From Alphaproteobacteria bacterium (lineage in GTDB: Bacteria > Pseudomonadota > Alphaproteobacteria > MPNO01 > UBA830), in contig JAJEBT010000007.1 in NCBI GenBank assembly GCA_022822405.1, positions 53,042-117,041 on the forward strand: a DNA stretch of 64,000 nucleotides. Reading direction: 5' to 3'. A program made the position numbers and the translations under genes. A model generated the notes under the pieces. That model did not search any database, had not been told where the DNA came from, and saw only the letters and a program-made list of their open reading frames with translations. Position 1 is the stretch's first letter. Each line of letters opens with the position of its first letter. This document shows positions 1 through 64,000 of this stretch, piece by piece.

Positions 1-210
1 CATCAGGTGGACGTCGAAGGTGAGGTCGCTGCAGGGCCGAAGCGCACCTATCACGGCGGGGCCTATCGTGAGGTTGGGCACGAAATGCCCGTCCATGACG
101 TCGATATGGATGTAGTCGGCGCCGGCGGCCGTCACCGCGCGCACCTCCTCGCCCAGCGCGGCGAAATCGGCTGCAAGGATGGACGGTGCGATGCGGGGCG
201 GCTGTTTCAC
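1..210 (-). CDS. rpe: Ribulose-phosphate 3-epimerase (N-terminal part, runs off the window)
   Basis: The 70 visible codons match the first TIM-barrel strands of ribulose-5-phosphate 3-epimerase, which interconverts ribulose-5-P and xylulose-5-P in the pentose phosphate and Calvin pathways. Visible family signatures are [10 protein letters not shown] near the N-terminus (substrate-binding Ser), [12 protein letters not shown] (metal-ligand His and catalytic Asp) and FDVHLM at the edge. It is partial: the rest of the gene lies before base 1. The start is a GTG at 208-210; an in-frame GTG three codons upstream (217-219) is equally possible and no strong ribosome-binding site decides between them. 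It follows rsmB on the same strand, with a gap of about 270 bases. Confidence 0.93.
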
Positions 211-300
211 GGTCTTCACGATCGATCCGGATGGCTTGGTGGTCGCCGTTTCGCATCGGCAGGAGGCCGGACGAAGCGGCCCAAAGAGTTTTTAGGTATC

Positions 301-324
301 AGCTTGCCGCCGCGCCGGCAAGCT
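301..324. repeat. 9-bp inverted repeat in the rsmB-rpe gap
   Basis: AGCTTGCCG and its exact complement are separated by 6 bases, in the 271-base gap between the end of rsmB and the start of rpe. No T-tract follows on either strand, so it is not a standard intrinsic terminator. It could still shape the 3' end of the rsmB transcript. The rest of the gap (211-481) holds short GC-rich hairpins and no supportable gene. Confidence 0.35.
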
Positions 325-481
325 CGGGGAAAAGACCCTCCCGAATCTTGGACATTCCCGTGCCCGGCGCCTGAAGGCGCTCCCCGCTGCGCGGGCATAC
401 CGAAACGCCGTACCGAAAAACCCTTCGCGAGCTCGTTCTGCATCGACAACGGATGCCGGGAAACTGCACTCGGGGGACGGG

Positions 482-1777
482 CTACGCCGCCTTCCTGAGC
501 CGGCTGACGAAGAAACCGTCCATCCCCCCGCGATCCGCGATGTCGCTCGGCAGGGTCCGGACGTCCCCGGCATCCGAGATCCGGACCGGGAGCCCTTCAA
601 GCTCGGCGCGACCGACCGGATCGCGCCCGAGGCCGGCGCCCTCGCCAAAGGCCGCCTCCACGATCCTGCTGCCCTCCTCCACCTCGAGCGAACAGACGCT
701 GTAGACGACGATGCCGCCCGGCGCGGCAAGCGCCGATGCCGCCCCGAGAAGGCGCGCCTGGATTCGGGCAAGGCGTTCGACCTCCGCGCGCGTCCGGACA
801 AGCGGTATGTCGGGATGGCGCCGGATGGTCCCGGTCGCGCTGCAGGGCGCATCGACGAGCACGGCGTCGAACGGGTGCGGCACCGTCCAGTCGGTGGCGT
901 CCGCCGCCACGAGCTGCGCCGACAGCCCGAGCCTTGCAAGGTTCTCCGCGACAAGCTGCAGCCGCTCTGGCGACATGTCGACCGCCGTCACGTCGAAACC
1001 GGCGGCAGCCAGTTGTGCCGTCTTTCCGCCGGGCGCCGCGCACATGTCCAGAACCCGCGCGCCCGGGGCGACGTTTCGCGCCAGCAGCCGCGCGGGCAGC
1101 GTGGCAGCGACATCCTGGACCCACCAGGCGCCGTCCGCGTAACCGTCCAGTTCCGAAACCGTTCCGCCGCTCCGGATCCGGACAGAATCCGCCCAGAGAT
1201 GCTCGCCCCCGAGCCGCTCTGCCCAGACCGCCGGATCCCTCCTGACCGTCAGATCGAGTGGAGGGGGTGCCAGGTGGGCGGCCGCGATCTCCGCCGCGGC
1301 GTCGTCCCCGTAGGCTGCCGTCCACGACCGGCGCAGCCAGTCCGGCACGTTGAGCGACGGTGGATGGCGGGCGAGCAGCCGGTCGCGATCCCCGCGCGCT
1401 ATACGCCGCAGGACGGCATTCACGACCCCGGAGAACTTCTCCGGGCCGTGGCGGCGCGCCAGCGCTACCGAGGTGTCGACGGCGGCATGCGTCCGGGTGT
1501 CGAGAAACAGGAGCTGGCAGAGGCCGAGGCGCAACGCCATGCGGGCGCCCTCCCCGGATCGCGGCAGCGGCCGGTCGAGGCAGGACCCGATGATCGAATC
1601 GATCTGCCCGAGCCGGCGCAGCACGGTCGCCGCCAGATTGCGCGCGAAGGCGCGGTCGCGGGCGTCGAGCCGGGCGAGCCGCGATTCCGTCCGCAACACG
1701 TCATCGAGGATGCTGCCGCCGGAAAGCACCTGTCCCAGCACGGCCGCCGCTGCCTCCCGAGGCGCAAGGCCGGTCAT
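482..1777 (-). CDS. rsmB: 16S rRNA (cytosine-967-C5)-methyltransferase, RsmB/Sun family
   Basis: A 431-residue protein of the RsmB (Fmu/Sun) family, which methylates C967 of 16S rRNA using S-adenosylmethionine. The N-terminal ~130 residues form the NusB-like RNA-binding domain. The Rossmann methyltransferase domain follows, with the SAM-binding motif DMCAAPGGKT at about 244-253. The two cysteines of m5C chemistry sit in PCSATG (about 311-316, the nucleophile-release pair typical of motif IV) and SVCS (about 360-363, motif VI). Length is normal for the family (about 430). It is the last gene before rpe on this strand and is separated by 113 bases from the molybdenum hydroxylase genes upstream. 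Assignment to the family is firm; the exact target base is inferred from the family. Confidence 0.93.
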   Translation of the reverse strand: MTGLAPREAAAAVLGQVLSGGSILDDVLRTESRLARLDARDRAFARNLAATVLRRLGQIDSIIGSCLDRPLPRSGEGARMALRLGLCQLLFLDTRTHAAVDTSVALARRHGPEKFSGVVNAVLRRIARGDRDRLLARHPPSLNVPDWLRRSWTAAYGDDAAAEIAAAHLAPPPLDLTVRRDPAVWAERLGGEHLWADSVRIRSGGTVSELDGYADGAWWVQDVAATLPARLLARNVAPGARVLDMCAAPGGKTAQLAAAGFDVTAVDMSPERLQLVAENLARLGLSAQLVAADATDWTVPHPFDAVLVDAPCSATGTIRRHPDIPLVRTRAEVERLARIQARLLGAASALAAPGGIVVYSVCSLEVEEGSRIVEAAFGEGAGLGRDPVGRAELEGLPVRISDAGDVRTLPSDIADRGGMDGFFVSRLRKAA

Positions 1778-1890
1778 CGGCCGGCCCGGCCGGACATGGC
1801 CGCCGCGGCATCGGGGAGCGTCATGCGGGCGGTCGCTTCATCGCGGGAGGGGTGCACCACCGGCGGGCGGCCGTGGCGCGGCGGGATCCG

Positions 1891-4269
1891 TCACCGCGCC
1901 TCTTCCACCAGCCTGAAAATGCGCTCCGGCGTTGCAGGGACCGTCGTGATTTCGATGCCGAGCGGAGCCAGCGCATCCGACACGGCGTTCGCGATGCAGG
2001 CCGGCGCGCCGATGGTTCCGCCTTCCCCGAGGCCGCGGAATCCGCCGATCGTGCCTGGCAGTTCAGCCTCGACATGCACGACATCGATGTCCGGGACCTC
2101 GACCGCGGACGGTACGACGTAATCGACGAGGCTGGCGGTCAGAAGCTGGCCGTCGCCGTCATGGACCACCTCCTCCATGAGCGCCACGCCCAGGCCCTGC
2201 GCCACGCCGCCATGGGCCTGGCCATCCGCGATCAGGGGATTGATGACGCGGCCGCAATCCTCGACGACGACGTAACGCCTGACGGTCACGGCATAGGTCC
2301 CGGGGTCGATTTCGACGAGGCACATGTGGGTCGCCGAGGTCGTGGTGCCGAAGAACGGATCGTAGACGCGGGTCGCCTCGAGATTGTCGATCTCGTCGCG
2401 CATCTCCTTGGGCACGCGGCCCATCTCGGAATAGAGGGCGCGCGCGAGGTCACTGATCTTCATCGACCGGTCGGTGCCCTTGACCCAGACATTGCCATCC
2501 CCGGTCTCGATGTCCTCCTCGCTGGCCTCGAGGAGATGGCCGGCGACGCGTATGATCTTCTCGCGCACGGTCTGGGCCGCCAGCGTCCCCGCCCCGGCCC
2601 CGAACACCGCCGCGCGGCTCGCATAGGTACCCGTGGTGTGGCTCACGGCAGCGGTGTCGCCGAGCACGACATCGACGTCCTCGACCCTGACGCCCAGCGT
2701 CTCGGCAATGACCTGCGCAAGCGTCGTTTCCATGCCCTGGCCCTGGCTCGTGAGCCCGAAGCTCGCGGTCACCGCCCCCGTCGAATCCACGGCGACCGTC
2801 GCGGTCTCCGTGCCGGTATTGATCGGCATCCCGGGCGCGACCGCAATGCGCGAGCCGACACCCGTGAGCTCGGCATAGCAGGCAACGCCTATGCCCATCC
2901 ATCGGCCGGCGGCGCGCGCCTCGTCGCACTCCCGGCGCAGCGCATCGTAGCCGATATCGTCCGACGCCCGCTGCAGGCAGGCCTGGAACGCTGCCCGGTC
3001 CCACACCAGCCCGGATGGCGCCTTGTAGGGAAACTCGTCGTCGTTGACGAGATTGCGCCGGCGGATCTCCACCGCATCCATGCCGGCCTTGCGCGCGGCC
3101 ATGTCGATCAGCCGCTCCATCACGAAGGCCGAGATCGGACGGCCGACGCCGCGAAAGGCGGCGCCCAGAGTCTTGTTCGTGGCGACCGAACGCACGCGCG
3201 CGGCATAATTGGCTATCCGGTACGGCCCGGGCAGGAAGCTGACGACCTGCACCGGCTCCATCGACGCCGTCCAGGGATAGATCGAATAGGCGCCGATATC
3301 CCCGACGACATCCGCTTTCAGGCCGAGGATCGCCCCGTCGGCGTCGAGCGCGATTTCCGCCCTGACGATCTCGTCGAAGGCGTGGCCCGTCGTCATCAGG
3401 TCCTCCATGCGGTCGCTCACCCACTTGACCGGGCGGCCGAGGTCGCGGGCGGCCGCGCAGACGACGATTTCCTCGGAATAGAGCGACGTCTTGGCCCCGA
3501 ACCCGCCGCCGACATCGGGAGCGATGACGCGGACGCGCGGCCCCGGAAGATCGAAGAGCTCGCAGAGCTTGTCGCGGACGATGCCTGGAATCTGGGTCGT
3601 GCAGTGAAGCGTCAGCGCCCGCGTTCCGCGCTCGACCTCGGCGACCGCGGCCCGAGCCTCGATCGTCATCGGCGTCGTCCGCGTGAAATGGAACCGCGCC
3701 CCGGCCACCGTATGCGCGGACGCGAATGCCGCCTCGACGTCGCCGCGGTCGAAGCCGCGTTCGGCAAGGACGTTGGACTCGAGGTCGTCGTGGATCTTCA
3801 ACGCCCCTTCCGCAGCCGACCGTTCGGGATCGACGAGCGCGGGCAGCGGCTCGAAATCGATCTCCACCAGCGCCGCCGCATCCTCCGCGAGGTAACGACT
3901 CTCGGCGACGACGGCGACCACCGCCTCGCCGACATAGCGCACCTTGCCGACGGCGACAGGCGGGATGAACGTCGCCTGGTAGTTCTTCATCCGCGATGTC
4001 GCGCGGTAGGGCCGGACGAGCCGGCCGATGTCCTCGCCCGTGTAGACGGCGACCACGCCGGGACTCGCCGCGGCCGCGGAAACGTCGATGCCGCGGATCC
4101 TGGCATGAGCGTGATCGCTCCGCCGGAAGGCGACATGCAGCATGCCGTGGCGCTTGATGTCGGCAACGTAGTTGCCTACGCCGGCAAGGAGGCGCGGATC
4201 CTCCTTCCGCGCCACCCGCGCGCCGACGAACTGGGGCCGGGACAGCGCCAGCGCATCGGGACCGGTCAT
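1891..4269 (-). CDS. Molybdenum hydroxylase large subunit (CoxL/xanthine dehydrogenase family)
   Basis: A 792-residue Mo-molybdopterin-cytosine-dinucleotide subunit. The ORF track extends it to 963 residues by reading into the preceding gene. The real start is the ATG at 4267-4269, which overlaps the small-subunit stop as ATGA. Visible features are the family N-terminus (VGARVARKEDPRLLAG), the molybdopterin loop GGGFGAK at about 254-260, and the catalytic glutamate in GLGEGG at about 746-751. The loop that carries AYxCSFR in true CO dehydrogenase reads GAAFRGVGRP here (about 369-378), so CO is not the likely substrate; an aldehyde, heteroaromatic or other organic substrate is more probable. 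It is the last gene of the VOC-CoxM-CoxS-CoxL unit. Confidence 0.9.
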   Translation of the reverse strand: MTGPDALALSRPQFVGARVARKEDPRLLAGVGNYVADIKRHGMLHVAFRRSDHAHARIRGIDVSAAAASPGVVAVYTGEDIGRLVRPYRATSRMKNYQATFIPPVAVGKVRYVGEAVVAVVAESRYLAEDAAALVEIDFEPLPALVDPERSAAEGALKIHDDLESNVLAERGFDRGDVEAAFASAHTVAGARFHFTRTTPMTIEARAAVAEVERGTRALTLHCTTQIPGIVRDKLCELFDLPGPRVRVIAPDVGGGFGAKTSLYSEEIVVCAAARDLGRPVKWVSDRMEDLMTTGHAFDEIVRAEIALDADGAILGLKADVVGDIGAYSIYPWTASMEPVQVVSFLPGPYRIANYAARVRSVATNKTLGAAFRGVGRPISAFVMERLIDMAARKAGMDAVEIRRRNLVNDDEFPYKAPSGLVWDRAAFQACLQRASDDIGYDALRRECDEARAAGRWMGIGVACYAELTGVGSRIAVAPGMPINTGTETATVAVDSTGAVTASFGLTSQGQGMETTLAQVIAETLGVRVEDVDVVLGDTAAVSHTTGTYASRAAVFGAGAGTLAAQTVREKIIRVAGHLLEASEEDIETGDGNVWVKGTDRSMKISDLARALYSEMGRVPKEMRDEIDNLEATRVYDPFFGTTTSATHMCLVEIDPGTYAVTVRRYVVVEDCGRVINPLIADGQAHGGVAQGLGVALMEEVVHDGDGQLLTASLVDYVVPSAVEVPDIDVVHVEAELPGTIGGFRGLGEGGTIGAPACIANAVSDALAPLGIEITTVPATPERIFRLVEEAR

Positions 4270-4745
4270 TGTCCGTTCCTCCGGTCGGCGACCTCGCGGA
4301 TCGCGGCGACGATGTTCTGGTAGCCGGTGCAGCGGCAAATGTTGCCCGAGATACCGTCGCGGATCTCGTCGTCGGTAGCCAGCGGATACTTGCGCAGAAG
4401 ATCGGTCGCGGTCATGAGCATGCCCGGCGTGCAGTAGCCGCACTGGAGCGCGTGATGGGCACGGAACGCCTGCTGGAGATCGTTGAGCGAATCGACGCTG
4501 CCCAGGCTCTCCACGGTCTCGACCTCGGCGCCATCGGCCTGTACGGCAAGGGTCAGGCAGGATCGCGCGCTGTCGCCGTCCATCAGCACCGTGCAGGCAC
4601 CGCAGACGCCGTGTTCGCAGCCGACATGGGTTCCCGTGAGGTCGATATCCTCGCGGAGGAAGTCGACCAGGAGCAGGCGCGGCTCGATCTCGCGGACATG
4701 GCGGGCGCCGTTGACGGTTATCGTGACCGGAACCTTGTCGACCAT
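4266..4745 (-). CDS. Molybdenum hydroxylase small subunit, 2x[2Fe-2S] (CoxS-like)
   Basis: About 159 residues, the usual size for the iron-sulfur subunit of xanthine-dehydrogenase-type hydroxylases; it passes electrons from the Mo site to FAD. The plant-ferredoxin cluster has Cys at about 43, 48, 51 and 63 (GCEHGVCGAC...C). The second all-helical cluster has Cys at about 102, 105, 137 and 139 (CGYC...CRC). The ATG at 4743-4745 was chosen because it overlaps the CoxM stop as TGATG and lies 7 bases from a strong GGAGGAGG. A GTG one codon upstream (4748) is the ORF-track start. Both ends overlap neighbours, which indicates translational coupling in one operon. Confidence 0.92.
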   Translation of the reverse strand: MVDKVPVTITVNGARHVREIEPRLLLVDFLREDIDLTGTHVGCEHGVCGACTVLMDGDSARSCLTLAVQADGAEVETVESLGSVDSLNDLQQAFRAHHALQCGYCTPGMLMTATDLLRKYPLATDDEIRDGISGNICRCTGYQNIVAAIREVADRRNGQ

Positions 4746-5620
4746 CACCGGGCCTCCTCCCGCGCCCGCGCGACGGCGGCATCCAGGGTGCGGCGCACCA
4801 CGACCCCGGCCAGGTGGCGTCTGTAATCCGCGGAACCGTGAAGATCGTTCATCGGCTCCACGGCATCCCGGGCCGCGGCCGCGGCCGCGTCGAGGGCGTC
4901 CGCATCGGGACTGTTCCCGACGAGCAGCGCCTCCGCCACGGTCGCGCGAAGCGGCGTGTCATGAACCCCCATCAGCGCGATCCGCGCCTCGGACACCGCA
5001 CCGTTCTCGAGCGCGAGCACGCAACCGGCGCCGGCGATCGCGAAGTCGCCGCGGCGCCGGGCCACTTCGTCGAACCCCCAGCCCGCACCCGGCGGCAGGC
5101 CGGGAAGGACGACCGACGTGACCATCTCGCTGTCCTCGAGGGCGTTCACGAGGGGGGCGACGAAGAAATCGCGCGCCGTCAGCGCCCGTCCGCCCGACGG
5201 GCCCGCGATCTCGATCGTCGCGTCGAGGAGAAGCGACATCGCCGGAAGCTCGGCTGCGGGATCGGCGTGCGACAGGCTGCCGCCGATGGTGCCGCGGTTG
5301 CGGATCGCGAGATGGGCGACATGCTGCATCGCGGCGGCGAGCACCGGAAAGCGCCCGCGGACCGCGTCCGCCGTCTCGATTCTGTGATGGCGTGTGAGTG
5401 CGCCGATGCGGAGGCCGTCCCCGGACTCCTCGATGCCGTCGAGGCCGCCGACCTGGTTGATGTCGACGAACAGGTCGGCGTCGACCAGCCGGAAATTGAG
5501 CATCGGAATGAGACTCTGGCCGCCGGCGAGGATCTTCGCCCTGCCGCCGGCGCTCGCGAGAGCCGCCGTCGCGTCATCGATCCCGGTGGCGCGGACGTAG
5601 TTGAAGGGCGCAGGTTTCAT
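4745..5620 (-). CDS. Molybdenum hydroxylase FAD-binding medium subunit (CoxM-like)
   Basis: 291 residues, typical of the FAD subunit of CoxLMS-type enzymes. The PCMH-type FAD-binding motifs are clear: AGGQSLIPMLNFRL at about 32-45 and TIGGSLSHADPAAEL at about 111-125. The N-terminus (MKPAPFNYVRA) and the C-terminal CO-dehydrogenase flavoprotein domain are both present, so the gene looks complete. It hands electrons from the small subunit to an acceptor that cannot be named from sequence. It lies 27 bases after the VOC gene and overlaps the small subunit by TGATG. The M-S-L gene order is the usual one for these three-subunit enzymes. Confidence 0.9.
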   Translation of the reverse strand: MKPAPFNYVRATGIDDATAALASAGGRAKILAGGQSLIPMLNFRLVDADLFVDINQVGGLDGIEESGDGLRIGALTRHHRIETADAVRGRFPVLAAAMQHVAHLAIRNRGTIGGSLSHADPAAELPAMSLLLDATIEIAGPSGGRALTARDFFVAPLVNALEDSEMVTSVVLPGLPPGAGWGFDEVARRRGDFAIAGAGCVLALENGAVSEARIALMGVHDTPLRATVAEALLVGNSPDADALDAAAAAARDAVEPMNDLHGSADYRRHLAGVVVRRTLDAAVARAREEAR

Positions 5621-5647
5621 GTCGGACGGAAGCTGTAGGTCTCGGTG

Positions 5648-6586
5648 TCAGCCGCGCTGGATGCCGTCATAGAGGAGCGCTTCGCCCATGCCTTCGGCAA
5701 GGCACCATTCGGCGAAGTTCTCGGGCTTCGATTCCCAGGTCGCGGCCTCCCAGTCGTCGTCAACCACGTCGGAATCGAAATCGTACTCCGCCGCGCCCCC
5801 CGAAGGGTTGTGGAAATACCAGAAATAGCACGACGAGATCGGGTGACGGCCCGGGCCGAGCATGGTCTTCCAGCCCTGCCGGGTCATGTTGTTGCCGCCA
5901 CCGAACAGATCGTGGATCGTGCCGACCTCGAAGGCGACATGGTGGAAGCCGCGCTTGCCGCCCCCGGGATTGAGCAGAAACAGGTTGTGGTGGTGGTGCG
6001 CCGCACTGCACCGCGTGAAATAGCCGCGCCCGGGATACATGTCGGTGACCCTGAAGCCGAGGCGGTCGACATAGAACTCCTTGTGGGCCTCGAGCTCGTC
6101 GGTCACATAGACGACGTGCGAGACCTCGAGTGGCCGCGCACGGTCGACTCTCGGCGCGCGCCGGTTCACGCGCGTCGCCCGGCCGGGCACGTTGACGTCC
6201 TGCTCGGGCGCCGCGACCGGCCGATTCCTGGTGACGCGGAAGGCGAGGCCGAAGCCTAGCGGATCGGTAGTCCGGATGCCGCCTTCGGCGTCACGCCGCA
6301 CCTCGTGATCCGGAGACAGGGCGTCCTCCAGCGCATCGATATCTGCGGCGGCTTGCACCCCGAACGTGACCTCGCGCAGGGTGGCGTCGACATCGGCGCC
6401 GACGGGCGGAGGAAGATCGGGATCATCGGCCGAACGCAGTTCTATCGTGGCGCCGTTGGCGGCGCACCAAGCGGCATGGCCGCTCCCGCCACCGTCAGGC
6501 TCCAGCCCGAAATCGGTCCAGAAACGGGACGCCGCGTCACGATCGCGCACACCATAGATCAGCTTGTCCACGCCCGTGTGATTCAT
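5648..6586 (-). CDS. VOC-superfamily protein (glyoxalase/extradiol dioxygenase fold)
   Basis: 312 residues with two vicinal-oxygen-chelate modules. The first starts at residue 1 (DKLIYGVRDRDAASRFW). The second starts at about 155 (LEVSHVVYVTDELEAHKEFY) and carries candidate metal ligands: His in SHVVYV, a His-rich AAHHHH stretch, HHVAFEV, and a late Glu in AAEYDF. This is the layout of type I extradiol dioxygenases and related lyases/isomerases, but the substrate is not readable. It is the first gene of the unit with the CoxMSL hydroxylase (27-base gap, same strand). That suggests a shared oxidative pathway, perhaps hydroxylation of a ring followed by cleavage. Family firm, reaction open. Confidence 0.8.
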   Translation of the reverse strand: MNHTGVDKLIYGVRDRDAASRFWTDFGLEPDGGGSGHAAWCAANGATIELRSADDPDLPPPVGADVDATLREVTFGVQAAADIDALEDALSPDHEVRRDAEGGIRTTDPLGFGLAFRVTRNRPVAAPEQDVNVPGRATRVNRRAPRVDRARPLEVSHVVYVTDELEAHKEFYVDRLGFRVTDMYPGRGYFTRCSAAHHHHNLFLLNPGGGKRGFHHVAFEVGTIHDLFGGGNNMTRQGWKTMLGPGRHPISSCYFWYFHNPSGGAAEYDFDSDVVDDDWEAATWESKPENFAEWCLAEGMGEALLYDGIQRG

Positions 6587-6664
6587 TGCGCCCCTCCCAG
6601 CAATTCCGACGCCGCAGACTAGCGCTTCGGAGCGTGATGTAAAGGTGGCGGCGTCCGCCGCTCC

Positions 6665-8221
6665 CTAGCCGAGCGCAGCGACGGCGGCGAGCACCAGGAT
6701 CGCGACCACAACCCGGGCAGGCCACGCGCGTCCCGGCGCAGTCCGGTTCGCAGCCGGCTCCACGGGCGCGCTACCCTCCTGCCTGCGCGCGGCGGCGTCC
6801 GCCGCCGATCTCTCGAGCTCCTTCAGGACCTGCGGAAACCGCTCGAGAGCATCGAGCAACCCGTCCGCGGCCTCGCGCAGGCGGGCTTCGGCCCCGTCAC
6901 CCGAGCGCACCCACGATTCGACGAGCGGCCGCGCCAGCTCCCACATGTTGAGGCCCGGGCAGAGGCCGCGCCCGACGCCTTCGGCGACCAGCATGGTCTT
7001 CTGGAGAAGCAGGAGTTGGGGCTGGGTCTGCATGTCGAAACGCCGCGTCACCGCGAACAGCTGGGCGAGCAGGCGGGCCAGCGAGATCTCGCCGAGCGGC
7101 AGGCCAAGAATGGGCTCCGCGATCGAGCGCGCCGCCTGTGCGAATTCCGCCGGCGAGTGGTGCGGCGGCACGTAGCCGGCGCGCAGGTGCGCGCGCGCCA
7201 CCCGGTCGTAGTCGCCGGTCAGGAAACCGTGCAGCATGTCGGCAAGATACCGGCGCGACGCGAGGTCGAGGCGGCCCATGATGCCGAAATCCACGGCATG
7301 AACGACGCCGTCTTCGTCGACGAACAGGTTGCCCGGGTGCAGATCGGCGTGGAAGAAGCCGTCTCGGAACACCTGCAGGAAGAAGACCCGGGCAAGGCTG
7401 GCCACGACCTCCCCGGGGTCGACGCCGTTGCCGTCCTCTCCGCCGATGCGGTCGATCGGGATCCCGTCCACCCAGCGCATCGTGAGCACGCGGCGGCCCG
7501 TGCGCTGCCAGTCGACCTCCGGCACGGAAAAATACGCCTCGTCGGCGAAGTTGACGCGGAGCTCGTCGGCCGCCGCCCCCTCGAGCCGGAGGTCCATCTC
7601 CATCTCGACCGAGCGCGCGATCGTCTCCACGGCGTCGGCGGGCCGCAGGCGCCGGAACCGCGGCAGGCGCCGCTCGATCAGGCGGGCGGCCCATCGCGCA
7701 AGGCCGAGGTCGCGCGCGAACGCATCCTCGATCTCCGGGCGCAGCACCTTCACCGCGACCTCCACGCCCTCCGTGGTGGTTGCGCGATGGACCTGGGCGA
7801 TGGACGCGGCGGCAACCGCCTCGTCCTCGAATTCGGAAAACAGCTCGTCGAGCGGCTGTTCGAACTCGCGCTCGATGGCGGTCCGGACCTCGCCGCCGCC
7901 GATCGACGGCATGTCGTCCTGGAGCGTCGCGAGGTCGTCGGCCATCTCCTCGCCGACCAGGTCGGGACGAACCGAGAGGGCCTGGCCGATCTTGACGAAG
8001 GCGGGCCCTAGCGCGATCAGCGCCGTCCGCAGCCGCTCGCCGCGGCGCATGCCGGCGACCGCGCGGCTCGGCGGCGCCAGCAGCAGCCAGCCGGCGGCGC
8101 GGACGGGAAGGCGCGGGGCGCCGAAGCGTTCGAGAACGAAGGCCGCATCGTGCCGCGCAAGCACGCGGAACACGGTCACGGCCCGCCTAAGGTGTCGCAT
8201 GCCCTGCAATGCCGCCGTCAT
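6665..8221 (-). CDS. ubiB: UbiB-family ABC1 atypical kinase, ubiquinone biosynthesis
   Basis: 518 residues, normal for UbiB, an atypical protein-kinase-like ATPase needed for ubiquinone synthesis at the inner membrane. The ABC1 hallmark KxGQ appears as KIGQALSVRPDL at about 77-88. It is followed by the Ala-rich loop (AAASIAQVHRA), the invariant Lys in VAVKVLRP, the catalytic-loop equivalent FFHADLHPGNLF and the metal-binding VDFGIMGRL. A C-terminal hydrophobic segment (ARVVVAILVLAAVAAL) fits the membrane anchor of the family. It starts 25 bases after ubiE on the same strand, the standard ubiE-ubiB arrangement in alphaproteobacteria. An in-frame ATG at residue 8 is an alternative start. Confidence 0.93.
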   Translation of the reverse strand: MTAALQGMRHLRRAVTVFRVLARHDAAFVLERFGAPRLPVRAAGWLLLAPPSRAVAGMRRGERLRTALIALGPAFVKIGQALSVRPDLVGEEMADDLATLQDDMPSIGGGEVRTAIEREFEQPLDELFSEFEDEAVAAASIAQVHRATTTEGVEVAVKVLRPEIEDAFARDLGLARWAARLIERRLPRFRRLRPADAVETIARSVEMEMDLRLEGAAADELRVNFADEAYFSVPEVDWQRTGRRVLTMRWVDGIPIDRIGGEDGNGVDPGEVVASLARVFFLQVFRDGFFHADLHPGNLFVDEDGVVHAVDFGIMGRLDLASRRYLADMLHGFLTGDYDRVARAHLRAGYVPPHHSPAEFAQAARSIAEPILGLPLGEISLARLLAQLFAVTRRFDMQTQPQLLLLQKTMLVAEGVGRGLCPGLNMWELARPLVESWVRSGDGAEARLREAADGLLDALERFPQVLKELERSAADAAARRQEGSAPVEPAANRTAPGRAWPARVVVAILVLAAVAALG

Positions 8222-8246
8222 GCCGAACCGCCATGCTCCGGCCGGC

Positions 8247-9008
8247 CTAGTCGACGCGCCAGGCGGAGTGGATGCGGACGATCCCGCCGCTCAGCGAAAG
8301 GTGGGTGACATTGCCGAAGCCCGCCTCGCCGATCTCGGCGGCCAGCTGGTCGGGGCCCGGAAACGCCCGGATGCTCTCCGCAAGATAGCGGTAGGCGTCG
8401 CTGTCTCCGGCGATCAGGCCGCCGAGCCGCGGAAGCGCGTGGAAGGACCAAGCGTCATAGAAAGGCCGGAGCAGCGGCAGCACGGCGGGGCTGAACTCGA
8501 GGCACAGGAAATGGCCGCCGGGGACGAGAACGCGCCGCATCTCCGCCAGCGCCGCCGGCCGCCGCGCGACATTGCGCAGTCCGAACGCGATCGTGCAGAC
8601 ATCGGCGCAGGAGTCGCGGACGGGCAGGGCCTGCGCATCCCCGCAGATCTGGGGCAGAGGTTCGAGGATGCCGCGGTCGAGGCGGCGGTCGAGACCGGCC
8701 TGCAGCATCTTCTCGTTGACGTCGCAGACGATCGCCTCACCGCCGCCGCGGGCGAGAAAGGCTGCAGCGATGTCGCCGGTGCCGCCCGCCACGTCGACGA
8801 GGCGCATGCCGGGGCGCGGGGCGATCCGGGCGACCAGGGTCGACTTCCACAGCCGGTGGAGGCCGCCCGACATCAGGTCGTTCATCAGATCGTAACGACC
8901 CGCAACGCTGTCGAAGACGCGGCCGACGAGGCCGCCATGCTCGGACTCCGCCACCCGCCGGAACCCGAAAGCAACGCCATCGTCGTCGCGATCGGTGGAA
9001 AGGCTCAT
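8247..9008 (-). CDS. ubiE: Demethylmenaquinone/ubiquinone C-methyltransferase UbiE
   Basis: 253 residues, matching UbiE, the SAM-dependent C-methyltransferase of ubiquinone (and menaquinone) biosynthesis. Visible signatures are VFDSVAGRYDLMNDLMSGGLHRLWK near 31-55, motif I VDVAGGTGD at about 71-79, and the family-diagnostic FGLRNV, LEFS and YRYLAESI segments toward the C-terminus. It is the first gene of a ubiE-ubiB unit and is divergent from mutM with only 46 bases between the two starts, so promoters for both must share that short space. No defect is visible. Confidence 0.95.
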   Translation of the reverse strand: MSLSTDRDDDGVAFGFRRVAESEHGGLVGRVFDSVAGRYDLMNDLMSGGLHRLWKSTLVARIAPRPGMRLVDVAGGTGDIAAAFLARGGGEAIVCDVNEKMLQAGLDRRLDRGILEPLPQICGDAQALPVRDSCADVCTIAFGLRNVARRPAALAEMRRVLVPGGHFLCLEFSPAVLPLLRPFYDAWSFHALPRLGGLIAGDSDAYRYLAESIRAFPGPDQLAAEIGEAGFGNVTHLSLSGGIVRIHSAWRVD

Positions 9009-9054
9009 GGCGCGGAAGATAGCGCAGAGCCGCCGTTGCGGCTAGGCTGGCGCC

Positions 9055-9915
9055 ATGCCCGAGCTTCCCGAAGTAGAGACCGTCCGGCGCGGACTGGCGG
9101 TGGCCATGGAAGGGCGCCGCATCGAAGGCGTCGAGGTGCGCCGGCGCGACCTGCGCATCCCGGTTCCCGCCGGCTTCGCCGAGCGGCTCCAAGGGCGCAC
9201 CCTGCTGCACCTCGGGCGCCGCGCGAAATACCTGGTCGGGCAGTTCGACGACGGCACGGTGCTGCTGGCCCATCTCGGCATGTCGGGCCGGATCCTGATC
9301 GACCCCGCCGGCGGCGAGGCGGCGGGCGCCGGGAACGTAGATCCGGGGCGCCACCGCGACCACGAGCACATCGTGTTCCGGGTCGGCAACGGCACCACGG
9401 TGCGGTTTTCCGATCCCCGGCGTTTCGGCCTGATGACGCTCACCGACGAGGACGGTTTCCCGGATCACCCGCTGATCCGGAACCTCGGGCCGGAGCCGCT
9501 CTCCGCCGACTTCACCGGCCCCGCCCTCGCCGCGCGCCTCGAGGGCCGCAGGACGTCCGTCAAGGCGGCCCTGCTCGACCAGCGGGTAGTGGCCGGCGTC
9601 GGCAACATCTATGCCTGCGAGGCGCTGCATGTCGCCCGGCTGTCGCCGCGCCGGACGGCAGCCACCATACGCGGCGTCCGCGCCGCCCGCCTCGCCGACG
9701 CCGTCCGCGGGGTTCTCCGCGACGCGATCGAGGCCGGCGGCTCGTCGCTGCGCGACCATGTGGCGCCGAGCGGCGAGCTCGGCTACTTTCAGCACAATTT
9801 CAAGGTTTATGGCCGCGATGGAAAACCCTGCCCCGATTGCGAGTGCGCCGCCGGCATCCGGCGCATCGTGCAGGCCGGCCGTTCGACATTCTACTGTGCC
9901 GCGCGCCAGAGATAG
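9055..9915 (+). CDS. mutM: Formamidopyrimidine-DNA glycosylase (Fpg/MutM), zinc finger atypical
   Basis: 286 residues. Fpg removes 8-oxoguanine and ring-opened purines from DNA and nicks the strand. The catalytic N-terminus MPELPEVE (Pro2 nucleophile, Glu3) is intact. The conserved Lys lies in GRRAKYL (about residue 58), and the helix-two-turn-helix is seen as LLDQRVVAGVGNIYACEAL. The C-terminal zinc finger is odd: the usual C-x2/4-C-x16-C-x2-C ends here in FYCAARQR, so the fourth cysteine position is Arg. The start is unambiguous. The 3' end overlaps the next gene by about 20 bases. It is divergent from ubiE. Confidence 0.95.
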   Translation: MPELPEVETVRRGLAVAMEGRRIEGVEVRRRDLRIPVPAGFAERLQGRTLLHLGRRAKYLVGQFDDGTVLLAHLGMSGRILIDPAGGEAAGAGNVDPGRHRDHEHIVFRVGNGTTVRFSDPRRFGLMTLTDEDGFPDHPLIRNLGPEPLSADFTGPALAARLEGRRTSVKAALLDQRVVAGVGNIYACEALHVARLSPRRTAATIRGVRAARLADAVRGVLRDAIEAGGSSLRDHVAPSGELGYFQHNFKVYGRDGKPCPDCECAAGIRRIVQAGRSTFYCAARQR

Positions 9916-10288
9916 GCTTCCCGCGCGGTTGGCCCGCCGGGCGGGTGCGGCCGTCGCCGCGCTCCTGCTGTCGCTCTCTCCGCTGGCGGCCGAGCCCGCC
10001 TATCTCTCCCGGATCGACGACATGCCGATTGCCGACGGGCTGGAGGAGGTTCCCGGCGAGGGCATGGTGTTCGACAGCGCTTACGGCCGCGTGGTGACCG
10101 CCGTCGCGCGCGGGCAAGCCGACATCGACGCGGTCCGGGCCTTTTACCGGCGCGTCCTCCCGGCGCTCGGCTGGGAACCGGAGACCGGGGACAGCTACCG
10201 CCGCAACGGCGAGCGCCTGACGATCCGGCTCCGGCACCACGAGGGAACGGTGACCGCAAGCTTCCGCCTTGCGGGCGGGTCGACGTGA
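9896..10288 (+). CDS. Small exported protein of unknown function
   Basis: No family was recognised. The ORF track starts it far upstream inside mutM. The best start is the GTG at 9896-9898, overlapping the mutM stop, which gives about 130 residues. The N-terminus (RARDRLPARLARR, then GAAVAALLLSLSPLAAEPA) is a clear Sec signal peptide with a cleavage site after LAA or AEPA. The mature part is short and soluble, with a repeated pattern of acidic and aromatic residues (DGLEEVPGEGMVFDS, FYRRVLPALGW). It ends in GTGA shared with the start of the next gene. Its position between mutM and a ThDP enzyme says nothing about its role; coupling suggests co-translation with both. Confidence 0.7.
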   Translation: MPRARDRLPARLARRAGAAVAALLLSLSPLAAEPAYLSRIDDMPIADGLEEVPGEGMVFDSAYGRVVTAVARGQADIDAVRAFYRRVLPALGWEPETGDSYRRNGERLTIRLRHHEGTVTASFRLAGGST

Positions 10289-11922
10289 CAGACGCGGCAG
10301 CACGGATGACCGGCGGCGAGGCGATCGTCGACGCGCTGGCGCGTCACGGCGTCGACACCGTGTTCGGGATTCCAGGCGTCCAGCTCGATCCGCTGTTCGC
10401 CGCGCTTCACGATGCGCGGAACCGCATCCGGGTCATCCACACGCGTCACGAGCAGGGAGCCGGCTACATGGCGCTGGGCTACGCCATGGCGACGGGCCGG
10501 CCAGGCACCGCGATCGTCGTTCCCGGGCCGGGGCTGCTCAACGCGTCGTCCGCGATCGCAACCGCGTACGCCGTGAATGCGCCGCTCCTGTGCGTCGCCG
10601 GCCAGATCCCCTCCCGACTGATCGGCAAGGGGACCGGACAACTCCACGAGATTCCCGACCAGCTGGGACTAGCGCGCGGACTCACGAAATGGGCGGCGCG
10701 CATGGACACGCCCAGCGACGCGCCGAAGGTCGTCGAGGAAGCCTTTCGCCGGCTCATGAGCGGCCGCAAGCGACCGGTGGCGATAGAGATGGCGATGGAC
10801 GTCATGCGCGCGGAAGCCGACTTGCAGCCGGTCGACCCCGGACCGGACAGCACCGCCGCCGCCCCCGACCCCGATGACGTCGAAGCCGCGGCGCGACTCC
10901 TCGGCGGCGCGCAGAGGCCGCTCATCATCGCCGGCGGCGGTGCCGCCGATGCCGGTGCCGGACTCGCCGCGCTTGCCGAGATGCTGCAGGCGCCGGTGGT
11001 CATGACGCGCGGCGCGCTCGGCGCCGTCAGTTCGCGCCACCCCCTGGCGCTCACCCCGCCGCACGGCCACCGGCTCTGGCGGGACGCGGACGTGGTCCTC
11101 GGCGTCGGCACGCGGCTCGTGCCCATGGTCCCTGTCTGGGGGACAGATGATGAACTCAAGGTGGTGCACCTCGACATCGACGCCGGAGAAATCGGCCGCA
11201 ACCATACGCCGGCCGCGTCGATCTGCGCCGACGCGGCGGCAGGCCTGGAAGCGCTTCTCGACGCGGTGCCGCGCCACAATCGCGCCCGCGCATCACGCAC
11301 CGACGAGATCGCGGCGCTGAGGTCGGCCCTCCAGAAAGAGTTCGACCGGCTCGATCCGCAGGTGCCGATACTGAAGGCGATCCGGCGTGCGCTGCCCGAA
11401 GACGGGATCTTCGTCGAGGAGTTGACGCAGCCCGGCTATGTCGCCCGGCTCGTCTTTCCGGTCTACCACCCGCGCACCTACATCCATCCCGGCTACCAGG
11501 GGACGCTCGGCTATGCGGCCCCGACTGCCATGGGCGCCAAGATCGGACGGCCGGACCGCAAGGTGCTGGCGATCTCGGGTGACGGCGGGTTCATGTTCAA
11601 CGTGCAGGAGCTGGCGACCGCGGCGCAGCACGGCATCGATCTCGTGCTGGTGCTGTTCAACGACGGTGCCTACGGGAACGTCAAGCGCTTCCAGCAGCAG
11701 CTGTTCGACGGCAAGGAAATCGCGGTCGACCTGAAGAATCCCGACTTCATGAAACTCGCCGACGCCTTCGGAATCCAGGGGTTGCGTGCGAAGAGCCCGC
11801 CCGAACTCGAACGCGCCATCGCCCGGGGCTTCGATACCCCCGGCCCGACGCTCATCGAGTATCCGATCGGCGAGGTGCCCGACCCGTGGCATCTCGTTCA
11901 GCCGGGGAAGATACGCGGATAG
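10285..11922 (+). CDS. Thiamine diphosphate-dependent enzyme of the acetolactate synthase/oxalyl-CoA decarboxylase family
   Basis: 545 residues with the three ThDP-enzyme domains: N-terminal PYR domain with the catalytic Glu in RHEQGAG (about residue 56), a central domain, and the C-terminal PP domain with the ThDP/Mg motif GDGG at about 432-435 followed by NDG about 27 residues later. It resembles IlvB-like large subunits but stands without a small regulatory subunit, so true acetolactate synthase activity is doubtful. Decarboxylase or carboligase activity on a 2-keto acid is more likely. The GTG start overlaps the preceding stop (GTGA). It ends 45 bases from a convergent gene. Confidence 0.85.
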   Translation: MTDAAARMTGGEAIVDALARHGVDTVFGIPGVQLDPLFAALHDARNRIRVIHTRHEQGAGYMALGYAMATGRPGTAIVVPGPGLLNASSAIATAYAVNAPLLCVAGQIPSRLIGKGTGQLHEIPDQLGLARGLTKWAARMDTPSDAPKVVEEAFRRLMSGRKRPVAIEMAMDVMRAEADLQPVDPGPDSTAAAPDPDDVEAAARLLGGAQRPLIIAGGGAADAGAGLAALAEMLQAPVVMTRGALGAVSSRHPLALTPPHGHRLWRDADVVLGVGTRLVPMVPVWGTDDELKVVHLDIDAGEIGRNHTPAASICADAAAGLEALLDAVPRHNRARASRTDEIAALRSALQKEFDRLDPQVPILKAIRRALPEDGIFVEELTQPGYVARLVFPVYHPRTYIHPGYQGTLGYAAPTAMGAKIGRPDRKVLAISGDGGFMFNVQELATAAQHGIDLVLVLFNDGAYGNVKRFQQQLFDGKEIAVDLKNPDFMKLADAFGIQGLRAKSPPELERAIARGFDTPGPTLIEYPIGEVPDPWHLVQPGKIRG

Positions 11923-11925
11923 GCG

Positions 11926-11961
11926 GGGTTTCGCGTCCGGGCCGCGCGGCGCCGGAAACCC
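11926..11961. terminator. Hairpin between convergent genes, candidate bidirectional terminator
   Basis: GGGTTTC and GAAACCC form an exact 7-bp outer stem around a GC-rich loop that can fold further, in the 45-base gap between two convergent genes. There is no clean T-tract on either side, so the terminator call rests on position and stem strength only. Confidence 0.4.
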
Positions 11962-11967
11962 GGGGCG

Positions 11968-12708
11968 TCAGGCCGCGGCCTGCTCCGAGGCGCCGGGCAG
12001 GGACATGAGCCGCCCGTAGCCGGACACCACATCGTCGAGGCCGATCTTGCGAAGCGCGTGCCACAGCGTCGCCTGGTTGCTGGTGACGACCGGCTTGTCG
12101 ATCTCGTTCTCGATCGCGTCGATCGCCACGGCCGCCCGCACCGCGGTGCAGCTGATGAACGCCGCGTCCGATTCCGGTTGATCCTGCATCCGCACGCGCC
12201 GCTGCCACTCCTCGGGTTCGACCGCGAGCATCGCCCCGCCATCGCCCGAGATCCCCATCGCGGTATCGGACAGCACCTCGATGCCGTGCGACTTCAGGAA
12301 CACGGTTTCGCGGTCGTTGACGACCTGTTTATACGGCGTAGTGAGCGTGATCTTCCGCGCCCCGACGGCGTGGAACGCGTCGAGGCATCCCTTCGATGTC
12401 GAGGTTGCGGCCCGGCCCGTGGCGTCCTCGATGCGGCCGATGATCTCATCGTCGAAACCGGGCGCGAACATCGACGCCGCGGTGCAGTGGAACACGATCA
12501 GGTCGACACCCGCGTCCGCAAGCAGCTCGGCGCCCTGCTCGAGGCTCGAGACCATCTCGCGGACATGCTCCGAGGCGCTGGACCGCAGCCGCAGCCGCGT
12601 CGTGTGCATTGACACGCCCGGCGGCAGCATCGCCGCCATGTCCGGTTCGGCGGCCCTGTTCACGGATGGCAGCAGCATGCCGATCCTGGCGCGGGTTCCG
12701 TAATTCAT
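11968..12708 (-). CDS. Asp/Glu racemase-superfamily protein (maleate isomerase/arylmalonate decarboxylase type)
   Basis: The ORF track gives 321 residues, but the family N-terminus MNYGTRARIGMLLPSVNR starts at the ATG 12706-12708, behind GGAGG, giving 246 residues, the usual length for maleate cis-trans isomerase and arylmalonate decarboxylase relatives. The two catalytic cysteines of the fold are visible as VFHCTAAS and FISCTAVRA, and the substrate loop LLPSVNRAAEPDM is typical. Such enzymes act through cysteine-mediated proton transfer on dicarboxylic acids. The specific reaction cannot be chosen. It follows the GFA-type gene on the same strand and may belong with the aromatic/organic-acid genes nearby. 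Confidence 0.83.
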   Translation of the reverse strand: MNYGTRARIGMLLPSVNRAAEPDMAAMLPPGVSMHTTRLRLRSSASEHVREMVSSLEQGAELLADAGVDLIVFHCTAASMFAPGFDDEIIGRIEDATGRAATSTSKGCLDAFHAVGARKITLTTPYKQVVNDRETVFLKSHGIEVLSDTAMGISGDGGAMLAVEPEEWQRRVRMQDQPESDAAFISCTAVRAAVAIDAIENEIDKPVVTSNQATLWHALRKIGLDDVVSGYGRLMSLPGASEQAAA

Positions 12709-12734
12709 TCTGGCCTCCCCCCGGGGCTCCGGCG

Positions 12735-13172
12735 CTACAGCTTGATGTAGTCGGCCAAATTGGGCTGGCCCGGGATCCTCTCGATTTCCGGGTCCATGTG
12801 GACCCAGGGAAGCGCCCTGTCGGCCCAGATGTTGAGCTGGATCGGGACCACGCCCGGATCGTCGAGCGTCCCGGCATAGACCACCCTGAGATGCGGCCGC
12901 GCGACCGACGCCGAGTAGAGCACCGTCCCGCACATGTCGCAGAAGTTCACGGTGATCGCGTTGCCGCTGTCGGCGATCCGCGTCCGGGCCTTCGGCGACC
13001 CCTTCACCAGTTCGAATGCCTCGGCGCGAACTTGCATCGAGATCCCGAAGGCACTACCGGTCCGCCGCTGGCATTCCGTGCAGTGGCAGCAATAGGAAAG
13101 CAGCGGCTCCTGGGTGACGTTGTAGCGGATTTCGCCGCAGGCGCAGCCGCCGTCACGGGATAGTTCGGCCAT
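12735..13172 (-). CDS. GFA/CENP-V-domain zinc protein
   Basis: 145 residues from the ATG at 13170-13172, chosen because GGGGGAGG lies 7 bases upstream and the conserved GGCACGEIRY begins soon after; the ORF track adds 20 unlikely residues. The CENP-V/GFA fold binds zinc through C-x-C (CAC), C-x2-C (CHCTEC) and the later FCDMCGT pair, all present. The family includes glutathione-dependent formaldehyde-activating enzyme, but most members have unknown substrates and this one lacks formaldehyde genes beside it. It sits between the racemase-family gene and the divergent Rieske oxygenases. Confidence 0.85.
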   Translation of the reverse strand: MAELSRDGGCACGEIRYNVTQEPLLSYCCHCTECQRRTGSAFGISMQVRAEAFELVKGSPKARTRIADSGNAITVNFCDMCGTVLYSASVARPHLRVVYAGTLDDPGVVPIQLNIWADRALPWVHMDPEIERIPGQPNLADYIKL

Positions 13173-13309
13173 GGCGGCACCTCCCCCTTGTCGCACGGAC
13201 GGATGGTATCGCTCGCCGTGCGGCCTGTCCATCGCGGGTACGGTCGCGGCGGCGCGGCGGACTCCGGTCGCATGGTTGATTTCCCGCCCCTATCATCTAG
13301 GGTCCGGTC

Positions 13310-14356
13310 ATGTTCATGAAGAACTGTTGGTATGCGGCAGCCTATTCCGGTGAACTGGAAGGCGGCAGTCCGCTCGGCCGGACGCTGCTCAACGAACCGG
13401 TCGTCATGTACCGCACCTCGGACGGGACCGCGGTCGCGCTTGAGGACCGGTGCTGCCACCGCCACTTACCCCTTTCGCTCGGCACCGTCATCGGCGACCG
13501 CGTGCAGTGCGGATATCACGGCCTGGAATTCGATGCGAAAGGACAGTGTATCGCCGTTCCAGGCCAGTCGCGCGTGCCGCCCGGCGCCACGATCAGGAGC
13601 TGGCCGCTGGTCGAGAGGCACGGCTTTCTGTGGATCTGGATGGGCGATCCCGGTGCCGCCGACGAGTCCCTGATCCCCGACTGGTGGTGGACCGGCGATC
13701 CGGGCTGGGGATTCAATCCCGGACCACTGCTCCACATCCGCTGCAACTACGAGCTGGTGACTGACAACCTTCTCGACCTGTCCCATCTCGGCTATGTCCA
13801 CAAGCAGACTCTCGGCAATGACGCCATCGTGGATTTTCCGGTGAAGACGGAGAGGGCCGACAACATGGTCCGGATGACCCGCTGGATCGTCGACCGCCCG
13901 GCACCGCCGCTGTTCCAGAAGGCCGGCGGGTTCGACGGCATGGTCGACCGCTGGCAGATCGTCGAGAGCCGGCCGCCCGGCCACACGATCGTCTACGCGG
14001 GGTGCGGGCCGACGGGCACCGGCACGCCCGAGGGCCCTCGGGAATACGACGAGGGCATCCACATACGCGCGCTCAATGCGCCGACGCCGGAGACCGACAC
14101 CTCGACCTTCTATTTCTATGGCCACGTTTGGGATTTCCGTCTCGACGACGCCGCCTGGAAACAGGAGATGTATGACGGCTTCCTGCAGACGTTCCTCGAG
14201 GACGTCGCGATCCTCGAGGCGCAACAGCAATCGATCGACCGGGATCCCGGGCGCGGCTGGATCGACCTCGCCGTCGACGCGCCGTCGCTCGCGGCGCGGC
14301 GGCAACTCGAGGCACGGATCGGGCTCGAGGCGGAGAACGGGACAGGTCGCGCCTGA
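13310..14356 (+). CDS. Rieske non-heme iron oxygenase, vanillate O-demethylase (VanA)-like, copy 1
   Basis: 348 residues. The Rieske [2Fe-2S] ligands are C48-x-H50 (DRCCHRH) and C67-x2-H70 (CGYH). The mononuclear iron site lies in DNLLDLSHLGYVHKQT, with the bridging Asp and two His. This is the architecture of VanA-type oxygenases, which hydroxylate or O-demethylate aromatic acids using electrons from a separate reductase. No reductase gene is in the window. It is the first of two tandem oxygenases with identical ligand spacing, 44 bases apart, so they are probably co-transcribed. The ring substrate is unknown. Confidence 0.88.
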   Translation: MFMKNCWYAAAYSGELEGGSPLGRTLLNEPVVMYRTSDGTAVALEDRCCHRHLPLSLGTVIGDRVQCGYHGLEFDAKGQCIAVPGQSRVPPGATIRSWPLVERHGFLWIWMGDPGAADESLIPDWWWTGDPGWGFNPGPLLHIRCNYELVTDNLLDLSHLGYVHKQTLGNDAIVDFPVKTERADNMVRMTRWIVDRPAPPLFQKAGGFDGMVDRWQIVESRPPGHTIVYAGCGPTGTGTPEGPREYDEGIHIRALNAPTPETDTSTFYFYGHVWDFRLDDAAWKQEMYDGFLQTFLEDVAILEAQQQSIDRDPGRGWIDLAVDAPSLAARRQLEARIGLEAENGTGRA

Positions 14357-14400
14357 TCAGCTAGACTGGCGGCGCGGTAAACGGCTTTGGGAGAAATCTC

Positions 14401-15450
14401 ATGTTCTTGCGGAATGCATGGTATGTCGGCGCCTGGGGCACGGAAGTCGGCCGTCAGAACCTTCTTCGGCGCACGCTCCTGAACGAACCCGTCATGTTCT
14501 GGCGGCAGGAGGACGGAACCCCGGTCGCCCTTGCCGACAAGTGCGCGCACCGCCATGCGCCGCTGTCCGCGGGGCAACTGGTCGGGGACGCGATAGAATG
14601 CCCCTATCACGGCCTCACCTATGATGCCAGCGGGGCGTGCATCCGGGTGCCCGGGCAGTCGACGGTTCCGCCGAACTGCCGCGTACATTCCTATCCCGTG
14701 GTCGAACGCTACCAGTGGATCTGGGTGTGGATGGGCGATCCGGCGCTCGCCAATCCCGACGACATCGAGGACTTCCATTGGATGGACCATCCCGAGTGGC
14801 GCGCCAAGGGCGAGCTGATGCACCTCAAGGCGAATTACAAGCTGCTGGTCGAAAACCTCCTCGACCTTTCCCACCTGAGCTTCATCCACAAGACGACGCT
14901 CGGCACCAACGCGGTCGCTGAGACCCCGATGCAGTTCGACCGCAGTGACCGCCACGTCACCGTCACCCGCTGGATCATGGACTCGCCGGCTCCACCGTTC
15001 TTCCAGAAGGCCGGCGGCTTCACGCCCGAAGAGCATGTCGACCGCTGGCAGCACATCACCTGGACGCCGCCAGCATTCGTCAGGCTGGACATCGGCTCAG
15101 CGCGCGCGAATACCGGCGCGGTCGACGGCGACCGATCGCAGGGCTTCACGATGCGGAACCTCAACGCGATCACGCCCGAGACCGAGAAGACGACGCACTA
15201 TTTCTGGGCGCAGGCGCACGATTTCCGGATCGACGAGCCGTGGATCACGGACCTTCTGGTGCAGAACATCCACGAAGCCTTCCTGGAGGACCTCTGGATC
15301 ATCGGGCTGCAGCAGGAGAACGTCGACAGCGGAACCACGCTCCCTCGCATCGACATCAACCACGACGGTGGCGGGCTGCAGGCGATACGCAACCTCGACA
15401 GGATGATTGCCGAGGAAAACAACCCGGCGGTGGCCCAAGCCGCAGAGTGA
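14401..15450 (+). CDS. Rieske non-heme iron oxygenase, VanA-like, copy 2
   Basis: 349 residues, a paralog of the gene before it. The Rieske ligands are at the same positions (C48-x-H50 in KCAHRH, C67-x2-H70 in CPYH), and the iron motif reads ENLLDLSHLSFIHKTT. The C-terminal halves differ more than the N-terminal halves, which is where these enzymes select substrates, so the pair may have separate substrates or form a mixed oligomer. The start ATG follows GGGAG. No ferredoxin reductase is adjacent; electron supply must come from elsewhere in the genome. Confidence 0.88.
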   Translation: MFLRNAWYVGAWGTEVGRQNLLRRTLLNEPVMFWRQEDGTPVALADKCAHRHAPLSAGQLVGDAIECPYHGLTYDASGACIRVPGQSTVPPNCRVHSYPVVERYQWIWVWMGDPALANPDDIEDFHWMDHPEWRAKGELMHLKANYKLLVENLLDLSHLSFIHKTTLGTNAVAETPMQFDRSDRHVTVTRWIMDSPAPPFFQKAGGFTPEEHVDRWQHITWTPPAFVRLDIGSARANTGAVDGDRSQGFTMRNLNAITPETEKTTHYFWAQAHDFRIDEPWITDLLVQNIHEAFLEDLWIIGLQQENVDSGTTLPRIDINHDGGGLQAIRNLDRMIAEENNPAVAQAAE

Positions 15451-15758
15451 CTTCGCGGCACGGCTGCGCCCTCCGACGCCGCGCGGACTCGTCCGGGATC
15501 GATACAGCCGCTCCGTTTGACCCGTCGGGACGCTGTCTGCCGAACGGCGGCGGCATGGTGTCAGCGAAATTTCGCCGCACGAAAGAGTAGCGGACTCTCC
15601 GAACCAGATCGGGGCGCGGCGTTGCCATGGATGTGCAAGACGGGCCGGAATCCGACCCGAGGCCGCTCATGGGCACGGGCGAGCGAGCCCACCGCTCCAG
15701 CGTGTATCGGACCGGGCGCCGAAGCGCCCGGCCGGAAAGTCCAGGTGCTGCTTGCTCC
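15451..15758. other. Intergenic gap between convergent genes
   Basis: 308 bases between the second Rieske oxygenase and the Bax-inhibitor-1 gene, whose 3' ends face each other. Apart from the tetraloop hairpin listed at 15712-15731, no gene, repeat or RNA signature was seen. The ORFs drawn across it are shadows or lack initiation signals. Confidence 0.6.
15712..15731 (-). terminator. 8-bp hairpin with UUCG tetraloop at the 3' end of the Bax-inhibitor-1 gene
   Basis: CCGGGCGC, loop TTCG and GCGCCCGG form a perfect stem on the minus strand, 28 bases past the stop of the BI-1 gene. The loop is closed as C(UUCG)G, the exceptionally stable tetraloop. A U-run is missing after the stem, so it may act as a 3' stabiliser or weak terminator. 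Confidence 0.5.
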
Positions 15759-16517
15759 TCAGCGGCGTTCGCCGAACAGATAGAGCAGCATGATGAACAG
15801 GTTGATGAAGTCCAGATAGAGCTTGAGCGCGCCGTAGATCGCCAGCTTGTTCTTCGACTCGGCGTCGAAGCGCTCCGCGTACTCGTTCTTGATGTTCTGC
15901 GTGTCGTAGGCCGTGAGCCCGGCGAAGACGAGAACGCCGATCACCGAAATCGCGAACTGCAGCGCGGAACTGCCGACGAACATGTTCACCACCGCGGCGA
16001 TCACGATCCCGATCACCCCCATGATGAGGAACGAGCCCCAGCCGGACAGGTCCTTCTTGGTCGTGTAACCCCACAGGCTGAGGCCGGCGAAGGCCGCCGC
16101 GGAGATGAAGAAGACCCGCGCGATGCTCTCGTAGGTGAAGGTGAACAGGATGGTTGCGAGCGAAACCCCCATCAGCGCTGCGTAGACCCAGAAGACCCCC
16201 TGGGCCGTGGACGACTTCATCGCGTGGATCCGCGCACTGAGGAAGAACACCAGAGCAAGCGGAGCAAGCACGATGACCCACTTGAGGCCGGTCCCGAACA
16301 GGGTCTGGCCGAACTGGGTGAAGGCGACGGGCTGTCCTGTGGCGTTCGTGACCACCGACATCTGGAAGACGATCACGGCGAAGATGCCGGTGAGCGCCAG
16401 TCCGGACGCCATGTAGTTGTAGACCCGAAGCATGTGCGCGCGCAGACCGGCATCGAACTCGGCGCGATCGACGGCGCGGACACTCCCGTATGCCTGCCTC
16501 TGCGTTGGGAAAGCCAT
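15759..16517 (-). CDS. Bax inhibitor-1/YccA family membrane protein
   Basis: 252 residues with about seven hydrophobic membrane segments, starting near residue 37 and ending in the charged LYLFGERR tail, the usual form of the bacterial BI-1 (YbhL/YccA) family. The family motif around GLTAYDTQNIK is present near the C-terminal third. Members of the wider TMBIM family are pH-sensitive calcium leak channels; YccA modulates FtsH proteolysis in Escherichia coli. Which role applies here is unknown. The gene is monocistronic: its own promoter candidate lies upstream, a stable hairpin downstream, and GAGAGGGG lies just before the ATG. Confidence 0.9.
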   Translation of the reverse strand: MAFPTQRQAYGSVRAVDRAEFDAGLRAHMLRVYNYMASGLALTGIFAVIVFQMSVVTNATGQPVAFTQFGQTLFGTGLKWVIVLAPLALVFFLSARIHAMKSSTAQGVFWVYAALMGVSLATILFTFTYESIARVFFISAAAFAGLSLWGYTTKKDLSGWGSFLIMGVIGIVIAAVVNMFVGSSALQFAISVIGVLVFAGLTAYDTQNIKNEYAERFDAESKNKLAIYGALKLYLDFINLFIMLLYLFGERR

Positions 16518-16560
16518 GTGACCCCTCTCAAGTCTGTAGAGTTTCCGTTGACAGTCACAC

Positions 16561-16588
16561 TATATATATCGGGCCGCAGGATTATCAA
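16561..16588 (-). promoter_or_regulatory. Candidate sigma-70 promoter for the Bax-inhibitor-1 gene
   Basis: On the minus strand TTGATA and TATATA are separated by 16 bases, about 45 bases upstream of the BI-1 start, in an AT-rich patch that stands out from its GC-rich surroundings. The call rests on motif match only. Confidence 0.4.
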
Positions 16589-16616
16589 GCCTGCAGGGGG
16601 GCGCGCTCGGCGGAAA

Positions 16617-19142
16617 TCACTGGTTGCGAAGCAACGGAGCCGCCTTCTGGCGCAAGACCTGCCAGATTCCCGCAAGCCCCAGCGAGAGCGTGATCGCGAC
16701 GGAGATGAGCACGGTTGCTGCGACTGCTTCAGGATCGTGCTGGAAGGGGAAGCGCATGACCTCGGTTACCACCGCCCAGGCCGCCGCCGAGCCGATGACC
16801 GCGGCGACAGCTGCAGTGAACAGCCCGAGAAGGCCGTATTCCAGCAGCAGCACGCCCATGATCCGCGCGCGGGTCGCACCGAGCACCTTGAGGATCACCG
16901 AATCGTACATTCGCCGGCGATGCGCCGCGGCGACGGTGCCGGCAAGCACCAGCACCCCGGCGGCAATCGCGACCGTCGCGGTCGCGCGGATCGCGGCGCC
17001 GAGCCGCGCGACAAACGCGTTCACCGTATCGAGCACGTCCCTAACCCGGATCGCCGTGACGTTGGGGAAGGCGTCGGCAACCGCGCGCTCGATGGCACGT
17101 TCGTGAACCGGGTCAGCATGGATCGTGGCAAGATGCGTCTGTGGAGCTCCCTCGAGCACGCCCGGCGAAAAGATGAAAAGGAAATTCATGCGGAGCGTCC
17201 GCCAGCGCACATTGCGCAGGTTCGCAATCTCCGCGGTCATGTTGCGCCCGAGGATATTGATCGTGATCGTGTCACCGATCCCGAGGCCCAGGTCGGCAGC
17301 CGAATTCGCCGACATGGAAACCAGCGGCGGGCCGGCATAGTCCGCGGGCCACCATTGGCCGGCGACCACGGTCTCGTCTGGCGGCAGCTCCCGCGACCAG
17401 GTGACGCCGCGGTCGCCGCGGAGGATCCAGCGCCCCTCCGGATGCACGTTTTCCGGGCGTGCGGCGGCGCCGTTCAGGCGCGTCACCCGGCCGCGCAGCA
17501 TCGGGGTGCTGCGGAGTTCGCGGAAGCCCTCGGCACTGCTGACGATCTCCTCGAACTGCCCGATCTGGTCGGTCTGGACGTCAATGAAGAAATAGCCCGG
17601 AGCCCGATCGGGCAGGCTCCTGGTAATCTGCCGCCCGAGATTGACCTCGATCAGGGCCACGGTGACGAGAACCGTCAGCCCGAGGCCGAGGGACAGGATG
17701 ACGCTGCCGGTCGGAGCACCCGGCCGGTGCAGGTTGGCCAGCGCCAGCCGGGTGGCCATGCCGCCGACCCGGTCGAGATTCCGGGCTATCCAGGCCACTA
17801 CCCGGGCGGCGGCGGCGAACAGGAGCATGGCGCCGGCGGCGCCACACACGAACCAGACGGCAATCACCGGGTCCCGCGAGGTGGTCACCGCCAGCACCGC
17901 TAGCAGCGCTAGAAGCACGACAGTGACGACCATGAACGGCCATCGCGGGAACGCCCGCGCGCGGGCCACGGTGTCGCGGAACAGGGCCGCGGCCGGCAGC
18001 TCGCAGGCCCGGGCGAGGGGCCAGATCGAGAATGCCAGCGCCGTCAGAAAACCGAAGGCGGCAGCAAGGACAAGCGGCATGGCGTAGATGTCCACCCGCG
18101 CGGCAACCGGGACGACATCCTGCACGAGATCCGCTGCCAGCGCCGGCGCCAGCCCGCCGACGGCGAGGCCGAGAATGACGCCGAGCGCCGCCATCGCCAG
18201 GATCTGGATCAGGTATATGCCGAAGATCATGGCCGACGAGGCGCCGACGCATTTCAGGGTGGCGATCGTACGCATCCTGCCTGCAAGGAAGTCGCGAACC
18301 GCGTTGCTGACGCCGACACCGCCGACGAGGAGCGCGACCAGGCCGACCAGCATCATGAACAGCGATGCCCGGCCGACGAGCCGCTTGATCGCCGGCGACG
18401 CGTCGCCGCGGTCGCGGACGGTCCACAGGGCATCGGGGAAGGCGGCGTCGAGTTCCTCCTTCCAGGATTCGAGCAGTTCCGGTTCGGCGAGCCTGACCCG
18501 GTAGAAGTACCAGACCTGGCTGCCCGGGCGGACCAGGCCGCTGTCGCCGACGGATTTCGCCGAGGCGATGAAACGCGGCCCCAGCTGCAGCGCCCGCGCG
18601 CCCGATACGCGGTCGGGCTCCCCGAGGATCTCGCCGCGGATCCGATAGGTCGCGTCCCCGATCCTGACGATGTCTCCGATTTCGATCCCGAGGCGGCGAA
18701 GCAGGGCCGGATCGGCGACGGCGCCCCATGCGCCACCGTCGCGCGCGAGGAAATCCGGATCGAAGGCCGGCTGCGTATTCAGCCGCCCGTAGAGCGGATA
18801 GGCTTCGTCGACCATCTTCATCTCGACGAGCGCGCGCCTGTCACCGGTGGCCGCGCGGGCCATCGACCGCAAGTAGACAACCCGCGAGACGTCGGCGGCG
18901 CGTTCAAGCCAGGCGCGCTGCTCGGGCGCGATGTCGCGGTGGGTCATGCGCAGCGCGGCGTCGCCGCCCAGCAGAATCGCTCCGTCCCGATCAAGTCCCG
19001 ACAGTACCGAAGAGGTCACCGAGCCGACCGACGCGATGGCGGCAACGCCGAGCGCGAGGCAGGCCAGAAAGACCCTGAACCCCCGTATTCCCCCGCGCAA
19101 CTCGCGAAAGGCGATGCGCGATGCGGTTCCGGCGCCCGTCAT
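16617..19142 (-). CDS. FtsX-like ABC transporter permease (YbbP type)
   Basis: 841 residues. The layout is one N-terminal membrane helix ([20 protein letters not shown]), a large periplasmic domain to about 265, a first FtsX block of helices, a middle hydrophobic region, a second periplasmic domain, and a final FtsX block ending in LLRNQ. This duplicated MacB/YbbP-like topology belongs to permeases that work with a LolD-like ATPase to extrude lipids or lipid-like molecules. The ATPase gene is directly upstream on the same strand, 21 bases away, and tesA is divergent, reproducing the well-known ybbA-ybbP/tesA neighbourhood. Substrate unknown. Confidence 0.9.
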
Positions 19143-19163
19143 GACTTCACGCTCCCGCCGGCC

Positions 19164-19850
19164 TCAGGCCGGCGCTGTGTCTGCGCCCACGCAGCCGTCG
19201 TCGAGATCGATGCGCCGCGCGCATCTCGCGGCCAGCGCGGGATTGTGGGTGATCAGGACAAGGGTCGCCCCGTGTTCGGCGCGCAGATCGAAGAGAATGT
19301 CGATCACCGCCTCGCCGGTCTTGCCGTCGAGATTGCCGGTGGGCTCGTCGGCGAGCAGCAGTCCCGGCTCGCATACGATTGCGCGCGCGATCGCCGTCCG
19401 CTGCTGCTCGCCGCCGGAAAGCTGGCCGGGAAAATGCGACAGGCGATGTCCGAGCCCGACCGATTTGAGGGCTTCGCTGGCACGGTCGAAGGCATCGCCA
19501 AGACCGGCAAGCTCGACCGGAATCGCGACGTTCTCCAGGGCGTTCATGGTCGGAACGAGATGAAAGTCCTGAAACACGATGCCGATATTGTCGCGCCGAA
19601 ACCGCGCCAGGCCATCCTCGTCGAGCGCGCTCAGGTCCTGGTCGGCGACCTCGACGGTGCCGGCGGTCTGGCGTTCAAGACCGCCGACCAGCATCATCAT
19701 CGAGGTCTTGCCGGATCCCGACGGCCCGGTCACGCCCACCGTCTCTCCGGTGCGTATTCCGAGATTTATTCCGTTCAGGATATTGACCGGCCCCGCCTTG
19801 CTCTCCAGTCTCAGTTCGACGTCTTCCAGACGAACCATGGTTCCGGACAT
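19164..19850 (-). CDS. ABC transporter ATPase (YbbA/LolD type)
   Basis: 228 residues, the normal size for the LolD/YbbA/MacB ATPase subfamily. Walker A is GPSGSGKTS at about 42-50, the Q-loop [16 protein letters not shown] follows, the ABC signature LSGGEQQR is at about 144-151, Walker B is LLLADEP at about 164-170, and the switch His is in LITHN. It powers the permease encoded 21 bases downstream. Its ATG (19848-19850) shares bases with an ATG on the other strand that could start tesA; an in-frame ATG four codons later (19836-19838) is an alternative. Confidence 0.92.
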
Positions 19851-19938
19851 GCCGCTCTCGTCCCTTCCTGTCCCGCGCCGGCCGCTGATCGGGCGACCGC
19901 CCTCATATAGGTTGTTCCGAGGAATTCTCCAAACGGCA

Positions 19939-20550
19939 ATGGCGGCGGCCTGCCTCGTCTCGGCGCTCGGGACCTCGCCGGCGCTGTCGCAGGCCGCGCG
20001 GCTCCTCGTGCTCGGCGACAGCCTGACGGCCGGCTACGGCCTGGCGCAGGAAGAGGCCTTTCCGGCCCGGCTCCAGGCAGAACTCCGCGACCGCGGCCTC
20101 GGGGTCGTGGTGCTCGACGGCGGGGTGTCGGGAGACACTACCGCCGGCGGATTGGCCCGGGTCAACTGGGCGCTCGCCGACGGGCCGACCCATGTGATCG
20201 TCGAGCTCGGCGCCAACGACGCGCTCCGGGGCATAGACCCGGCGACCACGCGCGCCAATCTCGACAGGCTGCTGTCGCACCTTGGCGCAGCCGGCGTGAA
20301 GATACTGCTGGCCGGCATGTATGCGCCGCCGAACTGGGGCAAGGCCTATGAGACCGCCTTCCGGCGGATATATCCCGAGCTTGCCCAAAAGCACGGCTCC
20401 GCGTTCTATCCCTTCTTCCTCGACGGCGTCGCCGCGGAGCCGGACCTCAACCAGAAAGACGGCATCCACCCCAACGCCCGTGGCGTCGACGTCATCGTTG
20501 ACCGCATGATGCCATATGTGCTCCGTTGGCTCGGTACGGGAGGAGACTGA
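19939..20550 (+). CDS. tesA: Arylesterase/lysophospholipase of the TesA SGNH family
   Basis: An SGNH hydrolase of the TesA (thioesterase I/lysophospholipase L1) type, secreted to the periplasm. The blocks are LGDSLTAGYG (nucleophile Ser), DGGVSGDTTAGG (Gly), VELGANDALRG (Asn) and DGIHPNARG (Asp/His). The ORF track starts it too early. From the ATG at 19939 the protein has 203 residues and begins with a hydrophobic signal ending in ALSQA. A TTG at 19912 would add Phe-Arg to give a better charged n-region, and an ATG at 19849 would overlap the divergent ATPase start; none has a good ribosome-binding site. Its stop is one base before the start of the FIST gene. Confidence 0.88.
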   Translation: MAAACLVSALGTSPALSQAARLLVLGDSLTAGYGLAQEEAFPARLQAELRDRGLGVVVLDGGVSGDTTAGGLARVNWALADGPTHVIVELGANDALRGIDPATTRANLDRLLSHLGAAGVKILLAGMYAPPNWGKAYETAFRRIYPELAQKHGSAFYPFFLDGVAAEPDLNQKDGIHPNARGVDVIVDRMMPYVLRWLGTGGD

Positions 20551-20551
20551 C

Positions 20552-21688
20552 ATGCAGACCGCAACAGCAACCGACGCCTTCAGGCTCGGTCACGCCGCGG
20601 ACGCCGACTGGGAAACCCTGACGGATTCCTGTCTGGAGCAGTTCGGGGACGTGCCCGCGGACGCCAATCTCGGGTTCATCTATGTCACCGACCTCCTCGA
20701 TGACGACCTGCCGCTGATCGCTGACCGGTTCCGGGAGCGCACCGGCGTCGAACACTGGACCGGAACCATCGGGCTCGGCGTCATGGTTGGCGGCCAGGAG
20801 TATTTCGGGAGGCCGGCGATTGTCGCCATGGCCGGAGCCCTGCCTGCAAACGGGTTCCGCATCCTTCCCACCATCGACAAGCCCGGCGAGGCGCTTCCCG
20901 ACGACGTGACCGAATGGATCGGCGCGGAAGAGGCGGTGTTCGGCGTCGTCCACGCGGATCCCCGCAATGCCTACGTGGCCGATATCCTGAACTCGATTTC
21001 GGACGACACCGACGCCTTCCTGGTCGGCGGCCTCACGGCCTCGCGCGGACGGCACACGCAGATCGCCGACCGGCTCACCGAGGGCGGCGTATCGGGAGTG
21101 CTCTTCTCGGCCACCGTGCCGGCGACCTGCGGCCTCAGCCAGGGCTGTACGCCGCTGAGCGACATACACGAGGTCAGTCGTGCCAAGGACAATATCCTCA
21201 TCGAGCTCGACGGCCGGCCAGCGCTCGACGTGTTCAAGGAAGACATCGGCGACGTGCTGGCCCGAAATCTCGAGCGGGCCGGTGGCTACATCCACGCCGC
21301 CTTGCCGATAACGGGGGACGACAGCGGCGATTATCTGGTCCGCAATGTCGTCGGCATAGATCCCCAGGAGAAGCTCGTCGCCATAGGCGAGCGGGTGGCA
21401 ACGGGAGACCGGATCATGTTCGTGCGCCGCGACGGCAATGCGGCGGCACAGGATCTCGATCGCATGCTGAACGGGGTCGTCGCCCGCGCCGGCGGATCGC
21501 CGCGGGCAGCACTCTACTATTCCTGCGTTGCCCGGGGCCCCAACCTGTTCGGCAAGAATTCCGAAGAACTCAAGGCGGTACAGACGGCGCTCGGGAGCGA
21601 CGTGCCGCTGGTCGGTTTCTTCGCCAATGGCGAGATCTCCCGAAACCGCCTCTATGGTTATACCGGAGTGCTCACCATTCTCGGCTGA
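20552..21688 (+). CDS. FIST domain protein (sensory/signal domain)
   Basis: 378 residues with the FIST N domain (about 35-220) followed by the FIST C domain (about 225-365). Conserved elements are the GTIGLGVMVGG turn, the GGLTASRGRH stretch and the C-terminal ALYYSCVARGPNLFG with FFANGEI. FIST domains are usually intracellular ligand-sensing modules, proposed to bind amino acids, and are often fused or adjacent to signalling enzymes; here the protein stands alone. GGGAGGAG precedes the ATG and the gene begins one base after the tesA stop, so the two are probably co-expressed. Ligand unknown. Confidence 0.87.
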   Translation: MQTATATDAFRLGHAADADWETLTDSCLEQFGDVPADANLGFIYVTDLLDDDLPLIADRFRERTGVEHWTGTIGLGVMVGGQEYFGRPAIVAMAGALPANGFRILPTIDKPGEALPDDVTEWIGAEEAVFGVVHADPRNAYVADILNSISDDTDAFLVGGLTASRGRHTQIADRLTEGGVSGVLFSATVPATCGLSQGCTPLSDIHEVSRAKDNILIELDGRPALDVFKEDIGDVLARNLERAGGYIHAALPITGDDSGDYLVRNVVGIDPQEKLVAIGERVATGDRIMFVRRDGNAAAQDLDRMLNGVVARAGGSPRAALYYSCVARGPNLFGKNSEELKAVQTALGSDVPLVGFFANGEISRNRLYGYTGVLTILG

Positions 21689-22067
21689 GGGCGGATGGCT
21701 CTTTCGCGTGCCATAGCGCCCATCGCCATCGACGCCAGGTCCGCCTCCGTCAGGGCGGCATGTGCCGGCGCAGTACTGGCCGGCATCGCCTGATGCTCCT
21801 GAGGCTGTTCGGAGGTCAGATCACAGGAGTGTCGATCCACGCTCCCGCGCGGGTGTTGTGTCAGATGTTTTCCGCAATCTCGATCGTGGTATGGATCCCG
21901 GGTGTGGCGCTGCCGTCCATGCGGGCAGAAGCGCCCCGGACTGTCACTACGGCAATGCCGCGAACGTCCCCGGCCTCTTGATCGGATCCGTCCAACCGCA
22001 GAAAATCCCTCGCTCCGGCTGCCTGCCGCCCACCGCCAGCAGCGGCCACATTTCGGGAGGTCTCGGG
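21689..22067. other. Gene-free gap between the FIST gene and thpR
   Basis: 379 bases. The ORFs crossing it (for example 21658-21840 on the minus strand) have no ribosome-binding site and no recognisable family. No tRNA, hairpin or repeat of note was seen. Confidence 0.5.
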
Positions 22068-22616
22068 ATGGTCCGCCTGTTCGTCGCTCTCGGACTGCCC
22101 GAGAGCATCCGGCTCCGCCTCGCCACGCTGGCCGGCGGCATCGACGGCGCGCGCTGGGTACCGCCGGAAAATCTCCACATCACCCTGCGTTTCATCGGCG
22201 AAGTCCCGGAAGACCTGATCGCCGACGTGGCGGACGCGCTCGGCGCGATCCGGATGCCGCCGCTCACCGTGACGCTGCGCGGCGCCGGGCATTTCAGCTC
22301 CGGGAAGAAGACACGCGCGGTCTGGATCGGGGTCGAGAAAACCGAAGAGCTCGCCACGCTCCAAGCCAGGATCGAGCGCGCAGTGACCGGGGGCGGGCTC
22401 GATCCGGAACGGCGCAAGTTCATGCCGCACGTCACCATCGGCCGGTTGAGGCAGGCGCGCGCCGACCATGTCCGCTCCTGGCTCGAAGCCAATGGCGCGT
22501 TCGAGGAAGCTCCCTTCGAGGCGGACCGCTTCATCCTGTACGAAAGCAGGCTTGGACGATCCGGTCCGAGCTACCTGCCGCTCGCGGAGTTCGCCCTGGC
22601 GCCCGACCCGCGGTAA
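22068..22616 (+). CDS. thpR: RNA 2',3'-cyclic phosphodiesterase ThpR (LigT family)
   Basis: 182 residues. The 2H phosphoesterase fold is shown by its two HxT motifs, HIT at residues 37-39 (ENLHITLRFIG) and HVT at 121-123 (MPHVTIGRL), and by the start MVRLFVALGLPE. The enzyme opens 2',3'-cyclic phosphates on RNA and can ligate tRNA halves in vitro. The ATG at 22068 was chosen over the longer ORF-track start because CGGGAGG sits just upstream and the family N-terminus begins there. It converges on the DUF1289 gene, 27 bases apart. Confidence 0.93.
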   Translation: MVRLFVALGLPESIRLRLATLAGGIDGARWVPPENLHITLRFIGEVPEDLIADVADALGAIRMPPLTVTLRGAGHFSSGKKTRAVWIGVEKTEELATLQARIERAVTGGGLDPERRKFMPHVTIGRLRQARADHVRSWLEANGAFEEAPFEADRFILYESRLGRSGPSYLPLAEFALAPDPR

Positions 22617-22643
22617 CACCAGCCGGCGCATCGGGGATGATGA

Positions 22644-22841
22644 CTAAGGTGTGCGCTCGCCGAGCTTCACCAGGCGCCGCCTGAGTTCCTGTTCGAGCCG
22701 GCCTCGGCGGAACGGTGTCAGCTTGCGCCATTCTCCGATCTCAGCGGCGGTCCTGCCACAGCCCAGGCACCAGCCCGTCTTCGGGTCGGGACGGCAGATG
22801 TCGATGCATGGAGATTGCGCACGTTTTGCGCCCCGTTTCAT
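22644..22841 (-). CDS. DUF1289 family small cysteine-rich protein
   Basis: 65 residues, highly basic at both ends, with Cys at 12, 16, 25 and 28 (PCIDICRPD...WCLGCGR), the C-x3-C...C-x2-C pattern of DUF1289. The pattern suggests a metal or iron-sulfur site, but the function of the family is not established. The conserved segment [10 protein letters not shown] follows the second pair. It is small but its full-length match to the family pattern makes it a firm gene call. It lies downstream of the WD40 gene on the same strand. Confidence 0.88.
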
Positions 22842-22875
22842 GGAAGAACCCCGCTCCGAGTTTCTCCGTTCGCGC

Positions 22876-23925
22876 TCACGATGGAGCCCGCCAGTCGGAC
22901 AGGCTCATTCGACCGACAAAACCGTCCTCGGTACCGAGTGCGAGATGCCGCCCATCCGCCGACCAGGCGAGCGCGGTCACAGCACCCTTGCCTGGTCGCC
23001 TGACCAGAACCGCTTGATCGCGGTCGATCTGCACGAGGATGGCGGCACCGTCCTCATATCCGGCGGCGACCACGTCATGCCGGGGGTGGGCAGCCACCAC
23101 CGTCACCACACCCTCGAAGCCCCACCCGAGGTCGAGGGGCGCCTTACCCATGGGGCCGTTCTTACCGTGGAAAGGCCAACAAACGACGGCCTCCGCGCCA
23201 CTGGTCGCCAAATACCTTCCCTTCGGCAGCCAGCTCATCGACTTGACCTTCACAGGGTAGCCAGACATCCGCATATCAGCGCCGTCGGAGACACGCCAAC
23301 CGTGCAGCTCGTTCTCCTGCATTGCGGTGACGATGTACTTCCCGTCCGGGCTCCAGGTCAGGTTAAGGTGCGAGCCCGACCAGCTGAGTCGTTTAGGCTC
23401 CTGCGTGCCGCCCTTCGCCCACCAGAGGCTGATTCCGCCATAGTGCGCGGCGGCGATCCGTTTTCCTTTCGGATCGAACGCCAGACCGCCGACCGTGTTT
23501 GCATGATCGAACGTTCCAACCGGTCTTCCATCTTGCGCGAAAAGGGAAACTGTCTTGCCGAAGGCCGCCGCGCATAGTCCCGATGCCCTGCTGATCACAA
23601 TCGGTTCGACCCATCGCCGCGAAATGGCTGCAATTTCGGCGGTCTCGCCGTTGGTATCGGTGCTCACCAGCCGAGTATCGTCTCCACCTGTCAGAACGCG
23701 CTGCTCCCCCAAGTCGACGGCCAGCGAAAGACAGGCTCCGTCATGCACCGAAACGAAGGACGGAGGATCAGTGCTTTCGCTGTTGATAAACGCGACCCGA
23801 CCGTCCCCGAGTGCTGCCGCGAGCAGTCCCTCCTCAAGGAACGCAACGCCCACCACATAAGCGCTGAGCGTCCGACCGGTGCCGACGCGATCAAGCAGCG
23901 ACGTCTTGCGCTGTTCGGCGGACAA
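22876..23925 (-). CDS. WD40-repeat protein paired with CobW GTPase (start codon damaged)
   Basis: About 349 residues of degenerate WD40 blades (for example [44 protein letters not shown]), which should form one beta-propeller. WD40 proteins of this type occur beside CobW/ZigA-like GTPases in zinc-limitation operons of alphaproteobacteria. As sequenced, the first usable codon is a TTG at 23923-23925. Two codons upstream in the same frame an AAG (23929-23931) stands where an ATG would be made by changing plus-strand base 23930 from t to a; that same change would give the CobW gene its expected TGA. Translation as drawn is therefore doubtful, although the body is intact. Confidence 0.78.
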
Positions 23926-24884
23926 ACTCTTGCGAGGCAGGCATCGAACTGCTCACGCAGTTCCAACTCATAAATGTTTCGTCCGAGGAAGACCAAGCGA
24001 CTCTCTCGGTCCTCGTCTGGGCTCCACGGCTTCGTGAAGTTACTTTCCATCAGCATATGGACCGCCTGGACGACATACTGCTTGTCCTGACCAGCGATCG
24101 ACAAGATCCCTTTGGTTCGCAGAAGGTCTTGACCACGCTCGACAAGCAGGCGCTGCAACCACTCTATGAGGCGGGTTCTGTTCAAGGGCCGGTCGGTGCG
24201 CAGGCAGACGCTCTTTACAGCGTCGTCGTGTTCATGGTCGTCTTCCGAAAGAAAGTCCGGCTCGATCGCCAGTATGCGATCAAGATCGAAGGCTCGGCGC
24301 CCCAGAACCGTGTCAAGCCCCACCTCGCATCGCTCCGTGCGATGGATAACCGCTGTCGCATTGATCGAACGGATGCGCGTTTCCACCTGCGCCAGTTCAT
24401 CGGCCGACACAAGATCTGTCTTGTTAAGAAGGAGAACGTCGGCAAAGGCAATCTGTTCCAGCGCCTCATGGCTGTCTTCCAGCCGCTGGACGACATGGCG
24501 GGCGTCGACCACCGTCACGATCGAATCGAGCCACGTCCGTCGCCGAACGTCGTCGTCCACGAAGAAGGTCTGAGCAACTGGCGCGGGATCGGCAAGGCCG
24601 GTGGTCTCGATGAGGATTCCATCGAAGCTGCCTTGCCGTTTCATCAAACCGCCAAGAATCCGGATCAGATCCCCGCGTACGGTGCAGCAGATGCAACCGT
24701 TGTTCATCTCGAACACTTCCTCGTCAGCGTCGACCACGAGGTCGTTGTCGATGCCGATTTCGCCGAACTCGTTGACAACGACGGCGTATTTCTTGCCGTG
24801 CTCCTCGGTCAGAATACGGTTCAGGAGCGTCGTCTTGCCGGCACCGAGATAGCCGGTCAGAACGGTAACGGGGATCTGGTTCAT
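23691..24884 (-). CDS. CobW/ZigA-family GTPase metallochaperone with a run-on C-terminus
   Basis: A G3E GTPase of the COG0523 family, thought to deliver zinc or another metal to client enzymes. The start at 24882-24884 follows AAGGAGAAGG; the ORF-track start 15 codons upstream is unlikely. Walker A is GYLGAGKTT (about 11-19), the metal motif CxCC is CICC (about 64-67), NKTD is at about 154-157, and a short acidic His-containing loop (EDDHEHDD) follows. The CobW C-terminal domain ends at FDACLA, where family members stop. Here the frame runs on for about 79 more residues over the WD40 gene because the expected TGA at 23928-23930 reads AGA. The intact part would be 318 residues. Confidence 0.85.
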   Translation of the reverse strand: MNQIPVTVLTGYLGAGKTTLLNRILTEEHGKKYAVVVNEFGEIGIDNDLVVDADEEVFEMNNGCICCTVRGDLIRILGGLMKRQGSFDGILIETTGLADPAPVAQTFFVDDDVRRRTWLDSIVTVVDARHVVQRLEDSHEALEQIAFADVLLLNKTDLVSADELAQVETRIRSINATAVIHRTERCEVGLDTVLGRRAFDLDRILAIEPDFLSEDDHEHDDAVKSVCLRTDRPLNRTRLIEWLQRLLVERGQDLLRTKGILSIAGQDKQYVVQAVHMLMESNFTKPWSPDEDRESRLVFLGRNIYELELREQFDACLARVCPPNSARRRCLIASAPVGRSALMWWALRSLRRDCSRQHSGTVGSRLSTAKALILRPSFRCMTEPVFRWPSTWGSSAF

Positions 24885-25198
24885 GGGTTCCTTCTCCTTC
24901 AATGTCTGAGGCCGTTCAGTAGCACCCAACGACCTGTGTTCAGTTCACCGATGCCGGCGGAAGGCGCTGTTCGGGACTCAGCGTGCGTTGCAGAGGGACA
25001 TCGCCAGAGCAACCCGTTGAGTCGGCGCATGCTGCCCGCAGCAGCTGGAATCGGTACAGGGCGGGACTGGATCGACGGGAGCGCCACGGCCCTGTCCCTT
25101 CTCGCGTCAAGATATAAAATGTTATAACGTTGCGTATCTTGATTGCAATAGCCAAGTGTGCCCGAATACCGGGCGTGGCCCCGAGAATGCCGCCGGAT
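24885..25198. other. Leader/upstream region of the cobW-WD40 unit
   Basis: 314 bases between the GST stop and the cobW start. It contains the Zur-like palindrome at 25118-25131 within an AT-rich patch. No gene is supported; the short ORFs drawn across it are antisense or lack ribosome-binding sites. Confidence 0.55.
25118..25131. promoter_or_regulatory. Candidate Zur operator upstream of cobW
   Basis: AATGTTATAACGTT has the perfect core palindrome GTTATAAC with flanks that pair except at one position. It resembles the ATGTTATAnTATAACAT-type boxes of the zinc repressor Zur. It lies 234 bases upstream of the cobW start in an AT-rich patch. CobW/WD40 pairs are typical Zur targets, which strengthens the reading, but the box is inferred from pattern alone. 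Confidence 0.5.
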
Positions 25199-25798
25199 TC
25201 ACGCGCTTGGGCGCGATTCGGCAAATTCCGGATATTCGGCGTTGAACTCCGCGAGCCAGCCGACGAGCCCGGGATAGCCCTCGCGCCACACGAAGGGCTT
25301 GCGGAAATCGAGATATTCGAGCGCGCAGGCGAGCCCGATGGCGCCGACCGTCGGCGGCCGGAGTCCGGGCGGCGCGGCCTCGCTCGCCGCGAGCGCGCGG
25401 GCGATCTTGCCGCGCTGGAAGTCGAGCCACGGCTCGTACGGCTCGAGGTCGGGACGATACCGGCCTTCATAGACGATCAACAGCGCGGCCTCGAGAATGC
25501 CGTCGGCTAGCGCCGCCTGGCGGAGCACCTCGAACTTCGCGGCGCTCTCTGCCGGGATGATGCGGCCGCCGCCCGCGGCCTCGTCGAGGAACTGGAGAAT
25601 CACGCGGCTGTCGAACAGCGTCCGCCCATCCTCGAGCTCGAGTATCGGCACCTTGCCGAGCGGGTTGCAGCTCTGGACGAGGTTCTCATCGTCGGCCTCG
25701 CGGAACTCCATCGTACCGTCGAGGCCGAGATGCCGGGCGGCGAAGAGGATCTTGCGCCCGAACGGCGACGGCTGGCGCGAATGCAGGGTGAACGTCAT
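25199..25798 (-). CDS. Glutathione S-transferase family protein, copy 1
   Basis: 199 residues from the ATG at 25796-25798, which overlaps the cysK stop as ATGA; the ORF track extends it wrongly into cysK. The thioredoxin-fold N-domain begins TLHSRQPSPFGRKI with the catalytic Ser/Cys region and has the cis-Pro block GKVPILELEDGRTLFDSRVI, where the last residues bind glutathione. The helical C-domain follows to residue 199. Coupling to cysteine synthase suggests a role linked to thiol supply or detoxification. The precise electrophile or maleylpyruvate-isomerase-like use is unknown. Confidence 0.87.
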   Translation of the reverse strand: MTFTLHSRQPSPFGRKILFAARHLGLDGTMEFREADDENLVQSCNPLGKVPILELEDGRTLFDSRVILQFLDEAAGGGRIIPAESAAKFEVLRQAALADGILEAALLIVYEGRYRPDLEPYEPWLDFQRGKIARALAASEAAPPGLRPPTVGAIGLACALEYLDFRKPFVWREGYPGLVGWLAEFNAEYPEFAESRPSA

Positions 25799-26802
25799 GA
25801 GTCCTGCAGCCAGCCGGGGGCCGGCAGTCCCTTCTCTTCCAGGAATTTCGGATTGAACAGTTTCGACTGGTAGCGCTGGCCGCCATCGCACAGGATCGTG
25901 ACAATGGTGTGACCGGGGCCCAGGTCGCGCGCGAGGCGGATGGCGCCGGCGACGTTGATGCCCGACGATCCGCCGAGGCAGAGCCCTTCCTCGCGCAGCA
26001 GATCGAATATGACGGGAAGCGCCTCGTTGTCCAGTATGCGATAGGGGTGGTCGACCTTGGCCTGGGCGACATTCGCGGTCACCCGGCCCTGGCCGATGCC
26101 CTCGGTGATCGACGAGCCCTCACTCGCCAGCTCCCCGGTACTGAAATAGCTGTACATCGCGGCGCCCTCGGGATCGGCGAGGCCGATCGCCACCTCCGGA
26201 TTCTGCTCCTTGAGATACGTCGAAATGCCGGCGAGCGTGCCGCCGGTGCCTATGGCGCAGATGAAACCGTCGACGCGGCCGTCGGTCTGGCGCCAGATCT
26301 CCGGGCCGGTGGACCGGTAGTGCCCCTGCCAGTTCGCCGGATTGTCCCACTGGTTGGCCCAGATCGCGCCGTTGGACTCCTTTTCCGCGTAGTCCGCCGC
26401 AACGCGCTCGGACACCCGGACATAGTTGCCGGGATCACGGTAGGGCTTTGCCGGGACCGGCATGAGTTCCGCGCCGCACAGGCGCAGCATGTCCATCTTC
26501 TCGCGGCTCTGGGTCTCGGGAATGACGATGACGGTGCGGTAGCCGCGCGCATTGGCGACGAGCGCAAGCCCGATTCCGGTATTGCCAGCGGTGCCTTCGA
26601 CGATCACGCCGCCGGGCTTCAGGAGGCCCCGTTCCTCAGCGTCCAGGATCATGTAGAGCGCGGCGCGATCCTTGACCGACCCTCCCGGATTCAGAAACTC
26701 GGCCTTGCCGTAGATCTCGCAGCCGGTGCTCTCCGACGCCCGCCGCAACCTGATCAGCGGCGTATTGCCGACGCTCCCCGTAAAACCGTCTCGCGTATCC
26801 AT
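25795..26802 (-). CDS. cysK: Cysteine synthase A (O-acetylserine sulfhydrylase)
   Basis: 335 residues, a fold-type II PLP enzyme making cysteine from O-acetylserine and sulfide. The PLP lysine is in PGGSVKDRAA (Lys about 44). The substrate loop is GTAGNTGIGL and the phosphate-binding loop is GTGGTLAG. The PLP-ring Ser region is seen as GGSSGINVAGA near the C-terminal third. It follows cysE by 49 bases on the same strand and overlaps the GST start, so cysE-cysK-GST form one cysteine unit. Some relatives act on cystathionine or phosphoserine; the cysE neighbour favours the O-acetylserine route. Confidence 0.92.
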   Translation of the reverse strand: MDTRDGFTGSVGNTPLIRLRRASESTGCEIYGKAEFLNPGGSVKDRAALYMILDAEERGLLKPGGVIVEGTAGNTGIGLALVANARGYRTVIVIPETQSREKMDMLRLCGAELMPVPAKPYRDPGNYVRVSERVAADYAEKESNGAIWANQWDNPANWQGHYRSTGPEIWRQTDGRVDGFICAIGTGGTLAGISTYLKEQNPEVAIGLADPEGAAMYSYFSTGELASEGSSITEGIGQGRVTANVAQAKVDHPYRILDNEALPVIFDLLREEGLCLGGSSGINVAGAIRLARDLGPGHTIVTILCDGGQRYQSKLFNPKFLEEKGLPAPGWLQDS

Positions 26803-26851
26803 GCTCGATACCCCGCCTTGCCCTGCCGCGCATCCCGGTCCGGAAACCGCT

Positions 26852-27577
26852 TCACGGTCCGACCGTATCTCCCGTGCCCAAATCCCCGGATGCGGACGGT
26901 GACGATGCCGTTTCCCGTCCGCGTTCCAGGTCGTCGATCCGCACCCTGAGAGCCTGGATCTCGCCCATCACGCCCTCGACCGTTCTCGCAACGGGATCGG
27001 GCAGGTCGCCGCGGGGCACGCCATAGGCGGCAAACCGGGGATCGGAGCCGGTCCGGTCCCGCGCCTGCGCCTGCCGGGCGGGTATGCCGACCATCGTCAC
27101 CCCCGCCGCGACATCCGCCAGCACCACCGCGTTGGCACCGATCAGCGCGCCGTCGCCGACCGTGATCGGCCCGAGAACCTGCGCCCCGGCGCCGACGACG
27201 ACGCCGTTGCCGATGGTCGGGTGGCGCTTGGCCTTCTCCAGCGTCACGCCGCCGAGAGTGACGCCATGATAGAGCGTGACATCGTCGCCGATCTCCGCGG
27301 TCTCGCCGATCACGCAGCCCATGCCATGATCTATGAACAGGCGGCGCCCGAGCCTGGCCGCGGGATGAATCTCGATGCCGGTCAGGAACCTCCCGACAGT
27401 CGAAAGAAAACGGCCGAGAAAGAACAGCCGCACACTCCAGCAGAAATGGGCCAAATGATGGAGTAGCAGCGCATGGAACCCCGGATAGCAGAAGATCACC
27501 TCGAGGCGCGAACGCGCAGCCGGGTCCTTCTCCATGATCACCCGGACATCCTCAGTCAGTCGCCGCAGCCACGCCAT
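26852..27577 (-). CDS. cysE: Serine O-acetyltransferase (EpsC-type)
   Basis: 241 residues, making O-acetylserine from serine and acetyl-CoA for the CysK enzyme encoded next. The left-handed beta-helix of hexapeptide repeats runs from about 60 to 165, with the active-site segment [30 protein letters not shown] and the acetyl-CoA block [30 protein letters not shown]. The N-terminal helical domain is short, as in the EpsC/SrpH subgroup rather than enterobacterial CysE. The long C-terminal tail after residue 185 is proline/charge rich. It is the first gene of the unit and is divergent from the acyl-CoA ligase. Confidence 0.93.
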
Positions 27578-27893
27578 GGTTCAGGCTCCGCTCTTTTCAG
27601 ATGTTCAGATGTCACTTAGGACGGAGTCCGGCTCTCATCAAGTGCAGGACTCTGAAATCGGACCACGGAACCGGTCTGCCAGCAAACCGTCCCGGCGGCG
27701 CGCCCGGCCACCGGTGCGGGACTTGCCCAAGACCGTTCCCGCCCCCGACAAGGGAACGGGTGCCGCCTTTGACGGCGCGCGCCCGGGAGGATTGCGGCCG
27801 GGGCTGTGACGGAACGCCCTCGAACCTGTACGGTGCCGGCGGCAGCCACTGCAGTTCGGAAGATGCCGGTTGTCGTGGATTGGAGGGCAGAAC
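27578..27893. other. Divergent intergenic region between cysE and the feruloyl-CoA synthase-like gene
   Basis: 316 bases that must carry both promoters. A spaced 6-bp inverted repeat (GAGTCC...GGACTC, 27626-27656 region) is the only structure noticed; no confident promoter boxes or RNA element could be assigned. The ORFs that cross it are shadows. Confidence 0.45.
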
Positions 27894-29711
27894 GTGGAGT
27901 CATCGGCAGGCCATGTGCCCCATCGAGTCGTCCGTGAGGAACGCCGCGACGGGACAATTTTCCTGCAGTCGGGTCTCGAACTCGGACCGGTCGCGCACAC
28001 GACGGTCGACTGGTTGAATCGCTGGGCCACCGAGGCGCCCGACCGCGTCTTCATCGCGGAGAGGAGCGGCGACGGATGGCGGGAGGTCACCTATTCCGAG
28101 ATGGCCCAGCTGGTCCGGGCCGCCGCCGAAGGCCTCCTTGCCCGGGGGATCGGGTACGGCAGCCCGGTCGTCGTGCTGTCGGGGCCGTCGGTCGATCATG
28201 CGATCCTGGCGCTTGCGGCGCAGACCGTCGGCGCCCCGCTGGTGCCGTTGGCCGAGCAATACTCGCTCCTGCCCGAGGCCCGGCCCAGGTTGCGCTATTG
28301 CACCGGCAAGGTACGCCCCGCGATGGTCTATGCCGCCGACGCGGAGGCCTACGGGCCGGCCCTCGCGCTCGACATCTTCGACGGTGTGCAGAAATTCGCG
28401 AGCCGCGCGGGCGGCGGCGACACCGCCGCGTTTTCCGATCTTCTGAAGGGCGAGCCGGCGGCGGATGTCGACGCCGCCTTCGCCCGGGTCAGCCCCGACA
28501 CGCTCGCCAAGATCCTCTTTACCTCCGGCTCCACCTCCGACCCCAAGGGCGTGCCCCAGACCCAGCGGATGCTGACCATCAACCAGGCGCAATACCTCGC
28601 CTGCCTGCCCCTGCTCGGACGCAAGCCCCACAAGCTCCTCAGCTGGCCGCCCTGGAACCACGTGTTCGCCGGCAATTCCGATTTCAACATGATGCTGGCG
28701 AACGGCGGCAGCCTCTATCTCGACGACGGCAAACCGGCCGGCCGGCTGTTCGAGCGTTCGCTCGAGAATCTCCGCATGCACCCGGGAACGCTGGCCATCG
28801 ACCTGCCCGTCGCCCATGCGCTCACCGTCCGGGCGATGCGGGCGGATGCGGAGCTGCGCCGCGCCTATTTCCGCGATCTCGACATGTTCTTCTATGCCGG
28901 CGCGTCGCTTCCCGCGGACGTCTGGTCGGCGATCGAGGAGATGGCGATGGCGGAGCGCGGAGAGGTGCCCCTGATGATCTCGGGCTGGGGCATGACCGAG
29001 ACCGCACCCTGCGCGGTACTCTACCACCAGAGGGGCGCCGCGTCCGGGATGGTCGGGGTGCCGGTTCCCGAGGTGACGGCAAAGCTGATTCCCCTCGGCA
29101 ACGACCGCCACGAGCTGAGGGTCAGGGGTCCCAACGTGATCGACGGGTATTTCGAGGATCCTGACCGGACCGCCGCGAGCTTCGACGAGGAGGGATTCTT
29201 CGTCACCGGGGACGCGATCCGTCTTGTCGACCCGGACGACGACACGCGGGGACTGTTTTTCGACGGCCGGCTTACAGAAGATTTCAAGCTGACCACCGGC
29301 ACCTGGGTCCGGGCGAGCGTTCTGCGCATCGAGGCGATGGCGGCGCTTTCGGGCCTGGTTCAGGACATCGTCGTTGTGGGCGAAGGCCGTGAGGAGATCG
29401 GCCTGCTGGTCTTTCCGGCGACGGGCCGCTGCGCCGGCGCTTCGACGGACCCCGACGGAGCGGTGCTGGACGAGGCCTTTGCCGCCGAACTCCGGACCGT
29501 GCTGGAGGGGCTCGCTGCACAAGCGACGGGCTCGTCGAAGCGCATCGCCCGCGCCATCGTGCTCGCCGAGCCGCCTTCGGTCGGCGCCGGAGAGATCACG
29601 CCCAAGGGGAGCCTCAACGTTCGAACCGTCACGACCCTGCGCGCCGGCCTCGTGGAGCGCCTCTACGACGACCGGAATCCGGCGGCAATCCGGCTGGCCG
29701 AAGGCGAATGA
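27894..29711 (+). CDS. Feruloyl-CoA synthase-like AMP-forming ligase
   Basis: 605 residues from the GTG at 27894, which has GGAGGG six bases upstream; the ORF track starts eight codons earlier at a TTG. The adenylation motifs are FTSGSTSDPKGVPQT (P-loop, about 210-225), GWGMTETAP (about 365-373) and the hinge/Asp region FFVTGDAIRL. The N-terminal segment VDWLNRWATEAPDRVFIAERS and overall length match feruloyl-CoA synthases, which activate hydroxycinnamic acids for side-chain shortening. The usual partners (enoyl-CoA hydratase/lyase and vanillin dehydrogenase) are not adjacent, so another aryl acid is possible. Confidence 0.8.
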   Translation: MESSAGHVPHRVVREERRDGTIFLQSGLELGPVAHTTVDWLNRWATEAPDRVFIAERSGDGWREVTYSEMAQLVRAAAEGLLARGIGYGSPVVVLSGPSVDHAILALAAQTVGAPLVPLAEQYSLLPEARPRLRYCTGKVRPAMVYAADAEAYGPALALDIFDGVQKFASRAGGGDTAAFSDLLKGEPAADVDAAFARVSPDTLAKILFTSGSTSDPKGVPQTQRMLTINQAQYLACLPLLGRKPHKLLSWPPWNHVFAGNSDFNMMLANGGSLYLDDGKPAGRLFERSLENLRMHPGTLAIDLPVAHALTVRAMRADAELRRAYFRDLDMFFYAGASLPADVWSAIEEMAMAERGEVPLMISGWGMTETAPCAVLYHQRGAASGMVGVPVPEVTAKLIPLGNDRHELRVRGPNVIDGYFEDPDRTAASFDEEGFFVTGDAIRLVDPDDDTRGLFFDGRLTEDFKLTTGTWVRASVLRIEAMAALSGLVQDIVVVGEGREEIGLLVFPATGRCAGASTDPDGAVLDEAFAAELRTVLEGLAAQATGSSKRIARAIVLAEPPSVGAGEITPKGSLNVRTVTTLRAGLVERLYDDRNPAAIRLAEGE

Positions 29712-29791
29712 CCCCTATCCGAGAGACGCTGCCTCCGCGTGATCCTTCCCGATCGCGGACGCGGCAAGCCTGCCAGAGGATCGCTTCGCGT

Positions 29792-30673
29792 TTATGGATC
29801 GTCCCAGGATCTCCGCATGCGCTCGCCGATGTCGCAACCCCCGGGATAGACATATCCGCCCGGTGACCGGTGCGGACGCCCGGTCGACGACACCCGGACG
29901 AGATGGGCGGAAAGATCCCCATCGCTTCCCGGTGCGGTTCCCGCAATCTCCAGGACCAGCTTCCGCCGTATCGCACGCGCGAAATCCTCGAAACTGTTCG
30001 CGACCACGATGAACGCACCGGGCCCGCCGATCACGCAGCCCCGGTAATACTTGTCCAGGTCCGGCAGGTGGAACCTGCTGCTGTACGGGCCGCTCCGGTT
30101 GATGATGGGAAGCCCGTTGATGGTGATCCGCCGGGACACGGTGGCGTCGCGGACCGCGTCGACGAGACGTCCATGATTGTTCGGCCCGTCGCCGGAGACG
30201 TCTATCACGCGCCGCGTTCCATCGAGGGCGTTCGACTCGATCATCTCCCGGGCCAGTTCGATGGCGTCGCTGATCGAGGTTCGGCGGCCAAACGTCAACG
30301 GCGCCTCAAGCAGGCGGGAGGCGAATGCCTCGGCGCTCCCGCGGTCGTGAACGAGTGTCCAGTCGATGACGACCCGATTGAAGGCGCGGCTCGAATAATC
30401 GATGTAGGCCACGCCGATCCTGCCGAGAAAACCCGAGGTGATTGCGCGGATGACCTCCGGGTTTCGGAACGCAGCGGCGACCCCCCGCCGCTGCAGCAGG
30501 GCTTCCTCCTGGTCTATGCTTCGCGAGACGTCGGTTGAAATGACGAGTTCGAGATCGACGGCCTGCGCTGCCGCCACCGTGGCGGTCACGAGGGCCGAGG
30601 CTGCCAGCACACCCGTGGCGAGCACCAGCCCCGCACCGCGCCGCAGCGTTCCCGTTACACCGCATCCCTTCAT
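29792..30673 (-). CDS. DUF1194 (von Willebrand A-like) exported protein
   Basis: About 293 residues from the ATG at 30671-30673, chosen because it gives a normal signal peptide (KGCGVTGTLRRGAGLVLATG...VAAAQA); the ORF-track GTG adds nine residues. The mature part is a VWA-like domain of DUF1194: the MIDAS-type DVSRSI follows the first strand (LELVISTDVSRSI) and DVSGDGPNN carries later metal-binding residues. Such proteins bind a divalent cation and probably mediate protein-protein contacts in the periplasm. The role is unknown. It converges on the ligase gene, with 80 bases between. Confidence 0.85.
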   Translation of the reverse strand: MKGCGVTGTLRRGAGLVLATGVLAASALVTATVAAAQAVDLELVISTDVSRSIDQEEALLQRRGVAAAFRNPEVIRAITSGFLGRIGVAYIDYSSRAFNRVVIDWTLVHDRGSAEAFASRLLEAPLTFGRRTSISDAIELAREMIESNALDGTRRVIDVSGDGPNNHGRLVDAVRDATVSRRITINGLPIINRSGPYSSRFHLPDLDKYYRGCVIGGPGAFIVVANSFEDFARAIRRKLVLEIAGTAPGSDGDLSAHLVRVSSTGRPHRSPGGYVYPGGCDIGERMRRSWDDP

Positions 30674-30992
30674 CCGACCGGTCCCTGCCATGTCATCCAC
30701 GGTGGCCGACGCTGATCACCCAGAGCATAGACAAGCCGGAGCGCTTAGTCGACATGCACGGCCGATCGGCAAGGGACCTGATGCAGGGAGCATGATCGAA
30801 GATCACAAGCCGGTAATCGGGCCGGAGAAGAAAGCGGGACCGGCCCCGGTCGGGGCATTGTTCGGCGCTCCTGGCAGGCCGTCCCGCGCCGGGCGGCCGC
30901 GATTGGCGGCGGGCAGCTGAAATGTAGAATGGCATCTTCGGAAGAAGCATGACCCGAGAGGCTTCTGCACGAGCCCGGGCGAGGATCGGACA

Positions 30993-31337
30993 ATGGCCGG
31001 CAACGGAGAAATCGACATCGGGGCGATGCGTGCGCTGCTCGCCGAGGAGCGGAACGCCCTCGTCCGCGCCAGTGCCGCGACGGCAGAAGACCGCGCCCCG
31101 GTCGAGCTCGACCAGCCGGCGATGGGCCGGCTTTCGCGGATGGACGCGATGCGGGCGCAGGGGATGGCCGAGGCCTCCGAGGCGCGGCGCCGAGCACGCC
31201 TGTCGCGCATCGACGCCGCCGTCGGGCGGATCGAGGACGGAAGCTTTGGCGAGTGCCTCGAATGCGGCGAGCCGATCCCGCAACGCCGCCTCGAAATCGA
31301 CCCCGCCGCCACCCTCTGCGTGTCCTGCGCCGGCTGA
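30993..31337 (+). CDS. TraR/DksA family zinc-finger protein
   Basis: 114 residues. The C-terminal DksA-type zinc finger is CLECGEPIPQRRLEIDPAATLCVSC, split here as C-x2-C (ECLECG) and C-x2-C (CVSC). The N-terminal ~70 residues are helical and charged, long enough for part of the coiled coil that reaches into the RNA polymerase secondary channel, and contain many Arg/Ala/Glu. Short DksA-like proteins tune transcription during stress, with or without ppGpp. GAGG lies 8 bases before the ATG. It precedes the methylamine cluster by about 95 bases; whether it regulates it is unknown. Confidence 0.88.
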   Translation: MAGNGEIDIGAMRALLAEERNALVRASAATAEDRAPVELDQPAMGRLSRMDAMRAQGMAEASEARRRARLSRIDAAVGRIEDGSFGECLECGEPIPQRRLEIDPAATLCVSCAG

Positions 31338-31431
31338 ACGCGCCATCCGGCCGCACCCCCCGGCGGCGCGGTCGTTTGCGCCGCTCCGGGCTGCGGGTTA
31401 GGTTGCCGTCCCCAGGGGCGGGAGGCGCCGG

Positions 31432-32340
31432 ATGTGCGGCATTGTCGGACTGTTTCTGAAGAACCCGGCGCTCCGGGACGAACTTGGCGCGCGGTTCGCA
31501 ACCATGCTCGCCGGCATGGCCGACCGTGGCCCTGACAGCGCCGGCCTCGCGGTCTTCCATGACCCCATGCCGGAGACGGAGTGCAAGCTCACCCTGTTCG
31601 CGCCGGATCCGGACCATGACTGGGACGCGCTCGGGAGCGCACTCGGCCATGCGCTCGGCGCGGCACCCCGCATCGACGTGCGATCGAACCACGCCGTCCT
31701 GCGCATCCAGGGGAGCGCCGACCGGGTGGTCGACTGGCTCGCCGCCAACCGGCCCGACATCCGGGTCATGGGCTACGGCCGGCTGATCGAGGTCTTCAAG
31801 GACAAGGGGCTACCGGGCGACATCACCGCGCGCTTCGGCGTCGGGGAAATGGGCGGTACGCACGCCATCGGGCACACCCGGATGGCGACCGAGAGCGCGG
31901 TGACGACCGAGCACTCGCATCCCTTCATCGCGGCGGACGATGTCTGCCTCGTGCATAACGGGTCGCTGAGCAACCACAACCGCCTCCGGCTGCAGCTCCA
32001 GCGCCGGGGGCTCCAATTCGAGTCCGACAACGACACCGAGGTCGCGGCGCGCTACTTCGCCCACCGCCTCGGCGAGGGCGCGAGCCTCAAGGAGGCGATG
32101 GAAGCCGGCCTTGACGACCTTGACGGCTTCTATACCTTCGCCGTGGGCACGGCAGACGGCTTCGCGGTATTGCGCGATGCCTTCGCCTGCAAGCCCGCCG
32201 TGCTCGCCGAAACCGAGGACTGGGTGGCGATGGCGTCCGAATTCCGCTCGCTCGCGGACCTTCCCGGCGTCGACGAAGCAGCGATCTGGGAACCGGAACC
32301 CTCGATCGTCTACACGTGGTCGCTGGAGGGCAGTTCATGA
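31432..32340 (+). CDS. mgsA: N-methylglutamate synthase subunit A, class II glutamine amidotransferase domain (GlxB-like)
   Basis: 302 residues beginning MCGIVGLF, so the N-terminal nucleophile Cys2 of class II amidotransferases is exposed after Met removal. Conserved GHTRMATES and the LVHNGSLSNH block match the glutaminase domain of glutamate synthase. In N-methylglutamate synthase this subunit works with MgsB and MgsC to transfer methylamine from gamma-glutamylmethylamide to 2-oxoglutarate. The same fold is called GlxB in rhizobia. GGGAGG precedes the ATG. It overlaps mgsB as ATGA. The specific assignment rests on the whole cluster through mgdD. Confidence 0.88.
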   Translation: MCGIVGLFLKNPALRDELGARFATMLAGMADRGPDSAGLAVFHDPMPETECKLTLFAPDPDHDWDALGSALGHALGAAPRIDVRSNHAVLRIQGSADRVVDWLAANRPDIRVMGYGRLIEVFKDKGLPGDITARFGVGEMGGTHAIGHTRMATESAVTTEHSHPFIAADDVCLVHNGSLSNHNRLRLQLQRRGLQFESDNDTEVAARYFAHRLGEGASLKEAMEAGLDDLDGFYTFAVGTADGFAVLRDAFACKPAVLAETEDWVAMASEFRSLADLPGVDEAAIWEPEPSIVYTWSLEGSS

Positions 32341-33020
32341 CCGCGGTCGACCTGTCGACAAGTTCGGTACGGGAGCTCAACGCGCGGCTCCACGCCCTCG
32401 CCGCCGACACCAACGAGACCGCATGGCGCGTCACCCGGCCGAAGGGCGCCCACGCGATCGCGGCCGGACTCACCTTTCCCGTGTCGGTCGAGATAGATGG
32501 CCATGTCGGCTACTACTGCGGCGGGATGAACCAAGCGGCCGCGCTCACGATCAACGGCCATTGCGGCACCGGCGTCGGCGAGAACATGATGTCGGGATCG
32601 GTACGGGTCCGCGGCAACGCATCGCAATGCGCTGGCGCATCGGGCCATGGCGGACTCCTGGTGATCGAGGGCGACGCGGGACCGCGCTGCGGCATCTCGA
32701 TGAAGGGCGTCGACATTGTCGTCGGCGGGTCTGTCGGCCACATGAGCGCGTTCATGGCGCAGTCCGGCAACCTGGTGGTCTGCGGCGACGCCGGCGAGGA
32801 TCTCGGCGATTCGATCTACGAGGCGGCGATCTATGTCGGCGGCAGGACCGGACGCCTCGGCGCCGATTGTGTCGAGAAGGAAATGACGCCGGAACACCGC
32901 AGCCGCCTGGCAGCGCTTCTCGAACGGGCCGAAATCGACGCCGACCCGTCCGCCTTCCGGCGCTTCGGATCAGCGCGCCGGCTCTACCACTTCACCGTCG
33001 ACAACGCAGACGCCTATTGA
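32337..33020 (+). CDS. mgsB: N-methylglutamate synthase subunit B, GXGXG domain (GlxC-like)
   Basis: 227 residues from the ATG at 32337, coupled to mgsA by ATGA; the ORF track extends it upstream. It is the beta-helical GXGXG domain that forms the C-terminal part of large glutamate synthases, here a separate subunit. Repeats of Gly every few residues (GGMNQAAALTINGHCGTGVGENMMSG, GGLLVIEGDAGPRCG) show the fold. It has a structural role, holding the amidotransferase and FMN domains together with their ammonia or amine tunnel. It overlaps mgsC as TGATG. Confidence 0.88.
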   Translation: MTAVDLSTSSVRELNARLHALAADTNETAWRVTRPKGAHAIAAGLTFPVSVEIDGHVGYYCGGMNQAAALTINGHCGTGVGENMMSGSVRVRGNASQCAGASGHGGLLVIEGDAGPRCGISMKGVDIVVGGSVGHMSAFMAQSGNLVVCGDAGEDLGDSIYEAAIYVGGRTGRLGADCVEKEMTPEHRSRLAALLERAEIDADPSAFRRFGSARRLYHFTVDNADAY

Positions 33021-34336
33021 TGACCGTCGACCGCCGCACGCTGCGCCCGTCCGCGACGTTTCCCGACCACGTGCTGGCCGAGATCCACCGCGCCGCCGAC
33101 CAGGGCGTCTATGAAATCCGGGGCTTCGGCACCAAGCGCCACCTGCCCACCTTCGACGACCTCCTGTTCCTCGGCGCCTCGATGTCGCGCTACCCGCTCG
33201 AGGGCTACCGCGAACGCTGCGACACGAATGTCGTCCTCGGCGACCGCTTCGCCTCGAAGCCCGTCGAGCTCGCGATCCCGATTACCGTCGCGGGCATGAG
33301 CTTCGGCGCGCTCGGCGCCAACGCCAAGGAGGCGATCGGGCGCGCCTGCACCGCCATGGGCACGAGCTCGACCACCGGCGACGGCGGCATGACCGAGGAG
33401 GAGCGCCGCTCCTCCGAGACCCTGGTCTACCAGGTCCTGCCCTCGCGCTACGGCATGAACCCCGAAGACCTGCGCCGGGCGGACGCGATCGAGGTCGTCG
33501 TCGGGCAGGGCGCCAAGCCCGGCGGCGGCGGCATGCTGCTCGGTCAGAAGATCACCGAGCGGGTGGCCGCGATGCGCGACCTTCCGGTCGGCATCGACCA
33601 GCGCAGCGCCTGCCGCCATCCCGACTGGACCGGACCCGACGATCTCGCGATCAAGATCCAGGAGTTGCGCGAGATCACCGACTGGGAGAAGCCGGTCTAC
33701 ATCAAGATCGGCGCCTCCCGGCCGCAGTTCGACGTGCCGCTCGCCGTCAAGTCCGGCGCCGACGTGGTCGTGCTCGACGGCATGCAGGGCGGCACCGCGG
33801 CGACCCAGGACGTCTTCATCGAGCATGTCGGCATTCCGACGCTACCCGCCGTCCGCCGCGCGGTCGAAGCGCTGCAGGAGCTCGACATGCACCGCAAGGT
33901 GCAGCTCGTCGTGTCGGGCGGCATCAGGACCGGGGCCGACGTCGCCAAGGCGCTGGCGCTGGGCGCGGACGCGGTCTCGATCGGCTCGGCGGCGATGGTT
34001 GCGCTTGGCTGCAACCGCCCGGTCCATGTCGAGGACTACCACGCCATCGGGACCGAACCCGGCGCCTGCCACCACTGCCACACCGGCCGCTGCCCGGTCG
34101 GCGTGACCACCCAGGACGCCGATCTCGAAGCCCGCCTCGATCCCGAGCAGGGCGCCCGGTGGCTGAGGAACTACCTCACCGTCATGGTGCTGGAACTTCA
34201 GACCATCGCGCGAGCGAACGGCAAGAGCCACGTGCTCAATCTCGAGCCGGAGGATCTTGTCGCGCTGACCGTCGAGGCCGCGGCGATGGCGGGCGTGCCG
34301 CTCGCCGGAACCGACTGGATACCGGGTCGCGAATAG
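33020..34336 (+). CDS. mgsC: N-methylglutamate synthase subunit C, FMN/Fe-S glutamate-synthase domain (GlxD-like)
   Basis: 438 residues from the ATG at 33020 (TGATG with mgsB); the ORF track begins 300 codons early in a shadow frame. It matches the FMN-binding TIM-barrel domain of glutamate synthase: GMSFGALGANAKEAI, the GDGGMTEEE turn, GQGAKPGGGGML and the phosphate-binding GGIRTGADVAKALALGADAVSIG. A cysteine cluster CHHCHTGRCPVG (about 353-364) would bind the 3Fe-4S centre. It performs the reductive addition of the amine to 2-oxoglutarate. Position and partners favour methylamine over ammonia. Confidence 0.88.
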   Translation: MTVDRRTLRPSATFPDHVLAEIHRAADQGVYEIRGFGTKRHLPTFDDLLFLGASMSRYPLEGYRERCDTNVVLGDRFASKPVELAIPITVAGMSFGALGANAKEAIGRACTAMGTSSTTGDGGMTEEERRSSETLVYQVLPSRYGMNPEDLRRADAIEVVVGQGAKPGGGGMLLGQKITERVAAMRDLPVGIDQRSACRHPDWTGPDDLAIKIQELREITDWEKPVYIKIGASRPQFDVPLAVKSGADVVVLDGMQGGTAATQDVFIEHVGIPTLPAVRRAVEALQELDMHRKVQLVVSGGIRTGADVAKALALGADAVSIGSAAMVALGCNRPVHVEDYHAIGTEPGACHHCHTGRCPVGVTTQDADLEARLDPEQGARWLRNYLTVMVLELQTIARANGKSHVLNLEPEDLVALTVEAAAMAGVPLAGTDWIPGRE

Positions 34337-34366
34337 CGGCCCGCGGCAGGAACAGGGAGGAAGGAC

Positions 34367-35671
34367 ATGACCGTCGATCTCGCCAGGGTGGCCGAGGACA
34401 AGGGGATTCGGTACTTCCTGATCAGTTTCGTCGACCTGTTCGGGGTGCTGAGATCGAAGCTGGTGCCGGCGCGCGCGATCGCCGAGATGCAGCGCGACGG
34501 CGCCGGATTCGCGGGCTTTGCCGCCTGGCTCGACATGACGCCGGCGGATCCCGACATGTTCTCGATCCCCGATCCCGACAGCCTGATCCAGCTTCCCTGG
34601 AACCGCGAGGTCGGCTGGCTCGCCTCCGACCTGTGGATGGACGGCGCCCCGGTCGAGGCCTCGCCCCGCGTCGTGCTGAAGCGCCAGATCGAGCGTGCCG
34701 AAGCCGCCGGCTACCGCATGAAGACCGGGGTCGAGTGCGAGTATTTCCTGCTTGCGCCCGACGAGGTGGCGGTGTCCGATGCGCGCGACATCCAGGAGAA
34801 GCCCTGCTACGACCAGGCCGCGCTGATGCGCCGCTTCGACGTCATCGGCGAGATCTGTGACGCGATGATCGAGCTCGGCTGGAAGCCCTACCAGAACGAC
34901 CACGAGGACGCGAACGGCCAATTCGAGATGAACTGGGAATATGACGACTGTCTCGTCACCGCCGACCGCCACGCCTTCTTCAAGTTCATGGTCAAGACGG
35001 TTGCCGAGCGCCACGGTTACCGCGCGACCTTCATGCCAAAGCCGTTCCCCAACCTGACCGGAAACGGCTGCCACACCCACGTGTCGCTGTGGGATGGAGA
35101 CGGGCGCAACCTGTTCCTCGACGAAAACGGCGAGATGGGCCTGTCCGCGCTGGCCTACAGCTTCCTCGGCGGGATCATTCACTCGGCGGACGCGATGTGC
35201 GCGCTGTTCAACCCGACGGTCAACAGCTACAAGCGGATCGACGCCACGGTGACGCTGTCGGGCGCCACCTGGTCGCCGAGCGCGATCAGCTATTCCGGCA
35301 ACAACCGCACCCACATGATCCGCATCCCCGACGCCGGACGGTTCGAGCTGCGGCTGATGGACGGGGCCGCCAACCCCTACCTTGCGCAGGCGGGCGTGCT
35401 CGCCGCCGGCCTCGATGGCATCGGGAACGAGCGCGACCCGGGCAAGCGCCTCGACATCAACATGTACACCGACGGAGCCCGGCTGCGCCGCATCCGGCGG
35501 CTGCCGCTCAACCTTCTCGACGCGCTCCGCCTGTTCGACAGGAACAAGGTGGCGCGCGCGGCGTTCGGCGACGCGTTCGTGGACAGCTACGTCAAACTGA
35601 AGCTGGACGAATGGCGGAGCTACGCGACCACGCTCTCGCAGTGGGAGTTCGACCACACGCTCGACGCCTAG
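34367..35671 (+). CDS. gmaS: Gamma-glutamylmethylamide synthetase (glutamine synthetase family, GmaS/GlnT type)
   Basis: 434 residues, a glutamine-synthetase-fold enzyme that joins methylamine to glutamate using ATP. GS signatures are ECEYFLLAPDE (metal Glu), DHEDANGQFEMNW (metal site), NGCHTHVSLW (His of the ATP-binding motif) and NRTHMIRIPDAGRFELRLMDG (substrate Arg residues). Its N-terminus FLISFVDLFGVLRSK is the GMAS/GlnT form, not GlnA. It lies between mgsABC and mgdABCD, the diagnostic context for the N-methylglutamate route of methylamine oxidation. GGGAGGAAGG is before the ATG. Weak activity with ammonia cannot be excluded. Confidence 0.92.
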   Translation: MTVDLARVAEDKGIRYFLISFVDLFGVLRSKLVPARAIAEMQRDGAGFAGFAAWLDMTPADPDMFSIPDPDSLIQLPWNREVGWLASDLWMDGAPVEASPRVVLKRQIERAEAAGYRMKTGVECEYFLLAPDEVAVSDARDIQEKPCYDQAALMRRFDVIGEICDAMIELGWKPYQNDHEDANGQFEMNWEYDDCLVTADRHAFFKFMVKTVAERHGYRATFMPKPFPNLTGNGCHTHVSLWDGDGRNLFLDENGEMGLSALAYSFLGGIIHSADAMCALFNPTVNSYKRIDATVTLSGATWSPSAISYSGNNRTHMIRIPDAGRFELRLMDGAANPYLAQAGVLAAGLDGIGNERDPGKRLDINMYTDGARLRRIRRLPLNLLDALRLFDRNKVARAAFGDAFVDSYVKLKLDEWRSYATTLSQWEFDHTLDA

Positions 35672-35702
35672 GACCCGGACGGCGCGGGACGCGATCTGGG
35701 TG

Positions 35703-36944
35703 ATGCCGCTCGGACTGATCAGGCAGGGCTTGCGGGGCAGGCGCCGGCCGCGCAGGGCGATGCCGGCCGCGGTTCCGCTCCGGCCGCGCTACGACGTGGT
35801 GATCATCGGCGCCGGCGGGCACGGGCTCGCAGCCGCCTACTACCTCGCCAAGGATCACGGCATCACCGATGTCGCGGTCCTCGACAAGGGCTGGCTCGGC
35901 GGCGGCAACACGGCGCGCAACACCGCCATCATCCGCTCCAATTACCTGACGCCGGAAGGGGTCCGGTTCTACGACGAGTCGGTCCGCCTCTGGCGCGGCC
36001 TTTCCGGCGAGCTCGACTACAACATCCTCCATTCCGAGCGCGGGCACCTGACGCTGGCGCACAACGACGCCTCGCTCCGCACCATGCGCTGGCGGGCGGA
36101 GGTGAACAAGCATCTCGGGGTCGAGTCGGAGGTCGTCGACCGCGACGAACTGGCGCGGATCTGTCCGCCGCTGGACCTCGACCCGGGTGCGCGCTTCCCC
36201 ATCCTCGGCGCGCTCTACCACAAGCCCGGCGCCATCGCACGCCACGACGCCGTGGCCTGGGGCTACGCGATCGCCGCGGCAAGGCGCGGCGTCGATATCC
36301 ACCAGAAGACCGAGGTGACCGGCATCCTCACCGAGAAGGGGCGCGTCACCGGGGTCGAGACCACGCAAGGGCGGATCGCCTGCGCCAAGGTGCTCCAGGC
36401 GGTCGCGGGATCGAGCTCGCTCGTCGCGGCAATGGCCGGGTTCCGCCTCCCGATCCGCACGGTGCCACTCCAGGCCTGCGTCACCGAACCGCTCAAACCC
36501 TTCCTCGATCCCATCGTGGTCTCGGGCAGCCTCCACGTCTACGTATCCCAGTCCGCCCGCGGCGAACTCGTGATGGGCGGCGCAACCGACCCCTACACGC
36601 TCTATGCGCAGCGCTCGACGCTGGAATTCAAGGAAGGACTCGCGGCGCCGATGCTCACGCTGTTCCCCTTCCTTGCCGAGGTCCGGGTGTTGCGCCAGTG
36701 GGCGGGGCTCGCCGACATGACGCCGGATTTCAGCCCGATCATGGGACCCACCCCGGTTCGGGACTACTACATCGACGCCGGCTGGGGGACCTGGGGGTTC
36801 AAGGCGACGCCGGTCTCGGGCAAGCGCATGGCCGAGACCGTCGCCAGCGGACGGCCGCCCGCACTGATCGAACCCTTTGCCCTCGAGCGGTTCGCCTCCT
36901 TCCGCCAGCTCGGCGAGCGCGGCGCCGCCTCGGTCGGGCAGTGA
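35703..36944 (+). CDS. mgdA: N-methylglutamate dehydrogenase subunit A (sarcosine oxidase beta-like flavoprotein)
   Basis: 413 residues from the ATG at 35703; a GTG one codon before is also possible. It is a D-amino-acid-oxidase-fold flavoprotein like sarcosine oxidase beta: Rossmann GxGxxG in VVIIGAGGHGLAAAYYLAK, then KGWLGGGNTARNTAIIRSNYL, the region covalently or closely tied to flavin in SoxB. The C-terminal PVSGKRMAE block is also typical. In N-methylglutamate dehydrogenase it oxidises N-methylglutamate to glutamate and a methylene group passed to tetrahydrofolate. It begins the mgdABCD block, 31 bases after gmaS. Confidence 0.9.
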   Translation: MPLGLIRQGLRGRRRPRRAMPAAVPLRPRYDVVIIGAGGHGLAAAYYLAKDHGITDVAVLDKGWLGGGNTARNTAIIRSNYLTPEGVRFYDESVRLWRGLSGELDYNILHSERGHLTLAHNDASLRTMRWRAEVNKHLGVESEVVDRDELARICPPLDLDPGARFPILGALYHKPGAIARHDAVAWGYAIAAARRGVDIHQKTEVTGILTEKGRVTGVETTQGRIACAKVLQAVAGSSSLVAAMAGFRLPIRTVPLQACVTEPLKPFLDPIVVSGSLHVYVSQSARGELVMGGATDPYTLYAQRSTLEFKEGLAAPMLTLFPFLAEVRVLRQWAGLADMTPDFSPIMGPTPVRDYYIDAGWGTWGFKATPVSGKRMAETVASGRPPALIEPFALERFASFRQLGERGAASVGQ

Positions 36945-36951
36945 GGGCGGC

Positions 36952-37254
36952 ATGAAGATCCTGCGCTGCCCGCTGAACGGCCCGCGGAACATCTCCGAAT
37001 TCGTCTGCGGCGGCGAAGTTCTCGAGATGCCCGACCCCGGCGCGGCGACCGACGCGGACTGGGCGGGCTACGTCTTCGGTGCCGCCAACACCCGCGGCGT
37101 GGTGCGCGAATGGTGGTTTCACGTGCCGACTTCCTACTGGTTCATCGCCGAGCGCGACACCGGCACGGACGAGATATTGAGGACCTGGCCAGCCTCCGAG
37201 CCGCCTGCGGGGGAACCGGGGGCGAAGGACGTCGAGCCGGGCGGGCATCCATGA
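36952..37254 (+). CDS. mgdB: N-methylglutamate dehydrogenase subunit B (sarcosine oxidase delta-like), zinc site altered
   Basis: 100 residues from the ATG at 36952, seven bases after mgdA. It aligns with SoxD, the small zinc subunit of heterotetrameric sarcosine oxidase: RCPLNGPRNISEF at the N-terminus and WWFHVPTSYWFIAERDTGTDEI in the second half, where SoxD has CPxCG-R-EF and H-x3-C-x2-WF-x3-RDT-x-T-EI. Two of the three expected Zn cysteines are replaced (CPxCG by CPLNG, the later Cys by Ser/Tyr), so zinc binding is probably lost. The subunit may be purely structural. It overlaps mgdC as ATGA. Confidence 0.87.
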   Translation: MKILRCPLNGPRNISEFVCGGEVLEMPDPGAATDADWAGYVFGAANTRGVVREWWFHVPTSYWFIAERDTGTDEILRTWPASEPPAGEPGAKDVEPGGHP

Positions 37255-40166
37255 CCGGCGTTTCCGACCGCCTGCCGCCGCTCCCCGGGGAGCGGATCGA
37301 CCGCTCGCGGCGCATCCGCTTCACCTTCGAGGGCCGGCCCTTCGAAGGGTTTGCCGGCGACACGATCGCGAGCGCGCTGGCCGCCAACGGCGTCTCGATC
37401 CTGTCGCGCTCGTTCAAGTACCGCCGGCCGCGCGGCATCTACGCCATGGCGCACAAGGACACCAACACGCTCGTGCAGCTCCCGGGCGAGCCCAACGTGC
37501 CGGCTGACAGCCGCATCATCGAAGACGGCCTCGAGGCCCGGGGACAGAACCGCAGCGGCAGCGTGGAGCGCGACCGCGGCGCATGGATCGGACTGCTGTC
37601 CCGGTTCCTGCCGGTCGGGTTCTATTACAAGGCGTTCTACCGCCCGTCCGGCGCGTGGCAGCGCTGGGAGCCCTTCTTCCGCGCCCGCGCCGGCCTCGGC
37701 GCCGTCGACCGCGACGCCGAGCCGGCCCGGTTCGACAAGAAATACGGCTTCTGCGACGTCGCCGTCATCGGTGCCGGACCCGCCGGACTGGCGGCCGCCG
37801 CGGCGGCGGCCGCGGCCGGAGCCGAGGTCCTGCTGGTGGACGATCAGCCGGTGCTTGGCGGCTCGCTGACCCATGCGCGGTTCGGCACCGATCGGGCGGT
37901 GCAGGAGGACGAGCTTCACGCGCTCGTCGGGGCCGTCGAGGCGGCCGGGAACGTGAAGGCGATGACCGGCGCCGTCTGCGAGGGCTGGTTCGCCGACAAC
38001 TGGCTTTCGATCGTCCACGGCCGTCGCCTGCACAAGGTGCGCGCGAAGCGGACGATCATGGCGACCGGCGCCATCGAGCAGCCCATCGTGTTCCGCAACA
38101 ACGACCTGCCCGGCATCATGCTGCCGTCGGCAGCGCAGCGCCTGATCCGCCATTACAGGGTCCGGCCGGGCAGTCGGGCAGTCGTCGCAACCGCGGGCCG
38201 CGACGGATACGCCGCGGCTCTCGACCTGCTCGACGCCGGCGTCGAGGTCGCCGCGATCGTCGATCTCCGCCAAGAACCCGAACCCACCGCCGAGGCCGCC
38301 GCTGTCGCCGGGCGGGGGGTCAGGATCGTCGCGGGCCATGCACCCTCGGAGGCCCGGAAGGACCACGGCACCGGCCGCGTCCGCTCGCTCATCGTCGCGC
38401 CCATCGTCGGCGCCGGGAAGTTGGGCAAGGAAAGAGAAACCATCGCCTGCGACCTGATCTGCATGAGTTCCGGATGGATGCCGGCCGGCCACCTCGCCTG
38501 TCATGCCGGCGCGCGGCTGGTCTACGATCCGGTCTCGTCGGGACTCCGCATCGACAGCATGCCGGACGGCATCATCGCGGCAGGTGCGGCCAATGGCAGC
38601 GACGGCCTCGACGAGGCAGTGAACGAAGGCCGCCGCGCGGGCTGGATGGCGGCGGACGCGATCGGCCTGGCGGCGGGAGACGCCCCGCCCGCGCCCGACG
38701 GCGGCGGCCGGGTCCGGAGCCATCCCTGGCCGGTCTTCGCCCACCCGAAGGGCAAGGAGTTCGTCGATTTCGACGAGGATCTCGAGATCCGCGACCTGAC
38801 GGATGCCGTCGACGAGGGTTATGACGGCATGGAGCTGATGAAGCGCTACTCGACCGCCGGCATGGGCCCGTCCCAGGGCCGCCATTCGGCGGTCAACGCG
38901 CTCCGCGTCGCCGCCGGCGCCATCGGCGGAGAGATCGCCGGGATGGGCGCCACCACCGTGCGACCCCCGGTCACCGGAGAGAAGCTCGGCGTACTCGCAG
39001 GGCGCGGCTTCGAGCCGGTGCGGCTCACCCCGATGCATCACCGCCATGTCGAGGCCGGCGCGCAGATGATGACCGCGGGCGACTGGATGCGTCCTGCCTT
39101 CTATGGCCCGGAGAGCGACCGGGACCGGCTGATCGGAGACGAGGCGGCGCATGTCCGGAGCGCGGTCGGGCTGATCGACGTCTCCACGCTCGGCGGGATC
39201 GAGATCCGCGGCGCCGACGCAGCCGAGTTCCTGGACAGGATGTACACCTTCACCTACCGGCGCCAGCCGGGCGGGCGGCTGCGCTACGTCCTGATGTGCG
39301 ACGCGGCCGGGACGATCATCGATGACGGTGTCGCCTGCCGGCTGGACGAGGATCGCTTTTACGTCACCGCCACCACCGGCGGGGCCGGCCGCGTCTACCG
39401 GGACATGCTGTGGCACAATGCCCAGTGGCGCCTCGATGTCGACATCGCCAACGTCACCGCTGCCTGGTGCGGCGTCAACATCGCAGGTCCGCTGGCGCGG
39501 AAGACGCTGGAGAGGATCGCGCCCGGCCTCGACCTGTCGCCCGGCGCCTTCCCCTATCTCGCCGTCCGCGAGGGCCGGGTCGCGGACATTCCCGCCCGCC
39601 TGCTCCGGGTCGGCTTCGTCGGCGAGCTCGGATACGAGATCCACGTGCCCGCCGGGTGCGGCGAGGCGCTGTGGGACCGGATGATGGAGGCCGGCGCGGC
39701 TGACGGAATACGGCCTTTCGGGGTCGAGGCCCAGCGTCTGCTGCGCCTCGAGAAGGGCCACATCATCATCGGGCAGGACACCGACGGGTCGACCACTCCG
39801 ATGGAGGCCGACATGACCTGGGCGGTCACGCGCAGCAAGCCGTTCTTCGTCGGCGGGCGAGCGCTCGACATCCATGACGGGAATCCGCTGACCCGCAAGC
39901 TCGCGGGTTTCGTGCTGCGCGATACCGGCGCCACGGCGCCGGAAGAGTGCTGCCTCGTCATTCGCGGCGGCGAGATCGCGGGGCGCGTGACCTCGGCGAT
40001 GCGGTCCCCGCATCTCGGCCGGGTCATCGGGCTTGCCTACCTAGCCCCCGAAGACGCCGAACCCGGCACGCGCTTCGGGATTCGCAGGGCCAACGGCGAG
40101 ACCGCGCCGGCCGAGGTGGTTCCGCTGCCCTTCTACGATCCCGAAAACGGGCGCCAGGACGCGTGA
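37251..40166 (+). CDS. mgdC: N-methylglutamate dehydrogenase subunit C (sarcosine oxidase alpha-like)
   Basis: 971 residues from the ATG at 37251 (ATGA with mgdB); the ORF track begins upstream in mgdB. Three parts are visible: an N-terminal ferredoxin-like domain without Cys ligands (FEGRPFEGFAGDTIASALAANG), a pyridine-nucleotide/FAD domain with DVAVIGAGPAGLAAAAAAAAAG at about 170 and MATGAIEQPIVFRNNDLPGIM, and a C-terminal GcvT-like folate domain from about 560 (LIDVSTLGGIEIRGADAAEFLDRMYT; later GFVGELGYEIHVP). The last domain would capture the methylene group on tetrahydrofolate. It is coupled to mgdD by TGATG. Confidence 0.92.
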   Translation: MTGVSDRLPPLPGERIDRSRRIRFTFEGRPFEGFAGDTIASALAANGVSILSRSFKYRRPRGIYAMAHKDTNTLVQLPGEPNVPADSRIIEDGLEARGQNRSGSVERDRGAWIGLLSRFLPVGFYYKAFYRPSGAWQRWEPFFRARAGLGAVDRDAEPARFDKKYGFCDVAVIGAGPAGLAAAAAAAAAGAEVLLVDDQPVLGGSLTHARFGTDRAVQEDELHALVGAVEAAGNVKAMTGAVCEGWFADNWLSIVHGRRLHKVRAKRTIMATGAIEQPIVFRNNDLPGIMLPSAAQRLIRHYRVRPGSRAVVATAGRDGYAAALDLLDAGVEVAAIVDLRQEPEPTAEAAAVAGRGVRIVAGHAPSEARKDHGTGRVRSLIVAPIVGAGKLGKERETIACDLICMSSGWMPAGHLACHAGARLVYDPVSSGLRIDSMPDGIIAAGAANGSDGLDEAVNEGRRAGWMAADAIGLAAGDAPPAPDGGGRVRSHPWPVFAHPKGKEFVDFDEDLEIRDLTDAVDEGYDGMELMKRYSTAGMGPSQGRHSAVNALRVAAGAIGGEIAGMGATTVRPPVTGEKLGVLAGRGFEPVRLTPMHHRHVEAGAQMMTAGDWMRPAFYGPESDRDRLIGDEAAHVRSAVGLIDVSTLGGIEIRGADAAEFLDRMYTFTYRRQPGGRLRYVLMCDAAGTIIDDGVACRLDEDRFYVTATTGGAGRVYRDMLWHNAQWRLDVDIANVTAAWCGVNIAGPLARKTLERIAPGLDLSPGAFPYLAVREGRVADIPARLLRVGFVGELGYEIHVPAGCGEALWDRMMEAGAADGIRPFGVEAQRLLRLEKGHIIIGQDTDGSTTPMEADMTWAVTRSKPFFVGGRALDIHDGNPLTRKLAGFVLRDTGATAPEECCLVIRGGEIAGRVTSAMRSPHLGRVIGLAYLAPEDAEPGTRFGIRRANGETAPAEVVPLPFYDPENGRQDA

Positions 40167-40882
40167 TGACGGAACCCGGATCATACGCGCGCCGCAGCTT
40201 CGTCTACCGCGAGCTCGCCGCCTGCGGCGCGCGGTTCGGCGAGGTCGCCGGGGCGGCCATGGCGCTGGATTTCGGCGATCCCGAAGCCGAGCGCCGGGCG
40301 CTGGAGGTTCTTGGACTGTGCGACCTGTCGCCACTCCCCCGCACCGGCTTCAAGGGACCGGAGGCACTCGACTGGCTGCGGACCAACGGGGCCGGCGCGC
40401 TCGAACATGACAACCGGGCGGAGATGCTGGAAGACGGCGCGCTCGCCGCCCGGCTCGCACCCACCGAAGCGCTGATCATCGGCGATCCGGAGGCCGGGGG
40501 CGATCTTTGCGGCCGGCTCGACGCGGCGCACGAGGCAACCCCCCGGGCCGGCTGTCACAAGGTGATGCGGCGCGACGCGAGCTTCCACTTCCTGCTCGGC
40601 GGCTCGCGCGCGGCGGACGCCATGGCAACGCTCTGCGCGGTCGATCTCGGATCGCGGGCGTTTCCGGCTGGCAGCGTCGCGCAGACATCGGTCGCGCGAA
40701 TGTCCATGATCGTGATCGCTGTCGCACTCGGCGAGGCGCCCGGCTTCCACCTGCTCGGCGACAGTGCCTCTGCGGCCTATGGCTGGAGCGTGCTCACCGA
40801 CGCAATGTCGGGGCCGGGCGGCGTCCCGGTCGGCCTCGACGCGGTCCGACATGGCCTCGGCGCCGGACCGGATGCGGGGTGA
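40166..40882 (+). CDS. mgdD: N-methylglutamate dehydrogenase subunit D (sarcosine oxidase gamma-like)
   Basis: 238 residues from the ATG at 40166, coupled to mgdC by TGATG (a GTG at 40163 is also in frame); the ORF track starts 73 codons earlier. It is the SoxG-like GcvT-fold subunit: LGLCDLSPLPRTGFKGPEALDWLR near the start, then an alternation of Ala/Gly strands to the end. SoxG subunits shape the folate channel and hold the complex together. It ends the mgsABC-gmaS-mgdABCD block. The sequence is more diverged than the other subunits, as usual for this position. Confidence 0.85.
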   Translation: MTEPGSYARRSFVYRELAACGARFGEVAGAAMALDFGDPEAERRALEVLGLCDLSPLPRTGFKGPEALDWLRTNGAGALEHDNRAEMLEDGALAARLAPTEALIIGDPEAGGDLCGRLDAAHEATPRAGCHKVMRRDASFHFLLGGSRAADAMATLCAVDLGSRAFPAGSVAQTSVARMSMIVIAVALGEAPGFHLLGDSASAAYGWSVLTDAMSGPGGVPVGLDAVRHGLGAGPDAG

Positions 40883-41012
40883 ACTCCGCGCCGGACCCTC
40901 CCGCATGTCGGCCCGTCCGGGGATGGGCTATAACGGGCGCACGGGCTGACGCGGCGGATGCAGCTCGGGCATGCGTCCGCGGCAATGCGCCAAAACTGTC
41001 TGGGGGACTGGC

Positions 41013-41618
41013 ATGAAGGTCTACTATGCGCCGCATACCCGTGCGGTGCGTACGGTGTGGCTGCTGAACGAGCTCGGGCTCGACTACGAGCTCGAACGCT
41101 ACAAGCTCGGCGACAAGGCGATGCGCTCGCCGGAATACCTGGCCGTCAATCCGAACGGCCGCGTGCCCGTTCTCGACGACGGCGAGGTGCGCATGTCGGA
41201 GAGCACCGCGATCGCGCAATATCTCGTGGCGCGCCACGGCGACGGCGCGCTCGCGCGCAGTCCCGACTCGCCGGATTTTCCGGCCTATCTCCAGTGGCTC
41301 CACTACGGTGAAGGCATGATCATGCCGTCGATCAACACCATCGTGGTCGAGACGGTCCTGTTGCCGCCCGAGCGGCGCAGCCAAGCCCACGCCGACCGCG
41401 CGTTGCGCCTTCTCAACCGCACCCTGGGGCCGGTGGAGGCCCATCTCGAAGGGCGGGAATATCTCGCCGGAGCGTTCAGCATCGCCGACACGATCACTGG
41501 ACATGCCTGCATCATGGCGGGAAAGCGGGGCGCCGATCTCTCCGACAAGCCCAACCTCAGGGCCTACAACGAACGCCTGCTGGCCCGCCCTGCCCTTGAG
41601 GCAGCATGGGACGCCTGA
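41013..41618 (+). CDS. Glutathione S-transferase family protein, copy 2
   Basis: 201 residues from the ATG at 41013; the ORF track starts 14 codons earlier. N-terminal thioredoxin fold MKVYYAPHTRAVRTVWLLNELGL, then NPNGRVPVLDDGEVRMSESTAIAQYL, where V-P and E-S hold glutathione. The C-terminal helices run from about 85 (FPAYLQWLHYGEGMIMPSI) to the end, with the N-capping block AGAFSIADTITG. In a cell using methylamine it could help formaldehyde/glutathione chemistry, but no catalytic clue confirms that. The same frame continues after its stop into the MFS gene, with 48 bases between. Confidence 0.9.
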   Translation: MKVYYAPHTRAVRTVWLLNELGLDYELERYKLGDKAMRSPEYLAVNPNGRVPVLDDGEVRMSESTAIAQYLVARHGDGALARSPDSPDFPAYLQWLHYGEGMIMPSINTIVVETVLLPPERRSQAHADRALRLLNRTLGPVEAHLEGREYLAGAFSIADTITGHACIMAGKRGADLSDKPNLRAYNERLLARPALEAAWDA

Positions 41619-41666
41619 TCTCCGTGCGGCGAAACACGGCGCGCACGCGCGGCGAAGCACCGCGCC

Positions 41667-42953
41667 TTGGCGCCGGTCCTTTCCGGGGAGCCGACCATCA
41701 CTGAGTCCGGACCAGACCGGACCGCGGAGGAGCCGGACGGCCAGCTCCTCGTGCTCGCGGCCTCGATGATGACGCTGCTCATCGGCTCGGGCGCCATGTT
41801 CCTGGTCGTTGTCGCGCTCAAGCCGATCGCTGCCGAGTTCTCGTGGCCGCGCGCGGTTCCCTCGCTTGCCTTTTCCCTGCAGTTCCTGGGGGCCGGCTTC
41901 GGCGGTTTCGTGATGGGCCGGGTGCTCGACCGCTACGGCATGGGGCCACCCGCCCTGATCGCCGCGTTCACGATCCCGTGCGGCGCGATCCTCCTGAGCC
42001 GGTTCGAGGCGGCCTGGCAGCTCTATCTCATCTACGGACTGCTGATCGGGTTCTTCGGGACCGGCGCGCTCGCCGCTCCCGCGATGGCGAATATCGCGCG
42101 CTGGTACGTCCGCCGCCGCGGCATGGCGGTCGGCATCGTGGCCGGAGGCCAGGCGCTCGCCGGCATCGTGTGGCCGCCGATCTTCGTGCTGGTGATGGAC
42201 GCTCATGGCTGGCGCACGATGGCGCTCGCCTATGGAGCGGTCGCGCTGGTCTTCCTGCCGGCGCTCGCCTTCGTGCTGCGGCGGCGCCCGCAGCTTCCTT
42301 CCGGACCTGCGCGCACGGCTGCAGTCGCGCGCGGAGGCCAACGCCCCGTGGCCCCCGGTTCTTCAGTATCCGTCCGCGCCCTGCAGGCCGCGCTCTGCGC
42401 CGCCATCGTCGGATGCTGCGTCGCGATGGGACTGCCGCTCGGCCATCTCGTCTCCTATGTCACAGATCTCGGCCATCCGGCGAGAAACGCGGCGGAGGTG
42501 CTGTCGCTGATGCTGATGTCCGCGTTCGTCAGCCGCGCGGTTTTTGTCGGTCTACTCTCCGACAATATCGGCGGCCTGCGGGCGCTTTTCATATTTTCCA
42601 GCGTCCAGGCAGCGATGCTCGCGGCTTTCACCCTGGTCAGCGGACTCGTGGATCTCTACGTGATCGGGATCCTGTTCGGCCTCGGCTACGGCGGCATCTT
42701 CCCGGTCTACGCCGTCGCGATCCGGGAGCTGATGCCGCTCTCGGAGGCAGGCCGCCGGACCGGACTGGTGTTCCTGTTCGGCGCGCTCGCGATGGGGTTC
42801 GGAAGCTGGATCGGCGGCGTCCTGTTCGACGCCACCGGAACCTACGTCTCCGCCTTCCTGCTCGGGGTCGCCTTTAATCTGGCCAACCTCGTTGTCCTCG
42901 CCGTGCTGATCGTCAGGATCGGCCCCCGGCCGCGGCAGCAGGCCGTGGCGTGA
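41667..42953 (+). CDS. MFS transporter, 12 membrane segments
   Basis: 428 residues with about twelve hydrophobic segments and a central cytoplasmic loop near 210-230 rich in Arg/Pro. Motif A-like GGFVMGRVLDRYG follows the second helix, as in major facilitator proteins of the monocarboxylate/oxalate-formate type. The only in-frame start before the first helix is a TTG at 41667 with a weak ribosome-binding site, so the start is uncertain; an ATG pair at 41767 would cut into helix 1. It may export or import an organic acid. Substrate not predictable. It ends next to a convergent gene. Confidence 0.82.
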   Translation: MAPVLSGEPTITESGPDRTAEEPDGQLLVLAASMMTLLIGSGAMFLVVVALKPIAAEFSWPRAVPSLAFSLQFLGAGFGGFVMGRVLDRYGMGPPALIAAFTIPCGAILLSRFEAAWQLYLIYGLLIGFFGTGALAAPAMANIARWYVRRRGMAVGIVAGGQALAGIVWPPIFVLVMDAHGWRTMALAYGAVALVFLPALAFVLRRRPQLPSGPARTAAVARGGQRPVAPGSSVSVRALQAALCAAIVGCCVAMGLPLGHLVSYVTDLGHPARNAAEVLSLMLMSAFVSRAVFVGLLSDNIGGLRALFIFSSVQAAMLAAFTLVSGLVDLYVIGILFGLGYGGIFPVYAVAIRELMPLSEAGRRTGLVFLFGALAMGFGSWIGGVLFDATGTYVSAFLLGVAFNLANLVVLAVLIVRIGPRPRQQAVA

Positions 42954-42974
42954 ACCGGCCTGCCGCGCGCCCCG

Positions 42975-43355
42975 TCACCCCGACGCGCCACCGCCGGATC
43001 GACGGCGGCGGCGATGGAGCAGATACCCGAAGAAGATCCAGGCGGGCGCGCTAACCACGGTGGCAAAGCCGGCGATGCCGAGCGGGCCGAGGAGGCCGCC
43101 GGCAAGGCTCGCCAGAACCGTGACCGGCGCAAGGACAGCAAAGGTCACGGCGGCCGCAGGCCATCGCCCCACGCGCCAGATTCCGAAGCAGGCCAGCGCC
43201 AGCGGGAACCCGCTCGGCGCCGCAGGGACAAGAGAGAAGATCATCATCGGATCCGGCAGGATAAAGCCGCGCAGGATCGCCGAGACAACAATGCCGGCAG
43301 GAAGCCACAGCAGGCCGAACAACAGGAATGAAGCGATACGGGCGATCATGGGCAT
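42975..43355 (-). CDS. Small membrane protein of unknown function
   Basis: 126 residues from the ATG at 43353-43355; the ORF track adds 43 residues of poor quality. The sequence has four hydrophobic stretches (FLLFGLLWLPAGIVVSAIL, MIFSLVPAAPSGFPLALACF, PAAAVTFAVLAPVTVLASLAGGLLG, FATVVSAPAWIFFGYLL) and ends in a basic tail (HRRRRRSGGG). No family was recognised. It converges on the MFS gene and is divergent from the secreted nuclease-like gene; the 289-base upstream gap holds no other gene. Confidence 0.6.
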   Translation of the reverse strand: MPMIARIASFLLFGLLWLPAGIVVSAILRGFILPDPMMIFSLVPAAPSGFPLALACFGIWRVGRWPAAAVTFAVLAPVTVLASLAGGLLGPLGIAGFATVVSAPAWIFFGYLLHRRRRRSGGGASG

Positions 43356-43644
43356 GGGACTTCTCGCGTCGATTGCCAAACGGCACCTGCCGGGTTCAGA
43401 AAGTGGTTCCGCACCGGCGGTGGCAAGTCTGGCGCGAAGGCGGCCAGGCCGCCACCGGCGGAGGATCGTTCTGACGGGCGGCACGGCCAGCCCTCAATTG
43501 CCCGTAAATTCGCGATATGGCAACAATGGCGGCGCAGTTGCGGCCCGGCTGCGGGTTCCGAAACCGGCACGCGGAAGTGCGGGGCTCCGGCGGGAGCGGC
43601 TTCATGTGCCGCTGACGAGGCGCGGAAGTGCAGGAGCAGTCCCT

Positions 43645-44418
43645 GTGAAGTTCTCTCTTTCGCGGACGCCGATAGCGTCCCTGATCCTGGCGGTTCTTCT
43701 TGCCTTCGGGACCGCTTGCACCGCAGCTTCTGCCGGGACATGGCGCGGCCTGGCGGTCGCACCCGAACAGCGCTGCTCCCCCTACAACGCGAAGGACTAC
43801 CGCTACCCGCAATCCGTCGAGCCGGCGATAGTCGCGTCGATGGAAGGACGGATCTATGGCCCCTACACGGGGCGCACCTTCACCAGCATCCGCCAGACCG
43901 ACATCGAGCATATCGTCGCGAGATCCGAAGCCCACGACAGCGGGCTGTGCGCCGCCGACGGGGCGACGCGTCGGCGATTTGCCGCCGACCTCCTGAACCT
44001 CACCCTGGCCGCTCCCGCAATCAATCGCTGCGGCCGGTCGGGCAAATGCGGACAAGACGCGGCCGAGTGGCTTCCCGAGAGGAACCGCTGCTGGTTCGCC
44101 AATCGCGTTGTCGAGGTGCGCCGGAAATACCGCCTGACCATCGACCGGCGCGAAGTCGAACAGCTGGAACGGATTCTGGCGTCCTGCGCGTCGACCGGGC
44201 TGGTCTATCATGACGCCGCTGCGCCTTCGGCGAAGCGCGCGCCGGAGCCCTCGGGCCTGCCGTTCGGCGCCGACGCCCTCGGCCGCTGGGACGACAACGG
44301 GAACGGCCGGATATCATGCCGCGAAGCCCGCCGCCACGGCATTGCGCCGATCTCGCGTGGGCATCCGGCCTACCGGTTCATGCGCGACGGCGATGGCGAC
44401 GGCGTTGTCTGCGAGTAA
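43645..44418 (+). CDS. Secreted HNH-type nuclease-like protein with C-terminal Excalibur domain
   Basis: 257 residues from the GTG at 43645, behind AGGAG. The ORF track joins a long shadow to it. A signal peptide (KFSLSRTPIASLILAVLLAFGTACTAASA) directs export; the C in GTAC is not a strict lipobox. The middle has an HNH/DUF1524-like signature TDIEHIVARSEAHDSGLC followed by LNLTLAAPAINR, giving the catalytic His and later Asn. The C-terminal 45 residues are an Excalibur calcium-binding module (DDNGNGRISCREA ... MRDGDGDGVVCE). It probably acts outside the cytoplasm on DNA or RNA for nutrient use or competition; no immunity gene is obvious. Confidence 0.82.
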   Translation: MKFSLSRTPIASLILAVLLAFGTACTAASAGTWRGLAVAPEQRCSPYNAKDYRYPQSVEPAIVASMEGRIYGPYTGRTFTSIRQTDIEHIVARSEAHDSGLCAADGATRRRFAADLLNLTLAAPAINRCGRSGKCGQDAAEWLPERNRCWFANRVVEVRRKYRLTIDRREVEQLERILASCASTGLVYHDAAAPSAKRAPEPSGLPFGADALGRWDDNGNGRISCREARRHGIAPISRGHPAYRFMRDGDGDGVVCE

Positions 44419-44529
44419 AGGCCGGCGCAGCCGTTCGCGCGGGTCTCGCGAACGGCCTGCTGAAACCTTGCGGGCCTCGAAACCGGCGCCTGAAGCGAGT
44501 CGGGACCGAACCATGATTGCAGCGGACGC

Positions 44530-45123
44530 ATGACAGAGGCGGTTGCCGACCTGTTCCGGGAAATCCGCGTCTGCACGCACTGCGCGGCCGACCTTCCTCT
44601 CGGGCCTCGTCCGGTCGTTCGCGGGCGGGCGTCGGCGCGGCTCCGCATCGTCGGCCAAGCGCCGGGAATCCGCGTCCACAACACCGGCATTCCCTGGAAC
44701 GACCCGAGCGGCCGGAGGCTCCGGCACTGGCTCGATCTCGATCCGGAAACCTTCTACAACGAGGCGCGCATCGCCATCACCCCGGTCGGATTCTGCTATC
44801 CGGGAACCATGGAGAACGGCGGCGACTTTCCGCCGCGAAAGGAATGCGCGCCTCTCTGGCAGCCGCGCCTCCGCGATGCGTTCGCGAACGTGGAGCTGAC
44901 GTTGCTCGTCGGCGCCCATGCACAGGCGTGGTTTCTCGGAGTCCGGCGAGAACGGACAATGACCGGGACGGTCCGCGCCTGGCGGCGCTATCTGCCCACC
45001 TACATGCCGCTCCCGCATCCGAGCTGGCGCACTATGGGCTGGCAGAAGAACAACTCCTGGTTCGATGACGAACTGATCCCCGAGCTTCGCCGGCGGACGG
45101 CACGGCTGATCGCCGGGGACTGA
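44530..45123 (+). CDS. Uracil-DNA glycosylase-superfamily protein
   Basis: 197 residues with the UDG fold. N-terminal VCTHCAADLPLG with two Cys hints at part of an iron-sulfur site, but the four-Cys set of family 4/5 enzymes is not complete. The catalytic-type motif is IVGQAPGIRVHNTGIPWNDPSGRRLRHWL (motif 1, replacing GEDPG or GEGPG), and the C-terminal loop is MPLPHPSWRTMGWQKNNSWF (motif 3, with H-P-S). This composition is seen in a poorly known subgroup, so the excised base is uncertain. The start follows the nuclease gene by 111 bases. Confidence 0.85.
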   Translation: MTEAVADLFREIRVCTHCAADLPLGPRPVVRGRASARLRIVGQAPGIRVHNTGIPWNDPSGRRLRHWLDLDPETFYNEARIAITPVGFCYPGTMENGGDFPPRKECAPLWQPRLRDAFANVELTLLVGAHAQAWFLGVRRERTMTGTVRAWRRYLPTYMPLPHPSWRTMGWQKNNSWFDDELIPELRRRTARLIAGD

Positions 45124-45344
45124 CGGTTCCCACGTGCTCTCGGGCTCGTGACAGGCAGGCCGCAAACCGTGCAGGCCCGTCGCTTCGGGGCCATTCGGAA
45201 GGCCATGAGCAGCGCTCGTCCCGTCAGCCCCGGCTGGTCAGTACAATCCATGTGCACGGAACTCACCCTCGATGATAACAGGTGCCCGATCGCGTTTGCG
45301 TGCCAGTTGACTAAACCGCGCGAACGCCCTCCAAACCTGCGCCG

Positions 45345-45857
45345 TCAATTCCACTCGTTCTCGGCGAGCACCAGCTCTCCGAGCGCTCGGTCGTGCCACT
45401 CCCTGGAATACGCCGTGTGAAGCGCCAGTCTCGGCCGATGCCCGGCATAACCGAGGAGCCCCTCCAACGACACCAGCCGCTCCCGAAACCCGAGCCTCAC
45501 ACCGCACCTCAGACTGGCCCGGTCCGGCCCGCACAGGATCCAGTCGTCGTTTCTCGTCAGCGCATGTGCCCAGAGACAGGTTTCGCCCTCATCCAGCGCC
45601 AGATTGCCGATCCTGACCGCGAGCTCGGCATGAGCCAGACTGTCGACAGCATGCACGGCTCCGAGCCTTTCTCGCAACTCTTCCTGGTCGATTTGCTCCT
45701 CGCGCCTTCGACGCTGGAAACCCGTCTGGGTCTCGGTCACGCATTCCTCCACGGTCTCGATGCGGTAGCCGCCTACCAGCGCCCGCCAGGAGTCCGTCCG
45801 GTAAGCCTCGAGAATCACGTTCGTGTCCACGAGCACGCTGCCGCGATGCCTGACCAT
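45345..45857 (-). CDS. PIN-domain protein, probable ribonuclease toxin-like partner of XRE-ImmA
   Basis: 170 residues. PIN-domain acidic residues are visible: Asp in VLVDTNVILEAY (first strand), Glu in ETVEECVTET, Asp/Glu in ALDEGETCLWAHAL, and a later Asp in WILCGPDRASLR. PIN proteins cleave RNA with magnesium and many are toxins. The ATG lies 6 bases after the stop of the XRE-ImmA gene, so the two are one unit with a shared operator. Together they look like a toxin-antitoxin or defence pair, although the toxin role is inferred. Confidence 0.85.
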   Translation of the reverse strand: MVRHRGSVLVDTNVILEAYRTDSWRALVGGYRIETVEECVTETQTGFQRRRREEQIDQEELRERLGAVHAVDSLAHAELAVRIGNLALDEGETCLWAHALTRNDDWILCGPDRASLRCGVRLGFRERLVSLEGLLGYAGHRPRLALHTAYSREWHDRALGELVLAENEWN

Positions 45858-45863
45858 CGCTGC

Positions 45864-46970
45864 TCATAACTCAATTGGATCGGCAACGCGGTGTTCCGCG
45901 AACGCGTCTTTCAGCCCCTCGACCGTCAGGTCGAGCAACCCTGCCGCGCGGCGCACCGAGATCAGGCCTCGCTCGATCGCAAGACCGATGACTTCCATGA
46001 ACGGTCGCGAGAACGGGGCAGGACGTACGTTTTCCGCGTCCTCGCGTCCGTTGCAACGCAACGCAGCGCCCGGGAGGCTACGTGCTCTCGCCAAGCTCAG
46101 GGCGCGAAGTGCCACGAGCCGCCATCTCAGAGCCGAAGACGTCACGTGCAACTCGTCGGCCGCCGCATTGAGTTTCGTAATCAGCGCATCGTCGTCATGC
46201 TCCGACCAGTCGCCGAACCGCGCCACACTGTCTGTCGGCATCAGCAACGCCGCCGCGAAGTTGTTGGCGAGCTGCTCGACGCGGTTCCCCCCGTTATCGA
46301 CTGCCTCCTCCCGATGCTCTGGTGGCATCGCGTCCCAAGTCAGCACATGGAACAGCTCGTGGGCGAGATCGAAATGCCGGCGCCCCTCCACCTCGTGGCG
46401 GGCAATCAGCACCGAATCCAGCTCCGGCAGACGGCATGCAGCACCGGAGATTCCATAATGCGCGTCCACCATGAGGACCAAGATACCGAGTTCGCACTCC
46501 ATGACCTCGGCAAGTCGCAGCGCGGGCACATCTCCAAGGTCGAACTCCCGAACGAAGCGCTCGCCTGCTCGCATGGCGTCTTCGAACCGGGAATGCCGCC
46601 TCAGGCCGAGCGCACGGCGCATGAGCGGTACATCGCGACCAACCTGAGGCGCCAGTGTCCGGAACGCAGCCACCCAGCGGCCCGCTCTTTTCTCGTAGGC
46701 ATCGAGCTCCTCGGCACCGAGATCGGTCTGGCGCCAAGAGAACCGGCCTTCGCCGGCGAGCAGGAACGGATCCGTGAAATACTCGAGCGGCGCTCCAAGC
46801 CGTTCCACCGCAAGGACCAGCTCATCCGCGGTTACCCGCCTCGCTCCCGTCTCGATTGCCGACACCGTCTGACGGTCGTTGAAGCCGAATATCTCCGCCA
46901 GATTCTCCTGCGACAGGTTTCGTTCCTCGCGCAGCGCTCTGATCCGCTGGCCGATAAGCTGCGTCGACAT
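45864..46970 (-). CDS. XRE-family regulator fused to ImmA/IrrE metallopeptidase domain
   Basis: 368 residues from the ATG at 46968-46970, with GAGG 7 bases before it; the ORF track adds ten residues. Residues 1-70 are an XRE helix-turn-helix (IGQRIRALREERNLSQENLAEIFGFNDRQTVSAIE). The ImmA/IrrE zinc peptidase follows with HELFH in FDLAHELFHVL and a distal Glu in the ANNFAAALLMP block. Such fusions repress their own operon and can be relieved by cleavage or binding under stress. It is followed by the PIN gene and preceded by a perfect palindrome, as expected for autorepression. Confidence 0.9.
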   Translation of the reverse strand: MSTQLIGQRIRALREERNLSQENLAEIFGFNDRQTVSAIETGARRVTADELVLAVERLGAPLEYFTDPFLLAGEGRFSWRQTDLGAEELDAYEKRAGRWVAAFRTLAPQVGRDVPLMRRALGLRRHSRFEDAMRAGERFVREFDLGDVPALRLAEVMECELGILVLMVDAHYGISGAACRLPELDSVLIARHEVEGRRHFDLAHELFHVLTWDAMPPEHREEAVDNGGNRVEQLANNFAAALLMPTDSVARFGDWSEHDDDALITKLNAAADELHVTSSALRWRLVALRALSLARARSLPGAALRCNGREDAENVRPAPFSRPFMEVIGLAIERGLISVRRAAGLLDLTVEGLKDAFAEHRVADPIEL

Positions 46971-46993
46971 CGCAATCCTCACCTTCAATCTCA

Positions 46994-47015
46994 ATTGCAA
47001 TTTCTAAATTGCAAT
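46994..47015. promoter_or_regulatory. Perfect palindrome, likely operator of the XRE-ImmA/PIN unit
   Basis: ATTGCAATTT and AAATTGCAAT are exact reverse complements separated by two bases, 24 bases before the XRE-ImmA start, in an AT-rich island. Its left arm also contains the self-complementary AATTGCAATT. It would overlap the promoter and ribosome-binding region, fitting autorepression by the XRE protein. Confidence 0.65.
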
Positions 47016-47284
47016 ATATTTATGCGATTTAATATCTGCATTCAACGCCACCTGCTTTGCGCTCCCGCCGGAATCCTGCTCCCCGCATCGCTGTTTCACC
47101 CTCTCTCCATTCCGGGCGGCCACCTTCCCTTGTCCCATCCTGATACTGAAGTCTTGATTGTCGCGGCGCGCCGCTGACTCCGTGGAGCGTGTCAATGGCA
47201 AACGAAAATCCAACAATTTTGGCGTGAGTTTGTTGCCCCAGGCTCGGTGCCGGGGTGTTGGACTCGTTGGAGTTGTGGGTAACC

Positions 47285-47620
47285 GGCCCGCCGCGGCAAC
47301 CGGTGACGAGTCTGGCGGCGGCGATCTGATGCGGCTCGCAATGTATCGTCACCGACAATCTGGCCGACTTTCCGGCCGAGGTCCTCTCGAAATTCGATAT
47401 TGCAGCGGCCGACGCGGACGGGTTTCTATCCCGGACGTTTGATCTCTATCCCTCCGGACCGCTTGGCGTGCTGCGCTCCCTTCGGGAGGCGTACACCGAT
47501 CCTCCCTTCACGCCGCCGGAGTTCATTCGCAACCTGACGGCGAAGGGGCTTCCCCGGCTGGATGCGCAAACAGAGGAGCACCGGGACGAGTTCGAGGGGA
47601 ATGGGCCACACCCCCGATAA
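47285..47620 (+). pseudogene. Decayed PIN-domain toxin, C-terminal half
   Basis: Read in one frame, this stretch gives the conserved PIN core LAAAI-stop-CGSQCIVTDNLADFP followed by FDI...DGFL, DLYP...LRSLREAY, PPFTPPEF and KGLPRL, the tail shared by a large family of PIN proteins. An in-frame TGA at 47327-47329 stands where an Arg codon is expected in that core, and no coherent N-terminal half is found upstream. It differs from the intact PIN gene at 45345. No ribosome-binding site or start supports translation. The flanking segments 47016-47284 and 47621-47818 hold nothing recognisable. Confidence 0.7.
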
Positions 47621-47818
47621 TCGACGTGTCTCTACCCTTCCATGCCCTTTCCGGGATTGGGAGATAGCTGCGGCTTTCGACGGGACCGAGTGTCTCCCCG
47701 GCCGCGAGCGTGGCCCGACCGGCAGGCCGTCTATCCCGTGCGATTCCTGCAGGCCACGGGTCAGGTTGTACACCCGCGCACAAGCGCTCTGAGGAGCACG
47801 ATCGGACACGGGAACAGA

Positions 47819-48226
47819 CTACGCCAAATCCGCCTCGATCCGTTCCATGTCCTCGTCGGACAGCCCGAAATGATGGCCGATCTCGTGCACCACCACGTGC
47901 CGGATCAGATGGAAAAGATCCTCCCCGGTCTCGCACCAGTAGTCGAGAAGCGGCCGGCGATAGAGGAACACCATGTCGACGGCAGGCGCCAGGCTGCCGG
48001 AATCCTTCTCTCCGAGCGGTGTGCCGGAATACAGGCCCATCAGGTCGAAAGGGCTTTGGAGTGCCATGTCGCGTTCGGTTTCGGCATCTGGAAAATCCTC
48101 GACGCGGAACACCACGTCCGTGGCTAGACTGCGGAACGAGTCGGGCAGTCCGGAAAAGGCGTTCCGCGCGAGCGTCTCGATCTCGTCCAGCGTGGGCGCG
48201 GTGGTATGGTGACGTTTCGGGGTCAT
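47819..48226 (-). CDS. Zincin-like metallopeptidase family protein (small, HExxH)
   Basis: 135 residues. The zinc motif HEIGHHFG is near the C-terminus within HVVVHEIGHHFGLSDEDMERIE, the pattern of a small family of zincin-like proteins (PF06262 type). The N-terminal half (LDEIETLARNAFSGLPDSFRS ... VFRVEDFPD) matches that family too. It has no signal peptide and should be cytoplasmic. The physiological substrate is not known. It is divergent from the pterin dehydratase gene, with 87 bases between their starts. Confidence 0.88.
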   Translation of the reverse strand: MTPKRHHTTAPTLDEIETLARNAFSGLPDSFRSLATDVVFRVEDFPDAETERDMALQSPFDLMGLYSGTPLGEKDSGSLAPAVDMVFLYRRPLLDYWCETGEDLFHLIRHVVVHEIGHHFGLSDEDMERIEADLA

Positions 48227-48313
48227 CTCGTTCGGCAGCCTTGATCCGGCCGCGTGCTTGTTTCAGTCTGGCGCGGAAGCACAGCCGACAACAACATAAC
48301 AGGAAATCGGGAA

Positions 48314-48622
48314 ATGACGGAAAAACTTGCCGGCGCCGCGCGCAAGAAGGCGCTCGGAACGCTCAAGCTCTGGACCAAGGTCCGCGGGCGGGACGCCATT
48401 CAGAAGTCGTACCGCTTCAAGAATTTCAACGAAGCCTTCGCCTTCATGACGCGGGTCGCGCTGGTGGCGGAGAAGATGGATCATCACCCCGAATGGTTCA
48501 ATGTCTACAACCGCGTCGACATCACGCTGTCGACCCACGACGCGGGCGGCCTCTCGGAACGCGACATCGCGCTGGCGAAGTTCATCGACTCCATTGCCGG
48601 CCGCAAGGCCGTCGCGCGCTGA
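48314..48622 (+). CDS. phhB: 4a-hydroxytetrahydrobiopterin dehydratase (PCD/PhhB family)
   Basis: 102 residues from the ATG at 48314; the ORF track starts 20 codons early. The family motif EKMDHHPEW has the active-site His pair, and [25 protein letters not shown] is the conserved C-terminal part. The enzyme regenerates pterin cofactor by removing water from 4a-carbinolamine. The N-terminal lead-in is shorter in conserved residues than in standard PhhB. No phenylalanine hydroxylase lies beside it; in many bacteria this fold helps molybdopterin or pterin metabolism in other ways. Confidence 0.88.
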
Positions 48623-48669
48623 TCTCGCCGCAATAGGACCGGAAAAGCGCGGCCCGGCGTCAGCGGCCT

Positions 48670-49575
48670 TCATGCCCTCCGCCCGGGCCGGGTGATCCAC
48701 AGCGACGCGCCGAAGATCACAGCGCCGCCGACCCAGGTCCAGACGTCGGGGAAATCCCCGAAGACGATCCAGCCGAGCAGGGCAGCCCAGATCAGCCGGC
48801 TGAAATTGAATGGCATCGCGATCGAGACGTCGGCAGCCTGCATCCCCCGGTTGTAGGTGCGCTGCAGGATGGCGCTCAGGAACCCGATGGCGAGGAAGAG
48901 CGCCCACAGCTCCCACCTCGGCGTCGTCCAGACCAGGGCGGTCGGGACCGCCAGAATCAGGGTCTGGGTGATGAACAGCCATGCGGCGATCGTGTCGGGC
49001 GGATCGGTGCGCACCAGCGTCTTGATCAGCACCGAGACCACGGCGCCGGCTAAGGCCGATCCGAGGGCGAACGCGATGCCCCAGTTGATCTCGGCGAAAC
49101 CCGGGCGGATGACAATGAGTGCGCCCGCGAAGCCCGCCGCGATGGCCAGCCACCGGCGCCCGTCCGCCGCCTCGCCGAGCAGCAGAACGGCGATCGCCGC
49201 GCCAATCACCGGCTGGAGAAAGGTGATCGCCGACATGTCGGCGATCGGGATCAGCCCGACGGCCGCAAACAGGAACGTGACATTCATCGAGGACACGAGG
49301 CCGCGCACGAAATGGCGCCCGACCCTCCGGGTGCGCAGCGCCGCGGTTCCGGCGCGGGCCAGCCATGGCAGCATGAACAGGATCGCGAAGGTGTTGCGCA
49401 GGAAGGCGATCTCGATGAAGTGCACCTCCGGCGACACGTACTTGCCGATGGCGATCGAACACACATAGGCGATTGCCGCCACCGTCATCCACAGCCCGGC
49501 GCGCGCAGCTCCCGGGATCGCATCGAAACGGCTCCGGAGACCCGGTCCCGCGCGATGGCCGGCCCGGTCATCCAT
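48670..49575 (-). CDS. DMT-superfamily (EamA) transporter, copy 1
   Basis: 301 residues, two EamA domains of five membrane helices each, starting with GLWMTVAAIAYVCSIAIGKYV and repeating at GIAFALGSALAGAVVSVLIKTLV. The family exports metabolites such as amino acids, nucleosides or vitamins. It overlaps the end of its paralog by eight bases on the same strand, so the two are translated in series. The conserved PVIGAAIAVLLLGE block is present at the end of the first half. The substrate is unknown. Confidence 0.86.
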   Translation of the reverse strand: MDDRAGHRAGPGLRSRFDAIPGAARAGLWMTVAAIAYVCSIAIGKYVSPEVHFIEIAFLRNTFAILFMLPWLARAGTAALRTRRVGRHFVRGLVSSMNVTFLFAAVGLIPIADMSAITFLQPVIGAAIAVLLLGEAADGRRWLAIAAGFAGALIVIRPGFAEINWGIAFALGSALAGAVVSVLIKTLVRTDPPDTIAAWLFITQTLILAVPTALVWTTPRWELWALFLAIGFLSAILQRTYNRGMQAADVSIAMPFNFSRLIWAALLGWIVFGDFPDVWTWVGGAVIFGASLWITRPGRRA

Positions 49576-50449
49576 TGCGCCGCGCCTCGCCGCGTCCCGC
49601 GGCTATCGATGCGCCGAAGATGATGATGGCACCGAGTACCGTCCAGATATCGGGAAGCTCGGCAAAGACGAGGAAACCGATAGCCACCGCGAAGGGCAGC
49701 CGCGCAAAGTCGAACGGCGCCACCGCACCGGTCTCGCCGATGGCAAACGCGCGGCTGTAGCATCGCTGCGCGCTGGCGGAGGCGGCGCCCAGCATGAGTC
49801 CCCAGAACCACTGCTCCGCCGTCGGCCATTCCCAGACCAGGGCCGCGCCGATGATCGCGAAGGGGAGCATGTACACCGACTGGTAGAGGACCGCCGTGTC
49901 CGGATGGTCGGCGCGGAGCGCGACCTTGAGAAACATCGCCGATCCCCCGATGCACACGCCGGCGCCTATCACGAGGAAGACGCCGGAATTGATGTCGGCG
50001 AAACCGGGCCGGATGATGACGAGCGTTCCGACGAAACCGAGCACCAGGGCGACCCAGCGCATCACAGGCGCCGACTCCTTCAGGAACAGGATGCCGAACA
50101 GGGCGATGAACAACGGAAACGTGAACGAGACCGCGGTCGCGTCGGCGATCGGAATGAGCGCAAGGCTGCCGAACCAGCCATACATCGCCACCGTGCTGAG
50201 AAACCCCCGCCCGACATAGAGCCCGGTGTGGCGGGTACGCATCACCCCGATGCCGACGCGCATAAGCCAGGGCAGCATCACGATGACGCCGAACAGGGCA
50301 CGGAACAGGGAGATCTCGAGAAAATGCAGATCTGCCGAGAGATGTCGCACGATCGCCGCCTGCGCGGCGAACAAGACGGCGCTCATCGTCATCCATGCCG
50401 CACCCTGCCACGACGGCGGCAGGCGGCCGAAGGCGGATCCGAACCTCAT
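49568..50449 (-). CDS. DMT-superfamily (EamA) transporter, copy 2
   Basis: 293 residues with ten membrane helices in two EamA repeats (SWQGAAWMTMSAVLFAAQAAIV ... GVFLVIGAGVCIGGSAMFLKV). It is closely related to the gene that follows it, sharing blocks such as FLEISLFRALFGVIVMLPWL against FIEIAFLRNTFAILFMLPWL, so the pair arose by tandem duplication. It starts the pair. The separate retention of both suggests different substrates or a heterodimer, as DMT pairs of small subunits sometimes form, though these are full-length proteins. Confidence 0.86.
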   Translation of the reverse strand: MRFGSAFGRLPPSWQGAAWMTMSAVLFAAQAAIVRHLSADLHFLEISLFRALFGVIVMLPWLMRVGIGVMRTRHTGLYVGRGFLSTVAMYGWFGSLALIPIADATAVSFTFPLFIALFGILFLKESAPVMRWVALVLGFVGTLVIIRPGFADINSGVFLVIGAGVCIGGSAMFLKVALRADHPDTAVLYQSVYMLPFAIIGAALVWEWPTAEQWFWGLMLGAASASAQRCYSRAFAIGETGAVAPFDFARLPFAVAIGFLVFAELPDIWTVLGAIIIFGASIAAGRGEARRNG

Positions 50450-50610
50450 GACCCCGCGCGAACGGCGATGCCGGAACGCCGTTCCGGGCGGGTGGCGGCC
50501 CCGGTCATCGAGCGGCGCGAAGCGGACCGCATCGGCTCATCCGGCGAACCGGCGTTTCGAAAATCCGGGCAAGTTGGTATCCTCCCCGGCATCCCTCAGG
50601 GAGAAGGCAA

Positions 50611-52566
50611 TTGGCACAACTGCTCTGGACTCCGCCTGCGGAACGCATCGCCGGGACCGGACTGACCCGCTTCATCGAACGGGAAGTCCGCGGACGGTGG
50701 GACGCCGATCCCCGCGACTACGCAGAACTGCACCGCTGGTCGATAACCGAAAAGGAGCGGTTCTGGCAGTCGGTATGGTCATTCGGCGACGTGATCGGCG
50801 ACGGTCCGGGCGACGACATCCTGCAGAACAGCGGCGGCATGCGCGAGGCCCGGTGGTTTCCCGGCGCACGGCTCAACTTTGCCGAGAATCTGCTGAGGCG
50901 GCGCGACGGCGCCGACGCGCTGGTGTTCCGCGGAGAGGACCGGGTCGCGCGGACGCTGACCTTCGGCGAACTCCACGACCTCGTCTCGCGGCTGGTCCGG
51001 GCCCTCGAGGCCGTGGGCGTGAAGGAAGGCGACCGCGTCGCCGGCTATCTGCCCAATATCCCCGAAGCAATCGCCGCCATGCTTGCTGCCGCCAGCATCG
51101 GCGCCACCTGGTCCTCCTGCTAGCCCGACTTCGGACCGGCGGGCGTCGTCGACCGCTTCGGACAGATCGAGCCCAGGGTGCTGTTCTGCACCGACGGGTA
51201 CTACTACAACGGCAAATGGATCGACATGCTTCCGCGGACCGCGGAGGCGCTCGAACGGCTGCCGTCGGTCACCGAGCGGATCGTCATCGCCTATGGCGGC
51301 GGCGCGGCCGATCCATCGCCGCTGCCCGGCGCCCGCTCGCTCGACGACTTCGTTTCGGCCTTCGCCCCGGGGGAGATCGCATTCCGGCGCCTGCCGTTCA
51401 ACCATCCGCTCTATATCCTGTTCTCGTCGGGGACGACCGGCGTGCCCAAATGCATCGTGCACAGCGCCGGCGGCACATTGCTTCAGCATCTCAAGGAACA
51501 TCGCCTGCATTCCGACATCGGAGCAGGCGACAGAGCGTTCTACTTTACCACGCTGGGATGGATGATGTGGAACTGGCTGGTCTCCGGTCTGGCGTCCGGC
51601 GCGACGCTGCTCCTTTATGACGGTTCGCCCTTCCATCCCGGTCCGGAAGCATTGTTCGACTTCGCCGACGCCGCCGGCATGACCCATTTCGGGACCTCGG
51701 CAAAATACATCGACGCGATCAAGAATGAAGGGCTGGAACCGATCCGGACGCACGAGCTGGCGGCGCTTCGCGGGATGATGTCCACGGGATCGCCGCTCGT
51801 GGAGGAGAGCTTCGACTATGTCTATCGGTCGATAAAGCCGGACATCTGCCTGTCATCGATTTCAGGCGGCACCGACATCGTCTCCTGCTTCGTACTCGGC
51901 AACCCCAATGGCCCGGTGCGGCGGGGAGAAATCCAGGCGTTCGGGCTGGGCATGGATGTTCAGGTTTACGACGCCTCCGGCAGGCCGGTGATCGAAGAGA
52001 AGGGCGAACTGGTCTGCGCGTCGCCGTTCCCGTCCATGCCCGTCATGTTCTGGAACGATCCCGATGGCGACAAGTATCACAACGCCTATTTCGCGCGTTT
52101 CGAGAACGTGTGGTGCCACGGCGACTATGCCGAGGTCACGGCCTCCGGGGGCATGAAGATCTACGGCCGTTCGGACGCCGTACTCAATCCGGGCGGAGTC
52201 CGCATCGGCACGGCCGAGATCTACCGCCAGGTCGAGCAGATGCCGGAAATCGAGGAGGCGCTGGCGATCGGCCAGGAATGGGAGGGCGACGCGCGGGTCA
52301 TCCTGTTCGTCCGGCTGTCCGCCAACGCCGTGCTCGACGACGATCTTGACGGGCGCATTCGCAAGCGCCTGCGGAACCACTGCTCGCCGCGCCATGTTCC
52401 GGCGCACATTCTCGCGGTCGCGGACATTCCCCGCACCAAGTCGGGCAAGATCACCGAACTGGCGGTGCGGGACGTCGTCCATGGCAGGGAAGTGCGCAAT
52501 GTCGAGGCGCTGGCTAATCCGGAAGCGCTCGAGCATTTCCGCGAGCGCCAGGAATTGACCGTCTGA
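50611..52566 (+). pseudogene. Acetoacetate-CoA ligase broken by an in-frame amber codon
   Basis: The frame from a TTG at 50611 (behind GGGAGAAGG) to 52566 encodes a 651-residue acetoacetyl-CoA synthetase, AMP-forming, with LWTPPAERIAGTGLTRF at the N-terminus, [14 protein letters not shown] as the ATP P-loop, GGTDIVSCF, and a C-terminal [10 protein letters not shown] lysine. The one interruption is TAG at 51121-51123, within WSSC-stop-PDFG, where relatives have Ser (TCG). Both halves are otherwise intact and in the same frame, so the damage is one substitution. The ORF track lists two halves (50611-51123 and 51178-52566). Either the gene is freshly inactivated or the base is a sequencing error. 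Confidence 0.85.
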
Positions 52567-52734
52567 GCCGGCACCGGGCGCAGGCTGCGTCCATCCGGCT
52601 GCGGATCACCCGACGGGCGGAATCCGAAACCTTCTGTCAGATTAGGTCGATGCCACATGCAGCGCCTCAGGTACTCCGACGGCGCCTCCAGCATGACAAT
52701 GAGGCGAATGGATTTGGCCATCCCGATTTTGGGC

Positions 52735-53880
52735 TTACCGCCTCCCTTTGTTCAGAGGCTCCCGGTACTCCTCGAGCCGCTCCGCCACAGGAGGCGCTAC
52801 CAGTCCAGGTTCGCCGGGAAGCGCGACACGCCCGCCGTCGATACCCAGAACATCGCCACATAGCTCCGTCCGAAGCGGGTTCTCGTTGACGTCCATCTCG
52901 CACGTGGTCGAATTGCCGAGCGCCGCCGCAATAGACAACGCGGCCATCTGACCAACCGCGGTTCCCATGAAGTGAGGCCAAAGCACCACCCCGTCCGGAA
53001 GCTGATTGGACAGCTTCAGAGCACCCGTCACGCCCCCCCATTTGGCAACATCGGGCTGGACATACCTTAATCCAGCCCGCGCCATCCGCAGGAACTCCTC
53101 GACGCCGTAGATGTTCTCGCCGCCCGCCAACGGGATCGACGTCGCCTTCGCAAGTTGCTCCCATTCCCCCAATCCCGAGTTGGCCGGTATAGGTTCCTCG
53201 GAGAACAAAGGATCGAATTCCTCCAGCGACTTGAGCATGCTCTCGGCATGCGGCCGATCCCAGGTCTGATTGTTATCCAGCATGATGCTCGTGCCCGCCG
53301 GCCGAATGGAGGAAGCCTTTTCGACGAAGTCCCGATCGGCATCGTCATCGAACCCGATCTTCAACTTGAACAGGGATTGGCCCCAGTCGGCATGTTGCAG
53401 CATCAGGCGCTCGAGGTCTGGGGGATTGATCGAGCTCGCATAGCACGCTGCGCTCGCGTCATCCAACCCCGTATGATCCGCGAAGGTTGAACCGGCGCTA
53501 CGCAGCGCAAGGTCCCACAGCGCAATATCGATACCTGCCAACAAGTGCTCGAAAACCTCAAGCTGACCGACATGAAGGAAGTACGTCGACAGCTTCGAAC
53601 GAAGGAACCCGTCAACTTCCTCGGGCTCGGTGAAGGTAACGCCTTCGAGGCGCGGTGCGACCACATCTTCTATAAGGTGGGTTTTGTGGAGGTTTGCACG
53701 GGGCGGGAAGTTTGCCCAGACCTCGCCCCAACCACGACAGCCCTGATCATCGTCTATCCGGACCAACAACGCCGGGCGGGTCGGCATCGACCCGAGCGCC
53801 ATGTCGGGGCTGACCCCGCCGGCGGCTCGAATTGGGAGCGCTTCGATTTCTTTTATTCTGATGGGCCGGTTGAAGCTCAT
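52735..53880 (-). CDS. Enolase-superfamily protein of the mandelate racemase group, probable acid-sugar dehydratase
   Basis: 381 residues. The capping domain is residues 1-130. The barrel has KxK at about 172-174 (FKLKIG), metal ligands Asp 202 (DNNQTW), Glu 228/229 (SEEPIP) and Glu 255 (GGENIYG), and the Asp/His dyad region QPDVAKWGG (about 275-283) with a later PHFMG His. That set is the mandelate racemase subgroup, in which most members dehydrate aldonic or uronic acids. It is the last gene of the tctCBA-sulfatase unit, 17 bases after the sulfatase. A role after desulfation of a sugar acid is inferred; the exact substrate is unknown. Confidence 0.86.
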   Translation of the reverse strand: MSFNRPIRIKEIEALPIRAAGGVSPDMALGSMPTRPALLVRIDDDQGCRGWGEVWANFPPRANLHKTHLIEDVVAPRLEGVTFTEPEEVDGFLRSKLSTYFLHVGQLEVFEHLLAGIDIALWDLALRSAGSTFADHTGLDDASAACYASSINPPDLERLMLQHADWGQSLFKLKIGFDDDADRDFVEKASSIRPAGTSIMLDNNQTWDRPHAESMLKSLEEFDPLFSEEPIPANSGLGEWEQLAKATSIPLAGGENIYGVEEFLRMARAGLRYVQPDVAKWGGVTGALKLSNQLPDGVVLWPHFMGTAVGQMAALSIAAALGNSTTCEMDVNENPLRTELCGDVLGIDGGRVALPGEPGLVAPPVAERLEEYREPLNKGRR

Positions 53881-53897
53881 GAACTCAAATTTCGCCG

Positions 53898-55403
53898 TCA
53901 GGGGACCCGAATAGCGCGGGGCACCAACTCGTCCATGTACCTCCTGCCCTCTTCCTGTGTCAGGTAGTTCTCCGGCGGGAAATCCAGGCAGAGATCCCAG
54001 TCGTCGCCGGTCTCCTCCATGTGCTTCCCTATGCGTTCATCAAAATCGTCCATCAGCCTGGTCAGTGAACCGTCATCGGCAAGGTTTTTGATCTCGTCAG
54101 GATCATTTTGGAGATCAAACAGCATTTTGCGACGCTCGGGTTGACGCACATAGAGCCAGTCCTTTGTCCGGATCCCGCGCTCGGGCATGCAGGTAAACTC
54201 CGAAATGTCACCGTCCAGCATCTTCATCGACTGATACATCACCGCATCGCGGATCTCCTCCGCCGTCCCGTCCAGGAGAGGCAGATAACTCGTCCCGTGC
54301 ACGGAATCCGGGATGGGAATGCCGCACAGCTCGAGCAGGGTGGGCATGGTATCGACGGCGACATCGATCAGCGCGTCCACCTTTTTGCCGGCCGGAAACC
54401 TGCCGGGATAACGAACGATGAACGGGACCTGCATGGCCGCCCGATACGCCGTCTTCTTGATGCCGCAGTAGTATCCATGCTGACCAAGCATGTCGCCATG
54501 ATCGCTGAGGAAGATCACGATGGTGTCCTCGACGATGTCCAGCCGGTCCAGAGCATTCAGGACGCGGCCCACATTGTGGTCGACGCCGGTGATCATGCCG
54601 TAGTACTCGGCAATGAATTTTCGGGTCTCTTCCTCTGTCTCCTGTTCGCCTTGCGGTTTGTGTCCGTCGCCGGCGTGGCTGTGGTCTTCGGACTTGAGGT
54701 TTGCCGCGTAGTCGTACCTCAAGCGCTCTTGGCGGGCCGCTTCGTGTTCCTCGGGGCTGAGAATACTGGGCGGCAATTCGATCCCCGCCGGATCATAGAG
54801 GTTCCTGAGATGGTCGGGCATGACGTTCGGGAAGTGAGGCGGCCCGTAACAGACAAACCCGAAAAAGGGATTGCCGTCATCCTTCGCAACCGATCGCTCA
54901 ATGAAATCGATCAGATGCTCGGTTTGGTACTCAGGCTCCCAACGCGGGCAGTGATAGGGCTGATCGTCATCTTTGTAGAAGATGGACTTGAGATAGTAGT
55001 GTCCGCGGTTGAAGCCGATGAAATAATCGAACCCGATCCGCCTCTCTCCCGGCGGGACGAACCCGGGTCGCGGACCGCCCTCCAGATGCCACTTACCGAC
55101 GTATCCGGTGTGATACCCCGCGTCCTTCAGGAGCCGCGCCAGGAATATCTGATCGGCGCGAAGCGGGAAGTGGTTCTGGTACATGCCGTGCCCCTGAGCG
55201 TACGTGCCGGTGAACAGCGACGCCCGAAACGGGCAGCAGACCGGATAGGAAACATGAGCATCCGTAAAATGGACGCCCTCGTTGGCCAGTCGGTCGATGT
55301 AAGGGGTTTTGACAATCGGGTTGCCGGCGCACCCCATGGCGTCGGCGCGCATCTGGTCAGGATAAAAGATCAGAATATTGGGCCGATTTTCATTGCCGCT
55401 CAT
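53898..55403 (-). CDS. Type I sulfatase (formylglycine-dependent), no signal peptide
   Basis: 501 residues from the ATG at 55401-55403 (another ATG one codon before); GGAGG lies upstream. The ORF track runs on into tctA. The formylglycine motif C-x-P-x-R is Cys56-Cys-Pro-Phe-Arg60 followed by ASLFTG. The metal Asp residues are in FYPDQ (about 15-16) and LSDHGD, where the later D-H ligands also appear; GKWHL holds the substrate-side Lys/His. No signal peptide is visible, so it should act in the cytoplasm on an imported sulfate ester, unlike most polysaccharide sulfatases. It overlaps tctA by 14 bases. An unseen maturase (anaerobic SME or FGE) is required. Confidence 0.9.
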   Translation of the reverse strand: MSGNENRPNILIFYPDQMRADAMGCAGNPIVKTPYIDRLANEGVHFTDAHVSYPVCCPFRASLFTGTYAQGHGMYQNHFPLRADQIFLARLLKDAGYHTGYVGKWHLEGGPRPGFVPPGERRIGFDYFIGFNRGHYYLKSIFYKDDDQPYHCPRWEPEYQTEHLIDFIERSVAKDDGNPFFGFVCYGPPHFPNVMPDHLRNLYDPAGIELPPSILSPEEHEAARQERLRYDYAANLKSEDHSHAGDGHKPQGEQETEEETRKFIAEYYGMITGVDHNVGRVLNALDRLDIVEDTIVIFLSDHGDMLGQHGYYCGIKKTAYRAAMQVPFIVRYPGRFPAGKKVDALIDVAVDTMPTLLELCGIPIPDSVHGTSYLPLLDGTAEEIRDAVMYQSMKMLDGDISEFTCMPERGIRTKDWLYVRQPERRKMLFDLQNDPDEIKNLADDGSLTRLMDDFDERIGKHMEETGDDWDLCLDFPPENYLTQEEGRRYMDELVPRAIRVP

Positions 55404-56913
55404 CATGCATCCTCCGCCCGCTGGAATATTTTTGCTTCGCCCAGCGGGCCAGCGGCCCGCCGAAGATCGCCAGCGCCAGCGCGGCATAAATCCCGAGACC
55501 GATCGGCGTGTTGAAGAATTCACCGACGCTTCCGTCCGCGATGACCAGAGACTGGCGAAGTGAGTTCTCCAGGATCGGTCCAAGCACGAATCCGATGCTG
55601 AGCGGCGCAATTGAATATCCCAGCTTCCGAACCACATAACCGAGAATACCGGCCCCCAACAGCACACCGACGTTGAAGAAGCTGTTGGAGACGCTGAAGA
55701 TCCCGACGAAGCTCAGAAGCAGAACCGTGGGCACGATAAACGTCGTCGGCACCTGGATCAGCTTGGCCGCAAAACGGATCGCCATCAGCCCGATGACCAT
55801 CATCAAAATGTTGATGACGAAAAGGCCGATGAAGATGGCGTTCATCATGTCCGGCCGCTCGGCAAAGAGTTTGGGTCCAGGCGCCAGCCCGTGGATGAGA
55901 AACGCCCCCAACAGAACGGCGGCGGCGGGGCTGCCCGGAACCCCGAGGGTCAGTGTGGGCACCAGGGCACCGCCAACGGTGGCGTTGTTGGCGGTTTCGG
56001 GGGCAACGATGCCTTCGTCGTGCCCGGTGCCGAACTTCTCCGGCGTCTTGGACCGTCGCTTGGCCTCGGAATAAGCAAAGAACGCGGCCACAGCGGCCCC
56101 TTCGCCGGGGATGATTCCGATGACGGTTCCCAAAACGGACGACCGGAACAGCACGTCCTTCATCTTCATCAGCTTGCCCCAGCCCGGCAGTTTCACAGTC
56201 AGGCTGGTCTGATCGAAGTCGAGTTTCTGAAGGGCACGTTCAGCGCCAATCAACACCTCGGACACGGCAAACACCCCGACGAGAAACGGGACGAGGGGGA
56301 TGCCTTCGAACAAGTGATAGCTGCCAAAGGTGTAACGTTCGGTTCCGTTCAGCTCGTCAAGGCCCCAGGTCGTCAGGAAGATGCCGAGTGCGCCGACCAG
56401 CAGCCCCTTGGACAAGCTTTCGCCAGCCACCCGAACGACAACAACGAGACCAAACACACTGATGGCCAAGAACTCTCGCGGTCCGAATTTGATCGCAACG
56501 GTCGCCAGGATTGGCGCGATAAAGGCAAGGCAAATAACGCTGAACAGACCGCCGATGATCGAACCGGTCAACGAGAGGCCGAGTGCCTCACCACCTTTGC
56601 CGGCCTTGAACATCTTATTGCCATCCTGGACGGTGGCGATGGCGGCTCCGGTTCCGGGAATGCCGACGGCGATCGCCGAGATGGATCCGCCGTAGATGGC
56701 CGCGGAATAGATCCCGAGAAGAAGAATGATTGCCGCGATCGGTTCCAGGTGGAAGGTAAACGGCAGTGCCAGGGCAATGGCAATGGGCGGACCAAGACCC
56801 GGCAGCACGCCGACGATGAGACCGAGAACGATGCCGCCGACTAGCAGCGCAAGCGTTATCGGCTCGGCAAGCTGGCCGATGGATTGGGCGACAACGTCAA
56901 ATCCCGCGAACAT
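55390..56913 (-). CDS. tctA: Tripartite tricarboxylate transporter large permease (TctA family)
   Basis: 507 residues with about twelve membrane helices. The TctA signature GVLPGLGPPIAIALALPFTF occurs near residue 40 and its repeat IGIIPGEGAAVAAFFAYSEAKR in the second half, followed by NNATVGGALVPTLTLGVPGSPAAAVLLGAF. It is the large membrane unit that moves substrate delivered by TctC, driven by an ion gradient. It overlaps the sulfatase gene at the 3' end, tying uptake to desulfation. TctB lies 12 bases upstream. Substrate preference is set by TctC. Confidence 0.93.
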   Translation of the reverse strand: MFAGFDVVAQSIGQLAEPITLALLVGGIVLGLIVGVLPGLGPPIAIALALPFTFHLEPIAAIILLLGIYSAAIYGGSISAIAVGIPGTGAAIATVQDGNKMFKAGKGGEALGLSLTGSIIGGLFSVICLAFIAPILATVAIKFGPREFLAISVFGLVVVVRVAGESLSKGLLVGALGIFLTTWGLDELNGTERYTFGSYHLFEGIPLVPFLVGVFAVSEVLIGAERALQKLDFDQTSLTVKLPGWGKLMKMKDVLFRSSVLGTVIGIIPGEGAAVAAFFAYSEAKRRSKTPEKFGTGHDEGIVAPETANNATVGGALVPTLTLGVPGSPAAAVLLGAFLIHGLAPGPKLFAERPDMMNAIFIGLFVINILMMVIGLMAIRFAAKLIQVPTTFIVPTVLLLSFVGIFSVSNSFFNVGVLLGAGILGYVVRKLGYSIAPLSIGFVLGPILENSLRQSLVIADGSVGEFFNTPIGLGIYAALALAIFGGPLARWAKQKYSSGRRMHDERQ

Positions 56914-56925
56914 CGCTCCCGCCTG

Positions 56926-57387
56926 CTATGTGAGTTGAACACGAAGGACCTGGGTGAAGACGAGGTACACGATGCCCGACATCACCAGCAACGATACGTA
57001 CATCCGCGGTGACCTCACGCCCATGGCCAGCGCGCAAGCCGGGCCAATGAGGATCAACATGGGAATGAAGCTCCAGAGGGACCAAACGAGGTAGCAGGCA
57101 ACCGCTACGACCAGGACAAGAAGGCCGCGCCGTGCTTCGCCACCATTCTCAAAGACCGAAGCGCCCTGATCGGTGCCCGCAAAGCCCCGGAATACATAGG
57201 CCCCGATCACGATCGCCGAGCAGAGGCCGATGAAAGCCAGCATGAGCTGCGGAAAGAATTTGGAGGGCAAGCCTGTACTGGCGAGCAATCCGGAGGTTTG
57301 AAATGTCTCCGCTTCCAGCGCGAAGAAAACGGCCGCCACGATCACCAGGATATTGAACGCTATATTCGCGGCGCGCTGCGGAATCAT
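56926..57387 (-). CDS. tctB: Tripartite tricarboxylate transporter small permease (TctB family)
   Basis: 153 residues, four membrane segments (ANIAFNILVIVAAVFFALEAETF, LMLAFIGLCSAIVIGAYVF, RGLLVLVVAVACYLVWSLWSFIPMLILIGPACALAMGV, YVSLLVMSGIVYLVFTQVL), as in TctB. The conserved SKFFPQLMLAF turn is also present. It pairs with TctA to make the membrane part of the transporter. It lies between tctC and tctA and is set off from tctC by a strong hairpin that could lower its expression relative to the binding protein. Confidence 0.88.
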   Translation of the reverse strand: MIPQRAANIAFNILVIVAAVFFALEAETFQTSGLLASTGLPSKFFPQLMLAFIGLCSAIVIGAYVFRGFAGTDQGASVFENGGEARRGLLVLVVAVACYLVWSLWSFIPMLILIGPACALAMGVRSPRMYVSLLVMSGIVYLVFTQVLRVQLT

Positions 57388-57405
57388 GTCTCCACCCCAT
57401 GAGGT

Positions 57406-57445
57406 TGGTGCGCCGGGGACCCGGGAACTGCGCCCCGGCGCACCA
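57406..57445 (-). terminator. 13-bp hairpin between tctC and tctB, likely attenuating/stabilising element
   Basis: TGGTGCGCCGGGG and its exact complement form a 13-bp stem around a 14-base loop, just after the tctC stop. No U-tract follows. Such intercistronic stems commonly let the binding-protein message accumulate over the permease message by protecting its 3' end or causing partial termination. Confidence 0.6.
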
Positions 57446-57453
57446 GCTTGTTT

Positions 57454-58440
57454 CTAGTTCTTCACCAACAGGCCAAGACTCGCCAGGAGCGGCGAATAGA
57501 GATCGATACCGTCCTGAATTTTCTTGCGGGTGGCCTCGATGCCATGAACCCAGTCATAGCTCACGCTCTTGGGAACTTTCGCGATGAACGCCGGCTTTCC
57601 CATCACCTTGCTGGCTTCAAGCAGTCGGTCGACGATGTGCTGGGGTGTGCCTGCTTTCACCGCCAAGCCGCCGTGGACCCATGTCCCCGCGTTCTTGCCC
57701 GGGAATACTTCCCCAACCGTGCGGACCCCGGGAAGATCCTTGGCATAGAAGGCCTTGCGGTTGTTGTCCAAGATGACCAACGGACGAACCTTGTCGCCAT
57801 ATTTGTGGATCGAGGCCACCTGCCCGACCGCAACGTCGACCTGGCCGCCGAGCAAGCCGGTCATGGTTGCCGGAACGGTCTTCAGGGCAAGCGTCTTGAA
57901 CTCCAGCCCGAACTCTTTTGCCATCTGCACGGCCGAAAGGTTGGGCGGCGCACCCAGGTTATTGACACCGATGGTGAGTTTTTTGGCCTTGGCGCCCTTA
58001 ACAAACTCCTCAAATGTCTTGTATGGGGAATCGGCGCGCACATAGAGAGCGTTTGACGCGGAGATCCCTGCGAACAGCGGAATGAAGTCCCGCAGCGGCT
58101 TGTAGGGGACCTTGCGTGTCAACGGCACGACCATGAAGCTCGGCGGCGACCAGTTGAACAATGTATAGCCGTCCGCCGGCGCTTTCAGGACAAACATGGT
58201 GGCTGGAATGTGAGCGCCACCAGGCTTGTTCAGAACGTTGACCGGTACACCCAACTCTTTGCTGAGCGCTTCGGCGTTCATCCGCGCGACGATATCGGCG
58301 TTACCACCGGCCTTGAACGAGACGACGATGCTTATCGGCTTTGTCGGCCATTTGTCTTGAGCGATTGCCTTCCCGCCTATTCCCGTTGTCAGGAGAAAGG
58401 TGAGTGCAACCGTGGTTGCTGCTGATTTGAGGAATTTCAT
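57454..58440 (-). CDS. tctC: Periplasmic solute-binding protein of the tripartite transporter (TctC/Bug family)
   Basis: 328 residues with a Sec signal peptide (KFLKSAATTVALTFLLTTGIGGKAIA, cut before QDKWP). The Bug-family opening WPTKPISIVVSFKAGGNADIVAR (substrate carboxylate loop) and GGQVDVAVGQVAS are visible. TctC proteins capture carboxylates in the periplasm, usually di- or tricarboxylates or sugar acids. GGAGGG lies before the ATG. It is the first gene of the tctCBA-sulfatase-dehydratase unit and has the conserved 28-bp motif about 40 bases upstream, so it is likely induced by the transported compound through the GntR protein. Confidence 0.92.
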   Translation of the reverse strand: MKFLKSAATTVALTFLLTTGIGGKAIAQDKWPTKPISIVVSFKAGGNADIVARMNAEALSKELGVPVNVLNKPGGAHIPATMFVLKAPADGYTLFNWSPPSFMVVPLTRKVPYKPLRDFIPLFAGISASNALYVRADSPYKTFEEFVKGAKAKKLTIGVNNLGAPPNLSAVQMAKEFGLEFKTLALKTVPATMTGLLGGQVDVAVGQVASIHKYGDKVRPLVILDNNRKAFYAKDLPGVRTVGEVFPGKNAGTWVHGGLAVKAGTPQHIVDRLLEASKVMGKPAFIAKVPKSVSYDWVHGIEATRKKIQDGIDLYSPLLASLGLLVKN

Positions 58441-58479
58441 GAAGCCCTCCTTGCTTCGGAATTTCGATAAACCGGGCTG

Positions 58480-58507
58480 TATAAAGTGCTATACGTCTAT
58501 ACCTTAA
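58480..58507. promoter_or_regulatory. Conserved 28-bp motif, copy 1: probable GntR operator/promoter of the tct unit
   Basis: TATAAAGTGCTA...TATACCTTAA, 40 bases before tctC. It matches copy 2 (63818-63845) at 24 of 28 positions, while the flanks differ. It includes GTCTATAC, which fits the GTxTAxAC consensus of HutC-type GntR regulators, a second near copy (GCTATAC), and a GTATA-n6-TATAC inverted repeat at its left side. It lies in the 109-base gap between the SDR stop and the tctC start. Confidence 0.65.
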
Positions 58508-58549
58508 TAAAAGGACGGAAAAAGGTCAACGGATTTCTTCACGCTCGGC

Positions 58550-59341
58550 TCACAGGGGGCGCCGGGCGAGCGAGTATGTTTGACCGGTAGGACCGCCGAG
58601 AGGGCGAGTTGCCAGGTAAAGCGCAAACTCGCCTATTTCGTCAGGATGTTTCAGGCGCTCTGACGGCGGGAAGTTGGGCGGCGTCTCGCTGCCGAAACGT
58701 TCCAGGACCTCATCGGGCGTCGCCGCCCCAGGTGCTTCGCGGGTGAAGTTGGTTGTCGCTACCGGACCCGGGATAAGATTGTTTACTTCGATCCGGCGCG
58801 GCCAAAGTTCGTTGGCCAGTGACTCTGTAAACATGTGCAGCCCGGCCTTGGCGACATGGTACGAGCTGTTCCGGTTACCGGCGCTCAGGCCCACACCGGA
58901 GGAGAGATTGATGATCTTTGCTCCGTCTGCGAGACCTGGAAGGAGAAACCGGGTAACCAGATAGGGGCCGCGCACATTCACCTCGACCGTCTTCCACCAC
59001 CGATCCGGATCGGATTCCGCGACTGGACTGGTCTCAAGCTGCGCACCGGCATTGTTGACCAGCACATGGACCTCCCCGAACTCGGCGAGAATTTCGTTAC
59101 AGACGGATTCCGTTGCCGTCGGATCGGAAAGATCGGCGACACCGATGAAGCAACGGACACCGAGGTCCGCGATAACCTCCTGCGTCGCTTCAAGCTCAGC
59201 GCGCGTGCGGGAGCAAATGGCCAGATCCGCACCGGCCCTGGCAAGCGCCAGGGCGATTGATCGGCCAATTCCGCGTCCCGCCCCGGTAACAACCGCCACT
59301 TTGCCGGTCAGCGGCCTATCGTCCACCAAATCACTACCCAT
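58550..59341 (-). CDS. Short-chain dehydrogenase/reductase, copy 1
   Basis: 263 residues from the ATG at 59339-59341 (GAGG 8 bases before); the ORF track extends it upstream into the transketolase gene. The NAD(P) loop is TGAGRGIG (about 19-26), the NNAG motif is LVNNAGAQ, the catalytic Ser is in INLSSGVG and the Y-x3-K pair is SSYHVAKAG. It is a classical oxidoreductase for hydroxyl/keto groups. It ends the transketolase operon, 25 bases after the TK1 N-subunit. Probably oxidises or reduces a sugar-derived intermediate. Confidence 0.9.
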   Translation of the reverse strand: MGSDLVDDRPLTGKVAVVTGAGRGIGRSIALALARAGADLAICSRTRAELEATQEVIADLGVRCFIGVADLSDPTATESVCNEILAEFGEVHVLVNNAGAQLETSPVAESDPDRWWKTVEVNVRGPYLVTRFLLPGLADGAKIINLSSGVGLSAGNRNSSYHVAKAGLHMFTESLANELWPRRIEVNNLIPGPVATTNFTREAPGAATPDEVLERFGSETPPNFPPSERLKHPDEIGEFALYLATRPLGGPTGQTYSLARRPL

Positions 59342-59366
59342 CGTTAAATCCTCGCTACTTTCAAGT

Positions 59367-60212
59367 TCACGGCCCGCCGGCCAAAGCTCCGATTTTCGCA
59401 TCGATTTCCGCCAATCCCGCCTCCCAGTCCGCCGTGTCTTGCGCGACGTAGTGCGCCATGGGCAGCGCTTCCTGCAGGCAGTCAATTCCAGCGAAGATCC
59501 GGGTATCGCAAACCATGACATAAGGTTTACCGGTAACGCCCCTGGCCTCCTCGAACGCCTCAAGCACTTCGGTGACGCTGTTTCCGTTGACCCGCCGCGC
59601 AAAGCACCCAAACGCTTCAAATTTCTCCGGAACCGGCTCGACACTCATCACGTTTGTCGTGGCGCCTGAAGCCTGAAGGTCGTTGTTGTCGATGATGTAG
59701 ACCAGATTGGAGAGCTTTTGGTGAGCGGCGAACATGGCCGCCTCCCAGACATTGCCCTCCTGGAGCTCACCATCGGAGAACAGACAATAGATTCGCTTAT
59801 CGGTTCCCCTCTGCCGCTCCGCCCAGGCGATACCAGCCGCCTGCGACGGCCCCTGTCCCAACGAACCGGCGGTGATTTCAAACCCCAGCTGCCCCTCGAT
59901 GGGACTCTGATCGATCTTCGTGCCGTCGGCGTTGTAGGTCCGCAATTCCTCAAGCGTGTATGAGCCGTGCTCCGCCAACGCCGCATAGGTCATGATCGCG
60001 TCGTGCCCGTTCGACAGCACAAACCGGTCATGAAACCAGCCCCTGCCGTCGGGACGCAGCTCGTCAAAGTAGAGGCACGCCGCGATATCGGCCAAGGCGA
60101 CGCCCTGCCCCGCGTAGCCGCCACGTTGCATGCAGATGTCCAGAGTATTGCGCCTGATCTTGGCTGCAAGGATTTCCAAATTCTGGACGTGGCTGTTGGA
60201 ACCGGTGCTCAT
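59367..60212 (-). CDS. Transketolase N-terminal subunit, pair 1
   Basis: 281 residues from the ATG at 60210-60212, which overlaps the stop of the C-subunit (ATGA); the ORF track starts too early. It is the ThDP-binding half of a split transketolase: IRRNTLDICMQRGGYAGQG near the start, SNGHDAIMTYAAL, GSLGQGPSQAAGIAWAE, and the Mg/ThDP motif SDGELQEGNVWEAAMFA ... IIDNNDLQ. It pairs with the subunit encoded just before it. The gene order is C then N, the reverse of pair 2 and of most split transketolases. Donor and acceptor sugars are unknown. Confidence 0.92.
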   Translation of the reverse strand: MSTGSNSHVQNLEILAAKIRRNTLDICMQRGGYAGQGVALADIAACLYFDELRPDGRGWFHDRFVLSNGHDAIMTYAALAEHGSYTLEELRTYNADGTKIDQSPIEGQLGFEITAGSLGQGPSQAAGIAWAERQRGTDKRIYCLFSDGELQEGNVWEAAMFAAHQKLSNLVYIIDNNDLQASGATTNVMSVEPVPEKFEAFGCFARRVNGNSVTEVLEAFEEARGVTGKPYVMVCDTRIFAGIDCLQEALPMAHYVAQDTADWEAGLAEIDAKIGALAGGP

Positions 60213-61153
60213 TGGCCGGCCCCCCGGATACGATCCGCTAGTCCCACGGCATCCAGTCCAAGCTGTTCCCGGATATACGGCAGCGTACCGCCGGGCGCCC
60301 AACTGCCGGGCACCCCAAGACGTGTGATGCGAGGCCCGCCGCCAACATCGGAAACCACCTCGGCGACAAGGCTCCCGAGACCGGTGACGATCTGGTGGTT
60401 CTCTATGGTGACGATCCGATCGTGGGCAAAGCAGAAGTCCGCCAACCCGGTCTCATCGACCGGCTTGACCGTCGGGACGTGAAGAAGCGAATGATCGATC
60501 CCGCGATCCTCGAGTATTTCGGAGGCTTCCAATGCCCATTGGGTGGCGTGGCCGGTGGCAATGATGCCGATTCCGCTGCCGGAGCGGAGGCGATACGTCT
60601 TGCCCAGTTCAAACTTGAACTTCTGCGGATCGAGAAGCCGCGGAGTATTGCCGCGATGACCCCGCATATAAACCAGGCCGGGCAGATCGACGGCGACGTC
60701 GAGCGCCTGCTTGAAGTCGGTGACATCCATTGGGTCGATGACGGTCGTGTTCGGGACCGACCGCAACATGCCCAAATCCTCTGCTGCCTGGTGATGAATC
60801 CGCGCCGGATTGGCGATGCCCGGCGTAAATCCGACAACAATACTCGTGTGCGGACCGGTTCCCATGCAGATCACCATCTGGTCATAGGCGCGCCGGGTCG
60901 CGTAGACGGCGAACGTGGTCGCCACCGGGACAAAACCCGCCTTGGCGACACCGGCGGCGACGGAGATCAGGTTTTGTTCCGCCATCCCGACGTCGAGATG
61001 CTGATCCGGCAGCTCTTCCTTCACGCGAATGATCTGGGTGTACCTGCTCAAGTCCGCACTCACCAAGACGACATCCTTGCGGCGCGAGCAAAGATCGAAG
61101 CTGATCCCATCGAACGGGGCGCCGTCGAAAGTCGTCTCCCCCTCAAGCAGCAT
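60209..61153 (-). CDS. Transketolase C-terminal subunit, pair 1
   Basis: 314 residues, containing the pyrimidine-binding half (VVLVSADLSRYTQIIRV ... HLDVGMAEQNLISVAAGVAKAG, with the catalytic Glu) and the C-terminal domain (SLLHVPTVKPVDE, ENHQIVTGLGSLVAEVV). It completes the active site of the N-subunit encoded 3' to it. The substrate-binding loop FTPGIANPARIHHQAAEDLGML differs from the matching loop of pair 2 (FLPGVATLLGVSHQAIEDVAIM), so the two pairs probably handle different sugars. It follows SDR copy 2 by 35 bases. Confidence 0.92.
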   Translation of the reverse strand: MLLEGETTFDGAPFDGISFDLCSRRKDVVLVSADLSRYTQIIRVKEELPDQHLDVGMAEQNLISVAAGVAKAGFVPVATTFAVYATRRAYDQMVICMGTGPHTSIVVGFTPGIANPARIHHQAAEDLGMLRSVPNTTVIDPMDVTDFKQALDVAVDLPGLVYMRGHRGNTPRLLDPQKFKFELGKTYRLRSGSGIGIIATGHATQWALEASEILEDRGIDHSLLHVPTVKPVDETGLADFCFAHDRIVTIENHQIVTGLGSLVAEVVSDVGGGPRITRLGVPGSWAPGGTLPYIREQLGLDAVGLADRIRGAGQ

Positions 61154-61188
61154 ATGCTGTCCTCCTTCGGCTCTTCCGTTGGCTCCGA

Positions 61189-61908
61189 TCAGCCGTTGAT
61201 AATCCCGCCATCGATGTTGATGACCTGTCCCGTCATGTAGGAGGCGTCCTCGGAGATCAGAAATGCGATCACGCTCGCAACCTCCTCCGGCCGGCCGAAT
61301 CGGCCCAGGGGAATTGAAGACATGAGCGCCTCCCGACCGCGTTCGTTGATCAGTTCCCTCGACATGGTCGTATCGATGAAGCCGGGCGCCACGGCGTTGA
61401 CGTTGATGCCTCGATCGCCGACCCGACGCGACAGTGCGCGGGTTAAACCGACGATGGCCCCCTTGGCCATCGAGTACGCGATGCGATCGGGCACGCCCCG
61501 GTTAAAGCCCATCGACGACGTGAAGACGATACTGGCGCCATCCCGTATATGCGGCAGCGCCGCACCGGCCAGGTCCAATGCATTTGTCGCGTTGGCCTGC
61601 ATGGTTCGGTCGTAGATATCCCGGCTCTCCGGCTTGAGGTCGTCGGCGACAAATATGCCGGCCAGATGGACCAGCGCGGCGATCTCTTCGCCGTCCGGAA
61701 GTGCATCAACACAGGCCTCCCGGTCATCGAGCCGGCTCTCTTTACTGGTCGCGCCGCCCGGCAACTCTCCACTCAGGCGGTCAAGCCGGCCCTGATCAAC
61801 ATCCACAAGGTGCAGGCGCCAACCGTCATTTGCGAGCCGACGTGCGAGGGCCGTCCCGATCCCGCCGGCGGCACCCGTAACCATAGCGAGTGGTGCTCGG
61901 TCGGCCAC
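61189..61908 (-). CDS. Short-chain dehydrogenase/reductase, copy 2
   Basis: 239 residues from a GTG at 61906-61908. The cofactor loop is TGAAGGIG at about 11-18, the acidic end of strand 2 is LVDVDQG (favouring NAD), the catalytic Ser is in FTSSMGF and Y-x3-K is AYSMAKG. The C-terminal end YMTGQVINIDGGI is typical. It lies between transketolase pair 2 (11-base gap) and pair 1 and is not closely similar to SDR copy 1, so the two probably catalyse successive or separate oxidations. Confidence 0.9.
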   Translation of the reverse strand: MADRAPLAMVTGAAGGIGTALARRLANDGWRLHLVDVDQGRLDRLSGELPGGATSKESRLDDREACVDALPDGEEIAALVHLAGIFVADDLKPESRDIYDRTMQANATNALDLAGAALPHIRDGASIVFTSSMGFNRGVPDRIAYSMAKGAIVGLTRALSRRVGDRGINVNAVAPGFIDTTMSRELINERGREALMSSIPLGRFGRPEEVASVIAFLISEDASYMTGQVINIDGGIING

Positions 61909-61918
61909 TGATCGGACC

Positions 61919-62911
61919 TCAGCCCTTTTTCCCGAAAACGTCTCGGGCGGCCTTGACGATCGCCGTGCTATCCAATCCGTACTTTTTCATGAGATACGGG
62001 GTGGAGCCCCCTTCGGCGAACCGGTCGGCCAAGCCCACCCGCTTGAAGGGCAGACCGATCCCGGCGTCGCACAGGACTTCCGCCACGGCAGATCCCAGGC
62101 CACCGATCACCGAGTGATTTTCCGCGGTTACGATGGCGCCCGTCGCCTTGGCGCGGTCGATGACCAGATCGGCGTCCAGCGGTTTGATCGAGGCCATATC
62201 GACGACGGAGGCTTCAATTCCGCCGGCGGCCAACCGGTCTGCGGCGGCGAGGGCCTCCGTGACCGATAGACCCGCTGCGATGATCGCGAGGTCGCCGCCG
62301 TCCCGGGCCAGAATGCCCTCGCCCTTCCTGAATTCCTTGGGAACGATATCGTTCTCCGGCGGGGCCTCGGGTCGTTTCAGACGAATGTATACCGGCCCGT
62401 CATGGGCCAGCGCCGCGTCAACGGCCGAAGCGTGATATTCGGGGCCGGACGGATCAAGGACCATCAGGTTGGGTACGGCCCGCATGATCGCCACGTCCTC
62501 GATGGCCTGATGTGAAACACCGAGCAGGGTCGCCACCCCGGGCAGGAATCCCACGATTTTGACCGGCAGGTTGGGATAGGCGGCCTGCATGGTGATCTGG
62601 TCGCAGCATCGCTTCGTGGCGAACGAGCAGAAGGTGTGCACGAACGGGATCTCGCCCGCCCGCGCCATGCCGCTTGCCAGCCCGATCATGTTGGCTTCCG
62701 CGATGCCGACGTTGTGGTAGCGTTCCGGCAGTTCGTCGCGAAAGATGTCGGTTTCCGTCGGCGTGGCCAGATCGGCCGTCAGGGCGACGATGCGCTTGTC
62801 TTTTTTGGCCGCTGCCAGAAGCGCGTCGCCGTATGACCGGGGGATGGGCTTGTGGGTCCGGTTGATGAAGTCGGCGGCTTCGAACTTCTCCAGTTGATGG
62901 GTCTGGCTCAT
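61919..62911 (-). CDS. Transketolase C-terminal subunit, pair 2
   Basis: 330 residues. Pyrimidine domain RIVALTADLATPTETD ... YHNVGIAEANMIGLASGMARAG with the catalytic Glu, and the C-terminal domain with SVVDMASIKPLDADLV and ENHSVIGGLGSAVAEVL. It overlaps its N-subunit (62908-63750) by four bases in the usual N-then-C order. Relative to pair 1 it has a longer N-terminal lead (SQTHQLEKFEAADFINRTHKPIPRSYG). The acceptor is unknown; candidates include phosphorylated or free short aldoses produced by the island pathway. Confidence 0.92.
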   Translation of the reverse strand: MSQTHQLEKFEAADFINRTHKPIPRSYGDALLAAAKKDKRIVALTADLATPTETDIFRDELPERYHNVGIAEANMIGLASGMARAGEIPFVHTFCSFATKRCCDQITMQAAYPNLPVKIVGFLPGVATLLGVSHQAIEDVAIMRAVPNLMVLDPSGPEYHASAVDAALAHDGPVYIRLKRPEAPPENDIVPKEFRKGEGILARDGGDLAIIAAGLSVTEALAAADRLAAGGIEASVVDMASIKPLDADLVIDRAKATGAIVTAENHSVIGGLGSAVAEVLCDAGIGLPFKRVGLADRFAEGGSTPYLMKKYGLDSTAIVKAARDVFGKKG

Positions 62912-63750
62912 GAGAGGTTTTCCTTCAGAACGGCGATGGCGTTCTCCGCCACCTCGGGCGGAAACATGAGCTGATGCGCCATGAGACCTTCCAGGGCGGG
63001 GACCCCTTTTCCAACCAGGGTTCTTGCGTTGATGAACGCAGGCCTGCCCTTGGTTTCCCGGGCCGCATCGAGGGCGTTCAGGATCTCGGCCATGTCATTG
63101 CCGTCGATGTCATGCACTGCAAAGCCGAAACTCTCGAGTTTGTCCGCAACCGGGCGGAGGGAGACCACATTATCCATGTGTCCCTCGCACTGCATCTCGT
63201 TGAAGTCGAGAATGACGCAGAGATTGCCGAGGCCCCATGCGCCGGCGGACATGAGGGCTTCCCAAACCTGTCCCTCCTGCATCTCGCCGTCACCCAAAAC
63301 CACATAGCACCTCGTCGGACGGCCCTGACGCCGGGCCGCCAGCGCCGCGCCGACGGCGACCGAGAGGCCCTGGCCAAGCGAGCCGCAGGTCGCTTCGACA
63401 AACCGGCCCATGCGCTCCGACGCATTGATCTCCAATGGAGATCCGTCTTTGCAGTAGGTCGACAGCCGCCCGGTTTCGAAATAGCCGCGCTCAGCCAGCG
63501 CGGCGTAGAAGATGGCCGTGTTATGCGCGGTGGTCAGGAAGACGCGGTCGCGGTCTTCCCAATTCGGGTTCCCGGGATCGACGCGCGCCTCGGCGAAATA
63601 CAAGGCCGTGAAGATATCGGCCGAACCCAAGCCCTGTTGAACATAACCCTGGCCCGTCGGCGCAACCATCTCGGCCACCCGCAGGCGCAACTTCGCGGCG
63701 ATGCTCTCCAGCTCGGCGATATTGCGCTTTGGATTATCGGCTTGTGACAA
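62908..63750 (-). CDS. Transketolase N-terminal subunit, pair 2
   Basis: 280 residues from the TTG at 63748-63750, which has GAAGGGGG 5 bases upstream; the ORF track starts 16 codons earlier without support. ThDP domain: MVAPTGQGYVQQGLGSADI, TTAHNTAIFYAALAE, CGSLGQGLSVAVGAALAAR, and GDGEMQEGQVWEALMSA ... ILDFNEMQ. It is the first gene of the transketolase/SDR operon and is divergent from the GntR gene, with the conserved motif between them. A gene order of N-C-SDR is followed by the inverted C-N-SDR set. Confidence 0.9.
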   Translation of the reverse strand: MSQADNPKRNIAELESIAAKLRLRVAEMVAPTGQGYVQQGLGSADIFTALYFAEARVDPGNPNWEDRDRVFLTTAHNTAIFYAALAERGYFETGRLSTYCKDGSPLEINASERMGRFVEATCGSLGQGLSVAVGAALAARRQGRPTRCYVVLGDGEMQEGQVWEALMSAGAWGLGNLCVILDFNEMQCEGHMDNVVSLRPVADKLESFGFAVHDIDGNDMAEILNALDAARETKGRPAFINARTLVGKGVPALEGLMAHQLMFPPEVAENAIAVLKENLS

Positions 63751-63817
63751 CTCGACCCCCTTCGATTCGGAGGCCCGGGATCGGCAAATCCCTTGCAAAC
63801 AAAACCCGAATCGTGTA

Positions 63818-63845
63818 TATAAAGTGCTAGACCTTTATACCTTTA
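63818..63845. promoter_or_regulatory. Conserved 28-bp motif, copy 2: probable GntR operator between the regulator and the transketolase operon
   Basis: TATAAAGTGCTA...TATACCTTTA, in the 119-base gap between the divergent gntR and transketolase genes. It matches copy 1 at 24 of 28 positions and keeps the near-GTxTAxAC core (CTTTATAC) and the GCTAGAC half. It lies 25 bases before the gntR start, so it could also give autoregulation. Confidence 0.65.
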
Positions 63846-63869
63846 GTCACTGAAGATTCGAGAGTCAAC

Positions 63870-64000
63870 ATGAATCTCCCTGCGATGAAGCGAGAAGCCG
63901 TCCCTCTGCACGCCGAGGTGGCCTCACTTCTTCGCAATCAAATCATGTCCGGTACGCTGGCCCCGGGCGAGCAGCTGCCGCCCCTCAGCGAGCTCACCAG
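63870..64000 (+). CDS. GntR-family transcription regulator (N-terminal part, runs off the window)
   Basis: The first 43 codons encode the opening of a GntR winged-helix domain: PLHAEVASLLRNQIMSGTLAPG followed by LPPLSELT, the standard helix 1 and turn of GntR DNA-binding heads. The effector domain lies outside the window, so the FadR, HutC or other subgroup cannot be told from the protein; the GTxTAxAC-like half-sites hint at the HutC subgroup. It is divergent from the transketolase operon and a motif copy lies directly upstream, so it is the obvious regulator of the island. Confidence 0.88.
   Translation, partial: MNLPAMKREAVPLHAEVASLLRNQIMSGTLAPGEQLPPLSELT

Follow-up and report, generated by a model that had tools for sequence, protein, structure and literature searches.

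The 64-kb stretch of DNA analysed here (the window) encodes two distinct split transketolases, TK1 and TK2, and the evidence supports the view that both are intact enzymes. They lie in a gene cluster that we read, with a probability of roughly one half, as a regulon under GntR control that serves the catabolism of a sulfated, carboxylated sugar, in which TK1 and TK2 would cut at two steps of a single route; the substrate, the order of the steps, and the acceptor are those that we infer. The branch of split transketolases to which both belong is widespread and has altered donor and head-group sites, but no characterised member was found in the literature searched, and to our knowledge none of its enzymes has been assayed. 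The well-bounded gene set described below holds two of them that can be assayed together. If the reading is correct, uncultured Alpha- and Gammaproteobacteria would degrade sulfated acid sugars by a further route, one that is phosphate-free and makes two cuts.

Transcription on the minus strand runs through TK2-N, TK2-C, SDR2, TK1-C, TK1-N, and SDR1, and the open reading frames and Pfam domains bear out the arrangement given in the initial annotation. TK2-N (62908..63750, with a TTG start codon at 63750 preceded by GGGGG) is the predicted ThDP-binding (PP domain) subunit of enzyme 2 (PF00456, Transketolase_N, E 1.5e-38; 6YAK chain, E 5.6e-66), and TK2-C (61919..62911) its Pyr and C-terminal domain subunit (PF02779, Transket_pyr, E 8e-33; PF02780, Transketolase_C, E 5e-28; 6YAJ, E 3.7e-70). 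In enzyme 1 the corresponding TK1-C (60209..61153; PF02779, Transket_pyr, E 1.9e-22; 6YAJ, E 1.4e-41) is followed by the ThDP-binding subunit TK1-N (59367..60212; PF00456, Transketolase_N, E 3.2e-36; 6YAK, E 9.5e-44). Both enzymes are thus divided, by their Pfam and PDB matches, between adjacent genes for a PP-domain subunit and a Pyr/TKC-domain subunit. The closest solved relative of all four subunits is the split transketolase of C. hydrogenoformans, ChTK (6YAJ/6YAK), and the sequence matches to these structures settle the fold; by homology, each enzyme would be an N2C2 heterotetramer. The genes of each pair share an ATGA overlap (TK2-N/TK2-C and TK1-C/TK1-N), which suggests translational coupling. 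Each pair is followed by a gene for a short-chain dehydrogenase: SDR2 (61189..61908, minus strand; PF13561, E 1.7e-49), for which only L060-L062, the close alphaproteobacterial loci, yielded orthologs, and SDR1 (58550..59341, minus strand; PF00106, E 8e-47), just beyond the 59367-63750 range of the initial annotation, with homologs (57-61%) in several alpha and gamma loci.

The unit extends past these six genes. After a gap the minus strand continues with tctC (57454..58440; PF03401, E 7.6e-32), encoding the periplasmic receptor of a tripartite tricarboxylate transporter, and with genes for a TctB-like small membrane subunit (56926..57387), named by its size and its position between tctC and tctA, which is kept in related loci, and a TctA-like large membrane subunit (55390..56913), named by sequence and position and 80-98% conserved in related loci. 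These are followed by genes for a sulfatase (53898..55406; PF00884, E 2.2e-59) and for an enolase-superfamily (MR/MLE) protein, a probable acid-sugar dehydratase (52735..53880; PF13378, E 1.6e-39), whose best solved relative, 3DDM, is of unknown function. Upstream, on the plus strand and divergent to TK2-N, is the 5' end of a gene for a GntR/UTRA-family regulator (63870..64000). The contig ends with the window, inside gntR, and further cluster genes may be missing. The G+C content is 60.3% in the cluster but 67.7% over the window's first 52 kb, and the flanks of L060-L062 have 58-62%; either the window's genome acquired the cluster from a relative of the L060-L062 bacteria, or this part of the MAG contig is a chimera.

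Two operator-like elements point to common control. One, AAGGTATAAAGGTCTAGCACTTTATA, lies upstream of TK2-N (63818..63843, minus strand), and the second copy lies in the gap upstream of tctC (58480..58505, minus strand). The 26-bp element AAGGTATARANGTNTAGCACTTTATA that precedes TK2-N and tctC has two matches in the window and none in 100 shuffles, a count that shows only a resemblance of the two sites far beyond chance, the pattern having been derived from them. Related loci provide independent support: the same element precedes both units in L060 and L062, and tctC in L061; degenerate forms precede both units in L066, L067, L068, and L098. All 43 residues of the GntR fragment are identical to those of the GntR protein of L060 (43/43), and Pfam recognises GntR and UTRA domains in the ortholog in L066. 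We infer that the element is a candidate operator bound by the GntR protein. The initial annotation had placed the two transketolases in one operon; the evidence supports one regulon that comprises both transketolase pairs, has two transcription units, each preceded by the element, and is of larger extent than had been stated.

The proposal that the two pairs did not arise by simple tandem duplication stands. Identity between the pairs is 35.9% for the N subunits and 33.4% for the C subunits, and the TK1 and TK2 clades each receive 100/100 support both in the tree of N subunits (57 rows) and in that of C subunits (56 rows). The two trees are congruent. The branch that holds TK1, TK2, and their relatives is supported at 100/100 (N) and 98/97 (C); within it TK1, on a long stem, groups with SDR-TkN-TkC clusters and others (92/80 and 98/92), and TK2 groups with pairs from Rhizobium SSA_523, Variovorax, and similar pairs. 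From these positions it follows that TK1 and TK2 are old, separate pairs. The values of dN/dS for all four subunits, measured against L060 and L062, are 0.08-0.15 and indicate purifying selection. A recent duplication with one inactive copy, the outcome that the initial annotation had named as its refutation, is ruled out by the trees and the dN/dS values. The reversed subunit order that it had noted proves to be general: C precedes N in 13/13 TK1-clade pairs found, and N precedes C in 9/9 TK2 pairs and 28/28 other split pairs (C-N in 0/37). The C-before-N order is a mark of the TK1 clade and no local accident.

The initial annotation had also suggested one mixed enzyme with swapped partners, in which either N subunit could pair with either C subunit (four combinations). 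The four subunits are probably co-expressed, and ChTK has been reconstituted from separately made subunits (PMC7661550). Some cross-assembly of TK1 and TK2 subunits in the cell may occur. As an account of the cluster, however, partner swapping gains no support and is highly improbable: the N and C trees agree, the genes overlap within each pair, the pairs are only 33-36% identical to each other, and TK1 is present without TK2 in one genome (G412) and as a second pair in another (G411).

When about 85,000 species genomes were scanned for TK1-C, 11 orthologs (75-96% identity) emerged, from MAGs that carry the labels Rhodospirillales, Rhodobacter, Alphaproteobacteria, Granulosicoccaceae, Gammaproteobacteria, and Chromatiales. 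The gene set recurs, in rearranged order, in Alpha- and Gammaproteobacteria (Rhodospirillales, Rhodobacter, Granulosicoccaceae, and Chromatiales MAGs). In the distant loci L064 and L066-L068 the TK2 genes lie on one side of gntR, with ALDH and enolase genes in most, and tctCBA, the sulfatase gene, and TK1 lie on the other; behind TK1 some of these loci have FMO-like, SDR1, and FGE-family genes. Genes for an aldehyde dehydrogenase and for a member of the formylglycine-generating-enzyme family are additional in some gamma loci. A TK2-C ortholog (at least 68% identity) is present in 9/11 TK1 genomes; in that of L061 the gene is divided between the ends of two contigs (92% and 95%). The two genomes lacking one are those of L063, a MAG whose locus contig is 7 kb, and of L065 (G412). 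Among 384 other genomes of the class no TK2 ortholog was found; the best TK2-C match there was 60%, and the best TK1-C match 45%. Since TK1 and TK2 are distinct and intact, lie in one regulon, and are largely co-inherited, they most likely catalyse different steps of a single pathway.

It is possible, although we consider it doubtful, that the two enzymes act in parallel rather than in series, on different isomers or different imported compounds, with only import and regulation in common. TK1 occurs without TK2 in other transporter contexts (L065 and L102); in L065 it sits among TRAP and aconitase-X genes, and in G411, as the second pair, it is accompanied by SDR and TRAP genes. Parallel use would also suit the strongly different head-group motifs of TK1 and TK2. 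On the other hand, the two are found together in 9/11 genomes, where in most cases one importer and a common control element accompany them. Two cuts in series remain the preferred reading, and consecutive two-carbon transfers are plausible. The occurrence of TK1 without TK2 (L065/G412 and L102) also counts against the pathway proposed below, in that TK1 is not strictly dependent on TK2.

The active sites were compared by alignment with the full-length transketolase of the window's genome, with ChTK, and with AptAB; EcTK residue numbers were transferred by motif correspondence to the first of these rather than by superposition. Both TK1 and TK2 keep the ThDP/metal motif (GDGE/SDGE...N), the catalytic Glu411, His66, and His473. 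The substrate histidines of classical transketolase, EcTK His26 and His100, are absent: all TK1 and TK2 rows have Tyr at position 26 and no His at position 100, where, or nearby, Asn is found in TK2 and Ser or Gln in TK1. This feature is common to the whole branch, whereas ChTK-N, AptA, and other sampled split enzymes outside it retain His at both positions. Asp469 is replaced in both enzymes. The phosphate-orienting (head-group) motif is AYFTR in TK1 and RPFLR in TK2, not the RSFHR of phosphate transketolases; the sulfofructose enzyme has RAFDR (PMC11659671). Outside the branch, too, there are split enzymes that deviate from RSFHR, so the motif alone is not decisive. The differing substrate loops quoted in the initial annotation, GVATLLGVSHQAIED and GIANPARIHHQAAED, are both present, and the difference is fixed across each clade except in the diverged pair L102. 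Since both enzymes lack His26 and His100 as well as the greater part of the phosphate-binding motif, the donor need not be the usual ketose phosphate. From these residues it is likely that the substrates are non-phosphorylated and that they differ between TK1 and TK2.

Loss of the two histidines could also signal that the donor is not a ketose bearing a C1 hydroxyl, which again counts against the pathway. TK1 and TK2 might then be acyl-type, DXPS-like ThDP enzymes. His100 distinguishes transketolase (His) from DXPS (Phe), according to the authors of the ChTK study, and a Geobacillus transketolase uses more pyruvate when this residue is replaced (PMC7661550). Both histidines are missing in all sampled branch members but retained in AptA and ChTK-N. 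One member of the branch has mtnK-mtnA and a RuBisCO-like gene as neighbours, a setting in which the substrate could conceivably be a C1-substituted ketose. DXPS, however, is a single chain with Phe at position 100; here the chains are split and the replacements are Asn (TK2) and Ser or Gln (TK1), and the SDR, idonate dehydrogenase, and TRAP genes that neighbour the relatives suit keto-sugar acids with a terminal hydroxymethyl group. We regard acyl transfer as rather unlikely and ketol transfer as the preferred activity.

The neighbouring genes point to carboxylate import (TctC), cytosolic desulfation, acid-sugar dehydration, and SDR oxidation. The sulfatase combines PF00884 with the CxPxR motif of type I formylglycine sulfatases (VCCPFRAS in 53898-55406), has no evident signal peptide, and counts carbohydrate sulfatases among its best solved relatives. 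The L066 query brought up no close FGE in the genome of the window, nor did any match to an anaerobic sulfatase-maturing enzyme pass there; general PF03781 members are present, and that family also includes EgtB-like proteins. In the enolase-superfamily protein KLK, DNN, EEP, GGEN, QPD, and PHF, read in the translation alone, may be set against the KxK, three acidic metal ligands, and Asp-His dyad of the MR subgroup. On sequence grounds the sulfatase, dehydratase, and SDRs can be assigned to broad families only, and no gene fixes the substrate.

In the proposed pathway, TctCBA would import an anionic sulfate ester, from which the cytosolic formylglycine-type sulfatase would remove the sulfate. 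The enolase-superfamily dehydratase and SDR1, with SDR2 or ALDH in some versions, may, to judge from their families, convert the sugar acid to keto intermediates. TK1 and TK2 would serve as separate ThDP ketol transferases, with active sites no longer suited to phosphorylated ketoses, and would cleave C–C bonds twice along the one route, at different steps; each cut would pass a two-carbon unit to a central aldehyde and leave a shorter aldehyde or keto acid. Keto-sugar-acid chemistry is feasible for the family, since a mutant E. coli transketolase converts 5-keto-gluconate to tartaric semialdehyde (PMC12016104). A sugar-acid route offers no explanation for the FMO-like gene that several loci contain, and this weighs against the pathway. 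A more general proposal, advanced with less than even confidence, is that the branch without the donor His pair and most of the phosphate motif consists of enzymes that transfer ketol (or acyl) units and act on non-phosphorylated acid sugars or C1-substituted ketoses, and that the cluster uses two of them in sequence on a sulfated sugar acid, a route not yet described.

Several known systems resemble parts of this cluster. Within the sister group of TK1 are the LysR-SDR-TkN-TkC clusters of Skermanella, Hartmannibacter, Rhizobium, Pantoea, and Acinetobacter, whose aligned members belong to the same branch without His26 and His100 and likewise have an SDR neighbour. Those clusters, however, encode a single enzyme in N-C order with TRAP or MFS transport, at about 38-40% identity. 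In the literature searched no function was found for them, and nothing was found on split transketolases in apionate or methylthioribose routes or on split-transketolase clusters with a sulfatase in sponge symbionts. ChTK (PMC7661550) has the same two-subunit domain split, and the ThDP site residues are kept in both systems, but it has equivalents of His26, His100, and Asp469, which TK1 and TK2 lack, and the TK1 genes are in C-N order. AptAB, the apulose-4-phosphate transketolase of the D-apiose cluster of E. coli SE15 (PMC13001218), is also split and encoded in a sugar catabolic cluster with SDR genes. AptA retains both histidines, identity to AptAB is 32-34% (N) and 28-34% (C), and its cluster has a kinase and an ABC importer, neither of which is present here. 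Identity with AptAB or with SqwGH is ruled out by motifs, residues, and gene content. SqwGH, the sulfofructose transketolase of the sulfo-TK pathway (PMC11659671), is likewise a split transketolase serving two steps of a sulfur-sugar route. That pathway is marked by RAFDR and by a sulfoerythrulose isomerase partner, and no sulfo-isomerase or other sugar isomerase was recognised in the present cluster. SqwGH acts on a sulfonate (C–S), whereas TK1 and TK2, with AYFTR and RPFLR, accompany a sulfatase for a putative sulfate ester; and where SqwGH is one enzyme used twice, the present cluster has two distinct enzymes.

The G+C content falls from 67.7% to 60.3% across positions 52735-63870 of the window, and the cluster's 60.3% agrees with that of the related alphaproteobacterial loci L060-L062. 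Either the cluster was acquired by transfer in recent times or the MAG contig is chimeric. In locus L060 the operator-like element that precedes TK2-N and tctC in the window occurs a third time, at 6452-6477, just past the end of gntR; this copy matches at 21/23 positions and is followed by genes resembling 2-oxoacid dehydrogenase E1 subunits.

A diverged TK1-type pair (62-69% identity), likewise in C-N order, is the second in a Rhodobacter MAG (L102, G411:C45:46000-62000, at 6818-8700). SDRs, an epimerase and TRAP-like genes accompany it in place of TctCBA and the sulfatase. Close to TK1 or TK2 in loci L063, L066-L068, L070 and L097 is an FMO/Baeyer-Villiger-like monooxygenase gene, represented in L067 and L068 only by ORFs at the matching place, without family assignment. 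A sugar-acid route offers no obvious function for the monooxygenase.

On plasmids of Agrobacterium MA01 (L049) and Shinella (L040), a split transketolase, which in L049 belongs to the His-lacking branch, is flanked by mtnK-mtnA on one side and a RuBisCO-like gene on the other. This placement suggests a transketolase-type step in methylthioribose breakdown.
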